Origin: Muribaculaceae bacterium
GTDB taxonomy: Bacteria; Bacteroidota; Bacteroidia; Bacteroidales; Muribaculaceae
NCBI GenBank assembly: GCA_029060285.1
Contig: JAIDUH010000030.1
Location: 1-61,803, forward strand
Length of the DNA stretch: 61,803 nt
Direction: 5' to 3'
This document shows positions 1 to 61,803 of the stretch, one piece after another. The translations under genes were made by a program, and so were the position numbers. Below the pieces are notes generated by a model, which did no database searches, was not told the DNA's origin, and saw only the letters and a list, made by a program, of their open reading frames with translations. Numbering within the stretch: position 1 is the stretch's first letter; each line of letters begins with the position of its first letter.

Positions 1-305
1 CTCCTTCTTCATGAAGCGAAATCTGCTCGCAAAGCTGACGAAATCTTAATAAAAAAATAAGTCGAAACAACTTCATAGAGGGAATATGGAGCTTTTTATT
101 CTTATAGATATTCATTTATTATATTTGATATCATCCACAAAGGGGCTTTGCTTAGCTTGCCCTTGAAGCCCACAAAGAATTACGCTGAATAGTTACCAAG
201 AAAGATAACAATAGTTAAAAAAGACTAATGTTTGGGGAATTTGGTAATATTTAAGAAATTCATACGTCTTACTTAATAAATATCTAACTAAATGCCCAAA
301 ACGAC
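1..305. other. Intergenic region upstream of the first barrel gene
   Basis: Frame 1 stays open from the left edge to a stop at 58-60 (19 codons ending in EILIKK). It may be the tail of a gene lying outside the window, but it is too short to identify. The rest is AT-rich and should contain the promoter of the next gene. I found no clear TTTG/TAnnTTTG pair. A small CAAAG-GGG-CTTTG hairpin lies near 138-151. Confidence 0.3.
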
Positions 306-2744
306 ATGACAACAATCAGCAAGATAGCATTGTTGCTATTGACCATAGCGCTTGCCTCTCCTGCCTTTGCACAAAATTTCAGAGTGAAAGGATCAGTCTG
401 TGACTCAATCGGAGAGCCTGAAAGCTTTGCCACATTAAGAGTCTACCTTCTTCCTGACACTGTAAAACCCAAAGTCACAGGGACAGCAGATGAAAACGGA
501 TCTTTCAGCCTCAAACTGCCTCAAGCCGGCGGATACCGCGTCAATATACTTTCATTCGGTAAAAAAGACTATAACAAGAACATAGCAGCTACCGACGAGT
601 ATCCTACAGTAGATTTGGGCACTATAACCATGACTGAGCAGACCAACCTTCTTCAGGAAGTGATCGTTACGGCACAACGTCCACTTGTCACGAAAGAAAT
701 TGACCGTATCGGTTATGACGTGCAGGCTGACGACGAGGCGAAGACGTCGCAGCTTGATGAAATATTGAAAAAAGTGCCTCTTGTCAGCGTAGATCCGGAT
801 GGAACCATCAAGATAAAGGGCTCTACTGACTTCAAGGTATATAAAAACGGACGTCCCAACAATTCCTTTTCACGCAATGCCAAAGACATATTCAAGGCCA
901 TTCCCGCCTCAATGATAAAAAAGATTGAGGTGATCACAGATCCGGGAGCCCGCGAAGATGCTGAGGGGACTACGGCAATACTAAACATTGTGACAATGGA
1001 GAATACCGTCATCAAGGGAGTAATGGGAAATGTCAGGCTCTCTTATTCAAGATATGACGACTTTCCATCAGGCAGCGCGTGGCTACAGACACAGATTGAC
1101 AAAGTCAACCTATCAGTATATGGAGGATATTCCAACATCTCAAAAAGAAGACAAAAAAACAGGTCGGAATCTTTGATGAAATATGAAGATTCCGGAAATG
1201 AAATGCGTTCAGAAAGTTCAGGAGACAGCTATGGAAATTTAGGCTATTTCGGACTTGAAGGGAGTCTTGAATTAGATACACTCAACCTGATCACTGCAGA
1301 ATTCAATGGCTACTCTTACTCTCTTAAGAGCAATTCAATAGGATTCAATGCCATGACCAGCGGATCAGGAACTCCAATCTACTCATACCACACCCGTTAT
1401 AAGTCGGATCCAAACAGCTACTTTGATATCGACGGAAGCTTCAATTATCAGCGATCTACGCGCAAGAAGGGTGAATCTTTGACTCTGTCTTACAGGGTTT
1501 CATCCACGAATCAAAAACAGCACAGCGTCTCGGAATACGAGGATGAGCTTAATATGCCTGTGCTTTATACGGGAACATCGAATGACTTTACACTCGACTT
1601 CATCGAGCATACCGGACAGTTTGACTGGACACGGCCGATCAATGACATCAACAAGTTTGATGTAGGGATAAAATATATCAACCGCAACAACCATTCCATC
1701 AATGACCAGGACTATTTCAACTATCAGCAGCTGCATTCCGACTTCATACACAACACACAGGTGTTTGCACTATATTTTGATTACAGACTGAAGTGGAAAA
1801 AGATTGGAGCAAGGGCAGGACTCAGATATGAGTATTCACGACTTTCCGCAAAGTATAAAGACGGCAGTAATGACCCATTCAGCAGCAATCTCAACGATTG
1901 GGTACCAAATGCTGCCATTTCATACGATATCAATGACGCCAATACATTGAAATTTTCCTATTCCACCCGTATCAACCGTCCGGGTATCAGCCAACTGAAT
2001 CCGGCAGTTGTAGAGACACCAACTTCAATATCATCGGGAAATCCTGACTTGGGTTCATCACGCTATCAGTCACTGAACTTAAACTACAATCTTATCGGGC
2101 GTAAATTCAGTCTCGATTTAGGGACATCGTATAGTTTCATGAACAATGCTGTCATCTCAGTGCAAGAATTGCTTCCTGGAGACATCATAAAATCAGGTTA
2201 TGCCAATTCAGGCCATAACAAATGGTTTAACGTTGCGATGTGGATGAGCTATACTCCATGGAGCAAAACTTCATTTATGATCAATGCCAACCTCAACTAT
2301 TCTCACAGATCAAATTCATCGCTCGACATTGCTACATCCGGGTGGGGTGGCCACGCATTCTTCCGTGTTCGCCAACAGCTGCCATGGGATATTTCCCTTT
2401 CCGGCCACATACAAGTCTATCGTTCGACTCCGGATCTGTATTCGATCGACAATACAAGAATAACAGACCAGATGTATTACGGATTGGAACTTCAGAAAGC
2501 ATTCCTTAAAGAAAAACGGCTAAATGTATCATTGAACATTCAGAATCCGTTAGGGCATAGAGTACGCATTTCTGATTCAAGCCCAAGAAACACCGGATAT
2601 ACAGGATATAATCGATATTACAACTATCATAATGCGAACAACTTCAGCATTTCTGCCAGCTACAGGTTTGGATCTCTCAATGCATCAGTGAAGAAGACAA
2701 ACAAGTCGATCGACAATGATGATGTTGAGAATCGGAAGAATTAG
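306..2744 (+). CDS. TonB-dependent receptor-like outer membrane beta-barrel protein
   Basis: An 812-aa outer-membrane protein with a clear signal peptide (cleavage after SPAFA-Q). Residues about 24-110 form a carboxypeptidase-regulatory-like beta-sandwich. A plug-like region follows (LQEVIVTAQRPLV, then VYKNGRPNNSF and IKKIEVITDPGAR), and then a long aromatic-rich barrel to the C terminus. This layout is the non-SusC 'outer membrane beta-barrel family protein' type. It has no SusD partner and is not obviously part of the PUL; the cargo is unknown. It converges on the GH127/146 gene, with a bidirectional hairpin between them. The family call is confident, but the function is open. Confidence 0.85.
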   Translation: MTTISKIALLLLTIALASPAFAQNFRVKGSVCDSIGEPESFATLRVYLLPDTVKPKVTGTADENGSFSLKLPQAGGYRVNILSFGKKDYNKNIAATDEYPTVDLGTITMTEQTNLLQEVIVTAQRPLVTKEIDRIGYDVQADDEAKTSQLDEILKKVPLVSVDPDGTIKIKGSTDFKVYKNGRPNNSFSRNAKDIFKAIPASMIKKIEVITDPGAREDAEGTTAILNIVTMENTVIKGVMGNVRLSYSRYDDFPSGSAWLQTQIDKVNLSVYGGYSNISKRRQKNRSESLMKYEDSGNEMRSESSGDSYGNLGYFGLEGSLELDTLNLITAEFNGYSYSLKSNSIGFNAMTSGSGTPIYSYHTRYKSDPNSYFDIDGSFNYQRSTRKKGESLTLSYRVSSTNQKQHSVSEYEDELNMPVLYTGTSNDFTLDFIEHTGQFDWTRPINDINKFDVGIKYINRNNHSINDQDYFNYQQLHSDFIHNTQVFALYFDYRLKWKKIGARAGLRYEYSRLSAKYKDGSNDPFSSNLNDWVPNAAISYDINDANTLKFSYSTRINRPGISQLNPAVVETPTSISSGNPDLGSSRYQSLNLNYNLIGRKFSLDLGTSYSFMNNAVISVQELLPGDIIKSGYANSGHNKWFNVAMWMSYTPWSKTSFMINANLNYSHRSNSSLDIATSGWGGHAFFRVRQQLPWDISLSGHIQVYRSTPDLYSIDNTRITDQMYYGLELQKAFLKEKRLNVSLNIQNPLGHRVRISDSSPRNTGYTGYNRYYNYHNANNFSISASYRFGSLNASVKKTNKSIDNDDVENRKN

Positions 2745-2748
2745 TTGG

Positions 2749-2776
2749 GCGTTTTACGTTGGACGTTTTATGTTGG
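2749..2776. repeat. 7-nt tandem repeat, four units (RCGTTTT/ACGTTGG)
   Basis: Reads gcgtttt-acgttgg-acgtttt-atgttgg, starting five bases after the stop codon of the barrel gene. It can also be read as two 14-nt units. It resembles the 7-nt arrays at 43512 and 50189. Confidence 0.7.
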
Positions 2777-2780
2777 AATA

Positions 2781-2818
2781 AAATCAGCCGGGACATCTAA
2801 ATCCCGGCTGATTTTTTT
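2781..2818 (+). terminator. Bidirectional intrinsic terminator
   Basis: A perfect 13-bp stem (AAATCAGCCGGGA and its complement) with an 8-nt loop, followed by a T run on the + strand. On the minus strand it is followed by ATTTTATT-like sequence, so it can also end the GH95-GH43-GH127/146 unit. Confidence 0.85.
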
Positions 2819-2835
2819 ATAAAAGATTTATCGCA

Positions 2836-5205
2836 TTATGGGTGGAGGAGGCGGATGTGATAGACTCCGCCGGAGGACTGTCCCTTATCAGTCTGGAACT
2901 TGACATTGACCGTCTTCTTTCCTTTGACAAGATCTGCCGGGACCACGTATTCCTCGTCGATGAATTCATTTTTATTCCAACGCCCTACATTGTCAACCTG
3001 AGCAAGAGGAACATCATCGATGAGGATAGACATCTGCCCTATTCCGTTTTCGTTGCCCCAGTAACGCACCCTAAGAGTGAGGTCGGTGCGGTCGCCCGTA
3101 TTCATATCGTAGGCGAAGAATCCGCCATTTGAAGCATCACGCCAGGGCTCACCGTTATAGTTGCCACTGCCTGAACTACGAGATTTCATCTGATGATCCG
3201 CTTCCGGCTGCTGTTCGCCTGTATTGACAGCATCTACAGTGCGCGCATCAAGAGCAAGACGCAACTCCTCATCCTTTCTTGCCTTCTGCTGATAGGCTGC
3301 ATACTCCTTGGGTGTCATAGACAGGAAATAGAGAGTATAGCGGGAATCGTGAACACCGTTGAAGGGTTCAAGTATTACTTCCTTGCCATTATTTTCAAAG
3401 ATACCAGTCGCATCATAAATCATAGAAGCTTCTCCCTTGGTTTTCAACGCATTGAGTTTCTTCACGAGAGCCTTTCGATCGCCAATCAAGAGAGGAGTAT
3501 CGAATACGGACACAAGCGGGCCTCCTGCTATATGCCCCCAGCGGTGGTCGCCTGCCACCAAACCAGGCATAGGAACGTCGGTCTTGAGACGTGCTGCGAG
3601 AACTATCGGGCCATACAGTACACTAACATAATTGGGAAGATAGTTGAGTTCCTCAACACGCATTTGCATCGGCAATGACATCTCGATTACATCCCCGTTT
3701 TTCCATTCGCGATTAAGCGCAATATAGCTTGCGGGAGCGGATTTCACCTTGACCGGTTTTCCGTTGATCTTCACAATGGGATTCTCACACCATCCGGGAT
3801 GACGAAGACTGAGAGTAAATGTCTTTGGAGATTCAGTGCTTATGGTCAATTTAGTGGATTCTTCAATAGGGAAATTATTGTTTTGCGTGATCTTTACGCC
3901 TTCTTCTTTCCAATCCAATTCAGATGGGATAAAGAGGTTTACCCAAAGAGAGTCTCCCTCATGAGTATAAATGAACTGACCGTATTTGCCATGATTCTCC
4001 ATACCGGTTCCGACACAGCACCACATGGCGCTGTTTGGCTGAGAGTATACGCGGTAATGACCGGGACGAGCGGGAGTAAAGTAGACGTATCCGCCATGCT
4101 CGGGATGCTGAGTCGAAAGGATATGATTGTAGAGGGCACGCTCGTAGAAATCTGCATACTTGGCATCTGGATTCATACGGAAGAGTCCTTCAGTAAGCTT
4201 CAGCATATTGTTGGTATTGCAGGACTCCGGGCCCTCACGATCATCCACATAACTTTTGGCATCGGCAGCTGAGGCAAAATGCTCGCGACGGCTGTTGCCA
4301 CCGAATGACAGCGAACGGTTATTGACAACCGTATCCCAGAAGAAATCAGCAGTCTTGTGATATTCCTCATCTCCTGCTACCTCAGACACACGCTGATAGC
4401 CCACTACTTTAGGCACCTGGGTGTTGGCGTGCATATTGTCAAGACGGTCAACGCCATTGTGAAGATTATCATAAAGGGCATGGTGGGTGAAGCGCTTGGC
4501 TGCGTTCAGGTATTTCTCATTGCCGGTTATCGCGTAGGCATCGGCAAACACCTCATTCATGCCACCGAACTCATTGCCGAGCATACCTTCCATCTGCTCG
4601 TCGGAAAGGTTGGAGATCAGGTCTGCACCCCAGTCGCATAGATTCAGGAACATATTGAGTGCAGGTTTGGAACCTGTATAGACCCATGCATCCCGCAGAC
4701 CTGCATACATTTTATGCACATTATACCAGGGCACCCAATAATCCCATACTTTTCCTCCGTTGCCTTTACGCAGTTCTTCCCAGAGTACGTCGCCATTAGG
4801 GACGCCGCCGATATAGCCGTCGTTGCGTGCTGCTGCACAGAGAGCAAGCTGGGAGAGGACATAATCCAAACGATCTTTCAGACGCTGATCTCCTGTAGCT
4901 GCATAGTGGATGGCGAGAGCTGAGATGTAATGGCCGCCGACATGTCCGTCAAGACCTGCCCAGTTGGAGAAATCAGCGCCTTTTGGTTCGAGGCCGGCCT
5001 CCTTGAAATAAGGAGCGAGCAAACGGTCCGTATCGTAGCTGAGAAGGGTTTCAACGTTAAGATTCATTGCGTCTTTGAAGCGGCTGTCGAGAAGCTTCAC
5101 ATCTTGCAATGGGAATTCATTGGAGTATAAGGCATTCTGGGCGAAGGCACAGCATGAAATACTTGAGAGAGAGAGAGCAAGTAAGAGATGTTTTAATTTT
5201 AGCAT
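2836..5205 (-). CDS. GH127/GH146-type beta-L-arabinofuranosidase (DUF1680)
   Basis: A 789-aa secreted enzyme with a signal peptide ending near CCAFA. The (alpha/alpha)6 domain spans about residues 25-600 and contains GLDGHVGGHY. The zinc/cysteine active site typical of DUF1680 enzymes is visible: E327 and C329 in ESCNTNN, and C396-C397 in WCCVGTG. In the family the first Cys of that pair is the nucleophile and the others bind zinc. About 140 C-terminal residues form an extra beta-sandwich (probably DUF6805-like). The general layout resembles GH146 more than bifidobacterial GH127, but that split is uncertain. It is the last gene of a three-gene unit and probably removes beta-linked L-arabinofuranose or a related sugar. 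Confidence 0.88.
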   Translation of the reverse strand: MLKLKHLLLALSLSSISCCAFAQNALYSNEFPLQDVKLLDSRFKDAMNLNVETLLSYDTDRLLAPYFKEAGLEPKGADFSNWAGLDGHVGGHYISALAIHYAATGDQRLKDRLDYVLSQLALCAAARNDGYIGGVPNGDVLWEELRKGNGGKVWDYWVPWYNVHKMYAGLRDAWVYTGSKPALNMFLNLCDWGADLISNLSDEQMEGMLGNEFGGMNEVFADAYAITGNEKYLNAAKRFTHHALYDNLHNGVDRLDNMHANTQVPKVVGYQRVSEVAGDEEYHKTADFFWDTVVNNRSLSFGGNSRREHFASAADAKSYVDDREGPESCNTNNMLKLTEGLFRMNPDAKYADFYERALYNHILSTQHPEHGGYVYFTPARPGHYRVYSQPNSAMWCCVGTGMENHGKYGQFIYTHEGDSLWVNLFIPSELDWKEEGVKITQNNNFPIEESTKLTISTESPKTFTLSLRHPGWCENPIVKINGKPVKVKSAPASYIALNREWKNGDVIEMSLPMQMRVEELNYLPNYVSVLYGPIVLAARLKTDVPMPGLVAGDHRWGHIAGGPLVSVFDTPLLIGDRKALVKKLNALKTKGEASMIYDATGIFENNGKEVILEPFNGVHDSRYTLYFLSMTPKEYAAYQQKARKDEELRLALDARTVDAVNTGEQQPEADHQMKSRSSGSGNYNGEPWRDASNGGFFAYDMNTGDRTDLTLRVRYWGNENGIGQMSILIDDVPLAQVDNVGRWNKNEFIDEEYVVPADLVKGKKTVNVKFQTDKGQSSGGVYHIRLLHP

Positions 5206-5223
5206 ATATAAATTTTAGTTATA

Positions 5224-5295
5224 GGATTCGCGCTTCCGCGCTCACACAATCTTATTTGAGGATTCTCGCTTCTGAGCTCATACAATCTTAATTGA
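5224..5295. repeat. 36-nt tandem duplication overlapping a stop codon
   Basis: Two adjacent 36-nt copies beginning GGATTCGCGCTTCCGC and GGATTCTCGCTTCTGA and both containing CAATCTTA. The second copy runs through the stop codon and last residues of the upstream GH43 gene. The first copy can form a small GCGC-TTCC-GCGC hairpin. Confidence 0.8.
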
Positions 5296-6610
5296 ATTTC
5301 CAGGAATCGAATTGGAGGAGGTCAGAGCCATTGCCTGTAAAGACGAAATAAAGGTCGTGGATTCCGTCGCGCCTTATAGTCTTTGCTTTTTTCTCTGTCC
5401 AGTCAGCTCCGGAGGAAGCATCGAGAGTGGCGATGAGTTCACCATTGGGAGCATCAAGACGGACTTCAATTTTTGAACCCGGTTTGCCATTTCGGACACG
5501 GGCAGTGAAATCTTTTGCACCCTCACCGAAATTCACTTCCCTAAGCTTGATATAATCTCCGGGATCAACGTCGGACACATACACACAATCAATGTTGTCG
5601 TAGCCGATATTGATGCCTTCTTCCCAAGCAATGGTCTCCCCTTGCTGACGCACATATGGATTAAGTGGATCTGCACTCTTCAGCACTCCCCTCTTGTCAT
5701 GATGCATATAAGGGAGGGAGCCGTCTTCATTGAAATCAAAGGGTATGACGCTCGTGGTGCGACGCTTACTGTGGGCTGTAGGAAGCCCTTCGTCCATATA
5801 AAAGAAATACCATTGACCCTTATACTCGCACATACCGGTATGATTACCCATTCCGCCATGTTCAAATGCACGCATAAGCTGACCTCCGTATTTCCAAGGG
5901 CCGAGAGGAGAATCTGACCATGCCCAGTCGGTAGCCTCCGGACAGAACGATGCATAAGCGAGATAATATTTATCACCCCGCTTTGCAAGCCATGGAGCTT
6001 CCTCATAGTCAGGACCGAAAGCTTCCTTATCCTTGATTTCAAAGACTTTGATGTCTCCGTCGTAGCTTATCATATCATCGTTGAGTTTGACGGCATAGAG
6101 GGCGTTGTTGCCCCAATACATATATGCCTGTCCATCATCATCGATTAGAACGGTAGGATCGATATCTTCCCAGCCGTGCCCACTATAATTAGTGTCTTCT
6201 GAATTGATAAGGAATTTCTTGCCACCAAGGGGATTTGTGAACGGGCCGTAGGGTGAATCAGAGACAAGCACCGGGATTCCGAATGTGGATGTGTAATAAT
6301 ACCATTTTCCGTTACGGTAAGCCATCTGTGCCGCATATGCACAGTCTTTTGTGCCGAATCCTTCATTATTGAAAACCGGAGCATGATGAGTCCAGTTTAC
6401 CATATCGGTCGTAGTGAAGCATAAGTATTCGCGCATCACGAAATTATCGGGGTCCGCGGTAATATCGTCACAGCCGGTATAAAGATAGAGAGTGTCGCCC
6501 ACTACTATTGGAGCAGGGTCAGGAGTAAAGTGGGTTTGGCAGATGGGGTTTTGGGCAACGGCTAAAGCCGATGCCAGTAAGAGAGAGAGGTGGAATATGG
6601 ACTTTTTCAT
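5288..6610 (-). CDS. GH43 glycosidase with C-terminal CBM6
   Basis: A 440-aa secreted enzyme with a signal peptide (SALAVAQ). The five-bladed propeller shows the expected GH43 acids: base Asp in TPDPAPIV, modulator Asp in [12 protein letters not shown] and acid Glu in [10 protein letters not shown]. After about residue 310, a CBM6-type beta-sandwich ([12 protein letters not shown], then [20 protein letters not shown]) runs to the end. Its start overlaps the GH95 stop by 4 nt (ATGA), so the two are translationally coupled. It is paralogous to the GH43-CBM6 gene at 13657. Likely an arabinofuranosidase or xylosidase acting on xylan fragments; the exact activity cannot be read from sequence. Confidence 0.88.
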
Positions 6611-9057
6611 TTTGCTCGGGTGATTTTGTAGGTTTTACCGGGGGTTGTGTCGAGATCGTATTCGTATACTTTTAGGAGGAGTGGATAGGTTTTGGAAGTT
6701 TCATGACTAACTTCTGCGTCAGCTATTTTGACCGGGGACAGGAGAGGATTCTGTGTCTCACCTTCTGCTATAATCAGACCTTCCCCTTCTAGAGGAACAT
6801 AGGAACGAAGTCTTAGTTTTCCTCCTATGTTGGAATGAATATCAGCTTCAGCAAGTTGACCTTTGTTCCAGTTCATATCCACTGTATAGTTGCCTCGTGC
6901 TTTGAGACCTTTTACCTCGCCTTCGCTCCAAGTGTCGGGCAGAGCAGGAAGGAGCTGCACTGCACCATCATGGCTCTGCAGAAGCATTTCAGCTACACCT
7001 GCCGTAAAACCGAAATTACCGTCGATCTGGAACGGAGGATGGGCATCGAAAAGATTCGGATAGAGTCTTCCCGCTCCCCCACCGGAATAGTCAATCTGAG
7101 CAGACCCTGGAAGGAGAGTCACAAAATTATTGATAATCTTGTCGGCATGATTGCCATCAAGGAGTCGAGCCCAAAGGTTAAGTTTCCACCCGATGCTCCA
7201 TCCTGTAGCAGCATCTCCGCGTTGGATGAGGGAATTTTTAGCACCGACGAAAGCATTCGGGGTTGAATTAGGTGTGATCTGATTTGATGGATAAAGACCA
7301 TAGAGATGTGAGACGTGACGGTGCTGATCTTTAGGATCGTCAGCATCAACAGTCCATTCCTGAAGCTGACCGTAGCGACCCACTTTCATTGGTTGAAGTT
7401 TTGAGATTGTATTCTGGAGTTTAGCTAAATATTCAGCATCTTCACCGAGGATCTCAGCACACCTCAACGTATTGTTCAGAGCATCGAAAGCTATCTGATT
7501 GTCCATCGTGCATCCGGCTGTGATCCAGCTGCTGCCATAGCCGTGTTCGGGCGACATCGAAGGAGCTATGACAAGATAACCTGTACGAGGGTCCTCCACC
7601 ATTGCTGACATATAGAAATCAGCCGTACCCTTAATCGCAGGATAATACTTTTTCAAAAATTCCTTGTCACCGGTGTATAGATAGTGATCCCAAAGATGGG
7701 TAGCAAGCCAAGCACCACCGTTTGGCCACATTCCGTATCTTGCCATATCGACAGGACCGCAAACACGCCAAGCGTCAGTATTGTGATGAGCCACCCAACC
7801 ATCAGCACCATACAGAGTTTTGGCAGTTTCAGCCCCGGTATGGCTCAGATCTTCAATTAGATCGAAAAGCGGTTGATGGCATTCAGAAAGATTAGTTACT
7901 TCGGCAGGCCAATAGTTCATCTCAGCATTGATGTTGATAGTGTACTTGCTGTCCCATGGAGCGTAGTTAGATTCATTCCATACCCCCTGAAGATTTGCGG
8001 GTTGCCCACCGGGTTGCGATGATGAAATCAAAAGATAACGTCCATATTGGAACAATAGAGCGAGCAGAGAAGGATCATAATTGTTTTTGAAATCCGCTAC
8101 TCTCAAATGAGTCTCCTTATCAGAAGCTCCCGATGAAGGAAGAGTCAGAGAAACTCTGTCGAACTGCTGTTTGTAAGCATCAGTATGAGCAGCCGATGCA
8201 GAAGCATAGTCCTTTTTCATGGCATTTTTGAGAAGATTTGCCACGATTTTTTCGGGGTTGCCACTGATATCTTTGTAATTGACGTAGTTGGTAGCGGATG
8301 CAATATAAAGGGTAATATAGTCGGCATCCTCTACATTGAGCATCCCTTCCTTAGCAAAGACTTTGCCATTGCTTTTGACACGAATACCACATTTTGCAGT
8401 GAGTCCGGCGGGGATACCCTCATGCTCGCGGCCTGGAACGGTGATATCCATTCCCTTGCCGTTCATCTTGACAGTACCACCTTCGGGAGTGTCATATTCA
8501 AGAGAGATATTGAGTGCCTTACTTTTGTCAGCTGTAAGATTCATCATTATGACGCCATCAGGAAGTGAGGCGATTGTCTCACGCTTGAAAGTTACATCCC
8601 CGACTTTATAGCTGACTTCAGAAACAGCTTTGGAAATGTCGAGTTGACGGCGATAATCAGTTACTTCGGCAGTGTGATTGAAGTTTATGAAAAGAGAGCC
8701 GAGAGTTAAATAGCACATGCCATGATGAGGAGTCATGTAGTACTGGTCGATCAGTTTTTCGGCTTCTTTTTCATTGCCATCAAAGATCAGTCGACGTATT
8801 TCCTGAAGATGTTTTAATCCTTCAGGATTATTATTGTTGTGAGGGCTACCTGCCCAGAAAGTCTCGTCATTGAGCTGAATCCTCTCACGGTTGATGCCAC
8901 CGAAAATCATGGCACCCATACGGGAATTACCGACCGGAAGAGCTTCCACCCAAGCTTCTGCAGGATTGGAGTACCAGAGGGTAAGATCATCCGCAGCTTT
9001 AGCTGAGATAATACTGACAAGGGTTAGAATTGAAAGTATTAGATTTTTAATTTTCAT
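6607..9057 (-). CDS. GH95 alpha-L-fucosidase/alpha-L-galactosidase
   Basis: An 816-aa secreted enzyme with a signal peptide ending near ISAKA. GH95 landmarks include [21 protein letters not shown] at the N-terminal domain, NINAEMNYW (the asparagines that activate water) near residue 374, and a catalytic Asp in [10 protein letters not shown] near 632. Length is normal for the family. Some GH95 enzymes in Bacteroides xylan PULs remove L-galactose from corn glucuronoarabinoxylan, and the xylan context here favours that over L-fucose (inference). It is the first gene of the GH95-GH43-GH127/146 unit and has its own promoter and upstream box. Confidence 0.92.
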
Positions 9058-9085
9058 GAATTATGGGGTTATATTGTTTTATTTG

Positions 9086-9116
9086 CAAAGTTAATAATAA
9101 AGATTGGAATAGCAAG
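9086..9116 (-). promoter_or_regulatory. Promoter of the GH95-GH43-GH127/146 unit
   Basis: On the minus strand: CTTG, 19 nt, TAACTTTG. This fits the Bacteroidetes -33/-7 consensus. The -7 box ends about 28 nt upstream of the GH95 start codon. Confidence 0.65.
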
Positions 9117-9159
9117 CATTGAGATGTCGCAATATCTTTTGACAATGGTAATATCAGAT

Positions 9160-9196
9160 AGGAATTTGTAGCATTTGGGTTAGAATTTGTCAACAT
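9160..9196 (-). promoter_or_regulatory. Candidate regulator half-sites, phased 21 bp apart
   Basis: The + strand reads ggaatttgtagcat (9161) and ttagaatttgtcaacat (9180); the TTTGT cores are exactly 21 bp apart. The distal copy shares TTAGAATTTGT with the site upstream of the GH43-xus unit and sits 86 nt from the -7 box. Confidence 0.5.
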
Positions 9197-9283
9197 AGCA
9201 TGCTTAAGCTTTGGGTGTGCTCACTTCGTTGGCACCACAATCTATTGCTTTGGAGATTAATGGGTATATGAGGGGGAATAAAA

Positions 9284-9317
9284 AAGGCATTCATTGGTGT
9301 TAGCCTATGGATGCCTT
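9284..9317 (-). terminator. Intrinsic terminator after the GH97 gene
   Basis: On the minus strand an 11-bp stem (AAGGCATCCAT with one wobble pair) is followed by TTTTTTATT. It lies 40 nt beyond the GH97 stop and closes the large central transcription unit. Confidence 0.8.
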
Positions 9318-9357
9318 CATAATCTTTGATTCTATGGGATGATACGTCCCGATAAGG

Positions 9358-11115
9358 TTATTGGGGAGTATTCGGGGTGGCTACCATAACGATACCGCCT
9401 CGTGGTTGGAGGTGGATGGTGGTGGGGAGGGTGGCAGCCGTGGAGATTTGCCATTTGGAGTGGCTGCCAGCGGGGGCGTCTTCGAAAAGTTGGATATTCA
9501 GATTCCCTTCTTTTATACCGAGGCGGGTGTAGTCGAAGTCAGTTAGGTCGACCGGGGCGTCGGTGCCGTTGATGGCTGAGATCCACCATTTGTCGCCTTT
9601 TTGTCTTGCCATGACAACGTATTCTCCGGGGTATCCGCCAAGGAGGATAGTATTGTCCCATGCAGTAGGAAGATTTGTCAGATAATCTTTTACTTCTTGA
9701 GGCTGCTCAAGGAAGCTTTCGGGACGATCGGCAAGGTGCTGGATGCCTGATTCATATAGAGCGGTCAAAGCAAGCTCGTGGGCATGAGTTGTGATGTGTG
9801 GGTGTTGAGAGTCAGTGAAAGCACAAGGAGTATAGTCCATCGATCCGATTACATTACGTGTGAAAGGCAATGTCGCATTATGGGTAGCTGCCTTATCGGT
9901 AAATGTAGGAACGTTGTTGTACCATTCAGCGCCATATACTGATTCTGTAGTGATGAAATTGGGATATGTGCGTTGCCAACCTCTTGGAAGAGGAGAGCCA
10001 TGGAAGTTGACGAGGAGGTGATGACGCGCGCCAGCCTCGAGAAGTTCTTCCATAAATTTCCAGTTGCGGTTTGTGTCGCCCGAAAAGAAGTCAATCTTGA
10101 CACCTTTGACACCTATATTCTCACACCAGGCAAATTCCTTCTCAAGATCTTCCGGAGTATTGAGTCTGTATTTGGGCGTGGGGGCACCGTCAACCCAACC
10201 GATAGAAGAATTGTACCATATCATCGGCTTGACATCCCTTAAGATCGCATATTCCACAGCATCCTCAACAGTCTTACCGTCTTTCATTCTATCCCATTCC
10301 GCATCTATAAGCACGTAGGGAAGTTTCAGCTCGTATGCGAGGTCAATGTACTTCTTTATGATGTTAAAATCATCAGAACCATGGTTATAAGCCCAGTATA
10401 CCCATGAAGCTACTCCAGGTTCGATCCATGATGTATCATCAAGCTTGGAGGGGGAAGCTATATCTGTAACAAGAGTGGATTCCACGATATCTGAGAGAGT
10501 GCCAACAATGAAGGTCTGCCAACCACCGTTTTCAGGTCCGTCAGGTTTTAGATCGAAACTATTATTGCCAAGGGCATACATGCTGACGCCAGCTTCTTTG
10601 GAAGTTAGACCGGATTCTGTCAGAAGACCGAAGATTCCATTCTTGTATTCTACGAGGGCAGGGTATCCTATACGCTGTCCTACTTTCAATTCCTGATCTT
10701 TAGGAAAGAATCCTTCGTAACAGTCGGTCCAGTTCTGAAGCCAAGTATGTTCTGGATTGATGAGTTCTATCTTAGATGAGCCATTCTTTTTCCAAGCGAA
10801 ACCGTCTTTATAAGTTCTTACGCAAAGGGTATCTCCATCGGAAAGGAGATACTTATGTTCTTCATAGAAGTTAAAGCAATGACTCTTCTTGCCGGTAAGC
10901 ATCTCATAGTTGACCTCAACGTTTGAAGGTACGCCTATAGATTTCGCTTCACCACATTGGAGCGTTAATACTTTGAGAGGCTTACTTTTGTTATCCTTCA
11001 TGCAAAGGAATGTCATTCCTTCAGAACTTTCATAAAATTGAATTATGGCAGACTCTGCAGAAAAGATTGAGAAGAGAATAAGGCATATCGATAGGATTTG
11101 ATTTTTTTTATTCAT
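9358..11115 (-). CDS. GH97 glycosidase, retaining (alpha-galactosidase-like)
   Basis: The ATG at 11115 (MNKKNQILS) gives a proper signal peptide and a 585-aa protein. The longer 602-aa reading adds 17 residues with no role. The GH97 N-terminal sandwich is somewhat short. The barrel carries VLIDAEWD and KGVKIDFFSGD, with Asp near residue 342 in the position of the nucleophile of retaining GH97 enzymes; the inverting Glu pair is not evident. LVNFHGSPLPRGWQRTYPNF is typical of the family. It likely removes alpha-galactose from xylan side chains (inference). It is the last gene before the terminator and a paralogue of the GH97 half of the CE6-GH97 fusion. Confidence 0.88.
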   Translation of the reverse strand: MNKKNQILSICLILFSIFSAESAIIQFYESSEGMTFLCMKDNKSKPLKVLTLQCGEAKSIGVPSNVEVNYEMLTGKKSHCFNFYEEHKYLLSDGDTLCVRTYKDGFAWKKNGSSKIELINPEHTWLQNWTDCYEGFFPKDQELKVGQRIGYPALVEYKNGIFGLLTESGLTSKEAGVSMYALGNNSFDLKPDGPENGGWQTFIVGTLSDIVESTLVTDIASPSKLDDTSWIEPGVASWVYWAYNHGSDDFNIIKKYIDLAYELKLPYVLIDAEWDRMKDGKTVEDAVEYAILRDVKPMIWYNSSIGWVDGAPTPKYRLNTPEDLEKEFAWCENIGVKGVKIDFFSGDTNRNWKFMEELLEAGARHHLLVNFHGSPLPRGWQRTYPNFITTESVYGAEWYNNVPTFTDKAATHNATLPFTRNVIGSMDYTPCAFTDSQHPHITTHAHELALTALYESGIQHLADRPESFLEQPQEVKDYLTNLPTAWDNTILLGGYPGEYVVMARQKGDKWWISAINGTDAPVDLTDFDYTRLGIKEGNLNIQLFEDAPAGSHSKWQISTAATLPTTIHLQPRGGIVMVATPNTPQ

Positions 11116-11148
11116 TTGATAGAGACCTAATGACTTGTTTGACTCGGT

Positions 11149-11177
11149 TGGGCGCATGCGGAGCATGCTTTGTTACT
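11149..11177. repeat. Interspersed repeat R2, copy 1
   Basis: GGGCGCATGCGGAG followed by CATGCTTTGTTACTA. A close copy lies at 17510-17536. Both sit directly after a TAG stop codon on the minus strand and can fold as GCATGC-TCC-GCATGC. Confidence 0.65.
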
Positions 11178-13566
11178 AAAGGGTTATGTTGAGGCGTTTG
11201 CCGGAGTATTTTACTTCTTTGGAGGTGCCATCGGGGAGCACTACTTTGAAGATGCGTGTCTGGAGCATGCCGTCGTAGGAGCCTTTGCGGGCGTCTATAG
11301 TGAGGGTACGCTTTTTGTCGTTCCAGTTCATCGGAATTTTGGTGAATTTGCCTTCAAGGTAGTTGAAACCGTCGCCTTCATCTTCGTAAAGTACAAACTC
11401 TGCGTTTGCACCTGGATAGACATTGAGTGTCAGATAGTCCCATGGTTTTTCGGAAGTGTATTGCATATCTTCAGCGAGGGGGATGATGCTTCCGGCTTTT
11501 ACATAGAGCGGAGAATATGCGAGAGGAGCATCTGCTTTTACAGTTTCACCTCCGACATATTTCTTACCAGTCCAGAAATCATACCAATCAGTGCCTGAAG
11601 GTAGATATACTTCGTACACTTTCTTAGCAGTCCAGTCTACAACCTGCCAACCTTCTGCGTTCAGGTTAGCGTCCTGTTTGTCCCAACCGGTCATTTCGTT
11701 GGTCTTTACAATTTTCTCCTGAGTATAGAGTGGATCAAGGACAGGACAAACAAGCAGACTGCGTCCGAACATGAATTCCTTTCCATTGTCCCAAGTATTC
11801 TTATCGTGCTTGAAATCCATCATGAGGGCACGCATGAAGCTGTCATCATTTGCACTTACGCGGCGTGCTGTGCTGTAGATATATGGCATGAGGCGATAAC
11901 GGAGCTTAATTGCATCGACGAGAGCATCATAGACGGGCTCTCCCTGCTTTCCGAAATAATACAGTTCGCGATATGTATCTGCACCATGGCTACGCATCAT
12001 AGGTGTGAAAGCGCCAAACTGCATCCAACGGGTATATAGTTCCTGGAACTGAGGATTCTTTGAGCCTGAAGTGGGATCCCAGTTTCTATTGTAACTGCCG
12101 GAGAAGAATCCCCCTATGTCGGTATTTACATTTGGATTGCCGGTCAATGTATGATTGAGGACCAATGGAACTTGCTTACGGAAAGAATCCCATGAACTGC
12201 CGACGTCACCACTCCAAGACTGAGATCCGAAGCGCTGCTGACCAGTAAAATAAGAACGCGTCAGTATAAATGGACGTTTCTGCTTGTCTTCAGCACGCTG
12301 ATGAGTGTCAACGCCACTTACACACATAAAGGGGAAGAGATTGCGTACAGAGCGATAAGAACCGAGAGCAGATGGTTGGTCAAGGTCTGAATCCTTGTAC
12401 TGCATGTGGTCTGGATCTGTAGAATCCATCCACCATGCGTCAATACCCATCGAGTGCAGACGTTTCAGATGGTTCCAATAGATATCGCGTGCTTCTGGGC
12501 TATATGCGTCGTATACACGCACTCCGGAGAGATAGTCGCGACGTGGAGGCCATTCGGTGAGACCGGATTCTGGCCATGTCTCGAAGTCGAAGAGAAGGCC
12601 CTTTTCATTCAGTTCCTTATACTGCTTTGTCTGCGGACCAAAACTCTGCCAAATGCTTATGCTGATGTGGGCATTGTTGTCATGTACCTTGTCGATCATC
12701 TCCTGAGCACGATTGAAGTCAGGGTTGATAAACTCCATGGCATTCCACGTGTAGTTGCTACCCCAATACTGCCAGTCTTGAATGATGCCGTCGAATGGAA
12801 CACCGAGTTCACGATACTTGTTCACGACTTCGAGAAGCTCATCTTGAGTCTTATAGCGTTCGCGGCTCTGATGGAAACCATACGTCCAAAGCGGCATCAT
12901 CGGCACGCTTCCGGTGAGCCAACGGATATCTGCGATCACTCCGTCGGCATCGCCACCATACATGAAGTAATAATCTACAAGATCGCCAACTTGACTTTCG
13001 AGTTCGAGAGTCTCGTTATCATTCAGCGTTGTAGGAGAATAGTTATCCCAATAGATTCCATAGCCTTTGATGCTCTGGAAGAAATGAGCGAAGTCTTCAA
13101 GGTTGGATTGCTGCATCAGGCGATGTTCGCCACGCTGCGACATCTTGCCGTTCTGAAGCATACCTACTCCATAAATCGGTTCGTCAACTTCAAGAGCGAA
13201 ACTCTGCATCACTTTGTATTTTCCTTTATCTATGCCATCTGTGATGGGGATGAAACCATGATTCCCTTCTTTCACCAAAAGTTGCCAATCGGGCGTATAG
13301 AAACTCACATTACCTGTTTTGTTGTCTGTGGTGACGATAAGGGATGAGGTTTTGTAGCATGTGACTTTATCATCGACAGTAGCAGTTACCTTTACATTTT
13401 CGGGCTTGGCTGTCACGACGAGAGATTCACGGTCTTTGGCGTTGGTGTTGTCGGGATATTTGGTGACGCGGACGATTTCAGGGGTGTAGAATTTTACATC
13501 CACTTTATCGGCGATGGCTGATAATGAGGTTAGGGTTGTCAGAAGAATAAATATGGATTTTTTCAT
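11176..13566 (-). CDS. GH31 alpha-xylosidase/alpha-glucosidase family enzyme (1)
   Basis: A 796-aa secreted GH31 enzyme with a signal peptide (SLSAIA-D). Seen: N-terminal beta-sandwich; FDGIIQDWQYWG; nucleophile Asp in DAWWMDSTDPD; acid/base Asp in WSGDVGSSWDS; and the MMRSHGAD loop. A C-terminal sandwich (VYPGANAEFVLYEDEGDGFNYL) completes the fold. Length is normal. In Bacteroides xylan PULs GH31 enzymes remove alpha-linked xylose from arabinoxylan side chains, so alpha-xylosidase is the best guess. It is one of two GH31 genes flanking a GH43-CBM6 gene; the pair are clearly different sequences and may differ in linkage preference. Confidence 0.9.
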   Translation of the reverse strand: MKKSIFILLTTLTSLSAIADKVDVKFYTPEIVRVTKYPDNTNAKDRESLVVTAKPENVKVTATVDDKVTCYKTSSLIVTTDNKTGNVSFYTPDWQLLVKEGNHGFIPITDGIDKGKYKVMQSFALEVDEPIYGVGMLQNGKMSQRGEHRLMQQSNLEDFAHFFQSIKGYGIYWDNYSPTTLNDNETLELESQVGDLVDYYFMYGGDADGVIADIRWLTGSVPMMPLWTYGFHQSRERYKTQDELLEVVNKYRELGVPFDGIIQDWQYWGSNYTWNAMEFINPDFNRAQEMIDKVHDNNAHISISIWQSFGPQTKQYKELNEKGLLFDFETWPESGLTEWPPRRDYLSGVRVYDAYSPEARDIYWNHLKRLHSMGIDAWWMDSTDPDHMQYKDSDLDQPSALGSYRSVRNLFPFMCVSGVDTHQRAEDKQKRPFILTRSYFTGQQRFGSQSWSGDVGSSWDSFRKQVPLVLNHTLTGNPNVNTDIGGFFSGSYNRNWDPTSGSKNPQFQELYTRWMQFGAFTPMMRSHGADTYRELYYFGKQGEPVYDALVDAIKLRYRLMPYIYSTARRVSANDDSFMRALMMDFKHDKNTWDNGKEFMFGRSLLVCPVLDPLYTQEKIVKTNEMTGWDKQDANLNAEGWQVVDWTAKKVYEVYLPSGTDWYDFWTGKKYVGGETVKADAPLAYSPLYVKAGSIIPLAEDMQYTSEKPWDYLTLNVYPGANAEFVLYEDEGDGFNYLEGKFTKIPMNWNDKKRTLTIDARKGSYDGMLQTRIFKVVLPDGTSKEVKYSGKRLNITL

Positions 13567-13586
13567 ATTCGTTTATTTTTAATTTT

Positions 13587-13616
13587 TACCATAAAGCGCC
13601 TCTCCGAGGCTACTGG
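13587..13616. repeat. Interspersed repeat R1, copy 1, in the leader of GH31 (1)
   Basis: TTACCATAAAGCGCCTCTCC.. is shared over about 30 bp with 17456-17485. On the minus strand it folds as AGCCTC-GGA-GAGGC. Just upstream (13627-13651) a second hairpin (GAGGCT-TCCC-AGCCTC) uses complementary arms, so alternative pairing between the two is possible. Confidence 0.7.
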
Positions 13617-13656
13617 GCTTTTGTAGGGCGGAGGCTGGGAAGCCTCCCCTCCATAG

Positions 13657-15027
13657 TTATTTGAATTGCCAGTAGTCGAAGTTGAAGAGTTCGGGACCTT
13701 TGCGACCTTTGAATACAAGATAAAGGTCATGTACTCCGGTAGCTTCCACCTGTGTGGGAACTTCAATGTAGGCAAAGTTTTCCCAACTTCCCGTACCGGG
13801 GACTTTCAGATCAGCTACCAGCGGACCATCTATAGAATCCAAGTGTACTTCAATATTTCCGCCACGCAAGCCACTGGCTGCAGAGGCGCAGAAAGTCTTT
13901 GGATTATCGTCATTAAAATTGACGTTCGCTACTTTCAGATAGTCTCCGTTGTGAATGTCAGATATATATACCCCTTCTTTTACGTTCTGGCGTGAAGAAA
14001 GACCTTCTGACCATGCCATTGTCTCAGCCTCTACCCTATTGTATGGATTAAGTGTGCCAATGGCAGGAGCTCCTTCTTTGGTAGGTAGTATCGTCGGGAA
14101 TGTTCCGTCAGCATTGTATTCGAACGGCTCGACGCAGAAACTGCGACCGAAACCGCCACCACCGGGCAAATTGCCGGTGTGATAGAAGAAATAAGATTTT
14201 CCTTTATAGTCGGTCACACCACAATGATTGGTGAAAGAGCCTGTCTCATCTTTCTGCGGCATGATGGTACCCATATATTTCCATGGACCTGTCGGGCTGT
14301 CGCTCATGGAATAAGCAAGATGTTCAGGTATTCCTCCTGCGGCATATAACATGTAATATTTGCCATTTCTCTTAAAGAACCACGGACCTTCAGTGTAAGA
14401 GCTGTTATATTTTTTACCCGGCTCCATCGGGACTTCCTTTCCGGGACCGAAACCGTCAGCATCCGGCACGAGTTTCTGAACTTCACCGTCGAATGAAATC
14501 ATATCATCATTGAGCTTTACATAGTAGATCGTCGGATTACCCCAATAAAGATATGCCTGGCCATCATCATCAATAAAGCAAGTAGGATCGATGAAATCCC
14601 AGCTTCCGTCGGCAAGAGGTTTTCCTATGGCATCCTTGAACGGACCTGTCGGAGAATCTCCTACAGCCACACCGATAGCCATAGCGCCGGTAAGTTTGGA
14701 ATGCAGAGGGACATAGAAGTAAAATTTCCCGTTGCGTTCTACACATTGAGGAGCCCATGCACGGTCGTCGCCCCAAGAAAAGTCTTCGATTGCAAGAGGA
14801 GAACCATGGTCAGTCCAGTTCACCATATCGTCAGTGGAATAAACACGCCACTCCTGCATCCAGAAAAAGTCGGCGCCTTTTTCGTCATGTCCGGTATATA
14901 CGTAAAGACGGTCGCCATGCACCATTGGAGCAGGATCGGTGGTATAGTTTGTCTGCACACATGGATTATCTGCTACGGCTGAAGCCGTAGCCAGCAAGAG
15001 AGAGAGGGAGAATAGGGATTTTTTCAT
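13657..15027 (-). CDS. GH43 glycosidase with C-terminal CBM6 (paralogue)
   Basis: A 456-aa secreted enzyme (signal peptide ASAVA-D). GH43 acids are visible: TDPAPMV, FIDPTCFIDDDG and YTEGPWFFKRNG. The CBM6-like tail runs from about residue 330 (ETMAWSEGLSSRQNVKEG to ELFNFDYWQFK). Closely related in layout to the GH43-CBM6 at 5288. Its ATG overlaps the stop of the preceding GH31 gene by 4 nt, so it is translationally coupled to it. Probably an arabinofuranosidase or xylosidase on xylan oligosaccharides; subfamily not assigned with confidence. Confidence 0.88.
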   Translation of the reverse strand: MKKSLFSLSLLLATASAVADNPCVQTNYTTDPAPMVHGDRLYVYTGHDEKGADFFWMQEWRVYSTDDMVNWTDHGSPLAIEDFSWGDDRAWAPQCVERNGKFYFYVPLHSKLTGAMAIGVAVGDSPTGPFKDAIGKPLADGSWDFIDPTCFIDDDGQAYLYWGNPTIYYVKLNDDMISFDGEVQKLVPDADGFGPGKEVPMEPGKKYNSSYTEGPWFFKRNGKYYMLYAAGGIPEHLAYSMSDSPTGPWKYMGTIMPQKDETGSFTNHCGVTDYKGKSYFFYHTGNLPGGGGFGRSFCVEPFEYNADGTFPTILPTKEGAPAIGTLNPYNRVEAETMAWSEGLSSRQNVKEGVYISDIHNGDYLKVANVNFNDDNPKTFCASAASGLRGGNIEVHLDSIDGPLVADLKVPGTGSWENFAYIEVPTQVEATGVHDLYLVFKGRKGPELFNFDYWQFK

Positions 15028-17432
15028 ATTTTTACTTTGGTGGATTTTCCTTTGTATGTTATGGTTTTGGATTTATCTCCTTTGCGGAAAGTCATCTTTC
15101 GGGTGGCGGGAGCTTCAGGGTAAGTACCTTCAGCATCTGCTATCGTCAATTCATTTTTATTATCGTCCCAACTCATTTTGATACGTGTGAACTCACCTTT
15201 TTCAAAATCGTAGGTTTCACCATCATCGTCATATAGTGTGAATTCAGCATCTTTACCCGGGTATATGTCAATAGTCAGGGGCTTTCCTGCAGAATCGGCG
15301 CTGTATTCAACGACTTCAGTCGTTGGAATAATGCTTCCGGCTTTTACGAAGAGAGGAAGACGATTGAGAGGGGCGTCGGCAGATATTTTTTCACCTCCGG
15401 CAAACCTCTTGCCTGTCCAGAAATCATACCAGTCAGTACCGGCAGGCAGATAAACATCTCTGGAGTCGACACCAGGATCAGTCACCGGACATGCCATTAT
15501 ATCGCCAAACATATATTGATCCTTAATATCATACACCTTTCTGTCTTTCGGGAAGTCGAATGCGAGTGGGCGAGCCATACTGAATCCACTCCGAGTCTGG
15601 GCATCCGCCATACTGTAGATATACGGGAGCATCGAATATCTGAGATTTATCATATCGCGAATGGCATCGTAGTATGGAGTGCCTTCTTCTCCGAAGTGCC
15701 AGATTTCACGAGGAGTCTCTGTTCCGTGGCTGCGCAGAATAGGAAGGAACGTACCCCACTGGAACATACGGGTATAAAATTCTTTATAGCCATCATCCTC
15801 AACGCCTTTAGGGAATTTGCCTTTCTGAAACCATCTGGGACTGCTCTTAACGAAGAAGCAACCGATATCAGTAGTCCAATAAGGGCTGCCAGTAGCGAAA
15901 TAGTTGATGCCTCCGGGAATCTGCTTCTTGAAAGAATCCCATGAAGCGAACGTGTCGCCATTCCATGAAGCAGTGGCGTATCGCTGTTGTCCGGCATAGG
16001 AGGAACGGGTAAGATTGACGACACGTTTTCTATCCGTAGCGGCACGTTGATGCTCATAGATGCCCTTAGCATGGTTTAACGAATATAGGCATGCGCGTTC
16101 AGCACCCAAAGCCTCAGACAGGATCGCATCGTTGAGACGCCATCGACGTTCATGGTCATTCCAGGAATATGAACGACCGTTTTCAGGCTCGGGGAGTTGG
16201 TTCCAATCGCCGTCAAGAGGCTCACTGCTGTCACACCACCAGCAGTCGAAACCATTTGAGAAGAACTCATCATTTGCATATTTCCAATATAGGTCGCGAC
16301 CTTCGGGACTGAAAGCGTCGTAGACAGAATGCTCCAACATCAGACCCTTGCTTCTGAAATCTTCCTCTTCCGGACAATACTGGGGATTTGCCCAGATACT
16401 GACCATCAGTTTGGCATTCTGATCGTGTACCGAATCAGCGAGCGCTTTCGGATCGGGATAATATTCACGGTTCATCTTCATGTAGCCCCATCCCTGTGGC
16501 CAGTAGTTCCAGTCTTGGACTATGACATCGAGCGGCACATGCCGACGACGATACTCCTTAAGTGTATTTATTATGTCGTCGGAAGACACATAGCGTTCTT
16601 TAGACTGTACGTAGCCGAAAATATATCGGGGCATCATAGCCACATTGCCGGTAAGATAGCGGTAGCCTTCCACCACATTCTCCGGCATCGCACCCTTGAT
16701 GAAATAGTAGTCTACAGTATTGGCAGCCTCCATCGTAAGGGTCGTCTCATAGCCGGAAGAGTTCTCTCCTATCCACATACCCTGACCTTTGTTCTTGCTG
16801 TCGAAGATCATCGAGCAACCGGCATCGAAAAGAAGTCCGTATCCGGCAGTAGAGACCATCATAGGGATGAAGACCTTTAGATTATGCTGTGTGAGATAAA
16901 GAGTCTTACCAAGAAGATTGACATAATCTTCCATCTGCTGGCCAAGTCCATATATGGCTTCATTTGCCGACATGTCAAATGTGATGGCAAACCTCTGCTT
17001 CATGCCTAAAGTGTCTCTTCTAAGGACATCTTTCACCGTAACCTTACCGTTTGCAGTCTCTTCCATGTGGGCAGAAGACTCATCATAGGTGATTTTTTCC
17101 TGCGCCACTTTCTCAAATTTGCGAGGGACATTTACGGATTCCTTGAGGAGTATACGCTTTTCGATCGGGTCAAAAAATGTCACGCCTCCTTTTTTGTCTA
17201 CCGAGACTTCGAGGGAAGAGGAACGGAAGATGGTCATAGAGCCGGATTTTGTTTCCTCCACATCCACGTTGACCTGTGGGTAGACGCAAACTCCTGTGGC
17301 GTTGTCTGTGACAGTGCCATCGGGAGTCCAGCGAACCCGGACTATGTCAGGAGTTATAAATTCTATTTTTGGCATTTGTGCGTATGACATCAGTGTGAGG
17401 AGGGAGAGGATAAACGTCAGGAGGGGTTTCAT
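15024..17432 (-). CDS. GH31 alpha-xylosidase-like enzyme (2)
   Basis: An 802-aa secreted GH31 protein (signal peptide LMSYA-Q). Key segments: LDVIVQDWNYWPQGWGY, nucleophile Asp in DCWWCDSSEP, acid/base Asp in WNGDTFASWDS, and LRSHGTETPREIW. A C-terminal sandwich (DIYPGKDAEFTLYDDDGETY) is present. A lone Trp/Cys pair replaces the WWMD of its neighbour. Alpha-xylosidase is favoured by the PUL context. It follows the GH43 gene after a 101-nt spacer that contains two interspersed repeats, and it overlaps the next GH43 by 4 nt. Confidence 0.9.
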   Translation of the reverse strand: MKPLLTFILSLLTLMSYAQMPKIEFITPDIVRVRWTPDGTVTDNATGVCVYPQVNVDVEETKSGSMTIFRSSSLEVSVDKKGGVTFFDPIEKRILLKESVNVPRKFEKVAQEKITYDESSAHMEETANGKVTVKDVLRRDTLGMKQRFAITFDMSANEAIYGLGQQMEDYVNLLGKTLYLTQHNLKVFIPMMVSTAGYGLLFDAGCSMIFDSKNKGQGMWIGENSSGYETTLTMEAANTVDYYFIKGAMPENVVEGYRYLTGNVAMMPRYIFGYVQSKERYVSSDDIINTLKEYRRRHVPLDVIVQDWNYWPQGWGYMKMNREYYPDPKALADSVHDQNAKLMVSIWANPQYCPEEEDFRSKGLMLEHSVYDAFSPEGRDLYWKYANDEFFSNGFDCWWCDSSEPLDGDWNQLPEPENGRSYSWNDHERRWRLNDAILSEALGAERACLYSLNHAKGIYEHQRAATDRKRVVNLTRSSYAGQQRYATASWNGDTFASWDSFKKQIPGGINYFATGSPYWTTDIGCFFVKSSPRWFQKGKFPKGVEDDGYKEFYTRMFQWGTFLPILRSHGTETPREIWHFGEEGTPYYDAIRDMINLRYSMLPYIYSMADAQTRSGFSMARPLAFDFPKDRKVYDIKDQYMFGDIMACPVTDPGVDSRDVYLPAGTDWYDFWTGKRFAGGEKISADAPLNRLPLFVKAGSIIPTTEVVEYSADSAGKPLTIDIYPGKDAEFTLYDDDGETYDFEKGEFTRIKMSWDDNKNELTIADAEGTYPEAPATRKMTFRKGDKSKTITYKGKSTKVKI

Positions 17433-17455
17433 TTTTGGTATATTTGGATTGAGAT

Positions 17456-17485
17456 TACCATAAAGCGCCTCTCCGAGGCTACCGG
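17456..17485. repeat. Interspersed repeat R1, copy 2, in the leader of GH31 (2)
   Basis: Near-identical to 13587-13616 and again placed just upstream of a GH31 start codon, with the same AGCCTC-GGA-GAGGC hairpin on the minus strand. Confidence 0.7.
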
Positions 17486-17509
17486 AAGATTACCGTTTGA
17501 CCTGGAGGG

Positions 17510-17536
17510 GCGCATGCGGAGTATACTTGATTACTA
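17510..17536. repeat. Interspersed repeat R2, copy 2
   Basis: GGGGCGCATGCGGAGTATAC followed by TTGATTACTA; matches 11149-11177 and again lies directly after a TAG stop on the minus strand. The match continues weakly into a GTCAAAC stretch. Confidence 0.65.
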
Positions 17537-18514
17537 AGCGTTGCCACCGCCGTCGATGGTCAGGATTTTGCCGTTTTCGTCGAAGGTGAGTTCGCAGACT
17601 TTTAGGCTGCGGAGCCAGGATTTGCCTCCGGATGGAACGCTATCATGATGGAAAAGATACCATTTGCCGTCATACTCGATGATACTGTGGTGAGTGGTCC
17701 AGCCTACTACCGGAGTGAGGATTTCACCCTGATATACGAAAGGTCCGTAGGGATTATCGCCTACTGCGTAGCAGAGTAGATGGCTATCGCCGGTAGAGTA
17801 TGAGAAGTAATACTTACCGTTCATCTTGTGCACCCATGATGCTTCAAAGAATCGGTGTGGGTCATCAGCACGCAGAGGATTGCCTTCTTCATCCACAACC
17901 TGGATGGGGCGTGGTTCTTCAGCAAACTGAAGCATGTCTTTGCTCAGGCGCGCGCAGCGGCTTGGAAGCGACGGTTCTGCCCCCTCTGGTAGGTATGCAC
18001 TCTCGAGGGCCTTGTTGTCTTTATAACGCTGAAGCTGTCCGCCCCAAAGACCACCAAAATAGAGGTAATATTCGCCTCCATCTTTCAATACGCAGATATC
18101 CATTGAATAACTTCCACGGATTGGATCAGGCTCAGCAATGAAGGGACCTTCAGGACGGTCGGCAATGGCTACACCTATGCGGAAAATATCGTTCTTATCC
18201 TTGAGTGGGAAATATAGATAGTACTTTCCGTCTTTCTCAGCGCAGTCGCAGTCCCAGAGCTGACGTCCTGCCCATGGAATATCGGCAATGTCGAGGGCTT
18301 TGCCATGGTCAGTCACTTTTCCGGTCATCGGGTCGCCGTCGATGGAAAGGACGTGCATGTCTTTCATCACATACTGGTCGCCATTGTCGTTCTCTACGTT
18401 CTCGCACTCCCAGTCATGGGAGGGATAGATGTAGATCTTACCATTGAAGATGTGTACACTGGGGTCTGCCATGTAGTCGGCCGGGAAGAGGTATCTTTTT
18501 TCGGGAGTTTGCAT
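17534..18514 (-). CDS. GH43 beta-xylosidase/arabinofuranosidase, cytoplasmic type
   Basis: A 326-aa GH43 with no signal peptide, starting MQTPEKRYLFPADYMADPSV. The acids are visible: Asp in MADPSVHIF, Asp in SYSMDICVL and Glu in RFFEASWVHK. Short size and FEASWVHKM suggest subfamily 1. With the GPH symporter and GH10 just upstream it forms transporter-xylanase-GH43, the order known from Prevotella bryantii xynD-xynA-xynB and related xylan clusters. It probably hydrolyses imported xylo-oligosaccharides to xylose in the cytoplasm. The lack of an export signal sets it apart from the other GH43 genes here. Confidence 0.88.
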   Translation of the reverse strand: MQTPEKRYLFPADYMADPSVHIFNGKIYIYPSHDWECENVENDNGDQYVMKDMHVLSIDGDPMTGKVTDHGKALDIADIPWAGRQLWDCDCAEKDGKYYLYFPLKDKNDIFRIGVAIADRPEGPFIAEPDPIRGSYSMDICVLKDGGEYYLYFGGLWGGQLQRYKDNKALESAYLPEGAEPSLPSRCARLSKDMLQFAEEPRPIQVVDEEGNPLRADDPHRFFEASWVHKMNGKYYFSYSTGDSHLLCYAVGDNPYGPFVYQGEILTPVVGWTTHHSIIEYDGKWYLFHHDSVPSGGKSWLRSLKVCELTFDENGKILTIDGGGNA

Positions 18515-18543
18515 TATTATTTAGGTATTTAAGAGGTTTATTA

Positions 18544-18579
18544 GACTAATTGGGCTAATTGGACTAATTAGGCTAATGG
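18544..18579. repeat. 9-nt tandem repeat, four units (GRCTAATTG)
   Basis: gactaattg-ggctaattg-gactaatta-ggctaatgg in the spacer between the GH10 stop and the GH43 start. The unit is different from the GGCTTTAAG family. Confidence 0.75.
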
Positions 18580-18586
18580 GGGGATA

Positions 18587-19699
18587 TCAATTTTTGAGTT
18601 CTTTTTGCATGAAGGGCTTCAGATTGTAGTCGCGGTCGAATGGGAGTGGGTAGTCGGTGCGACCATTGACGGGCCAGTCGTTGCGCCAGGACATTCCGTC
18701 GTGGGTGCCCCACCAGGTGACGCGATCTATTTTGTCGGCATTTTTTCTATAGAATGCCATCAGGTCGGAGGCTCTTTTGTTCCATTCCTTTGATCTTTCT
18801 TCCGACAATCCATTGGGGAACGGGTTGAGCTCCTCTGTCAATTCAAAATTAGCATCGGTGTTGGCTCCTTGCATCACAAACGGCAGGGCAGAAATGTCAA
18901 GTTCGGTGACCATCAGTTTCACGCCGGTTGCAGAAATAGCATCGATCGCCTTTTGATATTCCTCCAAATCGGGATCATCGCTTTCATATCCAATATGACT
19001 CTGCATACCCATGCCATCAATGCGGATGCCACGATTTTTCAGATCACTTATGATTTCAACATATTTATCTCGTTTCGCCGGCTTGTACATTGAATAGTCG
19101 TTGAGATAAAGTTCGGCGTCTGGGTCTGCTTCATGGGCGTATTGGAAAGCGAGAGGCAGGAATTCCTCACCGAGGATATCATAAAATGGAGTGTGACGCC
19201 ATGTGCCATCATCTTCAATGCACTCGTTGACAACATCCCAACCTTTGATCTTACCCTTATAGCGACCTACAACGGTCTGGATATGGTCTTTCATGCGGGC
19301 TTTCATTTCCTCTTTGTCTACGTATTCCCCATTCTCATCATATGGGAACCAAGGAGAGAGTTGGGCATGCCATACAAGGCAATGGCCAATTATCGCCATA
19401 TCATGGTCCTGACCATACTTCACATAAGCGTCTGCTTCATCCCAGAAATAGCGGTCTTTCTCGGGATGAATCTCCATGCTCTTCATGCAGTTTTCAGGCA
19501 CAATGGAGTTATAGTGGAGAGCTACAATTGAGTCAGCCTTAGGGTCCTCGCCCATAAGGAGGGGAACATTGATTGCGGCTCCTACAAGGAAGTCGTCTTT
19601 GAAAGCATCTTTAATAGTGGCAGGAGCCTGCTCTTCTTTTGAGGAGGAGCAGGATGCCAGGGCTAACAGCAATGAGGGGAATATCAGTAATTTCTTCAT
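18587..19699 (-). CDS. GH10 endo-beta-1,4-xylanase, lipoprotein
   Basis: The true start is the ATG at 19699: MKKLLIFPSLLLALASCSSS is a lipoprotein signal with lipobox Cys at about residue 17. The ORF track's extra 93 codons overlap the end of the symporter gene. The 370-aa product is a single GH10 barrel: HCLVWHAQ, acid/base Glu near 158 (GWDVVNECIED) and nucleophile Glu near 266 (MVTELDIS). No binding module. It probably cuts xylo-oligosaccharides or xylan at the membrane. Spacing to the symporter stop is 22 nt, so the two are co-transcribed. Confidence 0.93.
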   Translation of the reverse strand: MKKLLIFPSLLLALASCSSSKEEQAPATIKDAFKDDFLVGAAINVPLLMGEDPKADSIVALHYNSIVPENCMKSMEIHPEKDRYFWDEADAYVKYGQDHDMAIIGHCLVWHAQLSPWFPYDENGEYVDKEEMKARMKDHIQTVVGRYKGKIKGWDVVNECIEDDGTWRHTPFYDILGEEFLPLAFQYAHEADPDAELYLNDYSMYKPAKRDKYVEIISDLKNRGIRIDGMGMQSHIGYESDDPDLEEYQKAIDAISATGVKLMVTELDISALPFVMQGANTDANFELTEELNPFPNGLSEERSKEWNKRASDLMAFYRKNADKIDRVTWWGTHDGMSWRNDWPVNGRTDYPLPFDRDYNLKPFMQKELKN

Positions 19700-19721
19700 G
19701 ATTATTTTTAAGAGAAGGTTA

Positions 19722-21134
19722 TTATTGGTTGTGGCGTGCTTCGATAGCGCGGTTGATTTCGTCGATTCGTTCGTCGCTGAGTTCATAGCGAGATATGATG
19801 AACATTGCGAGAATAAGAAGTATAGCAGGAATAATCGCAACCAGCCAGAGGATTCCTTGCTGAGCCAGTACCGTCTGCTGTGCAGCCTCACTATTGAAAC
19901 CGACAAATGACAACACAAGCCCCGGGACCACTCCTCCAAGTGCCATTCCGGCTTTGTAGAAAATACCGGTAAGGGCATTCACAATGCCTGAAATACGACG
20001 TCCGTGGGTATACTCACCGTAGGAGATAACTTCAGGAACGAGAGCCCACATATAACCTGTGGCAACTATGACACCGGTAGACTTGATGAACTGAGCAATG
20101 TAGACAAGCCACATATGCTTTAGGAACGGCACAACGGTCACGATATAGAGAAGGGTCATACCAACAATAGCTGTGACAAGGAAGATATTGAACATTCCTT
20201 TCTTACCGACCTTCTTCTTGATTGAAGGAATCAAAGGCATGAAAATAAAGGCTGGTATAGAACCAAGTCCCATGAATATGGAAAGTTCGCCTGCGTTGCC
20301 GTGCATATTGTAGTTTATATAGTATGCACCTGCTGAGTTGGCTATTGCCATCATTCCGAATGCTGTGATAAAGAAGAAAGCAAGTATACGGAGAGGTCGG
20401 TTGTGCACAAATTCCATCCAAAGATCTGATACCTTTACATTCTCAGTCTCAGCTTTGTCCATTACAACTTTCTCCTTGCACTGGAAGAAACAGAAGAAAA
20501 GAAGGGCAAGGCCGATAAGACCGTAGATAGTCATAGTTGCGAGCCATGCGGAGTCGTGGGTAGACATGTCTTCAGTCTCAGAAGGATCGAAAAGTTTCAA
20601 AACGATTGGAATACCCATTCCTACAGCAAGACCTCCGACATTAGCCATAAACATACGCACTGAAGTCAATTTAGTGATCTCTGCGGTGTCACGTGTCAGA
20701 GAAGCGTTAAGCGCGCCGTAAGGGACATTGACAAGTGTGTAGCACATAGAAAGACCGACATAGGTGATGTATGCATAGAGAAGGGAACCGGAGAAACCAT
20801 TCCAGAAGCAGAGTATAGCGAATCCTGTCAAGGGAATTCCTCCTAAAATAAGGTATGAACGATATTTACCAAGTTTAGGCTCGTGCTTGTCGACAAATGT
20901 TCCTACCAATGGATCCCAAATCACATCAATGATTCTGACTATAAGAAACATCACGGCTGCCACAGCGGGGTCAAGGCCGTAGACGTTTGTGTAAAAGAAC
21001 AGCAGATACATGCTGATGGTCTGGTAGATAAGGTTCTGGGCGAGGTCGCCCGAACCGAAACCGATGCACTTTAGCATCGAGACCTTGTAGAATCCTTTGG
21101 ATTCGAGATTGTTTCCGGTATTGTTGGGTTCCAT
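19722..21134 (-). CDS. GPH-family sugar symporter (xyloside/xylo-oligosaccharide)
   Basis: A 470-aa inner-membrane protein with about 12 hydrophobic segments. Seen: GFGSGDLAQNLIYQTISMYLLFFYTNVYG, then IDVIWDPLVGTFVDKHEPKLGKYRSYLI, the hallmark of the glycoside-pentoside-hexuronide:cation symporters (MelB type). Its neighbours are a GH10 and a cytoplasmic GH43, so it most likely imports short xylo-oligosaccharides or xylosides for GH43 to cut. Preceded by a 12-unit tandem repeat rather than a recognisable promoter, so probably transcribed from upstream. Confidence 0.92.
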   Translation of the reverse strand: MEPNNTGNNLESKGFYKVSMLKCIGFGSGDLAQNLIYQTISMYLLFFYTNVYGLDPAVAAVMFLIVRIIDVIWDPLVGTFVDKHEPKLGKYRSYLILGGIPLTGFAILCFWNGFSGSLLYAYITYVGLSMCYTLVNVPYGALNASLTRDTAEITKLTSVRMFMANVGGLAVGMGIPIVLKLFDPSETEDMSTHDSAWLATMTIYGLIGLALLFFCFFQCKEKVVMDKAETENVKVSDLWMEFVHNRPLRILAFFFITAFGMMAIANSAGAYYINYNMHGNAGELSIFMGLGSIPAFIFMPLIPSIKKKVGKKGMFNIFLVTAIVGMTLLYIVTVVPFLKHMWLVYIAQFIKSTGVIVATGYMWALVPEVISYGEYTHGRRISGIVNALTGIFYKAGMALGGVVPGLVLSFVGFNSEAAQQTVLAQQGILWLVAIIPAILLILAMFIISRYELSDERIDEINRAIEARHNQ

Positions 21135-21181
21135 TTTGGGTTATTTGGTTAGTTTTATTAGTATTTTTTAAGAAAATTAGG

Positions 21182-24059
<2,878 letters not shown>

Positions 24060-24077
24060 CTAATTATAGTTTTTTTG

Positions 24078-24113
24078 GGTTAAACGGGCTTTAGTGGCTC
24101 TAAGAGCTCTGAG
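24078..24113. repeat. 9-nt tandem repeat, four units (GGCTTTAAG family)
   Basis: gggttaaac-ggctttagt-ggctctaag-agctctgag, in the leader of the CE6-GH97 gene. More degenerate than the 21182 array. Confidence 0.7.
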
Positions 24114-24140
24114 ATCAGCCTTCTTTCCATGTGTAAAATT

Positions 24141-24195
24141 ACGAAAAAAATTGGAAACAGGCTTTTCTTTATGTGGCTTTTCCTTATTTTTTCGT
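24141..24195. other. Long imperfect stem-loop between CE6 and CE6-GH97
   Basis: Arms of 17 nt (ACGAAAAAAATTGGAAA and a near complement) enclose about 21 nt that contain AAAAGCC-like repeats on the minus strand. On that strand TAATTTTA follows, a weak -7-like box. It may be a terminator or attenuator for CE6, or part of a promoter for CE6-GH97; undecided. Confidence 0.4.
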
Positions 24196-24211
24196 ATTCA
24201 GGAGGCAAAAT

Positions 24212-25663
<1,452 letters not shown>

Positions 25664-25674
25664 CTATTTTTGAG

Positions 25675-25719
25675 GGTTTTAAGGACTCTAAGGGCTCTAA
25701 GGGCTTTAGGGGCTTAAGG
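25675..25719. repeat. 9-nt tandem repeat, five units (GGCTTTAAG family)
   Basis: ggttttaag-gactctaag-ggctctaag-ggctttagg-ggcttaagg. It fills the 68-nt spacer between the GH5 stop and the CE6 start. Confidence 0.85.
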
Positions 25720-25728
25720 AGAGGAGAT

Positions 25729-27762
25729 TTACTTCTTCAGGATTTTTCTGCCGTTGACGATGTAGATGCCGGGAGCGTTGACTTCGGAAATGGAAGAGGC
25801 TACGCGGATGCCCTGGAGGTTGTAGACAGGACCGTTGGTTTCGAACTCGGCTGCAATTGACTCGACAGCTGTTGCGTTGGGGTCGTTTGACGGAAAGATA
25901 TTCTTCACCTTAAACTTGTGGCCACCATATGTCCAGAAGCCAACAATATAGATGTGGGATGAATCCACTTTCCTATTTTCACTGGATTTCATATTCTTAA
26001 GATCTACCACCACTCTTGATCTACTGCCGAAATCTATCATATAGGGATCTGTCCAGTAATTATCCTTGTCAAAAAGTCGGAGAGAAAGACCTCCTCCCGG
26101 ATTCTCAACCTCGCAAATAAGATAATGATACTCGGAAAGGTCAAGGCCACTACCGTATTTCCATCCGGCAAAGCCATATTGCCCGGTTGTGATCTCGCCT
26201 GTCTGCTCATTGAAACTTCCATTCTCCCATATGGAAGGATTGAAATAACCATTGATAAGAGGGAATGGAGTAGAGATAAACGTCAGATACTTGGTCTCTT
26301 CCCTGCCATCAAGAGAATATTTCACTTCACACTTCGTCTTCCCGGGGCGAAGAGCAGTAAAAGAAGATCCATCCCAGTTCAACACGTCCGGATTGGAGAT
26401 AGCCACCTCAATGTCACCACTGACATTGAAATCAACACCAATGCCACGGTCAGCTATGAGGGCGGCTCCTTTGGAACTGCCTGTCAGAATGACTGTCTCA
26501 TCTGATGCATCTATGCCTCGCGGAGAGAAATAGAGGTCAACGCTCTGTGCTTCAGGCACATCAAAGCCGGCATATTCATTAAACCAGTGATATGTCGACC
26601 ACATACAGCCGTCGGGATCGTTGTACATGGTATAATTCCCGGCACTTCCCGGCTTGCCGTCGAAGCGAGCAAGAAGTTCCGGACCTGTAAACAGCATCCA
26701 TCCTATGTTGCCGGTACGGTCGGCAAGGAGCTTAAAGTTAGCTCCGAAACCTTGACCGAGCATCTTGCCGGTAATGCTTTTTCCCCATGAAGCCTGATAC
26801 TTAGAAGGAAGCCAGTCCATCTCAGTGACAAGCATAGGGGCGATGGCAGCACAAGGTTCGATCTGATTCTTCCATCCGGCTGCAAAAGAATCGTATCCAC
26901 CACCGTAGCTTCCGCCAAGCTCATGGCTTGGCTCTATGGCGTCGCTGCCATACCAGCCGGGATACACATGGACAGCATATCCGATATTCCTACCTTTTAT
27001 GGGATATTTGGCATAACCGGCATATTGAGATTGATAGGCAGTTCCCGGGACCCAGAGGATATTTTCGCAACCCTCTTCACGCATCAAATCAACGATCTCC
27101 TGAAAGAATTTTGTAAGAGCTTGATTGCAAGCATCAGATCCGGCCCCGTATTGACCATCCGTGCCTTTGATTTGAACAGGTTCATTGGCGAGCTCAAACA
27201 TGATATTCGAATTATCAGTCAGACACTTCTGTGAAGCGACATAGCCCCAGATCGTCTTCAGATAACTATGATAAGCGCCACCAACTTCAATTTTTTCCGG
27301 ACATACACCCGGCGGACGCATCACTACGTACAGCCCCTTAGAGACAGCATATTCCGCCATAGGAATAAATACCTGTTCAAGATACTTCTTGAATCTATCG
27401 AAGCTGAAAGCAGAGATATCGCCTTCGCCATCAGGCCACATACCCGGAGTGTTAGACCAGTATGGATCCATATGCATACGGACATAGGTCATTTTCCAAC
27501 CGGCACGGTCAAGCACACCGTCCATGATGTCCTTGTTGTATTTGAGACAAGCATTGACATCGTAGTTATTCCATTTTGAGCCCTGTTCGTTAAACCATGG
27601 GCTGTAAGTCTGACCGAAACCGTGCAAGTTGACTTTATTTCCCTCCTCATCCATCAACCAGCGTCCTTCTACGTGGAGCTTCGGCATGGGCATGCCGGGC
27701 CAGCACATGGCGGGAAAAACTGTGAGGATTGCAAGGATAATTAGAAAGATAGGTTTTTTCAT
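25729..27762 (-). CDS. GH5 endo-glycanase (probable xylanase), multimodular
   Basis: A 677-aa secreted protein. The GH5 barrel covers residues about 25-415: acid/base Glu194 in FELANEP and nucleophile Glu314 in LVTEMDW, with HVYPGWYG between them. Residues about 420-495 look like an Ig-like domain. Residues about 500-635 are the same module found at the end of the CE6 next door (FNPSIWENGSFNEQTG). The last 40 residues (PVYNLQGIRVASSISEVNAP) are the shared sorting-type tail. Some GH5 subfamilies (for example GH5_21) are xylanases in Bacteroidales xylan loci; that fits here, but the subfamily is inference. Confidence 0.87.
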   Translation of the reverse strand: MKKPIFLIILAILTVFPAMCWPGMPMPKLHVEGRWLMDEEGNKVNLHGFGQTYSPWFNEQGSKWNNYDVNACLKYNKDIMDGVLDRAGWKMTYVRMHMDPYWSNTPGMWPDGEGDISAFSFDRFKKYLEQVFIPMAEYAVSKGLYVVMRPPGVCPEKIEVGGAYHSYLKTIWGYVASQKCLTDNSNIMFELANEPVQIKGTDGQYGAGSDACNQALTKFFQEIVDLMREEGCENILWVPGTAYQSQYAGYAKYPIKGRNIGYAVHVYPGWYGSDAIEPSHELGGSYGGGYDSFAAGWKNQIEPCAAIAPMLVTEMDWLPSKYQASWGKSITGKMLGQGFGANFKLLADRTGNIGWMLFTGPELLARFDGKPGSAGNYTMYNDPDGCMWSTYHWFNEYAGFDVPEAQSVDLYFSPRGIDASDETVILTGSSKGAALIADRGIGVDFNVSGDIEVAISNPDVLNWDGSSFTALRPGKTKCEVKYSLDGREETKYLTFISTPFPLINGYFNPSIWENGSFNEQTGEITTGQYGFAGWKYGSGLDLSEYHYLICEVENPGGGLSLRLFDKDNYWTDPYMIDFGSRSRVVVDLKNMKSSENRKVDSSHIYIVGFWTYGGHKFKVKNIFPSNDPNATAVESIAAEFETNGPVYNLQGIRVASSISEVNAPGIYIVNGRKILKK

Positions 27763-27780
27763 ACGTTATTGATGAAAGAT

Positions 27781-27830
27781 TCATGATTTATCATGATGTA
27801 TCTTGATTTGTCAGGATTTATCATGATATA
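27781..27830. repeat. 10-nt tandem repeat, five units (TCATGATTTA)
   Basis: tcatgattta-tcatgatgta-tcttgatttg-tcaggattta-tcatgatata with an exact 10-nt period, in the 81-nt spacer between the CE1 stop and the GH5 start. Confidence 0.9.
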
Positions 27831-27843
27831 TTAACTAATTGAA

Positions 27844-29066
<1,223 letters not shown>

Positions 29067-29102
29067 AACTTAGAGCCTTTAAGGGATTTAATCAATAAGA
29101 TA

Positions 29103-29131
29103 AGCCGGGACGGGGAATACCCGCCCCGGCT
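29103..29131 (-). terminator. Strong stem-loop after the secreted binding-protein gene
   Basis: A 12-position stem (AGCCGGGACGGG against its complement, one mismatch) 23 nt beyond the stop codon. Only a weak T-rich stretch (TATCTTATTG) follows on the minus strand, so it could be a leaky terminator or an mRNA-stabilising hairpin. Confidence 0.6.
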
Positions 29132-29153
29132 GGATAATAAGCAAATGTGAGAA

Positions 29154-30281
29154 TTATTTCTTGATAATCTTCTTGCCGTTAGAGATGTAGAGACCTGGAG
29201 CAGCTACTTCTTCGAGGGAGTTAGCTACCTTCACGCCCTGGAGGTTGTAGACAGCAGTGTTAGCCTTTACAGGAGCAATTGTCTCAACAGCGCTTTCATC
29301 TAATGTATAAAGCTTAACATTTGCGATTGTATAGGAGCCAACGAAATCTCCTGATTGGAGAAGAAGGTGAGCTGTGTTGTCGGTATCAGCTTCCGGAACC
29401 GCCTTAAAGGTCACAGTCTGCCAATCATCAGCTTTCTCAACTTCTACGCCTCCATTGACATTACTGCTCCAAGTTCCAAAATTATAGTGGAGAGTTCCTG
29501 AAAAACCTTTGATTTTTACATCAACATAATACTCAGTACCTGCAGTGAGCTGAACACCATCGATAACCATATACTGGACATCCCAGAAATTCGCTGTTGC
29601 AACATCATTGGTTATAGTCAGACCTCCATCTTTAAGCTCGGCGTTAGTCACGTCTGATTTCCAGAAATAATATCCCTCAGCTGTAGCGAAGTCATTTTCA
29701 GCGATTACTTGCTTTTCAGGTTCTACCGGAGTGACATCATCTGCAACTTGCTTTTCTACGACTACATTATTAACGTAGAAAGTCGCAGCCTCCGCTTTAG
29801 AAGACAAGCAAATAGCGATATTCTTGAAACCACCTGCACCTGCGAACTGGCTTGTAACAGTGATTTCCTGAGAATATGTCTGCCAATCACTTTTTGTTTC
29901 AAAACCTTGGAAATTGCCCTGATAAGAGCCTCTGTCACCCTGCGCCTGCATACCGACTGTGCGAGTATCAGTGCAATAGTTGTCAAATGTAACTTTGATT
30001 ACATCGCCTTCTTGAACCGGCTCTGCAAAGCAGATGAACATCTGGCTTTTCCAATCATCAAAATTACCATCTCCATTTGGCTCGTTTTCAGCAATGGGGC
30101 ATTCGAAAACCTTGCCTTCGCCCTTAGGATTGTCTACCACTTTTGCCGGTCCGGACCAGCCTGCTTGGAGAGTTGCGGTTTCGCCATCGGCAGCTTTTCC
30201 ACCTTCGATGATAGAAACCCACTTAGCACTTGCTGAAGAAGCTACGAGAGCTGCAGCAGCAAAAAGTAAAAATTTCTTCAT
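29154..30281 (-). CDS. Secreted protein with two carbohydrate-binding-like modules and sorting-type tail
   Basis: The start at 30281 (MKKFLLFAAAALVASSASAKW) gives a clean signal peptide and 375 aa. The longer ORF would overlap the GH10 gene. No catalytic motif is present. Residues about 22-175 and 185-325 are two jelly-roll-like modules of CBM4/9/22 style, ending TFYVNNVVVEKQ and YTIANVKLYTLDE. The last 38 residues (AVYNLQGVKVANSLEEV..GLYISNGKKI) are the tail shared with the CE6 and GH5. Probably a surface xylan-binding protein; it follows the GH10 xylanase gene after a stable hairpin. I do not recognise a named family. Confidence 0.72.
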   Translation of the reverse strand: MKKFLLFAAAALVASSASAKWVSIIEGGKAADGETATLQAGWSGPAKVVDNPKGEGKVFECPIAENEPNGDGNFDDWKSQMFICFAEPVQEGDVIKVTFDNYCTDTRTVGMQAQGDRGSYQGNFQGFETKSDWQTYSQEITVTSQFAGAGGFKNIAICLSSKAEAATFYVNNVVVEKQVADDVTPVEPEKQVIAENDFATAEGYYFWKSDVTNAELKDGGLTITNDVATANFWDVQYMVIDGVQLTAGTEYYVDVKIKGFSGTLHYNFGTWSSNVNGGVEVEKADDWQTVTFKAVPEADTDNTAHLLLQSGDFVGSYTIANVKLYTLDESAVETIAPVKANTAVYNLQGVKVANSLEEVAAPGLYISNGKKIIKK

Positions 30282-30322
30282 GTTTTTGAAATTTGGGTTA
30301 ATAAAAAAATATTTACATAGAG

Positions 30323-30351
30323 ACAAGGGGGAGGGGAAACCTCCCCCTTGT
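30323..30351 (-). terminator. Perfect 12-bp intercistronic stem-loop after the GH10 gene
   Basis: ACAAGGGGGAGG pairs perfectly across a GGAAA loop, 15 nt beyond the GH10 stop. On the minus strand TATTTTTTTATT follows after about 12 nt. It could end or reduce transcription of the xus-GH10 unit, or protect its 3' end. Confidence 0.7.
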
Positions 30352-30366
30352 GTAGAAACAAAATTA

Positions 30367-32652
30367 TCAATTGTTTTCGTATGCCTCGCAGACTTTGCCA
30401 TACTGAGGCTTACGCTGATAGTTAAGGTTCCAGAGACCGATTGGCTCTTCCGGACGCCATCCGCTACCGGCAGGACTGTCGGTCTGTGCCCACTGGCAGA
30501 TACCGAATTGCTGATCAACGGGGATAAGTTCGAAATACTTATTGATGATGAACTTATAGAAATCACCCATAGCCTGCTGCTGTTCAAATGTCACATCGGA
30601 AGTCTTGATAGTGTTGCCTGCTTCATCGCTGATACCCATATCAAGCTCAGTGATGCGGATAAGCTTACCGGAGTTTGCAAGAATCTTGAACATGTTCTCA
30701 ATTGCAGCCTCATTCTTAGCCTGATCTTGAGCATTAAGGCGATATGTGACGTGCATCTGGCTACCGATACCATCGATCTTGGCACCCTTAGCTTCCCACT
30801 TCTTGATCCAATTTACGAGGCTCGTACACTTGTCATTATTGTTGTAGTCAGCCTCAAGGTTATAATCGTTGATGAAGAGTTTGAGATCAGCCGGATTAGC
30901 TTCTTCCTGAGCCGCAAATGCTTCGCGTGCATACTTTTCAGCAAGAACCACATAGTCTTCACCAAGATAATCCTGCCAGTAGAAGCTATCAGGATCAGCT
31001 CCGGATGGGTCAGTTTTCAATGGGATTTCACCCCAAGTGTCTTGAAGAGGTTCATTGACGAGATCCCAAACCTTAACTTTACCTTCAGTAGCATCCATAG
31101 ATCCGACAATCCAGCGCTTTAGTTCATTAGACAGAATCTCATACTTCTCTTCTGCAGTCAGAGGTATGCCTCCACCCGCTACTGTGATTGTATAGTGATC
31201 GACAATTCTTGATGCCACAATAGAACCTCGCATTTCCTTAGAAACATAATTATCGGTAGACCCTCCTAAATCGCAAGAGCCATTTGTGATGAGTTCGCGA
31301 CCATTAAGCTTAAAGCTGATATCGTCAAAGTAGTAAGTGTTGGCATCTGCAAAGTCGTTCAAGTTGAAAGCAATCGAGTGTCCGCCTTCCCATTCAGAAC
31401 TACAAGTGCCGCTTTTGCTATAAGTAGTCCAATCATTAGTGAATGCCACGCTTCCAATTGCGTCCCAATGCAGATAGCTGCCCGGATCTCCATGCACCTG
31501 CGTGCCAGCACTTGCATCTCTGTCAGCACGCACATTCATAGATACCTCCCAAGTGTCGCCTGAATGGAAACTTTCGCCGGGGAAATTAAGCCAGAACTGA
31601 CTATCCCAAGCCGCTTCAACCATATCATCTGTCTGAACCTGAATACATTCGCGGTTGACATCCATTTCAACAGAACCGGCACCGGCGACCGTGATATAGT
31701 AACCCTCTACGAGACGAGATGGCACAAGATTACCACGCATTTCCTTAGAAACATAGCTGTCGGTGGAACCACCAAAGTCGCACGCGCCATTGACGACGAG
31801 TTCCTGACCATTGAGTTTGAAGCTGATATTATCGAAATAATATTCGTTAGCCTCAGTAAAATCGTTAAGGTTGAATGCGATTGAATGACCTCCGTTCCAT
31901 TCAGAAGTACAGTTGCCACTTGCTTTATAAGTTTCCCATTCTGTAGTGAAGTTTACACTTCCAATGGCACTCCAATGGAGATAAGCACTTGGATCACCAT
32001 GAACCTGAGTACCGGAAGATGCTTCTTTCTTGGCACGGACATCCATAGAGACTTCCCACGTGTCACCTTCCTTGAAAGAGACTCCTGCAAAATTCAGCCA
32101 GAACTGGCTATCCCATGGATCAGAAACCATATCATCGGTAATCACCTGAAGACACTCTCTTGCCACATATTCTTCATGAGTCTGAGAAGGGTCGGCAGGA
32201 AGCTGCTTGTCGGCGATAAGACCGTTTAGATATTTAGTATTCTGCTGTGAATGCCATACGAGAGTATGTCCATACACCTGCATACCTGCATTAGTGGCAG
32301 CTTCAACAAAGCTCATAACAGTGCCGAAATTCATGTTTCCGTTGTTATCGACAATAGAAGCATATTTCATGGCATTCCCGGTGGTGACCATGTCAAAGTT
32401 AGAGTTTGTCAGCATATAAGCTGCACCCTGCTTAAGGTATTCGTCGGCTGACACACCGGTTCCGAGAGTGAAACCGGGGTGCGCAGAACGATTGACATAT
32501 TCCTTGAGGGGTTTGTATTCGGCAAGATATGCCAAACGGGCATCATCTTCCGGCTGCTCCACGAAATAATTGTTTGTGTCCAGGTAATCAGCACAGGACG
32601 CAAGCATCATCGGGAGCGCCATAACCATATAACTAATTTTCTTCAGTTTCAT
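30367..32652 (-). CDS. GH10 endo-xylanase with two binding modules inserted in the barrel
   Basis: A 761-aa lipoprotein (MLASCADYL lipobox). The GH10 barrel is split: HTLVWHSQ near residue 130, then two tandem modules at about 164-332 and 333-492, then the rest with acid/base Glu near 534 (VWDLVNEPL) and nucleophile Glu near 667 (ITELDMGI). The modules start RECLQVITDDMV and RECIQVQTDDMV and are CBM4/22-like sandwiches. This insertion is known from xylanases of Bacteroidales xylan loci (P. bryantii Xyn10C, Bacteroides Xyn10A). It directly follows xusE, exactly as in those loci. Expected to be the main surface xylanase. Confidence 0.94.
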   Translation of the reverse strand: MKLKKISYMVMALPMMLASCADYLDTNNYFVEQPEDDARLAYLAEYKPLKEYVNRSAHPGFTLGTGVSADEYLKQGAAYMLTNSNFDMVTTGNAMKYASIVDNNGNMNFGTVMSFVEAATNAGMQVYGHTLVWHSQQNTKYLNGLIADKQLPADPSQTHEEYVARECLQVITDDMVSDPWDSQFWLNFAGVSFKEGDTWEVSMDVRAKKEASSGTQVHGDPSAYLHWSAIGSVNFTTEWETYKASGNCTSEWNGGHSIAFNLNDFTEANEYYFDNISFKLNGQELVVNGACDFGGSTDSYVSKEMRGNLVPSRLVEGYYITVAGAGSVEMDVNRECIQVQTDDMVEAAWDSQFWLNFPGESFHSGDTWEVSMNVRADRDASAGTQVHGDPGSYLHWDAIGSVAFTNDWTTYSKSGTCSSEWEGGHSIAFNLNDFADANTYYFDDISFKLNGRELITNGSCDLGGSTDNYVSKEMRGSIVASRIVDHYTITVAGGGIPLTAEEKYEILSNELKRWIVGSMDATEGKVKVWDLVNEPLQDTWGEIPLKTDPSGADPDSFYWQDYLGEDYVVLAEKYAREAFAAQEEANPADLKLFINDYNLEADYNNNDKCTSLVNWIKKWEAKGAKIDGIGSQMHVTYRLNAQDQAKNEAAIENMFKILANSGKLIRITELDMGISDEAGNTIKTSDVTFEQQQAMGDFYKFIINKYFELIPVDQQFGICQWAQTDSPAGSGWRPEEPIGLWNLNYQRKPQYGKVCEAYENN

Positions 32653-32660
32653 GATTCAAT

Positions 32661-33707
32661 TCATTTATTGTAGGTTGGATTGAAATTGAATTCTGGCACG
32701 ATTTGGCGTGAACGGAGCACAAGAATGTCGCTTGTCTCGAACTGACGGGGACCGAAATCAACTTTATATTCAAGATAGAGGCCATCGCGATCCTGATTAC
32801 CGAAGCTATTCTTCTCACCATTCTTCACGAACTTACCGCTACCGCTTGCAGTCATGCCTGGAGTTTCGGTAGAGATAGTGCAATTGTCACCATCAAACTT
32901 GAGAATAAGGTCGCAAGTAAGGGTCTTTACAGATTCGCCGTCGGGCACAACAGTAGAAAGAGGAAATACAAGTTCGGTCAAAGACTTAGTGGTAAGTCTT
33001 ACCACCTCATCCTTTTCAACGTATTCAGCCTTACGCTCTACGGTCGTTGTAGTTCCATTCTCAGTTATCTTGTCAGTGCCACGGCGGAGATAACTTGCAT
33101 CCCAAGGGTTAACATACTTCACGCAATAAAGCACATAATCTTGAGGCAGCACTTTCCAAGCACCTGCATCCGTACGAGCCGGAGAGTCTCCTTCTACATT
33201 AGGCACACCTGTAAGAATATGATCCGCACCTGTCTGATTAGTCATTCGTAAAGGGATCACATAAGTATCCTTAGTCGCATCAGGATCTGCGAAGAAAGCA
33301 TCGCTTAAAGTAACTTCAGTACCAAAAAGATAGTCTTTCTTCTTCGTCAGAGTCGTAGAAGCGAGAGAATAATAATTCTCAGGCATCACTTTTACAGGGC
33401 TCCCATCAGGGAAAGAAAGGTTATCGACCAAAGTTGGATCAACAACGACATCAATTTTGACATCTCTCGACTTGTAAGCACCCCCATGAGTAGCAAATAT
33501 CTGGCATTTGTGCTGGAGAGCAAGTGAATTGTCTCCATCTGGCCAATCCCCGAGAACGAGGATTGACGAGGGATACTGGTTTGCGAAGTAGACTGTCACG
33601 CCTCCTTGATAGTCAGGAAACTCGTTATCCTGATTATGGCAGGAAGTAGCAGCTACAGACAATACCAACGAGAGTCCGGCTATAATACTGTTTCTAATTA
33701 TTTTCAT
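32661..33707 (-). CDS. xusE: XusE-like surface glycan-binding lipoprotein (DUF1735-containing)
   Basis: A 348-aa lipoprotein (VAATSCHNQ lipobox). No enzyme motif. Beta-rich, with the N-terminal domain (GGVTVYFANQYPSS) typical of DUF1735 proteins found at the SusE position. It lies between the second SusD and the GH10 xylanase with spacers of 22 and 8 nt, the place of xusE in Prevotella bryantii and of the surface glycan-binding protein in Bacteroides xylan PULs. Assignment rests on both sequence type and gene order. Confidence 0.8.
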   Translation of the reverse strand: MKIIRNSIIAGLSLVLSVAATSCHNQDNEFPDYQGGVTVYFANQYPSSILVLGDWPDGDNSLALQHKCQIFATHGGAYKSRDVKIDVVVDPTLVDNLSFPDGSPVKVMPENYYSLASTTLTKKKDYLFGTEVTLSDAFFADPDATKDTYVIPLRMTNQTGADHILTGVPNVEGDSPARTDAGAWKVLPQDYVLYCVKYVNPWDASYLRRGTDKITENGTTTTVERKAEYVEKDEVVRLTTKSLTELVFPLSTVVPDGESVKTLTCDLILKFDGDNCTISTETPGMTASGSGKFVKNGEKNSFGNQDRDGLYLEYKVDFGPRQFETSDILVLRSRQIVPEFNFNPTYNK

Positions 33708-33729
33708 TTTGTTTGAATTAATAGGTTAA

Positions 33730-35493
33730 TTACCATCCTGCATTCTGCTCGAGGTTGCTGAATTTCAGGACATCGGAATATGGAAGCGGACCATAGATCA
33801 TGTAGTCTCTAAAATCGCGTTTTTCAACATCAACAGCGTCATAACTGTTGCCACTGATCTTCATACCGCGTGCCGTCTCATTGAGATTAGCATTCCAACG
33901 ACGCAAATCCCAGAAACGCTTGTTTTCGAAGCAAAGCTCAATACGGCGCTCGTTGCGGATAAGTTCTCGCATTGATTCTTTCGATGCAGCACATTCGTCG
34001 AGATAAGAAGTATCGGTTATACCGGCGCGGTTGCGGATGGCCTTGATGACATCGTAAGCAGAGAAGCCATTGCCATTATCACTCTTTGGGCCCCAAGCCT
34101 CATTGGCAGCCTCAGCATATGCAAGGAAAATCTCTGTATAGCGGATGCGAGTAGCGTAATGAGGTTTCTCAACCTTGCTTGTTGAATTAGGATTGACATC
34201 GCTGCGGAGAAGCTTGCGCAGATAGTATCCGGTACGAGTGGATATGCCGGACTCCTTGTCGATACCGTCCTTATTATCAGAATCAGCTGTAGTATTGATA
34301 ACATCATTGTTGACTCCAAGGGTGCTTCCATTGACTACAATATATGCTTGCAAACGAGGATCGCGACCTTCATATGGATTCTTGCTATCATAGTTGGACT
34401 TGGCATTGCTAATAGGATAGCCATTAAGCATCGGGAAAGCGTCTACGAGGTTTTGAGTCGGGTTGACACGGCCTTTTCCATATAAAGAGGGAGGGAAGTT
34501 GTTTTCCTCACGTGAACAGTTGGTCTCGTTGTTGCCACGCCAGATAATCTCAGCATGGTAATCAGCCTTGGCAGGATCGTTTCCGATCTCTTCAGCTGTA
34601 TACCAAAGATGACCAGTAGGAGCCATACCGGCAACTCCACCTATCTGCTTAAGAAGATTTGCAGAACGAGTGGCAGCATCAGCCCAAGTCACGCCAGACT
34701 GGTCGGAGAAAGCAGGGCTTGCTGCAAGGAGAGCAGCCTGAGCTGCAATAGCCTCAACAATGCGACCCGAAATACGGAGTGCCGTATTGGTGCCGTTCAC
34801 ACGATTATACTGAGCGGCAGAAACGCCTTTGCTCTTATATTTAGCAGGCACTTGAGCATCGGAAATATCTGCATAATCCTTAGGAAGAAGCTCAATTGCA
34901 GCATCAGCATCGGAAAGAAGTTGCTCAAGGCAAGCTTTGAATGAATCACGGCTGACATTAAGATCTGAAGTTGCGCTGAAAGAATGATTCCAGATAGGCA
35001 CTCCCAAAAGCTCACCTGCACTGTTCTTGCCGGCGTAGTTCTGGAGCAGATAATACATATTCAAAGCCCGAAGGCCATATGCCTCACCTTTAAGACGGTC
35101 GTAGAACATCTCGTTGATTGCTTCATTGGTAGCAAACATCACATTGTCGATATGTTCGAGAAGAAGGTTGCAATACTGAATTGAAGCGTTGCGATCACGC
35201 CAGTTATTGACAGATACGCCGGTCTGTGAAGTCCAAGCTCCACCTGCTATAGTCCTATAGTCGTTATTAATGTCGTTTGAAACGGCATCATCTGTAGCTA
35301 CGTCGTTTTCCGGATCACCGGGATAGGGCATCAAGATATATGCACTCCTGAGAATCTGGTCTGCGTAGTTCGACTCTGAATCAATGGAGTTTTCATCCTT
35401 GATATTCTCAATGGCCGGATCGAAAAGGTCGTCACAAGCAGTGAATCCCATCACGATTGAAGCTACTGCAATATATTTAATTAATTTTTTCAT
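33730..35493 (-). CDS. xusD: SusD-like xylan-binding lipoprotein (XusD)
   Basis: A 587-aa SusD-family lipoprotein (MGFTACDDLFDPAI). SusD marks: the tetratricopeptide-like N-terminal half (YGLRALNMYYLLQNYAG), RIRYTEIFLAYAEAANEA, and the C-terminal RNERRIELCFENKRFWDLRRW, ending in NLEQNAGW. It sits 10 nt after xusC, its partner transporter. Binds xylan fragments at the cell surface and acts as the lid of XusC. Confidence 0.92.
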   Translation of the reverse strand: MKKLIKYIAVASIVMGFTACDDLFDPAIENIKDENSIDSESNYADQILRSAYILMPYPGDPENDVATDDAVSNDINNDYRTIAGGAWTSQTGVSVNNWRDRNASIQYCNLLLEHIDNVMFATNEAINEMFYDRLKGEAYGLRALNMYYLLQNYAGKNSAGELLGVPIWNHSFSATSDLNVSRDSFKACLEQLLSDADAAIELLPKDYADISDAQVPAKYKSKGVSAAQYNRVNGTNTALRISGRIVEAIAAQAALLAASPAFSDQSGVTWADAATRSANLLKQIGGVAGMAPTGHLWYTAEEIGNDPAKADYHAEIIWRGNNETNCSREENNFPPSLYGKGRVNPTQNLVDAFPMLNGYPISNAKSNYDSKNPYEGRDPRLQAYIVVNGSTLGVNNDVINTTADSDNKDGIDKESGISTRTGYYLRKLLRSDVNPNSTSKVEKPHYATRIRYTEIFLAYAEAANEAWGPKSDNGNGFSAYDVIKAIRNRAGITDTSYLDECAASKESMRELIRNERRIELCFENKRFWDLRRWNANLNETARGMKISGNSYDAVDVEKRDFRDYMIYGPLPYSDVLKFSNLEQNAGW

Positions 35494-35503
35494 CTTGGTT
35501 AGT

Positions 35504-38332
35504 TTAGAAAGTTACTTGTGCACCTATATTATAGAAACGTGACTGAGGAGCACTTCCTACGTTTCTTTCAAGAATTTCACGATTCTTGCCAAATGTCACG
35601 AGATCATCTGCACTGATATAGAGCTGAAGTCCATGAATAACCGGACCATGGAAAAGAGTCTTCGGGAAATCATATGTCAGCTGGATCTTATCAATGTCAA
35701 ATCTATCGGTGCTATACATCCAGAAGTCTGATGCCACGTAGTTGTTAGCACCATTGCCTGTAGTAAGACGTGGAAGAGTTGCAGTTGCAGCAGTTTCCTG
35801 TGTCCACGCTTCGCGAGCAGCAGCAGTATACTTGTTCTCACCTACCATCTTGTAGTAAGAGTTGTCATTGAGCAAGCCATGGCCGCCAAAGCTTCCAAGA
35901 CCATGTACGAAAAGAGTGAAGCCTTTCCAAGACAACTGGAGGTTGACACCCATGAAGAATGGGCTTCCATACCAACCACCTTTGCCAAGGTATTCCTGGT
36001 CGTTGGTGTCTACCTTACCGTCGCCGTTAAGGTCACGATATTTTAGGTCGCCGGCTTTCAGCGTACCGCCGCCAAGAGCTGACTGATCCCATGCTGCAGC
36101 CTCTTCGTCGGTCTGGAAGAAGCCATCAGCACGATAACCCCAGATAGCATCTATAGGCTTGCCTTCACGATATTGATAGTCATTTTCCCATACTTCGTCA
36201 CGCTTGAGAGCCTTTGTATCGTAGTAAGTTCCTGTCACGCCAAACTTAAACGCGAAGTCACCAAAGTCTTTCTTTACATTGACACCGAAGTCAAAACCGG
36301 AGCGTCTGTTGTCGTTCATATTCGTATAAGGAACGAAAGAAGCCTCAGGATAGTATGTAGAGAAGTAAGAAGGGAACTTAGTTGATGTGCTTCCGAGCAA
36401 ACCTGTAGTCTTATAATTGAAGTACATTGCATTGAAGTCAAGCAAACGGTTGAAGAGTTCACCACGGAGACCCACAGTATATTGCTTAATCTTCACAAAA
36501 GTCAAGCCCTCGTTAGGACCGCGCTTCGGGTATGCTGCCGAACCGCCACCGATAGCCCATTCATACCAACCGCCCTCAGTATAGTTAGCTGAGTACATGT
36601 AATAATCCTGGATATCCTGATCCTGATTGAGCAATCCAGCAGAAGCAGACAGCATCAAAGTATTGACAGCATCATTGTCTGCAAGGAAAGCCTCATTGGC
36701 AATATTCCAGCCGATAGTGGCAGTAGGCGACCATCCCTGACGGTGACCCGGTGCAAGCTTGGATGAGTGAACACCTGTGAGAGCAAGGTCTACATAGTAG
36801 CGGCGTGCGTAGTTATAATCAACTTCGAAACCAATGTTCACGCTGCTTGTCTTATGATACTGGCCGGCACGGGTGCGCTGCCATCCGGCACCTACCACAA
36901 GGGCATGAAAATTATGAACATCATTGAACTGGCGTGCATAGTCGAACTGACCTGACCAGTACATAGTCTGACGGCTTGCAGAATTTGAAATGTTCTGAAC
37001 GCCCGAATGCTCATCCTTACCTTCGATAGTCACAGCAGTGATGTCGTCTGTGCCATTGAATTCTCCCCAAACCGGAACAAAAGTTGCATAGGAGTTTGTA
37101 TAAGAAGTGTTGTAGGAAGTAGCATAGTCAACAGCATATTTAGTGTTGAAGGTCAAACCCGGCGTAACCATTCCGAGATCCACATTGATACCGGTATCAA
37201 ACTGGAACTGACGGCTTGTAAACTTGCTGTAGCCCTTTGCATAGTAGTCAGCAAAGACATTTGTCTTATCTTGCTGAGTACCGCCAAGGAAATAACCATT
37301 GAAGATATTGGCAGTTGCTCCAATCTGTTCAAGGGCGCTTGTAGCTTCAGGATTGATAAGACTTACCGGAATAAGCGGATTGATTCGGTTTGGACGCAAT
37401 GTAGTAGCATTCGCCCAATAGCTATTTTCACTATTAGCGGAGCGAGAGCCGTAGAAAGTGGCACTCGTATTTACATATGCACTTATCCATTCAGTAATAT
37501 CTACGTCAATATTACCACGGACACTGAAACGATCGGTATAGTTCTTCTTTCCTTCTCCAACCTTAAGATAGTCGCCGTGACGGAAGTAATTGACGTTTGT
37601 ATAGAAACGAGCACGCTCATTACCTCCGGATATTTCAGCTGACACATCAGTTCTATTGTAAGCTCTGCCTACATAGTCGGAAGAATACATGTCAATGTTA
37701 GGATATCTGTAAGGATTCTTTCCTGAAGAATAATTATACAGATCTTGCTGGCTATATATCGGATCCTTACCATCATTAATCAAAGCCTGATTGTAAAGAG
37801 CCATATATTCAGCCGAACCAAGATATTCCGGGAAAGACTTTGCCACATGCCATCCGGTGTTAGCCCTGACATTGACGCTGAGAGGAGCATCCTTTCCGCG
37901 CTTGGTAGTGATATAAATCACACCCTTGGAAGCACGGGCACCATAAAGGACCGTAGCAGCAGCACCCTTCATGAATGTTATGTTCTCCACTTCAGTCGAA
38001 ATGATATTATTCATGTCGCGGACCACACCGTCGATGAGAACGAGGAATCCATCGTTATCGCCATCCTGGCCCCATAAAGAGTTTCCATTGAAACCGCTCA
38101 CGTAACCGGAAATGGTACCATTGTTAATGTCGTTGATATAATTGACCTCCATCAACTTTGCAAAGTCAAGCACTTCAACTCCGCCAAGCATGTCGCCTCG
38201 GTCGGCAACTCGGTAGGCCAACTGCACCTGATTGTCAGAATCGGAATCCGCCTCCTCAGCAGCCATCAAGCTTGGAGCGCAGAGGGCAGCTGCAGTGACA
38301 ATCGGGAGAAATTTATAATATTTTGTTGTCAT
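35504..38332 (-). CDS. xusC: SusC-like TonB-dependent transporter (XusC), short N terminus
   Basis: A 942-aa outer-membrane TonB-dependent transporter. After the signal peptide (SLMAAEEA) it goes almost directly into the plug (VLIDGVVRDMNNI, MKGAAATVLYGARASKGVIYITTKRGK). It lacks both the carboxypeptidase-regulatory-like domain and the DEVVVVGYG-type TonB-box segment present in xusA. The barrel is full length and ends ...RFYNIGAQVTF. Pairs with XusD. Imports xylo-oligosaccharides; how it engages TonB is unclear. Confidence 0.92.
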   Translation of the reverse strand: MTTKYYKFLPIVTAAALCAPSLMAAEEADSDSDNQVQLAYRVADRGDMLGGVEVLDFAKLMEVNYINDINNGTISGYVSGFNGNSLWGQDGDNDGFLVLIDGVVRDMNNIISTEVENITFMKGAAATVLYGARASKGVIYITTKRGKDAPLSVNVRANTGWHVAKSFPEYLGSAEYMALYNQALINDGKDPIYSQQDLYNYSSGKNPYRYPNIDMYSSDYVGRAYNRTDVSAEISGGNERARFYTNVNYFRHGDYLKVGEGKKNYTDRFSVRGNIDVDITEWISAYVNTSATFYGSRSANSENSYWANATTLRPNRINPLIPVSLINPEATSALEQIGATANIFNGYFLGGTQQDKTNVFADYYAKGYSKFTSRQFQFDTGINVDLGMVTPGLTFNTKYAVDYATSYNTSYTNSYATFVPVWGEFNGTDDITAVTIEGKDEHSGVQNISNSASRQTMYWSGQFDYARQFNDVHNFHALVVGAGWQRTRAGQYHKTSSVNIGFEVDYNYARRYYVDLALTGVHSSKLAPGHRQGWSPTATIGWNIANEAFLADNDAVNTLMLSASAGLLNQDQDIQDYYMYSANYTEGGWYEWAIGGGSAAYPKRGPNEGLTFVKIKQYTVGLRGELFNRLLDFNAMYFNYKTTGLLGSTSTKFPSYFSTYYPEASFVPYTNMNDNRRSGFDFGVNVKKDFGDFAFKFGVTGTYYDTKALKRDEVWENDYQYREGKPIDAIWGYRADGFFQTDEEAAAWDQSALGGGTLKAGDLKYRDLNGDGKVDTNDQEYLGKGGWYGSPFFMGVNLQLSWKGFTLFVHGLGSFGGHGLLNDNSYYKMVGENKYTAAAREAWTQETAATATLPRLTTGNGANNYVASDFWMYSTDRFDIDKIQLTYDFPKTLFHGPVIHGLQLYISADDLVTFGKNREILERNVGSAPQSRFYNIGAQVTF

Positions 38333-38362
38333 ATCTTTAATAGAAAGGTTAGTTTAAATTCC

Positions 38363-40324
38363 TTACCAGCCCGGATTCTGCTCGAATTCTGCATAAATAT
38401 ATGTATCATCACGAAGCAACGGGAACCAATAGTGCTTAGAATCAAAGTTGCGGGTCAGAATAAGTTCTTCATGGAATTCTGCCACCTCAGCCTCTGCGGG
38501 ATCATTTTCAGCGAAGAAAGTCTCATCAGCACCGGAAACGCGGATAAATTCCTGAGAAGTTTTCTCGATATAGCCCGGTTCTGTAAGAAGAAGCCAACGC
38601 TGAAGGTCGTTGAAACGGAAACCTTCGAATGAGAGTTCCACTGCACGTTCACGGCGAACTTCATCCATATAGGCATTTCCGGTGAACTTTGTGGAAACAT
38701 GTCCTGCACCGCAGCGGTCGCGAAGGACATTGAGAGCCTCGATAGAAGTTTTGTCGCAATTAGCAGACTTGCCTGAAGGACCACCAAGCACCGCAGCTGC
38801 CTCTGCATACATCAAATAGACATCGGCAAGACGCATGTAAGGAATGTAAGCGTGGGGGTTAGGACCGTAGTCGTCGGCACCTGCTGAGTCATACTTCTGG
38901 CAAGTATGAGGCACAAGCTTCTGATAGAAGTATCCTGAACGAGATGCGTTAGTGACAGCACGCATCGACCCACCGGTAGCAAGACCTGCATACTTCATAG
39001 CTTTATCACCCTCACTTGGATCAGCATTGATGTAGGTCATGCCGTCAAAAACGATGTCATGATAGAATCTAGGGTCACGATCCTTGAAAGGATGCTTCGG
39101 ATCCCATCCGGAATCAGGGTCATCAAGAGGAAGGCCATTAGCCATACCATAGTTCTTAACATAGTTGGCAGTTGCCTGATGGATGTGGTTATCCTGAGCA
39201 CAAAGCTGGTTAGGACCGAAAGTACGTGAATAGTTGTAGCGAGTGAAAGACCAACCTTCAGAAGGACCACGCAAAAGAGCCTCTTTGCCACCGGGCTGAA
39301 GCCAGCTTCGTCCCATTGTGTAGAAAAGTTCGCTATAGCTTGTATCCACACCTTTTCCCTTCTTGTGGTCGTAGACATTCTCAAAGTCAAAAGAAGCGAA
39401 TGCATACTGGGTTTCACCATTTTCGAAATATTTGATCACCTGACCGAGAGCATCCGCAGCTTTCTTTGCATACTCAGAATCATAATCGTAGGTCTTGCCA
39501 TTCTTTGAAGCCCCTGTCTGAGCACCATTCTTCATAAGAGGACTTGCTGCCCAAAGCCAGTTTTTGCCAGCATAAGCAAGAGCAGTGATCTTATTGATTC
39601 TGAGTTCGTTGTTACCAAGAGTCTTCTTACCTGTTGAGGTATTATCCCAATTGACAGGGAGAAGGGACGCTGCCTTCTCGAAGTCTGCACCGGCCTTGTC
39701 AGCACATTCAAGATAAGAAAGGCGTGGAAGGCGAAGCTGCTCGCTTGGGCTAAATACTACATCAATGTATGGAAGTCCTCCAAGATATTCCATCATCTCA
39801 AAGTGCCACCAGGCGCGGAAGAAATAGAGCTGGCCAAGAAGCATATTCTTTTCTTCTTTAGAACCTACGAAGACATTGTCTTCCTTCTCAAGTTCCTGAA
39901 TGCCTTTGTTGCATTTTGCGATGCAATACCAGGCGTGACCAACGAGGCGATGGTCGAATGCGCTTCCTGAAGTCGGATTGCAATCAGATTTTGCAGAGAA
40001 CCAGAATTGGTTGTTATATTGCCAAGCAAAATAGTTGCCAAGGTCAATCTGAGTCTGAATAAGACGGTCAGTCTCAGCCTGCGGATTCATGATCTCATCA
40101 TCTCCGAGATTCCAAGATGTAGTCCAATAGCATTGAGCCTTGTTAGGGATACAGTTGTAGATTTCCTCAATGAATCCCTGGGTATTTGTGAAATTCTTGA
40201 ACGCTGTCTCGGGACTAACGTCTGAATCAGGCTCCTTATCGAGATAATCCTCGCAAGATGCCAATCCGGCAGTCAATGTCAAGCCGAATGCTATAGCGCC
40301 AAGAGTTTTAAATAGTTTTTTCAT
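38363..40324 (-). CDS. xusB: SusD-like xylan-binding lipoprotein (XusB)
   Basis: A 653-aa SusD-family lipoprotein (AGLASCEDYLDKEPDSD). Contains LLGQLYFFRAWWHFEMMEYLGGLPYID and the C-terminal RRERAVELSFEGFRFNDLQRW, ending AEFEQNPGW. It lies 17 nt after xusA. It differs strongly from XusD, so the two transport pairs probably favour different xylan lengths or decorations (inference). Confidence 0.92.
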   Translation of the reverse strand: MKKLFKTLGAIAFGLTLTAGLASCEDYLDKEPDSDVSPETAFKNFTNTQGFIEEIYNCIPNKAQCYWTTSWNLGDDEIMNPQAETDRLIQTQIDLGNYFAWQYNNQFWFSAKSDCNPTSGSAFDHRLVGHAWYCIAKCNKGIQELEKEDNVFVGSKEEKNMLLGQLYFFRAWWHFEMMEYLGGLPYIDVVFSPSEQLRLPRLSYLECADKAGADFEKAASLLPVNWDNTSTGKKTLGNNELRINKITALAYAGKNWLWAASPLMKNGAQTGASKNGKTYDYDSEYAKKAADALGQVIKYFENGETQYAFASFDFENVYDHKKGKGVDTSYSELFYTMGRSWLQPGGKEALLRGPSEGWSFTRYNYSRTFGPNQLCAQDNHIHQATANYVKNYGMANGLPLDDPDSGWDPKHPFKDRDPRFYHDIVFDGMTYINADPSEGDKAMKYAGLATGGSMRAVTNASRSGYFYQKLVPHTCQKYDSAGADDYGPNPHAYIPYMRLADVYLMYAEAAAVLGGPSGKSANCDKTSIEALNVLRDRCGAGHVSTKFTGNAYMDEVRRERAVELSFEGFRFNDLQRWLLLTEPGYIEKTSQEFIRVSGADETFFAENDPAEAEVAEFHEELILTRNFDSKHYWFPLLRDDTYIYAEFEQNPGW

Positions 40325-40341
40325 ATCTTAGTTGCGGATGT

Positions 40342-43300
40342 TTAGAAATTGAATTTAATACCAAGGTTGAAGCGGCGCATTGTAGGATAAGCACCGGAAC
40401 CGCCTCCACCTGAGAAGTTAGATTCACGGTCGTCAGGCATCTTTGACCACAAGAAGAGGTTGTTGCCATTAAGATAAATCTTAAGGTTGTTCATACCAAG
40501 TTTCTTGATCCAGCCACCGGTCCATGTGTAAGCAATTTCCATGTTCTTCAGTCGACAGTAAGAACCGTCATACAAGTACTGAGTGCCGTCGCTGTAAGAG
40601 CTTACCTGAGAATACCAGCGAGGAAGAAGAACATCGCCATCAAGATCATATCCATTCCACCAATCACCAATAAGATATACATTATGAGTATTGTGGGTAA
40701 ATGAACGCAGACCAACATCGCGAGTGACATTTGTCACGCCATAGAACTGCACGAAGAAGCTAAGACCTTTCCATTCGCAACCAAGAGTCGCATTGTAAGT
40801 ATTCTGGGGAGTGCCGGTGAAGCCGTAAGGAGCGGAGTCCTCAACATCTACCTTACCGTCGCCGTTGAAGTCGACAATGTAATAGTCACCGGGGAGACGG
40901 CCTTCGTTATTCACGTCATGAATAGGAGCTCCAAGGAGTTCGTCAAGAGAGTTAAGATATCCTCCGTTGATATGAGCGTGAGTCTGACCAATTGCAAATC
41001 CTTCTTGCTTCTGGTAAGAAGGCTTAAGTTCTGGGTCGTCGCGGAACTTGATCTTATTCACTGCATGAGTCATATTCAGGTTAGCCCAGAGACGAACGGG
41101 ACCAAAAGTCTTGTTAAGACGCAATTCAAATTCATAACCTGTAGACTGTGCCTTACCAAGGTTGGCAGTTGCAGGAGTCTGACCGAAGTAAGAAGGCACT
41201 GCACGATCACTACCTTTTACAAGAATATCATTACGGTCATCGCGGAAGATTTCGACTGTACCTGAGATGAGACTATTAAGGAAAGAGAAGTCAATACCGA
41301 GGTTCATCTTCTTAACTTTTTCCCAATGAGCATCCGGATTGCCGAGAATAGTCTGACGATAATATTGATAGATACTGTTTCCGCTTGTAGTAGACATCTT
41401 TGCGCTGCCGCCGTAAGCCCACTGGTCCATATAAAGGAAGCGGTCGCCGGAGTCATCACCGATCTCACCATAAGAAGCACGTATCTTAAGCTCTTGCCAC
41501 CATTTGTCAAGACCGGCGGCAGTCCAGAACTTCTCCTGAGAAGGACGCCAACCAATAGCGCCTGAATTGAAGAAACCGAAACGGAATCCCTTGCCGAATT
41601 TCTCTGAACCATTGTATGCACCGTTATATTCGAAGAAGTAACGATCGTCGAAGTTATAAGTAGCACGGAACACCCAGTCTTCACGATGTATTGGAATCAT
41701 ATTGCCCCATGCTGTTTCCTGACGAGTCCATACACCGGTCAGGCCAAGAGCGTTTTTGCCAAATTCACGGTTATAATTCAACTGAACCTGATAGTTCATA
41801 TTGCGGGTAGTGCTGTAATCCTGAACGCTACCACCTTGAGTGCTCCACTTATTGCCTGGGTTATAGTCAAACATAGTAGTCTTGTCCCATTCGGTCTCAG
41901 TCTGAGCAATACCTGTGTCCGGATCAATCCACTTGTGCTGAGGACTATTATAAAGGTCGGAAATACCATGACCGGTGTCAAGGAAGCGGTTGTCCCAAGA
42001 AATCATGGCATGGAGTCCAAGACCAGGAGTGATGAATTTCAGATCCTGATCGAGAACAAAGTCAGTAGTAATCGCAGTAGTGGTAGAATGATAAAGACCA
42101 CCCATTGCCAACTGTTCGATAGAATTGGACACCTGAGACTTAAAAGCGGGATAATATCCGAATGAACCGTCGGAATATATAGGCATAAATGCATCAGGAG
42201 CGATGTTATATACACCTGACCAAACCTGAGCATTGTTCCAGTTGCTTTGATCAAATGTATTGCCACCGTTAGGCTGAGTGGAAGTACGCTGACCGGATGA
42301 ACCTGAGAGGTTGATCTTGAAAGTAGTGGTCGGAGTCAAGGAAAAGTCAAGATTTGAACGCACATTGATACGATTGTAGCCGAAACCTGTAGGATAGCCA
42401 CGACCATTGTCAACATCCTTGAAAAGGTCACCTTCACTTACAAAATCGACAACAGCGAAGTAACGTACAAACTTAGTACCACCGCTTACAGAGACATTTG
42501 CATTGTAAGACATCGCATGATCCTTGAACAACCAATCTTGCCAATCTACGTTAGGATAGCGTTCTGACTCTTCAAGGCTGCTTGGATAGCGATATTTATT
42601 TGCAATAGCAAGCGGAGTCATATATGCCCAAGAAGACTCAAGAAGAGGAAGCTCATGCATGACTGCGAGATTAGTCTGCATAAGAGCATCAAAAGAATCA
42701 CACTTGTCTGGAAGCTTAGATACTGTCTTCATAGTAGCTGTAAAGCCAACGTCAATCTTAGCGCGACCTTCCTGACCACGCTTGGTAGTGATAAGGATTA
42801 CACCGTTGGCACCTTTTACACCGTAAACGGCAGTAGCTGATGCATCCTTAAGAACTGAGATTGACTTCACAGAGCTAACGTCTACACTGTTCATGTCACG
42901 TTCGATACCGTCGACGAGCACGAGAGGATCACTGTTGTTCCAGGAGGAAGCACCGCGGATGGTAATCTTGGCGGATTCATCGCCCGGCATACCTGAAGAC
43001 TGAACGGTGATGACACCCGGAAGGTTACCAGTCAATGCTGCACTGATGTCATGCACACCGGCGGCACGTTCGAGGACCTCACCGGTTGTCTGGGTGATCG
43101 CACCGACCACAGAAGCTTTCTTCTGCTGGCCGTAGCCGACAACCACGACTTCATCGAGAACGTCGGAGTCCTCCTTCATTGTTACGTTAATGACCGTGCG
43201 GCCATTGACGTGTTCCTTAACTTCAGCCATACCAACATAAGTGAAGATGAGATCATCCTTCTTGATGTTAGGCACATTGATAGTGTAATTACCATCAATG

Positions 43301-43476
43301 TCTGTAGCCGTACCTATTGCGGTACCGCTCACCATGACTGTCACGCCGATGAGGGGCTCGCCCGACTCATCGACCACGTTACCTTTGACTGTATCCGCCC
43401 AGGCCGATATTGAGCCTGACAGGATCATCACCATCAGTAACGCAATGTAATGAAATGGTTTCTTTACATTTTTCAT
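40342..43476 (-). CDS. xusA: SusC-like TonB-dependent transporter (XusA)
   Basis: A 1044-aa outer-membrane transporter. Signal peptide ending SAWA; carboxypeptidase-regulatory-like domain at about residues 28-110 (GEPLIGVTVMVSGTAIGTATD); TonB-box-like DEVVVVGYG; plug (DPLVLVDGIERDMNSV, LKDASATAVYGVKGANGVILITTKRG); then a 22-strand-type barrel ending in FNLGIKFNF. First gene of the xusABCDE core. No promoter is visible in the 68-nt gap upstream, so it is probably read through from the GH43 gene. Confidence 0.94.
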   Translation of the reverse strand: MKNVKKPFHYIALLMVMILSGSISAWADTVKGNVVDESGEPLIGVTVMVSGTAIGTATDIDGNYTINVPNIKKDDLIFTYVGMAEVKEHVNGRTVINVTMKEDSDVLDEVVVVGYGQQKKASVVGAITQTTGEVLERAAGVHDISAALTGNLPGVITVQSSGMPGDESAKITIRGASSWNNSDPLVLVDGIERDMNSVDVSSVKSISVLKDASATAVYGVKGANGVILITTKRGQEGRAKIDVGFTATMKTVSKLPDKCDSFDALMQTNLAVMHELPLLESSWAYMTPLAIANKYRYPSSLEESERYPNVDWQDWLFKDHAMSYNANVSVSGGTKFVRYFAVVDFVSEGDLFKDVDNGRGYPTGFGYNRINVRSNLDFSLTPTTTFKINLSGSSGQRTSTQPNGGNTFDQSNWNNAQVWSGVYNIAPDAFMPIYSDGSFGYYPAFKSQVSNSIEQLAMGGLYHSTTTAITTDFVLDQDLKFITPGLGLHAMISWDNRFLDTGHGISDLYNSPQHKWIDPDTGIAQTETEWDKTTMFDYNPGNKWSTQGGSVQDYSTTRNMNYQVQLNYNREFGKNALGLTGVWTRQETAWGNMIPIHREDWVFRATYNFDDRYFFEYNGAYNGSEKFGKGFRFGFFNSGAIGWRPSQEKFWTAAGLDKWWQELKIRASYGEIGDDSGDRFLYMDQWAYGGSAKMSTTSGNSIYQYYRQTILGNPDAHWEKVKKMNLGIDFSFLNSLISGTVEIFRDDRNDILVKGSDRAVPSYFGQTPATANLGKAQSTGYEFELRLNKTFGPVRLWANLNMTHAVNKIKFRDDPELKPSYQKQEGFAIGQTHAHINGGYLNSLDELLGAPIHDVNNEGRLPGDYYIVDFNGDGKVDVEDSAPYGFTGTPQNTYNATLGCEWKGLSFFVQFYGVTNVTRDVGLRSFTHNTHNVYLIGDWWNGYDLDGDVLLPRWYSQVSSYSDGTQYLYDGSYCRLKNMEIAYTWTGGWIKKLGMNNLKIYLNGNNLFLWSKMPDDRESNFSGGGGSGAYPTMRRFNLGIKFNF

Positions 43477-43511
43477 TGCTATTAAATATTAAAGTATAAT
43501 GGAAAGTAATT

Positions 43512-43539
43512 GCGTTTTGCGTTCTGCGTTTTGCGTTTT
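43512..43539. repeat. 7-nt tandem repeat, four units (GCGTTTT)
   Basis: gcgtttt-gcgttct-gcgtttt-gcgtttt, in the gap between the GH43 stop and the xusA start. Related in unit to 2749 and 50189. Confidence 0.85.
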
Positions 43540-43544
43540 CACGG

Positions 43545-45266
43545 TCAGTTGATAGACTCGGCGTTGGAGGCGTAGAGTCCTACGACCGTTCCGGTGAAAC
43601 CTCCGGCTTCAGCGGTGGAAGTGAATCCCGCATCGACATCGTCGGCAAGCAACTCCCACTTGTTGCCTCCATCAGTGGAATAATGGAATCCATATTTAAG
43701 TCCGTTTCCAAGAATCTTGAAGTCTACTTCAGACAGGGCTGCATCCACCGGGATCTCTGCTATGGTGTGGGAGCCGTCTTCCGCAATCTTTCTGACCTCT
43801 ATCTTATGATTGTCGCCGTGTCGCGTACGTGCCAACAGGTATTGATGCGTTTCGTCTTTCAGTATCAGCATCCCGGCAAGCTGCGAATCATTCTCGGGAA
43901 CGAAAGTCATATGTGTGCAAGCGCTGAAATTATGATGGTTGAGCCTGCGGCATACATATGGAAGAACCGCTTTCTCCCGCGACTTTACGTCGGCACATTT
44001 CACTGTGAGATGTCCTGGATGTTGGCTCAATGAATAGTAATCGGAGGCTGGACCGCGTAACGTCATCCATTCATTACCGAGAGTCGTATCCTTGAAATCA
44101 TCCTTACGATTGTAGTTTCCAAAGGTAAGTTTCTCTCCTCTCTTGACCCCGGATTTTTTTGCAAGCAGAGGGACCGCGTCGCCATTCTCTACAAATCGGG
44201 GCCAACCGTCAGCCGTCCAATTGACGGGGAGAAGGAATGTTTCCCGCCCAAGATTTTCCTTGCCACCTTCTACCGGACGACACGCGAGGAAGACGCCCCA
44301 CCACTCTCCTTCCGGAGTCTTCACCATATCCGCATGTCCGGCGCAAGTCACCGGATTTTCTCTTGACGGATCGAGCGTGCGCTGCGTAAGGATCGGATTT
44401 GCATCCCATGGGGTGAACGGACCGAAAGGAGAAGGGCCTTTGTAAATGACTTCGCTGTGCAAGTCGCCTGTGCCTCCTTCAGCTGTCATAAGATAGTAGT
44501 TGCCTCCCTCCTTATATATATGCGGACCTTCACACCAAATGGGTTTTTCTTCAGGACGACATCCCTTGTTGACCACTATCCGGCGCTCACCAACACATTT
44601 ATCGGTAGCTGGATCGAACTCCACGACTCGCACCGTACGATGCCCGTCATATTCAGCCAAACCATCGGGAGCATCGTCATTGTTGACGATATATCCCTTC
44701 CCATCCTCATCAAAGAAGAAAGCAGGGTCAATACCAGCTACCTCTGGCAGCATAATGGGATCGCTCCATTCTCCATACGGGTCTTTCGTCTTCACGAAGA
44801 AATTGCCGGCACCCACATTTGTCGTGACCATATAATAGGTTTCATTTGCAGGATTGTAAGCTATATCCGGAGCGAAGATGCCTCCACTGACGTGCTGCTT
44901 CTCCATGTTGACGAGTTGCGACTCGCGAGTCAGCACATGCCCAATCTGCTGCCAGTTGACAAGATCACGGCTATGGAAGATTGGCACACCCGGGAAATAG
45001 GTAAAAGTAGAAGTGACGAGAAAATAGTCGCCCTTACCGTTTGTGCAGAGCGAGGGATCCGAATACCATCCGGCAATTACCGGATTATAATAGGAACTTT
45101 CATCTGGAAGAGGATTGGCCTTGTAGAAATTGTCATCACCTTCGTAGCTGAACGAGTCAAAGATCGCCACAGAACTCTGCGGAGCAACGCCTGCCTTCTT
45201 CGAGGTGCAACCCGCGAGCAGAGCCAGACAGCCAAAGGCGATTGTGATGTTGGTCAGTTTCTTCAT
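43545..45266 (-). CDS. GH43 glycosidase lipoprotein with C-terminal sandwich
   Basis: A 573-aa lipoprotein (LALLAGCTSKK). The GH43 propeller shows Asp in IAGWYSDPSLC, Asp in EVAGIDPAFFFDEDG and Glu in IWCEGPHIYKE. Residues about 375-573 are a beta-sandwich (DDFKDTTLGNEWMTLRG, QHPGHLTVKC) of the concanavalin-like kind that completes the active site in some beta-xylosidases. First gene of the xus operon, carrying the candidate regulator boxes upstream. Likely a beta-xylosidase or arabinofuranosidase anchored in a membrane. Confidence 0.88.
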   Translation of the reverse strand: MKKLTNITIAFGCLALLAGCTSKKAGVAPQSSVAIFDSFSYEGDDNFYKANPLPDESSYYNPVIAGWYSDPSLCTNGKGDYFLVTSTFTYFPGVPIFHSRDLVNWQQIGHVLTRESQLVNMEKQHVSGGIFAPDIAYNPANETYYMVTTNVGAGNFFVKTKDPYGEWSDPIMLPEVAGIDPAFFFDEDGKGYIVNNDDAPDGLAEYDGHRTVRVVEFDPATDKCVGERRIVVNKGCRPEEKPIWCEGPHIYKEGGNYYLMTAEGGTGDLHSEVIYKGPSPFGPFTPWDANPILTQRTLDPSRENPVTCAGHADMVKTPEGEWWGVFLACRPVEGGKENLGRETFLLPVNWTADGWPRFVENGDAVPLLAKKSGVKRGEKLTFGNYNRKDDFKDTTLGNEWMTLRGPASDYYSLSQHPGHLTVKCADVKSREKAVLPYVCRRLNHHNFSACTHMTFVPENDSQLAGMLILKDETHQYLLARTRHGDNHKIEVRKIAEDGSHTIAEIPVDAALSEVDFKILGNGLKYGFHYSTDGGNKWELLADDVDAGFTSTAEAGGFTGTVVGLYASNAESIN

Positions 45267-45291
45267 TTTTGTATTGTTGTTTTAACGAATG

Positions 45292-45299
45292 CAAAATTA
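45292..45299 (-). promoter_or_regulatory. -7 box of the GH43-xus operon promoter
   Basis: The minus strand reads TAATTTTGC, a perfect TAnnTTTG, 26 nt from the GH43 start codon. There is no -33 TTTG at the usual spacing, which fits an activator-dependent promoter. Confidence 0.55.
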
Positions 45300-45349
45300 A
45301 TAATCTTTCCGTTTTCGCACGCGCGATGCGCTTTCATATGTGTCACTAT

Positions 45350-45364
45350 TTGTAACTTTTACAA
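45350..45364. promoter_or_regulatory. Candidate regulator site TTGTAA-CTT-TTACAA
   Basis: A perfect 6-bp inverted repeat with a 3-nt spacer. Its TTTGT core is 42 bp from that of the 45385 site, which is two times 21 bp. Confidence 0.4.
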
Positions 45365-45384
45365 TCAATCGCGTATCAAAAAGA

Positions 45385-45397
45385 TTAGAATTTGTAA
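45385..45397 (-). promoter_or_regulatory. Candidate HTCS box upstream of GH43-xus
   Basis: TTACAAATTCTAA on the minus strand, 85 nt upstream of the TAATTTTG box. The equivalent boxes are 86 nt (GH95) and 85 nt (GH115) from their -7 elements. Confidence 0.55.
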
Positions 45398-45750
45398 CAT
45401 CATTTTATATCATATTTAGTATCAATATTTTACAAATGTGATTTTATTTTCCATTTTTTCAGTGATAAAAGCATCATCCAGGGTGCCGGAGCATGACAAA
45501 AACAAAAAAAATATGGCTGACATGCGTCGCGCATCCCAGCCCTCATTCTACCTAATAACTAAACCTATAATCAATCTTTACTAAAAAAATCGTCATTTGT
45601 AAGGTAGCGGTCAAGCCTAAACCTACCTAATATTAACCTATTTATATCAATCAATTGTATTCTATTATCAACGATGAACGAAAAACGATCAGCAATCAAC
45701 TCTCAATCAACCGTATTTAAGCCGAGCTGACAGGGTCAATTTTCATATTG

Positions 45751-45758
45751 CAAAATTA
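45751..45758 (-). promoter_or_regulatory. Possible second upstream -7 box
   Basis: TAATTTTGCA on the minus strand. If used it would give a leader of about 480 nt before GH43. No -33 match. Confidence 0.3.
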
Positions 45759-45864
45759 CAAAGAAAATCCCTAACCCTCATACATCTATGTAACTCATAT
45801 ATTTCTCAATGGTTACACTCCATTCAAATCTGCATCCGATGAATACAAATTCGTCAACTACACC

Positions 45865-45916
45865 AAGAGCGAGCTGCCCTGCTTAGAAAATTTTCTAAGC
45901 AGGGCAGCTCGCTCTT
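45865..45916. repeat. 52-bp perfect palindrome downstream of the HTCS gene
   Basis: Two 26-nt arms with no spacer, centred on AAAATTTT and starting AAGAGCGAGCTGCCCTGC. It begins 21 nt beyond the HTCS stop. It can fold as a very stable hairpin, but no T run follows on either strand, so it is not a standard intrinsic terminator. Confidence 0.9.
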
Positions 45917-45937
45917 AATACTAAATGGAAGAGCTTA

Positions 45938-48900
45938 TTACCCCTCCTTCTTCAACTCTACGCCGACATCAGCTCCAGACAGACTCTTAGCCCTATATTC
46001 TGAAGGGGAGAATCCCGTATAGCGCTTAAAATGGGATGAGAAATGAGGTTGCGACGTAAATCCTATCTTATAAGCCACTTGTGTCACTTCTATGTCAGGA
46101 CGGCGCAAAAGCTCGCATGCCCTCTTAAGCCTAATATTACGAATATAGTCGCTTGGAGTCATTCCAATAAGCTCCTTCATCTTGCGATGCAGATGAGCCC
46201 GGCTGACACCTACCTCCGACGCGAGTTTCTCGACATTGAGTTCGGGATCGTCGATATGTGCGTTGATTTCCTTCATAATCCTGTCGAGAAGCACCTCATC
46301 GTTACCTTTCATTTCAGGGGCGTCGATCTTTCCTTCAGTCTCTTGAGCGCCTGAGAATTTCCCCTTCATACGCAGCCGGTTTTCGATCAGAGTGTCCACA
46401 AGCGCTGCAAGCTCATCAATATTGAAAGGCTTGCCAAGATAGCCATCAGCACCCTTATCCCAGCCCGCCATCCTGTCGGAGATAGCTGTCTTTGAACTAA
46501 GAAGAATTACCGGGATATGATTGGTATCGGCATTCGACTTCAATCTCTTGAGCAATGTCAAGCCATCCATCGAAGGCATCACCACATCGCTCACAATGAG
46601 ATCCGGCTTCCAGTCAGCTACAATTTTCAAAGCTTCATTACCGTCAGCAGCCTCTTTCACCTTATAATAATTGGCTAAAACTGAAGACAAATATCCGCGC
46701 AGCTCTGCATCATCATCGACAACAAGCACCTTTCCTCCTGCCGTCAAGGGCTTTGGCCTTGACGGCAGATCTACAGCTGTAGATCCGTTTGGCATCAGCA
46801 GATGCCGTCCTTGCACATCCTCTTCATCAGGCCTTTCAATAAGCTCTCCATCTCCATAGAAAGACTCTTCTATTGGAATGACAACCGTAAACACACTTCC
46901 TTTTATGCCGTCTTCACGGTTTAACGCTGTAATCCTACCATGATGAAGCATGACGAGACGGCGACATAAATCAAGCCCTATTCCAAAGCCCATTGTGGCG
47001 GGTGCATGATCCTCTCGGATACGGTAGAATGGTTCGAAAAGCCTTGGCAATGCCTTTTCATCCAAGCCTATGCCGGTATCTTTAACCGACACTTCCAGAC
47101 ATTTCCCGAGCTTTTCATCATCCATAGTATCCACCGACACATCAATGGAGCCCCCATCCGGCGTATACTTAATCGCATTGGAAATAAGATTGACCATGAT
47201 CTTATCGAAATTATCCCTGTCAAGCCAGACATCACCGGGATTACTTATTTCAGTAAAGGTCAGGGTCTGTTTCTTACCAGCAGCCTGCGTAGCAAACAGC
47301 TCAACAAGCTCCTTGACGAATGCCACTGCATTCGTCTTCCGGCAACTAAGGCGCATCTTCCCTTTATCAAGTTTGCTGATGTCAAGGAGCTGATTAAGCA
47401 ATCCCATAACCCTTTGGGCATTACGGTGCATCACATTAAGTTTGGCAGAGACATCCGAATCATGCGGCTCTTTCATCAAAGACTCAAGAGGACTCATCAC
47501 GAGCGTCATAGGTGTGCGTATATCATGAGAGACATCTGTGAAGAACTTAATCTTCTCCTCATTGATTTTTTCTGCGCGACGCTTCTTAAACAGCCCCCAG
47601 GCAAGAATTATGAATACCAGCAAAAGCACAAGATAGATGACTTTAGCCAAGCCTGTCCAATACCATGGAAGTGCCACACGAATCTTTATCAATGTCACGG
47701 GAGACACTGCGTTATTTTCCACAGCACATATCTCAAGATCATATTTACCGGGATCAAGATGAGGAAGATATACCATATTGTCTCCGGGCGCCGTCTCAAT
47801 CCAATCATCTTTCTTATCCAACCTCCACCTATAGCGGATATTGGAGGCGTCACGGAAATCCATGGTAGAAAGCCTGAGCGTAAGTGCATTATCCTTATAT
47901 GGAAGGTGAAGCATCTCAGGCGACAGCATGCTTCCTTTGATCATAACATGGCAACCGGACTTCATATTTGGAAGGATACGCTTGCCGTTAAGATACATAG
48001 CCGAGACCTTTATCTTGTAGTCCAATTCTGGAGCAGGGACAGAATCGGGCATAAACGCCGTAATGCCAAGATCGCTGCCCAAATAAATCCCCTTACGCGA
48101 AGGAGAATACTTTATCTGATTGAAAGTGGTCTCGACCAGCCCATTGCCTCCATAATATGACAATATCTTAGAATTATCAGGAGTAAGATAAGAGAGCCCA
48201 TTCATGGTCCCGATCCATTTGCCACCGTTATGGTCGCGCGATATGGTGCGAACATCATTATCACTCAAGCCGTCGGCAGTAGTGTATTTACGAATCACCC
48301 CTTTCTCGGGGTCAAAATGTATCAGACCGTGGCTCGTGCCTACCCATATTGAATTATCGGTCATGCACGGGACAATTGCAAAAGTTGCACCACGCAGGAA
48401 AGGCTCCTGATCAAGTTCCAACAATTTATCAGTCTTGAGATCATAGCATGCAATGCCGCTGTAAAGACCTATCCAAACTTTCCCATCTGCCGTATGATTC
48501 AGACTCGTGATATACGGATTTGTCAGCTGGTTGCCATCCGGATCATATGGAATCCATTTTTTCTCACCGGTCTTAAAGTCATACCGCATCAAGCCCAATC
48601 CATACACACCGATAAAGAGCTCTCCGTCATTTCCGGGTGCAGAGACTATTGAAGCATACTTACCTGGAATGTCAACAAACTTCCTGACATCGCCCGAAGG
48701 CAGCGACAACTCCCAAATGCCATCATCCGCCACACCTATCAGAGCCTTGTCGCCGTCGATGAGCTCGATATGCGTTATCTTTGATGCTCCCGGAACCGTA
48801 GCCACCATAAGCACCTTTCCACCGGACCCATACATGACGACGCGTCCTTTATCGAGAGCCACCAAAGAATGACCTTTCCATTCATTCAAAGCACCGGGAC

Positions 48901-49939
48901 CACCTATAAAATCGGGGAATGAGTCGGAGAATTTCCTATATAAAAAAGGTATATGACGTCCCGGCAGTAGCACTATGCCCCTATAGTTGCAACCAAGCCA
49001 AAGGTCGCCTGCTGGAGAAGTATAGGCTGCCCCTATCTTGGCATCATCAATATCAAGAAATGCACAATGCATGTCCCGGCACTTTTCTACAACATCTGAT
49101 TTCGTCTCCACCTCCCATAATCCATTGCCGGAAGTTGCGACATATACCTTCCCTCCAGCGGAATTGGAGAGGTTGGCAATAGATATCTTGCCATCTATAG
49201 AAAGTCTTGAAAACGATCCTGAACGACTATCGATCCGATAAATTTCATTTAGAGTACTCACGATGACATTATCATCTTCTTCTACAGCCAGAGCCAATAT
49301 GTATGACTCATCGGTCACTTTGATCGGAGAGATCTTTCCATTGGGAGCCATGCAAAAGACAGTACCATCATGCGAGCCCAGAAAAATCTTTCCATTGCGG
49401 CAACATGCAATGGAATTATAGTCTTTTTGCATCAGACCCCCCGGATACATCACAGCCACAGGATTGCCCGACGAATCATCAACCACATACACGCCGACAC
49501 CGGACACGATAAATGTCACAGTACCGTCAGATTGTTCACCTAAACCATTTATGTATCCATACAGATCTTTCGAAGGCAATGTGATCACCTGAAAAGAATC
49601 ACTTTCTGGCATATAAAGGTTTAGGCCATTGGCAGTTGCCACCCAAATCCTGCCTTTTGAGTCGCTCATCACGTGGAGGACCCGATTATCAGAAAGAGAA
49701 CCCTCAACCGCATCATCATGACGATATATGTCGCAGTCATTTCCTTCAAACCGGATTAGTCCACGATTTGTAGCTATCCAAAGGAATCCGTCAACATCCT
49801 GACAGAATCCCGAGTATTCTCCTGCTATCACGTCAGGATCATTTATGAGCCGTCCGGTGCGAGCACCTGCTCCATAGGATGGAAGCCATATCAATTGAGT
49901 CAGCAGGATCAACGCCAACGATATTATAGAGGGTTTCAT
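45938..49939 (-). CDS. Hybrid two-component system sensor/regulator (HTCS)
   Basis: A 1333-aa one-protein signalling system. Signal peptide; periplasmic two-propeller sensor made of many short repeats (GFLWIATNRGLIRFEGND, GRIWVATANGLNLY, KVWIGLYSGIACYD, SIWVGTSHGLIHFD); Y_Y_Y domain about 680-750; one membrane helix near 760-780 (VIYLVLLLVFIILAWGLF); histidine kinase with His near 804 (DVSHDIRTP) and ATPase motifs; receiver with Asp near 1117 (LIVSDVVMPSMDG); C-terminal AraC-type helix-turn-helix (GFTSQPHFSSHFKRYTGFSP). In related loci this type senses xylo-oligosaccharides (P. bryantii XynR is a known example). It has its own perfect promoter and probably controls this PUL. Confidence 0.95.
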   Translation of the reverse strand: MKPSIISLALILLTQLIWLPSYGAGARTGRLINDPDVIAGEYSGFCQDVDGFLWIATNRGLIRFEGNDCDIYRHDDAVEGSLSDNRVLHVMSDSKGRIWVATANGLNLYMPESDSFQVITLPSKDLYGYINGLGEQSDGTVTFIVSGVGVYVVDDSSGNPVAVMYPGGLMQKDYNSIACCRNGKIFLGSHDGTVFCMAPNGKISPIKVTDESYILALAVEEDDNVIVSTLNEIYRIDSRSGSFSRLSIDGKISIANLSNSAGGKVYVATSGNGLWEVETKSDVVEKCRDMHCAFLDIDDAKIGAAYTSPAGDLWLGCNYRGIVLLPGRHIPFLYRKFSDSFPDFIGGPGALNEWKGHSLVALDKGRVVMYGSGGKVLMVATVPGASKITHIELIDGDKALIGVADDGIWELSLPSGDVRKFVDIPGKYASIVSAPGNDGELFIGVYGLGLMRYDFKTGEKKWIPYDPDGNQLTNPYITSLNHTADGKVWIGLYSGIACYDLKTDKLLELDQEPFLRGATFAIVPCMTDNSIWVGTSHGLIHFDPEKGVIRKYTTADGLSDNDVRTISRDHNGGKWIGTMNGLSYLTPDNSKILSYYGGNGLVETTFNQIKYSPSRKGIYLGSDLGITAFMPDSVPAPELDYKIKVSAMYLNGKRILPNMKSGCHVMIKGSMLSPEMLHLPYKDNALTLRLSTMDFRDASNIRYRWRLDKKDDWIETAPGDNMVYLPHLDPGKYDLEICAVENNAVSPVTLIKIRVALPWYWTGLAKVIYLVLLLVFIILAWGLFKKRRAEKINEEKIKFFTDVSHDIRTPMTLVMSPLESLMKEPHDSDVSAKLNVMHRNAQRVMGLLNQLLDISKLDKGKMRLSCRKTNAVAFVKELVELFATQAAGKKQTLTFTEISNPGDVWLDRDNFDKIMVNLISNAIKYTPDGGSIDVSVDTMDDEKLGKCLEVSVKDTGIGLDEKALPRLFEPFYRIREDHAPATMGFGIGLDLCRRLVMLHHGRITALNREDGIKGSVFTVVIPIEESFYGDGELIERPDEEDVQGRHLLMPNGSTAVDLPSRPKPLTAGGKVLVVDDDAELRGYLSSVLANYYKVKEAADGNEALKIVADWKPDLIVSDVVMPSMDGLTLLKRLKSNADTNHIPVILLSSKTAISDRMAGWDKGADGYLGKPFNIDELAALVDTLIENRLRMKGKFSGAQETEGKIDAPEMKGNDEVLLDRIMKEINAHIDDPELNVEKLASEVGVSRAHLHRKMKELIGMTPSDYIRNIRLKRACELLRRPDIEVTQVAYKIGFTSQPHFSSHFKRYTGFSPSEYRAKSLSGADVGVELKKEG

Positions 49940-50009
49940 GTATTCTTAACATTGTTTCCCAAGTTGGGCTTCAACATGGGCGAATAGTTTCAGATATTGG
50001 TTACGAGTG

Positions 50010-50041
50010 CAAATTTATATAAAATTGTCAAATATCACAAA
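50010..50041 (-). promoter_or_regulatory. Promoter of the HTCS gene
   Basis: On the minus strand TTTG, 20 nt, TAAATTTG: an exact match to the Bacteroidetes vegetative promoter, about 70 nt before the ATG. This suggests steady basal expression of the sensor. Confidence 0.8.
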
Positions 50042-50046
50042 TCTTA

Positions 50047-50080
50047 CATTAAAATTCGTAACATTTTACGAATTTTAATG
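50047..50080. promoter_or_regulatory. 34-bp inverted repeat, candidate regulator operator
   Basis: Perfect 15-bp arms (CATTAAAATTCGTAA and its complement) around CATT. It lies 5 nt upstream of the HTCS -33 box. Its right arm contains TTACGAATTTTAA, 85 nt from the GH115 -7 box and similar to the GH43 and GH95 boxes. Confidence 0.65.
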
Positions 50081-50163
50081 CGAGAAACGGATTATTTTTG
50101 GTGTATGAGACCCTAAATAACATGTTCTATACTAAAAAAAATGAGACATATTCTAATTTTTTA

Positions 50164-50171
50164 TAATTTTG
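50164..50171 (+). promoter_or_regulatory. -7 box of the GH115 promoter
   Basis: TAATTTTG (within TATAATTTTGC) with no -33 TTTG at the normal distance, as for the GH43 unit. Gives a leader of about 80 nt. Confidence 0.55.
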
Positions 50172-50188
50172 CAGACGGGATGTGGATT

Positions 50189-50230
50189 GCGTTTCGCGTG
50201 GTACGTGATGCGTGATGCGTAATACGCTTT
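50189..50230. repeat. 7-nt tandem repeat, six units (GCGTGAT) in the GH115 leader
   Basis: gcgtttc-gcgtggt-acgtgat-gcgtgat-gcgtaat-acgcttt, lying inside the predicted 5' leader between the -7 box and the start codon. Confidence 0.8.
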
Positions 50231-50258
50231 GGGAGTCAGAACTATTAAAATTACTATC

Positions 50259-52859
50259 ATGAACCGCATCAAATCTATTGTCGTCACATTCATTTGCAGT
50301 CTTGCACTTCTGAGTCCTTCCCGAATGACTGCCCTTGACAACTATGGGATCACAAGTGACACCCCAAAGGTAGGATACTTTCCGCTGATAACTTCAGATC
50401 AGGGCAACTCCACCCCGACTTCCATCGTAATGTCGGGAAAAGATCTACCCGGAATTGAAATAGCTGCGGAAAACCTCTCAGATGATTTCAAAAAAGTATG
50501 CGGGACTGCCGCCAATTTGATTAAAACGGAAAAAATTTCGCATGAAAACGGTATACCCTCCAATGTCATAATTGCAGGATCAGTGGAAAGTTCCGTGATA
50601 AAGGATCTTTTCAAGAATAAAAAGCTCAATGAGAAAGATCTCAAAGGGAAATTTGAAAAATATATAATGACAACTGTCGAAAATCCATATCCCGGTATCG
50701 AGAAGGCACTTGTCATAGCCGGAAGCGACCGCAGAGGCACAATATACGGCATTTATGAGCTTTCCGAGCAACTCGGAGTGTCTCCTTGGTATGATTGGGC
50801 AGATGTGCCTCCGACAAAACATGACGAACTATATATATCTGACGGCACGTACACAGCCGGAGAACCGGCTGTCAAATACCGCGGTATTTTCCTAAACGAC
50901 GAGGCTCCTTGCCTGACAAGCTGGGTCAAGAACACTTATGGCACAGACTATGGCGACCATCGCTTCTATGCACGTGTTTTCGAACTTTTGCTTCGACTTC
51001 GTGCCAATTTCATGTGGCCTGCCATGTGGGGATGGGCTTTCTATGCAGATGACCCCGAAAATCTTAATACTGCCGACAAGATGGGTATAATAATGGGCAC
51101 TTCTCATCATGAGCCGATGGCGCGCAACCACCAAGAATGGGCCCGCCACCGCAAAGAGAACGGAGCCTGGAACTATTCTACCAACCAAGAAGTCATTGAC
51201 CGCTTCTTCACAGAAGGCATACAGCGCATGAAGAACACGGAAGACGTAGTGACAATCGGAATGCGTGGCGACGGGGATGAAGCAATGAGCGCGGAGGCAG
51301 ATGTGGCACTCCTAAAGAAAGTAATTGACAATCAAAGGAAGATTATAGCAAAGGAGACCGGCAAGAAAGCAAAGGAAACTCCTCAAGTATGGGCACTGTA
51401 CAAAGAGGTGCTGGATTATTATGATGCAGGACTGCGTGCGCCGGACGATGTCATCTACCTTCTTTGTGATGACAATTGGGGAAATGTCAGAAGGCTTCCA
51501 AATGCTGAAGAAAGGAAACATCCGGGGGGATGGGGAATGTATTACCACGTAGACTATGTAGGAGCTCCACGAAACAGTAAGCTCCTGAACTGCACGCCTA
51601 TACAGAATATGTGGGAACAACTTGAACTTACCTTCGACTATGGAGTAGACAAACTCTGGATACTTAATGTAGGGGATCTGAAGCCTATGGAATATCCCAT
51701 AACGCTTTTCCTTGACATGGCTTGGAATCCTAAACAATTTACATCTGAAAATCTCTTAGGACACACGCTTAGATTCTTCGAGCAACAGCTTGGCCCGGAC
51801 CAGGCTAAAGAAGCTACGAGAATCTTCAATCTTCTTTGCAAATACAATGGCAGGGTGACCCCGGAAATGCTCGACCGCAATACTTATAATGTTCATACCG
51901 GTGAATGGAAGGAAGTGGCAGATGACTATATGCGACTTGAGGCTGAGGCTCTTCGCCAATATCTAACTCTCAGACCCGAACTAAGAGATGCTTACAATGA
52001 GCTTATACTTTTCCCACTGCAGCTGATGAGCAATCTTTATCAGATGTATTACGCCCAGGCCATGAACCACCATGCATATGCCAATGGTCTTCCGGAAGCT
52101 AATGAATGGGCAGCAGAAGTGAAGCGTTGCTTTGACCGGGATGCAGAACTGATGAAAAGCTACAACAAAGATATTGCCGGCGGGAAATGGGACGGCATGA
52201 TGACCCAGAAACATATCGGCTATAAGAGCTGGAACGATAATTTCCCTGCAGAAATACTTCCGAAGACCTCTACCCTTGATTCGGCGGAGAGGAATGCCGG
52301 TGGATATGCATTCAAGCCTGTGGATGGAGCCATTGTGATTGAGGCAGAGCATTTCAATACTGCCGAAAATGCCGCAAGTGGAGCTAAGTGGGAAGTATTG
52401 CCCTACATTGGACGTACATTAAGTGGAGTAGCAGTAAGACCTTATACGGAAAATCCGGAAGGAGCCGCGTTGAAGTATGCTGTCACATTACCGGAAGGCA
52501 CAGACAGCGTGACTGTGCATGTAATCACGAAATCAACACTTGCTTTCGACCGTAAAGAGGGACACAGATATACAGTGGGATTCGTGGGAAGTGAACCCGC
52601 AGAGGTTAATTTCAATGGCAACCTGAACGAGGAATCACAGAATATATACAGTGTCTTCTATCCGACAGTCGCACGCAGAGTAGTAGAGAAAAAAATACCA
52701 TTGAAAGTTGCAAAATCAGGAGAGAGCACACTTGAGATCAAACCGCTTGATCCGGGAATCGTTTTTGAAAAGATTGTCATCGACTTCGGAGGGTATGAGC
52801 CATCTTACCTTTTCGGCAAAGAAAGCCCTGTACAACGATTAACGATCAATGATAAATGA
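50259..52859 (+). CDS. GH115 xylan alpha-1,2-(methyl)glucuronidase
   Basis: The ATG at 50259 (MNRIKSIVVTFICSLALL) gives a good signal peptide; the ORF start 30 nt earlier adds nothing. The 866-aa product has the GH115 order: small alpha/beta domain (VIAGSDRRGTIYGIYELSEQLGVSPWYDWADVPP), barrel (YRGIFLNDEAPCL, RLRANFMWPAMW, MGTSHHEPMARN, VTIGMRGDGDEAM, VDYVGAPRNSKLLN), helical domain and C-terminal sandwich. It removes (4-O-methyl)glucuronic acid from glucuronoxylan. Transcribed away from the HTCS gene. Its last seven codons lie inside a 7-nt tandem repeat. Confidence 0.94.
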   Translation: MNRIKSIVVTFICSLALLSPSRMTALDNYGITSDTPKVGYFPLITSDQGNSTPTSIVMSGKDLPGIEIAAENLSDDFKKVCGTAANLIKTEKISHENGIPSNVIIAGSVESSVIKDLFKNKKLNEKDLKGKFEKYIMTTVENPYPGIEKALVIAGSDRRGTIYGIYELSEQLGVSPWYDWADVPPTKHDELYISDGTYTAGEPAVKYRGIFLNDEAPCLTSWVKNTYGTDYGDHRFYARVFELLLRLRANFMWPAMWGWAFYADDPENLNTADKMGIIMGTSHHEPMARNHQEWARHRKENGAWNYSTNQEVIDRFFTEGIQRMKNTEDVVTIGMRGDGDEAMSAEADVALLKKVIDNQRKIIAKETGKKAKETPQVWALYKEVLDYYDAGLRAPDDVIYLLCDDNWGNVRRLPNAEERKHPGGWGMYYHVDYVGAPRNSKLLNCTPIQNMWEQLELTFDYGVDKLWILNVGDLKPMEYPITLFLDMAWNPKQFTSENLLGHTLRFFEQQLGPDQAKEATRIFNLLCKYNGRVTPEMLDRNTYNVHTGEWKEVADDYMRLEAEALRQYLTLRPELRDAYNELILFPLQLMSNLYQMYYAQAMNHHAYANGLPEANEWAAEVKRCFDRDAELMKSYNKDIAGGKWDGMMTQKHIGYKSWNDNFPAEILPKTSTLDSAERNAGGYAFKPVDGAIVIEAEHFNTAENAASGAKWEVLPYIGRTLSGVAVRPYTENPEGAALKYAVTLPEGTDSVTVHVITKSTLAFDRKEGHRYTVGFVGSEPAEVNFNGNLNEESQNIYSVFYPTVARRVVEKKIPLKVAKSGESTLEIKPLDPGIVFEKIVIDFGGYEPSYLFGKESPVQRLTINDK

Positions 52860-52889
52860 TAAATGATAAATGATTAACGATCAACGATT
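52834..52889. repeat. 7-nt tandem repeat, eight units (AAYGATN), entering the GH115 coding end
   Basis: aacgatt-aacgatc-aatgata-aatgata-aatgata-aatgatt-aacgatc-aacgatt with exact period, then degenerate copies to about 52935. The first units encode the last residues of GH115 and supply its TGA stop. Confidence 0.9.
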
Positions 52890-53026
52890 AACGTTAATCT
52901 TAACGATTAATTAATGATTAATTATCAATAATTTAGCAAAACGTATGGAATCATAAAAGAATTATTGTCTGGATTACAAAGACTATCTGTTATCCTTTAT
53001 ACGTATCTCGCATAAAACTATCAATT

Positions 53027-53067
53027 ATCAGCATTCCTTCAAGCTTTTTATTAGAGGGGATGCTGAT
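53027..53067 (+). terminator. Stem-loop, possible GH115 terminator
   Basis: An 11-bp stem (ATCAGCATTCC against GGGATGCTGAT, one wobble pair) with an 18-nt loop. The following T-rich stretch is weak, so termination is uncertain. Confidence 0.4.
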
Positions 53068-53078
53068 CTGTAATTTAT

Positions 53079-53110
53079 ATTGCATAATTAAAATAAAAAT
53101 TGTAAATTTG
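53079..53110 (+). promoter_or_regulatory. Promoter of the barrel/lipoprotein operon
   Basis: ATTG, 20 nt, TAAATTTG, followed by GC; about 78 nt before the start at 53189. Confidence 0.7.
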
Positions 53111-53188
53111 CGATAGATTTTATCTATATATCGAAGCCGTCTCGACTTCGTCTTTATTTAGGCAAGCCATATATCAAACTTTCATTTT

Positions 53189-54145
53189 ATGAATAGATTT
53201 TTACTGATTATTATTTTAGGAATTCTCTCTACAGCAAGTGCCGTCGGCAGGGAGACCATCACAGGCACGGTGGTAGACCGCAAAGGGGAACCGATACCTG
53301 GAGTAAAAGTGGAAATTCCGGGATCATCAGAGTTTGTTTTCACTGATCTTGACGGCAAATTTCAGATTATACTTCGTGAGCCGACAAAAAAACTATTGTT
53401 TTCCTATCCTGGCACAGGGGAAATGGCATATAAGGTTAGCCCTGAAATGCACATAGTGCTTGGCAAAGGTATGGCTCAACCGGATAAGAGATTCAGATAC
53501 ATGCTCGATCTCGAAGGGGGCATAGGAATAAAAGGAAGAACCACTATAAAGAGCGGTAACAACATAATCCAAAACATTCAGACATTCCTTCTTACCGGTC
53601 CTATCTACACTTGGGGCTATCAGATAAACAATCATGTTTTTGCCGGCTTAGGTTTCGGAGCTTATCTTGATATTTCAAGATGCCGAGAGATTGAAGAGGG
53701 ACATTCTTATTATGACTCATGGATGAATTTTCCTTTCACAGGAGTTCATGTCCCACTATTCCTGGCAGCACGCTATGACTTTGGACTGACTAAAAAGACT
53801 GCACCATATGTCGATCTCAGAGTTGGATGTATGGGCTTTATTGGCACTGACGGGCATATATGCTCCGCATATCATTATGACTATGACATTTACAACAGTT
53901 CTTACCTTACCGTCACTAAAAGAAATTCCTTTTCTTTTTTCATAGCACCATCAATCGGCTACCGAGTCTCAATCTACAAGAATTTTGGAATGAATTTCGG
54001 CATCAGGTATATGACCGGGATGAGGAACAAGTTACTTGCGGAATCAAGTTTTGATAGTCATTCTGGTTTTAACGAAGAAAAATCATCAATCTTCAAACAA
54101 AGGGCATCTGACATGATCCTATTCAACATAGGATTTGATTTTTAA
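53189..54145 (+). CDS. Outer-membrane beta-barrel protein with N-terminal regulatory-like domain
   Basis: 318 aa. Signal peptide ending near SAVG. Residues about 22-95 are a carboxypeptidase-regulatory-like sandwich (ITGTVVDRKGEPIPGVKVEI). The rest alternates aromatic and glycine residues and ends in FNIGFDF, the pattern of an 8-10-stranded outer-membrane barrel. No function can be named. First gene of a three-gene operon (spacers 31 and 25 nt) with another barrel and a lipoprotein, which suggests a surface complex (inference). Confidence 0.75.
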   Translation: MNRFLLIIILGILSTASAVGRETITGTVVDRKGEPIPGVKVEIPGSSEFVFTDLDGKFQIILREPTKKLLFSYPGTGEMAYKVSPEMHIVLGKGMAQPDKRFRYMLDLEGGIGIKGRTTIKSGNNIIQNIQTFLLTGPIYTWGYQINNHVFAGLGFGAYLDISRCREIEEGHSYYDSWMNFPFTGVHVPLFLAARYDFGLTKKTAPYVDLRVGCMGFIGTDGHICSAYHYDYDIYNSSYLTVTKRNSFSFFIAPSIGYRVSIYKNFGMNFGIRYMTGMRNKLLAESSFDSHSGFNEEKSSIFKQRASDMILFNIGFDF

Positions 54146-54176
54146 TCCCTAATCTTTTCATTTTATCAATTAAGTA

Positions 54177-55289
54177 ATGAACATCAATAAGATACTCAGT
54201 CGATTAGCGACCATTAGCCTGATATTTGCACTATATTCATGTGCTGATGACAATTATTACGACATGGGAGGGATTGACACCAAGCGTGTCGCCTTTACAG
54301 CCATCAACCGCGACTTAGCCAATGAAGCGGAATCCTCTATTTATAGGGATTATTATGATCTTCCGGATCGCGACATTACATTCCCAATCAAAGTATTCAA
54401 GAATCAAATATTCAATGGTGAAGAATCCGTCTTAGGAGAATACTCAATTAACTTACGGAAAGAGTCAGAGATATGGTCTGGAGGATACAACGAGATTGTC
54501 ATAACGTTTATCCCGAGTCATTCTGAAGAGAAAGAAGCTACATTTACAATGCCTGACGGTTCCGTCTATTCAGTCACCTCAGAAAATCCCACCATAATTT
54601 GGACTCCTGACTCGACTATGGGCCAAAATGCATTTTCTTGGGTTGGAGAATCTTATATAAAAGCAGAAAGTAGATATACAATAGGGAAGACCCAATATCA
54701 CAACGTAGGATATGTATATGTGAATTTCAACACTAACCTGAGATTCAATAAAACTGTAGGTAAATGGTTTGAGTCATACTGGGCAAACGGAGATCCATTG
54801 ACCGCCAAATCTTATGTAAAATTCACTGCAGAAAATCTCACTGTCGGCAGCAGTGACAGAGGCACCTCATCAAACCGACTTTTCCCCGAAACAGAAATAA
54901 CACGAAATGATCAATTTACCATTCAATACATAGGATATGATGGAGGGCATAGAGTATATAATAAGACTCTGACAAAAAATGATTTCTTAGCATTAGGAGG
55001 AAGTGACATCCGTTTTACGTTCCTTCCAGAGGAAGGACAGAAAGAGATGATTTTGAGCCTGCCTGATGGACAACGGATCACCTTGACTATCGACAATCCA
55101 TCCTACATATGGCATGTCAGCCGTGAAGATATAAACAATTACTATTATTACAGCACCATTTATGGACAATCTATATATATAAAAGATGGATTTAACATAG
55201 AAGGAGAAGGTGAAATTGAAATGATGTCCATGACGGAAATATGGTATGACAAGGAGACCGGAAGATTCCGTTCTGATTATTGGCTGTAA
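54177..55289 (+). CDS. Lipoprotein with two tandem homologous domains, unknown function
   Basis: 370 aa, lipobox in IFALYSCADDN. Two repeats of about 170 residues: ITFIPSHSEEKEATFTMPDG / RFTFLPEEGQKEMILSLPDG, each followed by NPTIIW / NPSYIW, and FNKTVGKWFESYW / YDKETGRFRSDYW closing each copy. I do not recognise the family; it may be related to the DUF1735/DUF4843 type of surface proteins. It lies between two barrel genes and is probably displayed with them on the cell surface. Confidence 0.7.
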   Translation: MNINKILSRLATISLIFALYSCADDNYYDMGGIDTKRVAFTAINRDLANEAESSIYRDYYDLPDRDITFPIKVFKNQIFNGEESVLGEYSINLRKESEIWSGGYNEIVITFIPSHSEEKEATFTMPDGSVYSVTSENPTIIWTPDSTMGQNAFSWVGESYIKAESRYTIGKTQYHNVGYVYVNFNTNLRFNKTVGKWFESYWANGDPLTAKSYVKFTAENLTVGSSDRGTSSNRLFPETEITRNDQFTIQYIGYDGGHRVYNKTLTKNDFLALGGSDIRFTFLPEEGQKEMILSLPDGQRITLTIDNPSYIWHVSREDINNYYYYSTIYGQSIYIKDGFNIEGEGEIEMMSMTEIWYDKETGRFRSDYWL

Positions 55290-55314
55290 ATCACATTTTT
55301 GACAACAAAATAAT

Positions 55315-55956
55315 ATGAAACATAAACGAATAATATTATCGTTGGCGCTCATGCTTGGGGTGCTGAGTGTCCACGCACAGGAATGGCGCGGTTTTCTGGA
55401 AATATTTGCCGGTATCGGACCTGTGAAATCCAACATCACCCTGCAAAGCGACAGGATAGATAACGTATGGAATCCTCTTTCATTTGGACTTAACTATACG
55501 ATGGGGGTCAAGGTATGGGATCAACTTTATGCCGGTGTCGGCATTGGAGGATACACTGCATATGTAACTTACAACTACAAGGATATGAGCAACTACGGAT
55601 ACTCTTTCCCATCATTATATTTCCCGGTATTTGCAAATGTAAGGTGGATCCCAAATACAGCTAAGAGAATCAACCCATATGCTGATATCAAAATCGGCTA
55701 TCAAATGGGAACAGAATTAGAGGATAACTCTATCTGGGGTATCAGAGATAGCGACTGCTATATGGAACATAAAAACGGAGTCTTTCTTCAACCCGGATTA
55801 GGATTGAGGATTGGTAAAGACTCCGCTTTTAATATAGGAATAGCTTATAATGTGTTTATGAATAGGGATTATATTGCTACGAATGGACCTACTATAGTTG
55901 AAAGAATCAGCAAAAACCACGGAAGCTTTATGCTCACGTTTGGAGCTGATTTTTGA
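55315..55956 (+). CDS. Small outer-membrane beta-barrel protein
   Basis: 213 aa with a signal peptide ending SVHA-Q. Then a porin-like barrel: repeating GVKVWDQLYAGVGIGGY, PSLYFPVFANVRW, FLQPGLGLRIGKDSAFNIG, ending LTFGADF with a terminal Phe typical of outer-membrane insertion. Its stop codon directly abuts the stop codon of the convergent GH105-GH154 gene, leaving no room for a terminator between them. Confidence 0.75.
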   Translation: MKHKRIILSLALMLGVLSVHAQEWRGFLEIFAGIGPVKSNITLQSDRIDNVWNPLSFGLNYTMGVKVWDQLYAGVGIGGYTAYVTYNYKDMSNYGYSFPSLYFPVFANVRWIPNTAKRINPYADIKIGYQMGTELEDNSIWGIRDSDCYMEHKNGVFLQPGLGLRIGKDSAFNIGIAYNVFMNRDYIATNGPTIVERISKNHGSFMLTFGADF

Positions 55957-58272
55957 TTAGTAGCGGTCGCGGGTGATAATGGTGTCTTTCCAAATGTGGT
56001 CTTTTGGGAAGGGTTGGCTGCCCCAGGCTTTCTGGTTGGTCCAGGGCTGGGGAGCGTCGCTCCAGAAGGGATGCGTTGCCGGCAGACCCAGTGGAAGGAG
56101 TGAGAGGGAGGTCATGTAGAGCGAGCCGTTGTTTGTGTACCAGTCAGCTATGTTGGGTTGGCGTCCGGCAAAGCCAATTGTCAAGTATCCTCCTTCATTG
56201 AAATTTTCTTTGCCATCATACATATTATGCATCACTTTGGTAAGTGCAGAACGTACTTGCCCATTGGTCAGACCTTCGGGAAGTTTCTCGTATAATGCCA
56301 TAAGAGCAAGAGGTTGCATAGTCGCCATTCGGTATGGTATCGAGCGTCCAAACACAGGGAATGTCCCTTCAGGAGAGATAAAACGTTCGAGGACAATGCT
56401 ATATTTCTGAGCACGTCTGAGGGCTCGCTCGTAATATTTGCCATAATCGATACGGTTCCACTTTCCGGCATCCTGCATTGCTTTCAGAGTCTCGAGATAC
56501 ATCGGATGGAACACGTAGCTGCTGTAGTAGTCGAAGGCAAAATCAGGTCCGTCGGCATACCAACCGTCACCGGCATACCATTCCTCCACCTTACGGACGG
56601 CAGAGTTAACACGGTATTCATCGCAATCAGCACCGGATTTGGCAAGGAAACTCTCAATGAGAGCGGAGAAGAGAAGCCAGTTGGTATAAGGGGGATCAAT
56701 ATGGCGGATATTTATGAAATTCTTGATATAGCGGTCTTTTGTAGTCTGGTCGAGAGGCATCCAAAGAGCGTCATAGGCGCGGAGGAAGGATTCTGCAATA
56801 TAGGCGGCATCCACCATCACCTGTCCCTCACCACCCCATAAAAGACAGTCGGGACTTTCAGGGTCAACAGCATTGGCATAACTTTTCAAAGCCCATTCAC
56901 GGAGTTGCCTACGCATTTTTCCTTCCTCAGTGTCATCATCAGGGAGAGCAAGCCAAGGAGCGATACCTGCCATAAGACGGCCAAATGCTTCCATATATGT
57001 CACCTTTTTATTTCGACCATCCCAATTGGGACTTACCTCTACAAGCATATCTTTCTGCAGCTCCCCATTTGCCATCTTACTAAGTATGGGAGCAGCCATA
57101 TCATATGCCATCTTAGCCCAGTAGGCACGATCCTCATTGCTCTCCTTTTCGAGCATTCTGACGTATTCACTTGCTGCGAGAAGGAATGCTCCCGTGCCAA
57201 AGTTGCTTGTCGAATTGCGGTCAACGACCTGTCCCGGGATTGCCTTCTCCCCTATCGGCTGTACATAGCCTACCGAGCCATCTTTCTGAAGAGCTGTCTT
57301 AGAGAGATAGTTCCATCCTTTCTTCGCGGCTTCAAGGTATTTAGGATCTTTGAGATAACCATTATTTATGCCACAAAGAAGCCCATAGGTGAAAAATGCG
57401 GTTCCACTTGTTTCCGGACCAGGGGCATGCTCCTCGTCATACATGGAGCGACTCCAATAGCCATCAGGTTGCTGGCAAGCCACTACGGCCTCAGCCATAC
57501 CTTTATATTTATCTTCGAAAAATTTGCGATGTTCCCAGTCGGCTGGAGCATCTTTCAGCACCTTTGCCAGACCGGCAAGCACCCAGCCGTCGCCGCGCGC
57601 CCAGAAGTCTTTCTTTCCGTTGGCACTTTTATGTTTAGGATATACGTACTTGGCATCGCGATAATAGAGTTTTTCCTCAGGATCATACATTATTGTATCG
57701 CTGACCTGAATGTATTCGTAAAGTTTGTCGAGATACTTCTTATTTCCGGTGATTTTATGGAGTTTTGTCATCACCGGCATCACCATATAGAGGCCGTCAG
57801 CCCACCACCAATAGTCGTTCTGAGGGGTAGACATCTGATATTCCATCACTTCTTTAGCGCGACGAATTCTCTTGTCGTCAGGAAGGATATTATATAGGTC
57901 GGCATAAGTCTGGAAGCAGACTTGCCAATCTCCAAACATGACGTAATCATCCCCCTCTCCATAATGATCATATTTCCATTTAGAACGATCCTTACCTTTG
58001 GCGCCCTGCCAGCCATTGTGCTCAGCCCACCGTTCGGAGTATTCCTTCCATTCAGGATTTCCGGTAAGGAAGAAAGCCTCCATATTTCCTGTATGATAGG
58101 CTGCATTGTCCCAAAAGGCATTAGTTTCAGGAGAATGCGTGGTTTGCCAATGGTTGTTGACCTTAGTGATAATATCACGGACAGCCTTTGACTCCTTAGT
58201 CACTGCGGCAGATACAGAAAAAGCACTTCCTGCTAAAAGAGCCACTACAATGAGCAATGTCTTGAATTTCAT
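55957..58272 (-). CDS. GH105 - GH154 (DUF2264) fusion, glucuronyl-acting
   Basis: A 771-aa secreted protein (signal peptide AFSVSA-A). Residues about 25-375 are an (alpha/alpha)6 domain of GH105 type, with DYWWWADGLYMVMPVM (family acid Asp) and FWARGDGWVLAGLAKVL. Residues about 380-765 are a DUF2264/GH154 domain (EAFGRLMAGIAPWLALP, DCLLWGGEGQVMVDAAYIAESFLRA, WYADGPDFAFDYYSSYVFHPMYL). GH105 removes unsaturated uronates and GH154 is a beta-glucuronidase family, so both halves may act on uronic acid side chains. It has its own -7 box and is not obviously in the HTCS regulon. Confidence 0.83.
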   Translation of the reverse strand: MKFKTLLIVVALLAGSAFSVSAAVTKESKAVRDIITKVNNHWQTTHSPETNAFWDNAAYHTGNMEAFFLTGNPEWKEYSERWAEHNGWQGAKGKDRSKWKYDHYGEGDDYVMFGDWQVCFQTYADLYNILPDDKRIRRAKEVMEYQMSTPQNDYWWWADGLYMVMPVMTKLHKITGNKKYLDKLYEYIQVSDTIMYDPEEKLYYRDAKYVYPKHKSANGKKDFWARGDGWVLAGLAKVLKDAPADWEHRKFFEDKYKGMAEAVVACQQPDGYWSRSMYDEEHAPGPETSGTAFFTYGLLCGINNGYLKDPKYLEAAKKGWNYLSKTALQKDGSVGYVQPIGEKAIPGQVVDRNSTSNFGTGAFLLAASEYVRMLEKESNEDRAYWAKMAYDMAAPILSKMANGELQKDMLVEVSPNWDGRNKKVTYMEAFGRLMAGIAPWLALPDDDTEEGKMRRQLREWALKSYANAVDPESPDCLLWGGEGQVMVDAAYIAESFLRAYDALWMPLDQTTKDRYIKNFINIRHIDPPYTNWLLFSALIESFLAKSGADCDEYRVNSAVRKVEEWYAGDGWYADGPDFAFDYYSSYVFHPMYLETLKAMQDAGKWNRIDYGKYYERALRRAQKYSIVLERFISPEGTFPVFGRSIPYRMATMQPLALMALYEKLPEGLTNGQVRSALTKVMHNMYDGKENFNEGGYLTIGFAGRQPNIADWYTNNGSLYMTSLSLLPLGLPATHPFWSDAPQPWTNQKAWGSQPFPKDHIWKDTIITRDRY

Positions 58273-58307
58273 GATTATTAGTTATGATTCGATTAAATAC
58301 TATAATG

Positions 58308-58315
58308 CAAAATTA
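58308..58315 (-). promoter_or_regulatory. -7 box of the GH105-GH154 gene
   Basis: TAATTTTGCAT on the minus strand, 35 nt before the ATG. No -33 TTTG at 19-21 nt. Confidence 0.45.
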
Positions 58316-58356
58316 ATAAAAAAATTTTTCATATCATAAGACAAATCGATAATATT

Positions 58357-58374
58357 TTTCACAAAATTGTGAAA
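58357..58374. promoter_or_regulatory. Candidate HigA operator
   Basis: TTTCACAA-AA-TTGTGAAA, a perfect 8-bp inverted repeat covering the -33 element of the higBA promoter. The position suits autorepression by the HigA antitoxin. Confidence 0.6.
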
Positions 58375-58398
58375 TGTCATTTTTTTTTTATATCTTTG
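58366..58398 (+). promoter_or_regulatory. Promoter of higBA
   Basis: ATTG, 21 nt, TATCTTTGC. The -7 box ends 17 nt before the higB ATG, so the leader is very short. Confidence 0.7.
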
Positions 58399-58415
58399 CA
58401 TAATATTTTCCGACT

Positions 58416-58733
58416 ATGATAGTAACTTTTGAGAAAAAATATTTACAAGAGCTTTTTGAGATTGGACGGTGTTCGGATAAGAAACATCGCTTTCAACCTC
58501 AAATAATAAAGAACTATCGCAAACGCATAGAGCAACTGCAATCCGCTCCCAATACAGAAACTCTTTACCAGTTTAAATCATTGAATTTTGAATCTTTAAA
58601 AGGAGAAAAGGCCGGTTTATTTTCTATAAGAGTCAATGACCAAAACCGAATAGAATTTACTATTAATAAGCAAACAGAACAACCGCTTTTGACAATTTGC
58701 TGCATTGAGGAGCTTACTAATCATTATGAATAA
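58416..58733 (+). CDS. higB: HigB-type toxin (RelE/ParE-like mRNA interferase)
   Basis: 105 aa, soluble. Resembles the HigB/plasmid-killer family: LQSAPNTETLYQFKSLNFESLKGEKAGLFSIRVNDQNRIEFTI, the compact RelE fold with a basic groove. Followed after 33 nt by a HigA-type antitoxin gene, the normal toxin-first order of hig systems. Family members cut ribosome-bound mRNA. It lies beside the PUL but has no visible link to xylan use; it may stabilise this region. Confidence 0.82.
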   Translation: MIVTFEKKYLQELFEIGRCSDKKHRFQPQIIKNYRKRIEQLQSAPNTETLYQFKSLNFESLKGEKAGLFSIRVNDQNRIEFTINKQTEQPLLTICCIEELTNHYE

Positions 58734-58766
58734 AATAAGATATTAATACTTTAACATTTATATAAA

Positions 58767-59081
58767 ATGACAACAAAAAATATCATCACTCCCGAGCCAA
58801 CCCATCCCGGTGAGTTTTTAAGGGAGGAAATTGAATATAGAGGTATCACCCAAACAAAATTGGCTAATGATATTGGAGTAAAAGTTTCTCTGCTAAACGA
58901 ACTGATTAACGGGAAGCGGGATTTTACCATAGAATATGCCATGATGATTGAGGCAGCTTTGGGAATTGATGCAGATTTCTGGATCAATCAGCAAGCAAGC
59001 TATAATAAATCAAAAGCAACTCATGACACATCGTTCATGGCAAAACTTGCACATATCCGGCAAATAGCAGCTGCCCTTTGA
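58767..59081 (+). CDS. higA: HigA-type antitoxin (XRE helix-turn-helix)
   Basis: 104 aa. The N terminus PTHPGEFLREEIEYRGITQTKLAND is diagnostic of HigA. The helix-turn-helix covers about residues 20-65 (LANDIGVKVSLLNELINGKR), followed by ALGIDADFWINQQASYN. It neutralises HigB and probably represses the operon at the 58357 inverted repeat. Confidence 0.9.
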   Translation: MTTKNIITPEPTHPGEFLREEIEYRGITQTKLANDIGVKVSLLNELINGKRDFTIEYAMMIEAALGIDADFWINQQASYNKSKATHDTSFMAKLAHIRQIAAAL

Positions 59082-59138
59082 AATCGCTGCCTTGTCAATA
59101 ATTAACTTGAATTTTTAATCATAATCTTTAACAATATC

Positions 59139-60617
59139 ATGAATTCAAACAACAATCAAGGCAGCAAAGCCTATCTTTTCGGCATTGTGCTCGTAGCAGT
59201 GCTCGGCGGTCTGCTTTTCGGATATGACACAGCAGTAATATCCGGAGCAGAAAAAGGCCTACAGGCTTTCTTTCTCGGTGCAAAGGACTTCGTCTACACC
59301 GACACAATCCACGGCATCACATCTTCCAGTGCCCTATTGGGCTGTATAATCGGGTCAGCCATCTCGGGCTTGATCGCGACACGTCTCGGACGCAAGATGG
59401 CACTCTTCGTAGCTGGCGTATTCTTTTTCATTTCAGCACTTGGATCATACTATCCTGAATTTCTTATCCATGAATACGGCAAGCCATGCTTCCACCTGCT
59501 CATCACTTTCAACGTCTACCGAATCATCGGCGGTATCGGTGTAGGTCTGGCATCTGCCATCTGCCCTATGTATATCGCGGAGGTGGCTCCTTCAAATATG
59601 CGCGGCACACTCGTATCCTGGAACCAGTTTGCCATCATCTTCGGTCAGTTGGTAGTATACTTTGTCAACTTCCTTATCCTTGGCGAGCACACACAACCCA
59701 TCATCGAAAAAATCAGCGAGACCATATATCAGGTACATTCCAGCTCCGACCTTTGGACCATTCAGACCGGCTGGCGCTACATGTTCGGCTCGGAGGCATA
59801 CGTAGCCGGCATCTTTACATTCCTTGTTTGCCTTGTTCCTGAATCTCCGCGTTATCTTGCGATGGTAGGCAAGGATGCCCAGGCACTCAAAGTGCTCACC
59901 AAGATCAACGGAAGTGCAAAAGCAAAGGAAATCCTTCAGAACATCAAGGAGACTGTCACCGTACAGAGCGAAAAGCTTTTCTCTTTCGGCGTCATGGTAG
60001 TATTCATTGGCGTAATGCTTTCAGTATTCCAGCAGGCAGTCGGTATCAATGCTGTGCTTTACTATGCTCCACGAATCTTCGAATCGATGAACATGGGCAA
60101 TCCTATGGTGCAGACAGTCATCATGGGTATCGTCAACATAGCATTCACACTCGTCGCTGTATTCACTGTTGAGAAACTTGGACGTAAGCCACTTCTGATC
60201 TGGGGCTCGATAGGCATGGCAATAGGAGCGCTTGGCGTAGCTCTCGCCAACCTTGTAGAACTACCTGCACTTTTCCCTGTAGTGAGCATCATGGTTTACT
60301 CTGCATCATTCATGTTCTCTTGGGGACCTATCTGCTGGGTTCTTATTTCGGAAATCTTCCCCAACACCATCCGCTCTCAAGCAGTGGCAATCGCAGTTGC
60401 ATTCCAATGGATATTCAACTTCATCGTCAGCAGCACATTCGTGCCAATCTACAATATGAGCATGGGCGATATGGGACAACGTTTCGGACACTTCTTCGCA
60501 TATGCTATGTATGGTGTGATTTGCGTCATCGCCGCTTGGTTTGTAGCTAAGCTCGTGCCTGAGACTAAGGGCAAGACGCTTGAAAACATGACAGCACTCT
60601 GGAAGAAAAGGAAATAA
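59139..60617 (+). CDS. xylE: XylE-like D-xylose:H+ symporter (MFS sugar porter)
   Basis: 492 aa with 12 predicted membrane segments. Sugar-porter motifs: GGLLFGYDTAVISGAEKGL, RLGRKMALF, RIIGGIGVGLASAICPMYIAEVAPSNMRG, PESPRYL, QQAVGINAVLYYAP and VPETKGKTLENM. The extended first external loop and overall pattern fit bacterial XylE. Imports D-xylose (or another pentose or hexose) with a proton, which completes the pathway from xylan. No clear promoter; a terminator follows. Confidence 0.88.
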   Translation: MNSNNNQGSKAYLFGIVLVAVLGGLLFGYDTAVISGAEKGLQAFFLGAKDFVYTDTIHGITSSSALLGCIIGSAISGLIATRLGRKMALFVAGVFFFISALGSYYPEFLIHEYGKPCFHLLITFNVYRIIGGIGVGLASAICPMYIAEVAPSNMRGTLVSWNQFAIIFGQLVVYFVNFLILGEHTQPIIEKISETIYQVHSSSDLWTIQTGWRYMFGSEAYVAGIFTFLVCLVPESPRYLAMVGKDAQALKVLTKINGSAKAKEILQNIKETVTVQSEKLFSFGVMVVFIGVMLSVFQQAVGINAVLYYAPRIFESMNMGNPMVQTVIMGIVNIAFTLVAVFTVEKLGRKPLLIWGSIGMAIGALGVALANLVELPALFPVVSIMVYSASFMFSWGPICWVLISEIFPNTIRSQAVAIAVAFQWIFNFIVSSTFVPIYNMSMGDMGQRFGHFFAYAMYGVICVIAAWFVAKLVPETKGKTLENMTALWKKRK

Positions 60618-60646
60618 CAATCATTAACCATGAACTATAAATTATG

Positions 60647-60674
60647 AACGATTAACGATCAATGATCGATGATC
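60647..60674. repeat. 7-nt tandem repeat, four units (AAYGATN family)
   Basis: aacgatt-aacgatc-aatgatc-gatgatc, 30 nt after the xylE stop. Same unit as the array at the end of GH115, which is also just after a + strand gene. Confidence 0.75.
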
Positions 60675-60682
60675 TTCTATAT

Positions 60683-60719
60683 AATAAGACCTCGGAGGCA
60701 ATACTTCCGGGGTTTTATT
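60683..60719 (+). terminator. Intrinsic terminator after xylE
   Basis: AATAAGACCTCGGAG pairs with CTTCCGGGGTTTTATT (two wobbles) and ends in TTTTATTC, a common Bacteroidetes terminator form. Confidence 0.8.
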
Positions 60720-60757
60720 CGTTCATACAATAATAATATTTACTAATACATTTGACA

Positions 60758-61603
60758 ATGAAACATTTTGGAGTAATCTACAATAAGATTCATAATGCAG
60801 CAGCCATTGCTTTCGCGGCAGTGATTATGATGCCGGCTTTCCATTCTTGTAATACTGGGAAAGATGAGCCGAAGATGCCGACTCCGGATATTCCAGGGAA
60901 ACCGGAAGCCACTCATTATGAAGGGCTGGAAAATGTTGTGATTCCTTCTGGTCTGGCATCGCAAATAAAAGAATATACCGGATTCACGCTATCTTTTAAT
61001 AAAGAGAACAGGACGCCAAATTATGTGGCATGGGAGCTTCTTGGCACTGAAGTAGGAGGAAGCGTGAGCCGTTCTGATTATTTCTGGCCTGACAACGAAT
61101 TAGAGGGATGCACAAAGCACTCTGACTATACCGGATCCGGGTATGACCGAGGCCATATGTGTCCTGCAGCAGACCAGAAATGGAGTGAAGAAGCTATGAA
61201 CGATTGCTTCGTAATGGCTAATATGTGTCCGCAGCTTCATGACCTCAATGCAGGAGCATGGGAGACTCTTGAAAGCAAGGAACGAATATGGGCCAAGCGG
61301 GACTCGGCAGTGATGATTATTGCCGGACCTATATATACTGATGGAGAAACTTATATCGAAAAATCCAAAGTAAGAGTCCCGGATGCTTTCTTTAAGGTAT
61401 TAATAGCTCCATATCTTGATGAGCCGAGAGGAATCGCGTTCGTATATCCGCATATGAAATGCCAAGGCAATATGCAAGATTATGCCACAACAATCGATGA
61501 AGTGGAGAAAATTACAGGTTTTGACTTCTTCTCTTCCCTTCCCGATGAACTTGAGACCAAGCTTGAATCTTCGTATTCCTTCACTGACTGGAACAGGCAA
61601 TAA
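60758..61603 (+). CDS. DNA/RNA non-specific endonuclease (NUC1 type), lipoprotein
   Basis: The ORF track starts at a TTG (60752); the ATG at 60758 is the better start, giving 281 aa. Lipobox-like MMPAFHSCNTG after a rather long signal. The beta-beta-alpha-metal nuclease core is clear: GSGYDRGHMCPAADQKW with the catalytic His of DRGH, and MANMCPQLHDLNAGAW with the metal-binding Asn, then MIIAGPIY. Degrades DNA or RNA outside the inner membrane, for nutrient use or defence. Unrelated to xylan. Confidence 0.9.
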   Translation: MKHFGVIYNKIHNAAAIAFAAVIMMPAFHSCNTGKDEPKMPTPDIPGKPEATHYEGLENVVIPSGLASQIKEYTGFTLSFNKENRTPNYVAWELLGTEVGGSVSRSDYFWPDNELEGCTKHSDYTGSGYDRGHMCPAADQKWSEEAMNDCFVMANMCPQLHDLNAGAWETLESKERIWAKRDSAVMIIAGPIYTDGETYIEKSKVRVPDAFFKVLIAPYLDEPRGIAFVYPHMKCQGNMQDYATTIDEVEKITGFDFFSSLPDELETKLESSYSFTDWNRQ

Positions 61604-61666
61604 TAATCTTGAAGAGCAGATTAGTGAGAGTCGGGAAATAAAATTTGCAAAAAAATTCAAGAAAAA

Positions 61667-61698
61667 TTTGCAAGTTTCAAAATTTCTTACTAACTTTG
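61667..61698 (+). promoter_or_regulatory. Promoter of tRNA-Ser
   Basis: TTTG, 20 nt, TAACTTTGC: a textbook Bacteroidetes promoter 29 nt before the tRNA. Confidence 0.8.
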
Positions 61699-61727
61699 CA
61701 CCGCAAATGAGGAAAATACCTCTAATT

Positions 61728-61803
61728 GGTGAGGTGGGTGAGTGGCTGAAACCACCAGTTTGCTAAACTGACGTAGGAGTAATCCTACCACGAGTTCGAA
61801 TCT
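61728..61803 (+). tRNA. tRNA-Ser (GCU), cut by the window end
   Basis: Starts GGTGAGG-TG, then the D arm (GGTGAGTGGCTGAAACC), an anticodon loop TTGCTAA with anticodon GCT at 61762-61764, a long variable arm (GTAGGA-GTAA-TCCTAC) typical of class II tRNA, and the T loop TTCGAAT. The 3' half of the T stem and the acceptor lie beyond the edge. Reads AGC/AGU codons. Confidence 0.9.

Follow-up and report, generated by a model that had tools for sequence, protein, structure and literature searches.

The window analysed here, a stretch of 61,803 nucleotides from a Muribaculaceae draft assembly that is 81% complete, carries a xylan PUL whose genes, as assigned by Pfam, comprise GH43, two susC/D pairs, GH10s, esterases, GH31, GH97, GH95, GH127, GH115 and an HTCS; the second susC-like gene, for which Pfam gave no hit at the cut-off, was named from its place. 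The GH43 beta-xylosidase-type gene (43545..45266, minus strand) is the first of the xus operon and is followed by tandem susC/susD, and the GH95 gene (6607..9057, minus strand) is the first of the unit GH95-GH43-GH127. The GH115 alpha-glucuronidase-type gene (50259..52859, plus strand) is divergent from the gene of the HTCS (45938..49939, minus strand), the proposed activator, which combines a Reg_prop/Y_Y_Y sensor, a TM segment, HisKA and HATPase_c domains with the kinase motif SHDIRTP, a receiver with the motif SDVVMP and an AraC-type HTH in one chain. An orthologous HTCS is present in 24 of 111 genomes of the genus, and the order GH115-HTCS-GH43-susC is largely kept among the orthologous loci, which carry the labels Muribaculaceae or Porphyromonadaceae MAGs. 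A separate promoter for GH95 was present only in the source genome and two of its nearest relatives; at the corresponding place in the remaining related loci, no -7 element was found.

The initial annotation had described a box shared by three promoters of this locus at a fixed distance from the -7 element. We found the same gaps between box and TAnnTTTG, namely 85 nt for GH43-xus (box at 45395, minus strand), 86 nt for GH95 (9190, minus strand) and 85 nt for GH115 (50068, plus strand), with the -7 elements being TAATTTTG (45292..45299, minus strand), TAACTTTG (9086..9093, minus strand) and TAATTTTG (50164..50171, plus strand), respectively. By pattern count, the box ACRAATTYTAA has four matches in the window versus 0.31 expected, and these are four of the 11 matches in the whole 3.29-Mb draft, of which the window makes up 1.9%. 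The combination of box, 84-87 nt and TAnnTTTG occurred three times in the window and in 0 of 300 dinucleotide shuffles, none of which had two boxes at a common gap, so that the spacing is indeed hard to obtain by chance. A genome scan for the single box showed TAnnTTTG at 85/86 nt from none of the seven copies outside the window. These copies were rejected, including one with TAnnTTTG at 87 nt (L056), which had no tandem units. With regard to the elements of Bacteroidota primary sigma promoters, TAnnTTTG was present at the predicted -7 in all four promoters, those of GH43, GH95, GH115 and the HTCS gene, and TTTG at -33 was present in the HTCS promoter but missing from the GH43 and GH115 promoters, as annotated, and likewise from that of GH95. 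In many GH43-xus promoters, the GC-rich sequence CGCGCG replaces TTTG at the -33 place (45315-45330, minus strand, in the window).

When 16 orthologous GH43 promoters were aligned on the -7 TAnnTTTG, there were zero indels over 98 bp, a distance that was constant whereas that from -7 to ATG varied widely. Units start at -101, -80 and -59, and the C at -95, -74 and -53 is invariant, giving a period of 21 bp. TGNNAC was found in slot 1 of 14/16, slot 2 of 16/16 and slot 3 of 10/16 promoters, and in slot 4 TGNNA is often kept, its A being invariant in the 16, although part of this agreement is shared ancestry because the promoters are related by descent. In the predicted operator, half-sites with the core TGNNAC follow one another as direct repeats every 21 bp, or two helical turns, like the rungs of a ladder. 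Counted from where the -7 TAnnTTTG begins, the slots lie at -100, -79, -58 and -37. An HTCS operator is expected to consist of direct repeats whose half-site centres are about 21 bp apart, as observed here. The half-site in this HTCS subfamily is roughly TGTTAC[AG]AATNNTAA. The 13-nt box is slot 1, one half-site of this ladder, and the anatomy first described was therefore incomplete; the 85/86-nt constant is the distance from slot 1 to -7, i.e., the length of the ladder.

At GH43-xus, all on the minus strand, slot 1, the annotated box, is ATGTTACAAATTCTAAT (45384..45400, with TGNNAC at -100), slot 2, in which all orthologous promoters have TGNNAC, is TTGATACGCGATTGATT (45363..45379), slot 3 is AAGTTACAAATAGTGAC (45342..45358), and slot 4 (45321..45337) is a degenerate TGNNA (ATGAAAG). 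The GH95 promoter, also on the minus strand, has AC in all four slots, its register being displaced by 1 bp, with TGTTGACAAATTCTAAC in slot 1 (9179..9195), ATGCTACAAATTCCTAT in slot 2 (9158..9174), the weak TATTACCATTGTCAAAA in slot 3 (9137..9153) and TTGCGACATCTCAATGC in slot 4 (9116..9132), the full TGNNAC being present in slots 2 and 4. At GH115 (plus strand), slots 1, 3 and 4 are recognisable as ATTTTACGAATTTTAAT (50063..50079), ATGAGACCCTAAATAAC (50105..50121, with TGNNAC) and the weak TCTATACTAAAAAAAAT (50126..50142), and there is no recognisable half-site at the position of slot 2. A PWM built from the GH43 units only placed the GH115/GH95 units mostly at 96/97, 75/76 and 54/55 from -7. 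Some orthologous promoters were displaced by exactly 21 bp, such as the GH115 array of one related locus (L014), which lies exactly one slot nearer to -7; in another (L016), one GH115 unit is off register. With the window left out of training, an array model ranked the GH43-xus, GH95 and GH115 promoters 1-3 of 50 TAnnTTTG sites and found no array at the other window promoters (GH105-GH154, 53189 and 59139), the first two of which had already been annotated as having no box at 85/86 nt. Adjacent-slot pairs of the form ACRRAT-N15-ACRRAT numbered 10 in the source genome versus 11 in a reversed control, and among these pairs the register relative to -7 was found only at the GH95 promoter and the promoter of HTCS2, a paralogous HTCS.

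A fourth identical box, missed in the initial annotation, lies at 50059 (minus strand; ATGTTACGAATTTTAAT, 50048..50064) and faces the HTCS gene. It is 31 nt from the -7 element of that gene, TAAATTTG (50010..50017, minus strand), and outside the 21-bp register; the initial annotation, which had reported no box 85 nt from the -7 element of the HTCS promoter, was correct in this. Back to back with the GH115 box, it forms a perfect palindrome (50048-50079) in the divergent HTCS-GH115 promoter, which is conserved in orthologues, and it is the HTCS-facing half that is off register. This fourth box is probably an autoregulatory site of different geometry.

A spacing-blind scan of the 111 genomes, with incomplete drafts among them, used 961 spacing combinations and yielded 61 matches, of which 14 had a total length of 106 bp; no other single length occurred more than four times. 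All 14 were located in the 24 genomes with an HTCS orthologue, the other 87 having none (Fisher, 8.7e-8), and they precede GH43-xus (11 matches), GH43/CBM6-GH5 (two) or a xylose isomerase gene (one). Box and spacing are therefore kept in related genomes, the conservation check proposed with the initial annotation, in both the 16 GH43 promoters and the 14 exact-spacing matches, and, as expected of an HTCS operator, the array is conserved before orthologous PUL genes in genomes with an orthologous HTCS. The array is retained by the GH43 promoters of 21 HTCS genomes, weakly in L177, the most divergent of them; the GH43 locus of L161 is too short to be read for it. In one genome without the HTCS orthologue (G107), the GH43 homologue has no array promoter. 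The xylA with the array in genome G076 (L134) is one of two xylA copies and lies on the HTCS contig, and G059 (L135) carries the array before xylA as well. Standard xylA operons, including that of the source genome, have no array, which rules out xylose catabolism in general as a member of the regulon.

The phase of the register (TGNNAC at -100/-79/-58/-37) was fixed on the GH43 promoters before being used elsewhere. At nine distant HTCS loci, 12/37 TGNNAC sites were in phase (P=8e-8), and in a test specified beforehand on 19 fresh HTCS loci (29-39% identity), drawn from other genera and families, 35/93 were in phase versus 4.4 expected (P=1.6e-22), with 17 promoters having a TGNNAC pair 21 bp apart. 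The binomial P values assume that TGNNAC sites are independent of one another, which does not hold for paired sites, and they are therefore somewhat too small; the contrast with 20 random regions of the same genomes, where 4/40 sites were in phase (P=0.12) and no pairs were found, is unaffected by this. In-phase sites were found close to the HTCS gene (17/48 vs. 6/80). A strict in-register pair was present in only 9/19 of the distant loci, and slot use differed, with distant HTCSs mostly using -58 and -37 and the xylan HTCS described here using -100, -79 and -58. These data suggest, with somewhat better than even odds in our view, that one geometric code extends across Bacteroidales HTCS promoters, in which TGNNAC prefers -37/-58/-79/-100, different HTCSs fill different slots, regulons are readable from sequence and long arrays hold two membrane-bound dimers in tandem.

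We estimate a probability of about 85% for a reading in which the box forms the half-site of a predicted HTCS operator that lies farthest from the promoter, together with the ladder, activation by dimers, the constant distance from slot 1 to -7 and a probable autoregulatory fourth box. To judge from the sequence comparisons, the HTCS is very probably the protein that docks on the ladder. The earlier assignment of the box as the activator site of the AraC-type output domain of the HTCS thus holds in kind, given the 14/14 exact-spacing matches in HTCS genomes and the register at distant HTCS loci but not in random regions, and fails for the box as the whole site. In E. coli araBAD, the AraC sites I1-I2 are half-sites repeated directly in tandem with a spacing of about 21 bp, the proximal one being beside -35. 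The half-sites here are similar, although AraC is a cytoplasmic one-component factor and the present regulator a membrane-bound hybrid kinase acting at Bacteroidota promoters. The periplasmic sensor would bind a xylo-oligosaccharide, the receiver would be phosphorylated and the AraC-type domains would be freed (PMC11253607); an HTCS dimer may then occupy neighbouring slots on one DNA face and, by analogy with AraC, contact RNA polymerase, and arrays of three or four slots may take a second dimer upstream. The polymerase, carrying the primary sigma factor, would in this way be recruited to promoters having -7 but no -33 TTTG, and the lack of a -33 TTTG at the three predicted targets is consistent with a need for an activator. 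Counting against this reading are the unrecognisable slot 2 at GH115, the 1-bp shift at GH95 and the off-register box at the HTCS gene.

Chance coincidence combined with shared promoter ancestry might be invoked since the promoters are A-T rich and the GH43 promoters are orthologous. We consider this highly improbable, as it is contradicted by the 0/300 shuffles, by the register test at distant loci, by a geometry common to three non-homologous promoters of the window and to xylA and GH43-GH5 promoters elsewhere, and by the fact that within the same promoters the -7-to-ATG distance varies but the 98-bp distance does not. Repeats in tandem at a spacing of about 21 bp are used by one-component AraC proteins too, and the box could belong to such a protein or to another unrelated regulator common to xylan genes (Crp-like or LacI). 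That all 14 exact-spacing matches fall in HTCS genomes, and that in other families the register is enriched beside the HTCS genes of unrelated loci but absent in random regions, makes an owner of this kind quite unlikely; for a Crp-type protein, moreover, the direct repeats are at odds with the 22-bp palindrome given as the Bacteroides Crp-type motif in the part of PMC3878776 considered here.

A less improbable alternative, which we still regard as doubtful, is that HTCS2 (contig C176) reads the array or shares it with the HTCS of the window, resulting in a cross-talking xylan regulon with two sensors. HTCS2 is 40% identical overall and about 51% identical in the receiver-HTH region. Slot arrays are present both at the promoter of its susC operon, which contains TTACGAATTTGAAT 99 bp from -7, and at its own promoter, where slots 1, 2 and 4 are filled (L077, G000 C176). 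Since HTCS2 has a similar box, the sequence of the box is not enough to tell which HTCS binds. In B. xylanisolvens, one xylan HTCS has been published as cross-regulating a second PUL, according to the sections of PMC4855328 used here. The arrays, however, sit in the PUL of the first HTCS with conserved synteny, and several genomes with the GH43 array (e.g., G056, G067, G073, G078 and G098, not all of them complete drafts) have no HTCS2-like match at E<=1e-200, which favours the window's own HTCS as the predicted binder.

Tandem repeats with a 21-bp period have been known as a predicted HTCS motif since 2013: in Bacteroides thetaiotaomicron, which has 36 HTCSs, the predicted motifs were direct repeats with an average of 21 bp between conserved sites (Ravcheev 2013, PMC3878776, in part). 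As in our locus, those repeats lie upstream of PUL operons beside the HTCS gene, and a dimer on one DNA face was proposed; the B. thetaiotaomicron motif has two conserved sites, whereas the array here has three plus a degenerate fourth, phase-locked to -7. The passages of that paper covered here give no promoter distance, and a word search of the paper had no match for 'transcription start'. In the open-access literature, supplements aside, we found no description of the -7 phase lock or of three- to four-slot arrays. B. xylanisolvens PUL 43 is likewise a xylan PUL with an HTCS (BXY_29350), tandem susC/D, GH10, GH43, GH95 and GH115; as far as the portions consulted describe (PMC4855328), knockout of BXY_29350 represses the operons of PUL 43 as well as genes belonging to another PUL, and the mutant shows reduced growth on xylose, unexplained there. 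That system is from a different genus, and its operator is not defined in those portions (PMC4855328). HTCS response-regulator fragments of BT4124 and BT4663 bind susCD promoters in a phosphorylation-dependent manner; they have an AraC-type output in common with the HTCS described here but serve other glycans, and their sites are not dissected in the main text, as far as covered (PMC11253607).

Bacteroidota genomes can hold dozens of HTCSs, with direct targets established for few. If true, a slot code tied to -7 would make HTCS regulon prediction a simple, testable scan and would explain why some promoters have a -7 element but no -33 box. In some species, the PUL-borne xylA would tie a gene of xylose catabolism to the xylan sensor. 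Within the PUL analysed here, a second TAATTTTG with a weak in-register array (11 bits) is present at 45751-45880 (minus strand), between the HTCS gene and GH43, with only a very short reading frame downstream, and it is perhaps a relict promoter. In some related loci, the gap between the HTCS gene and GH43 contains extra genes.
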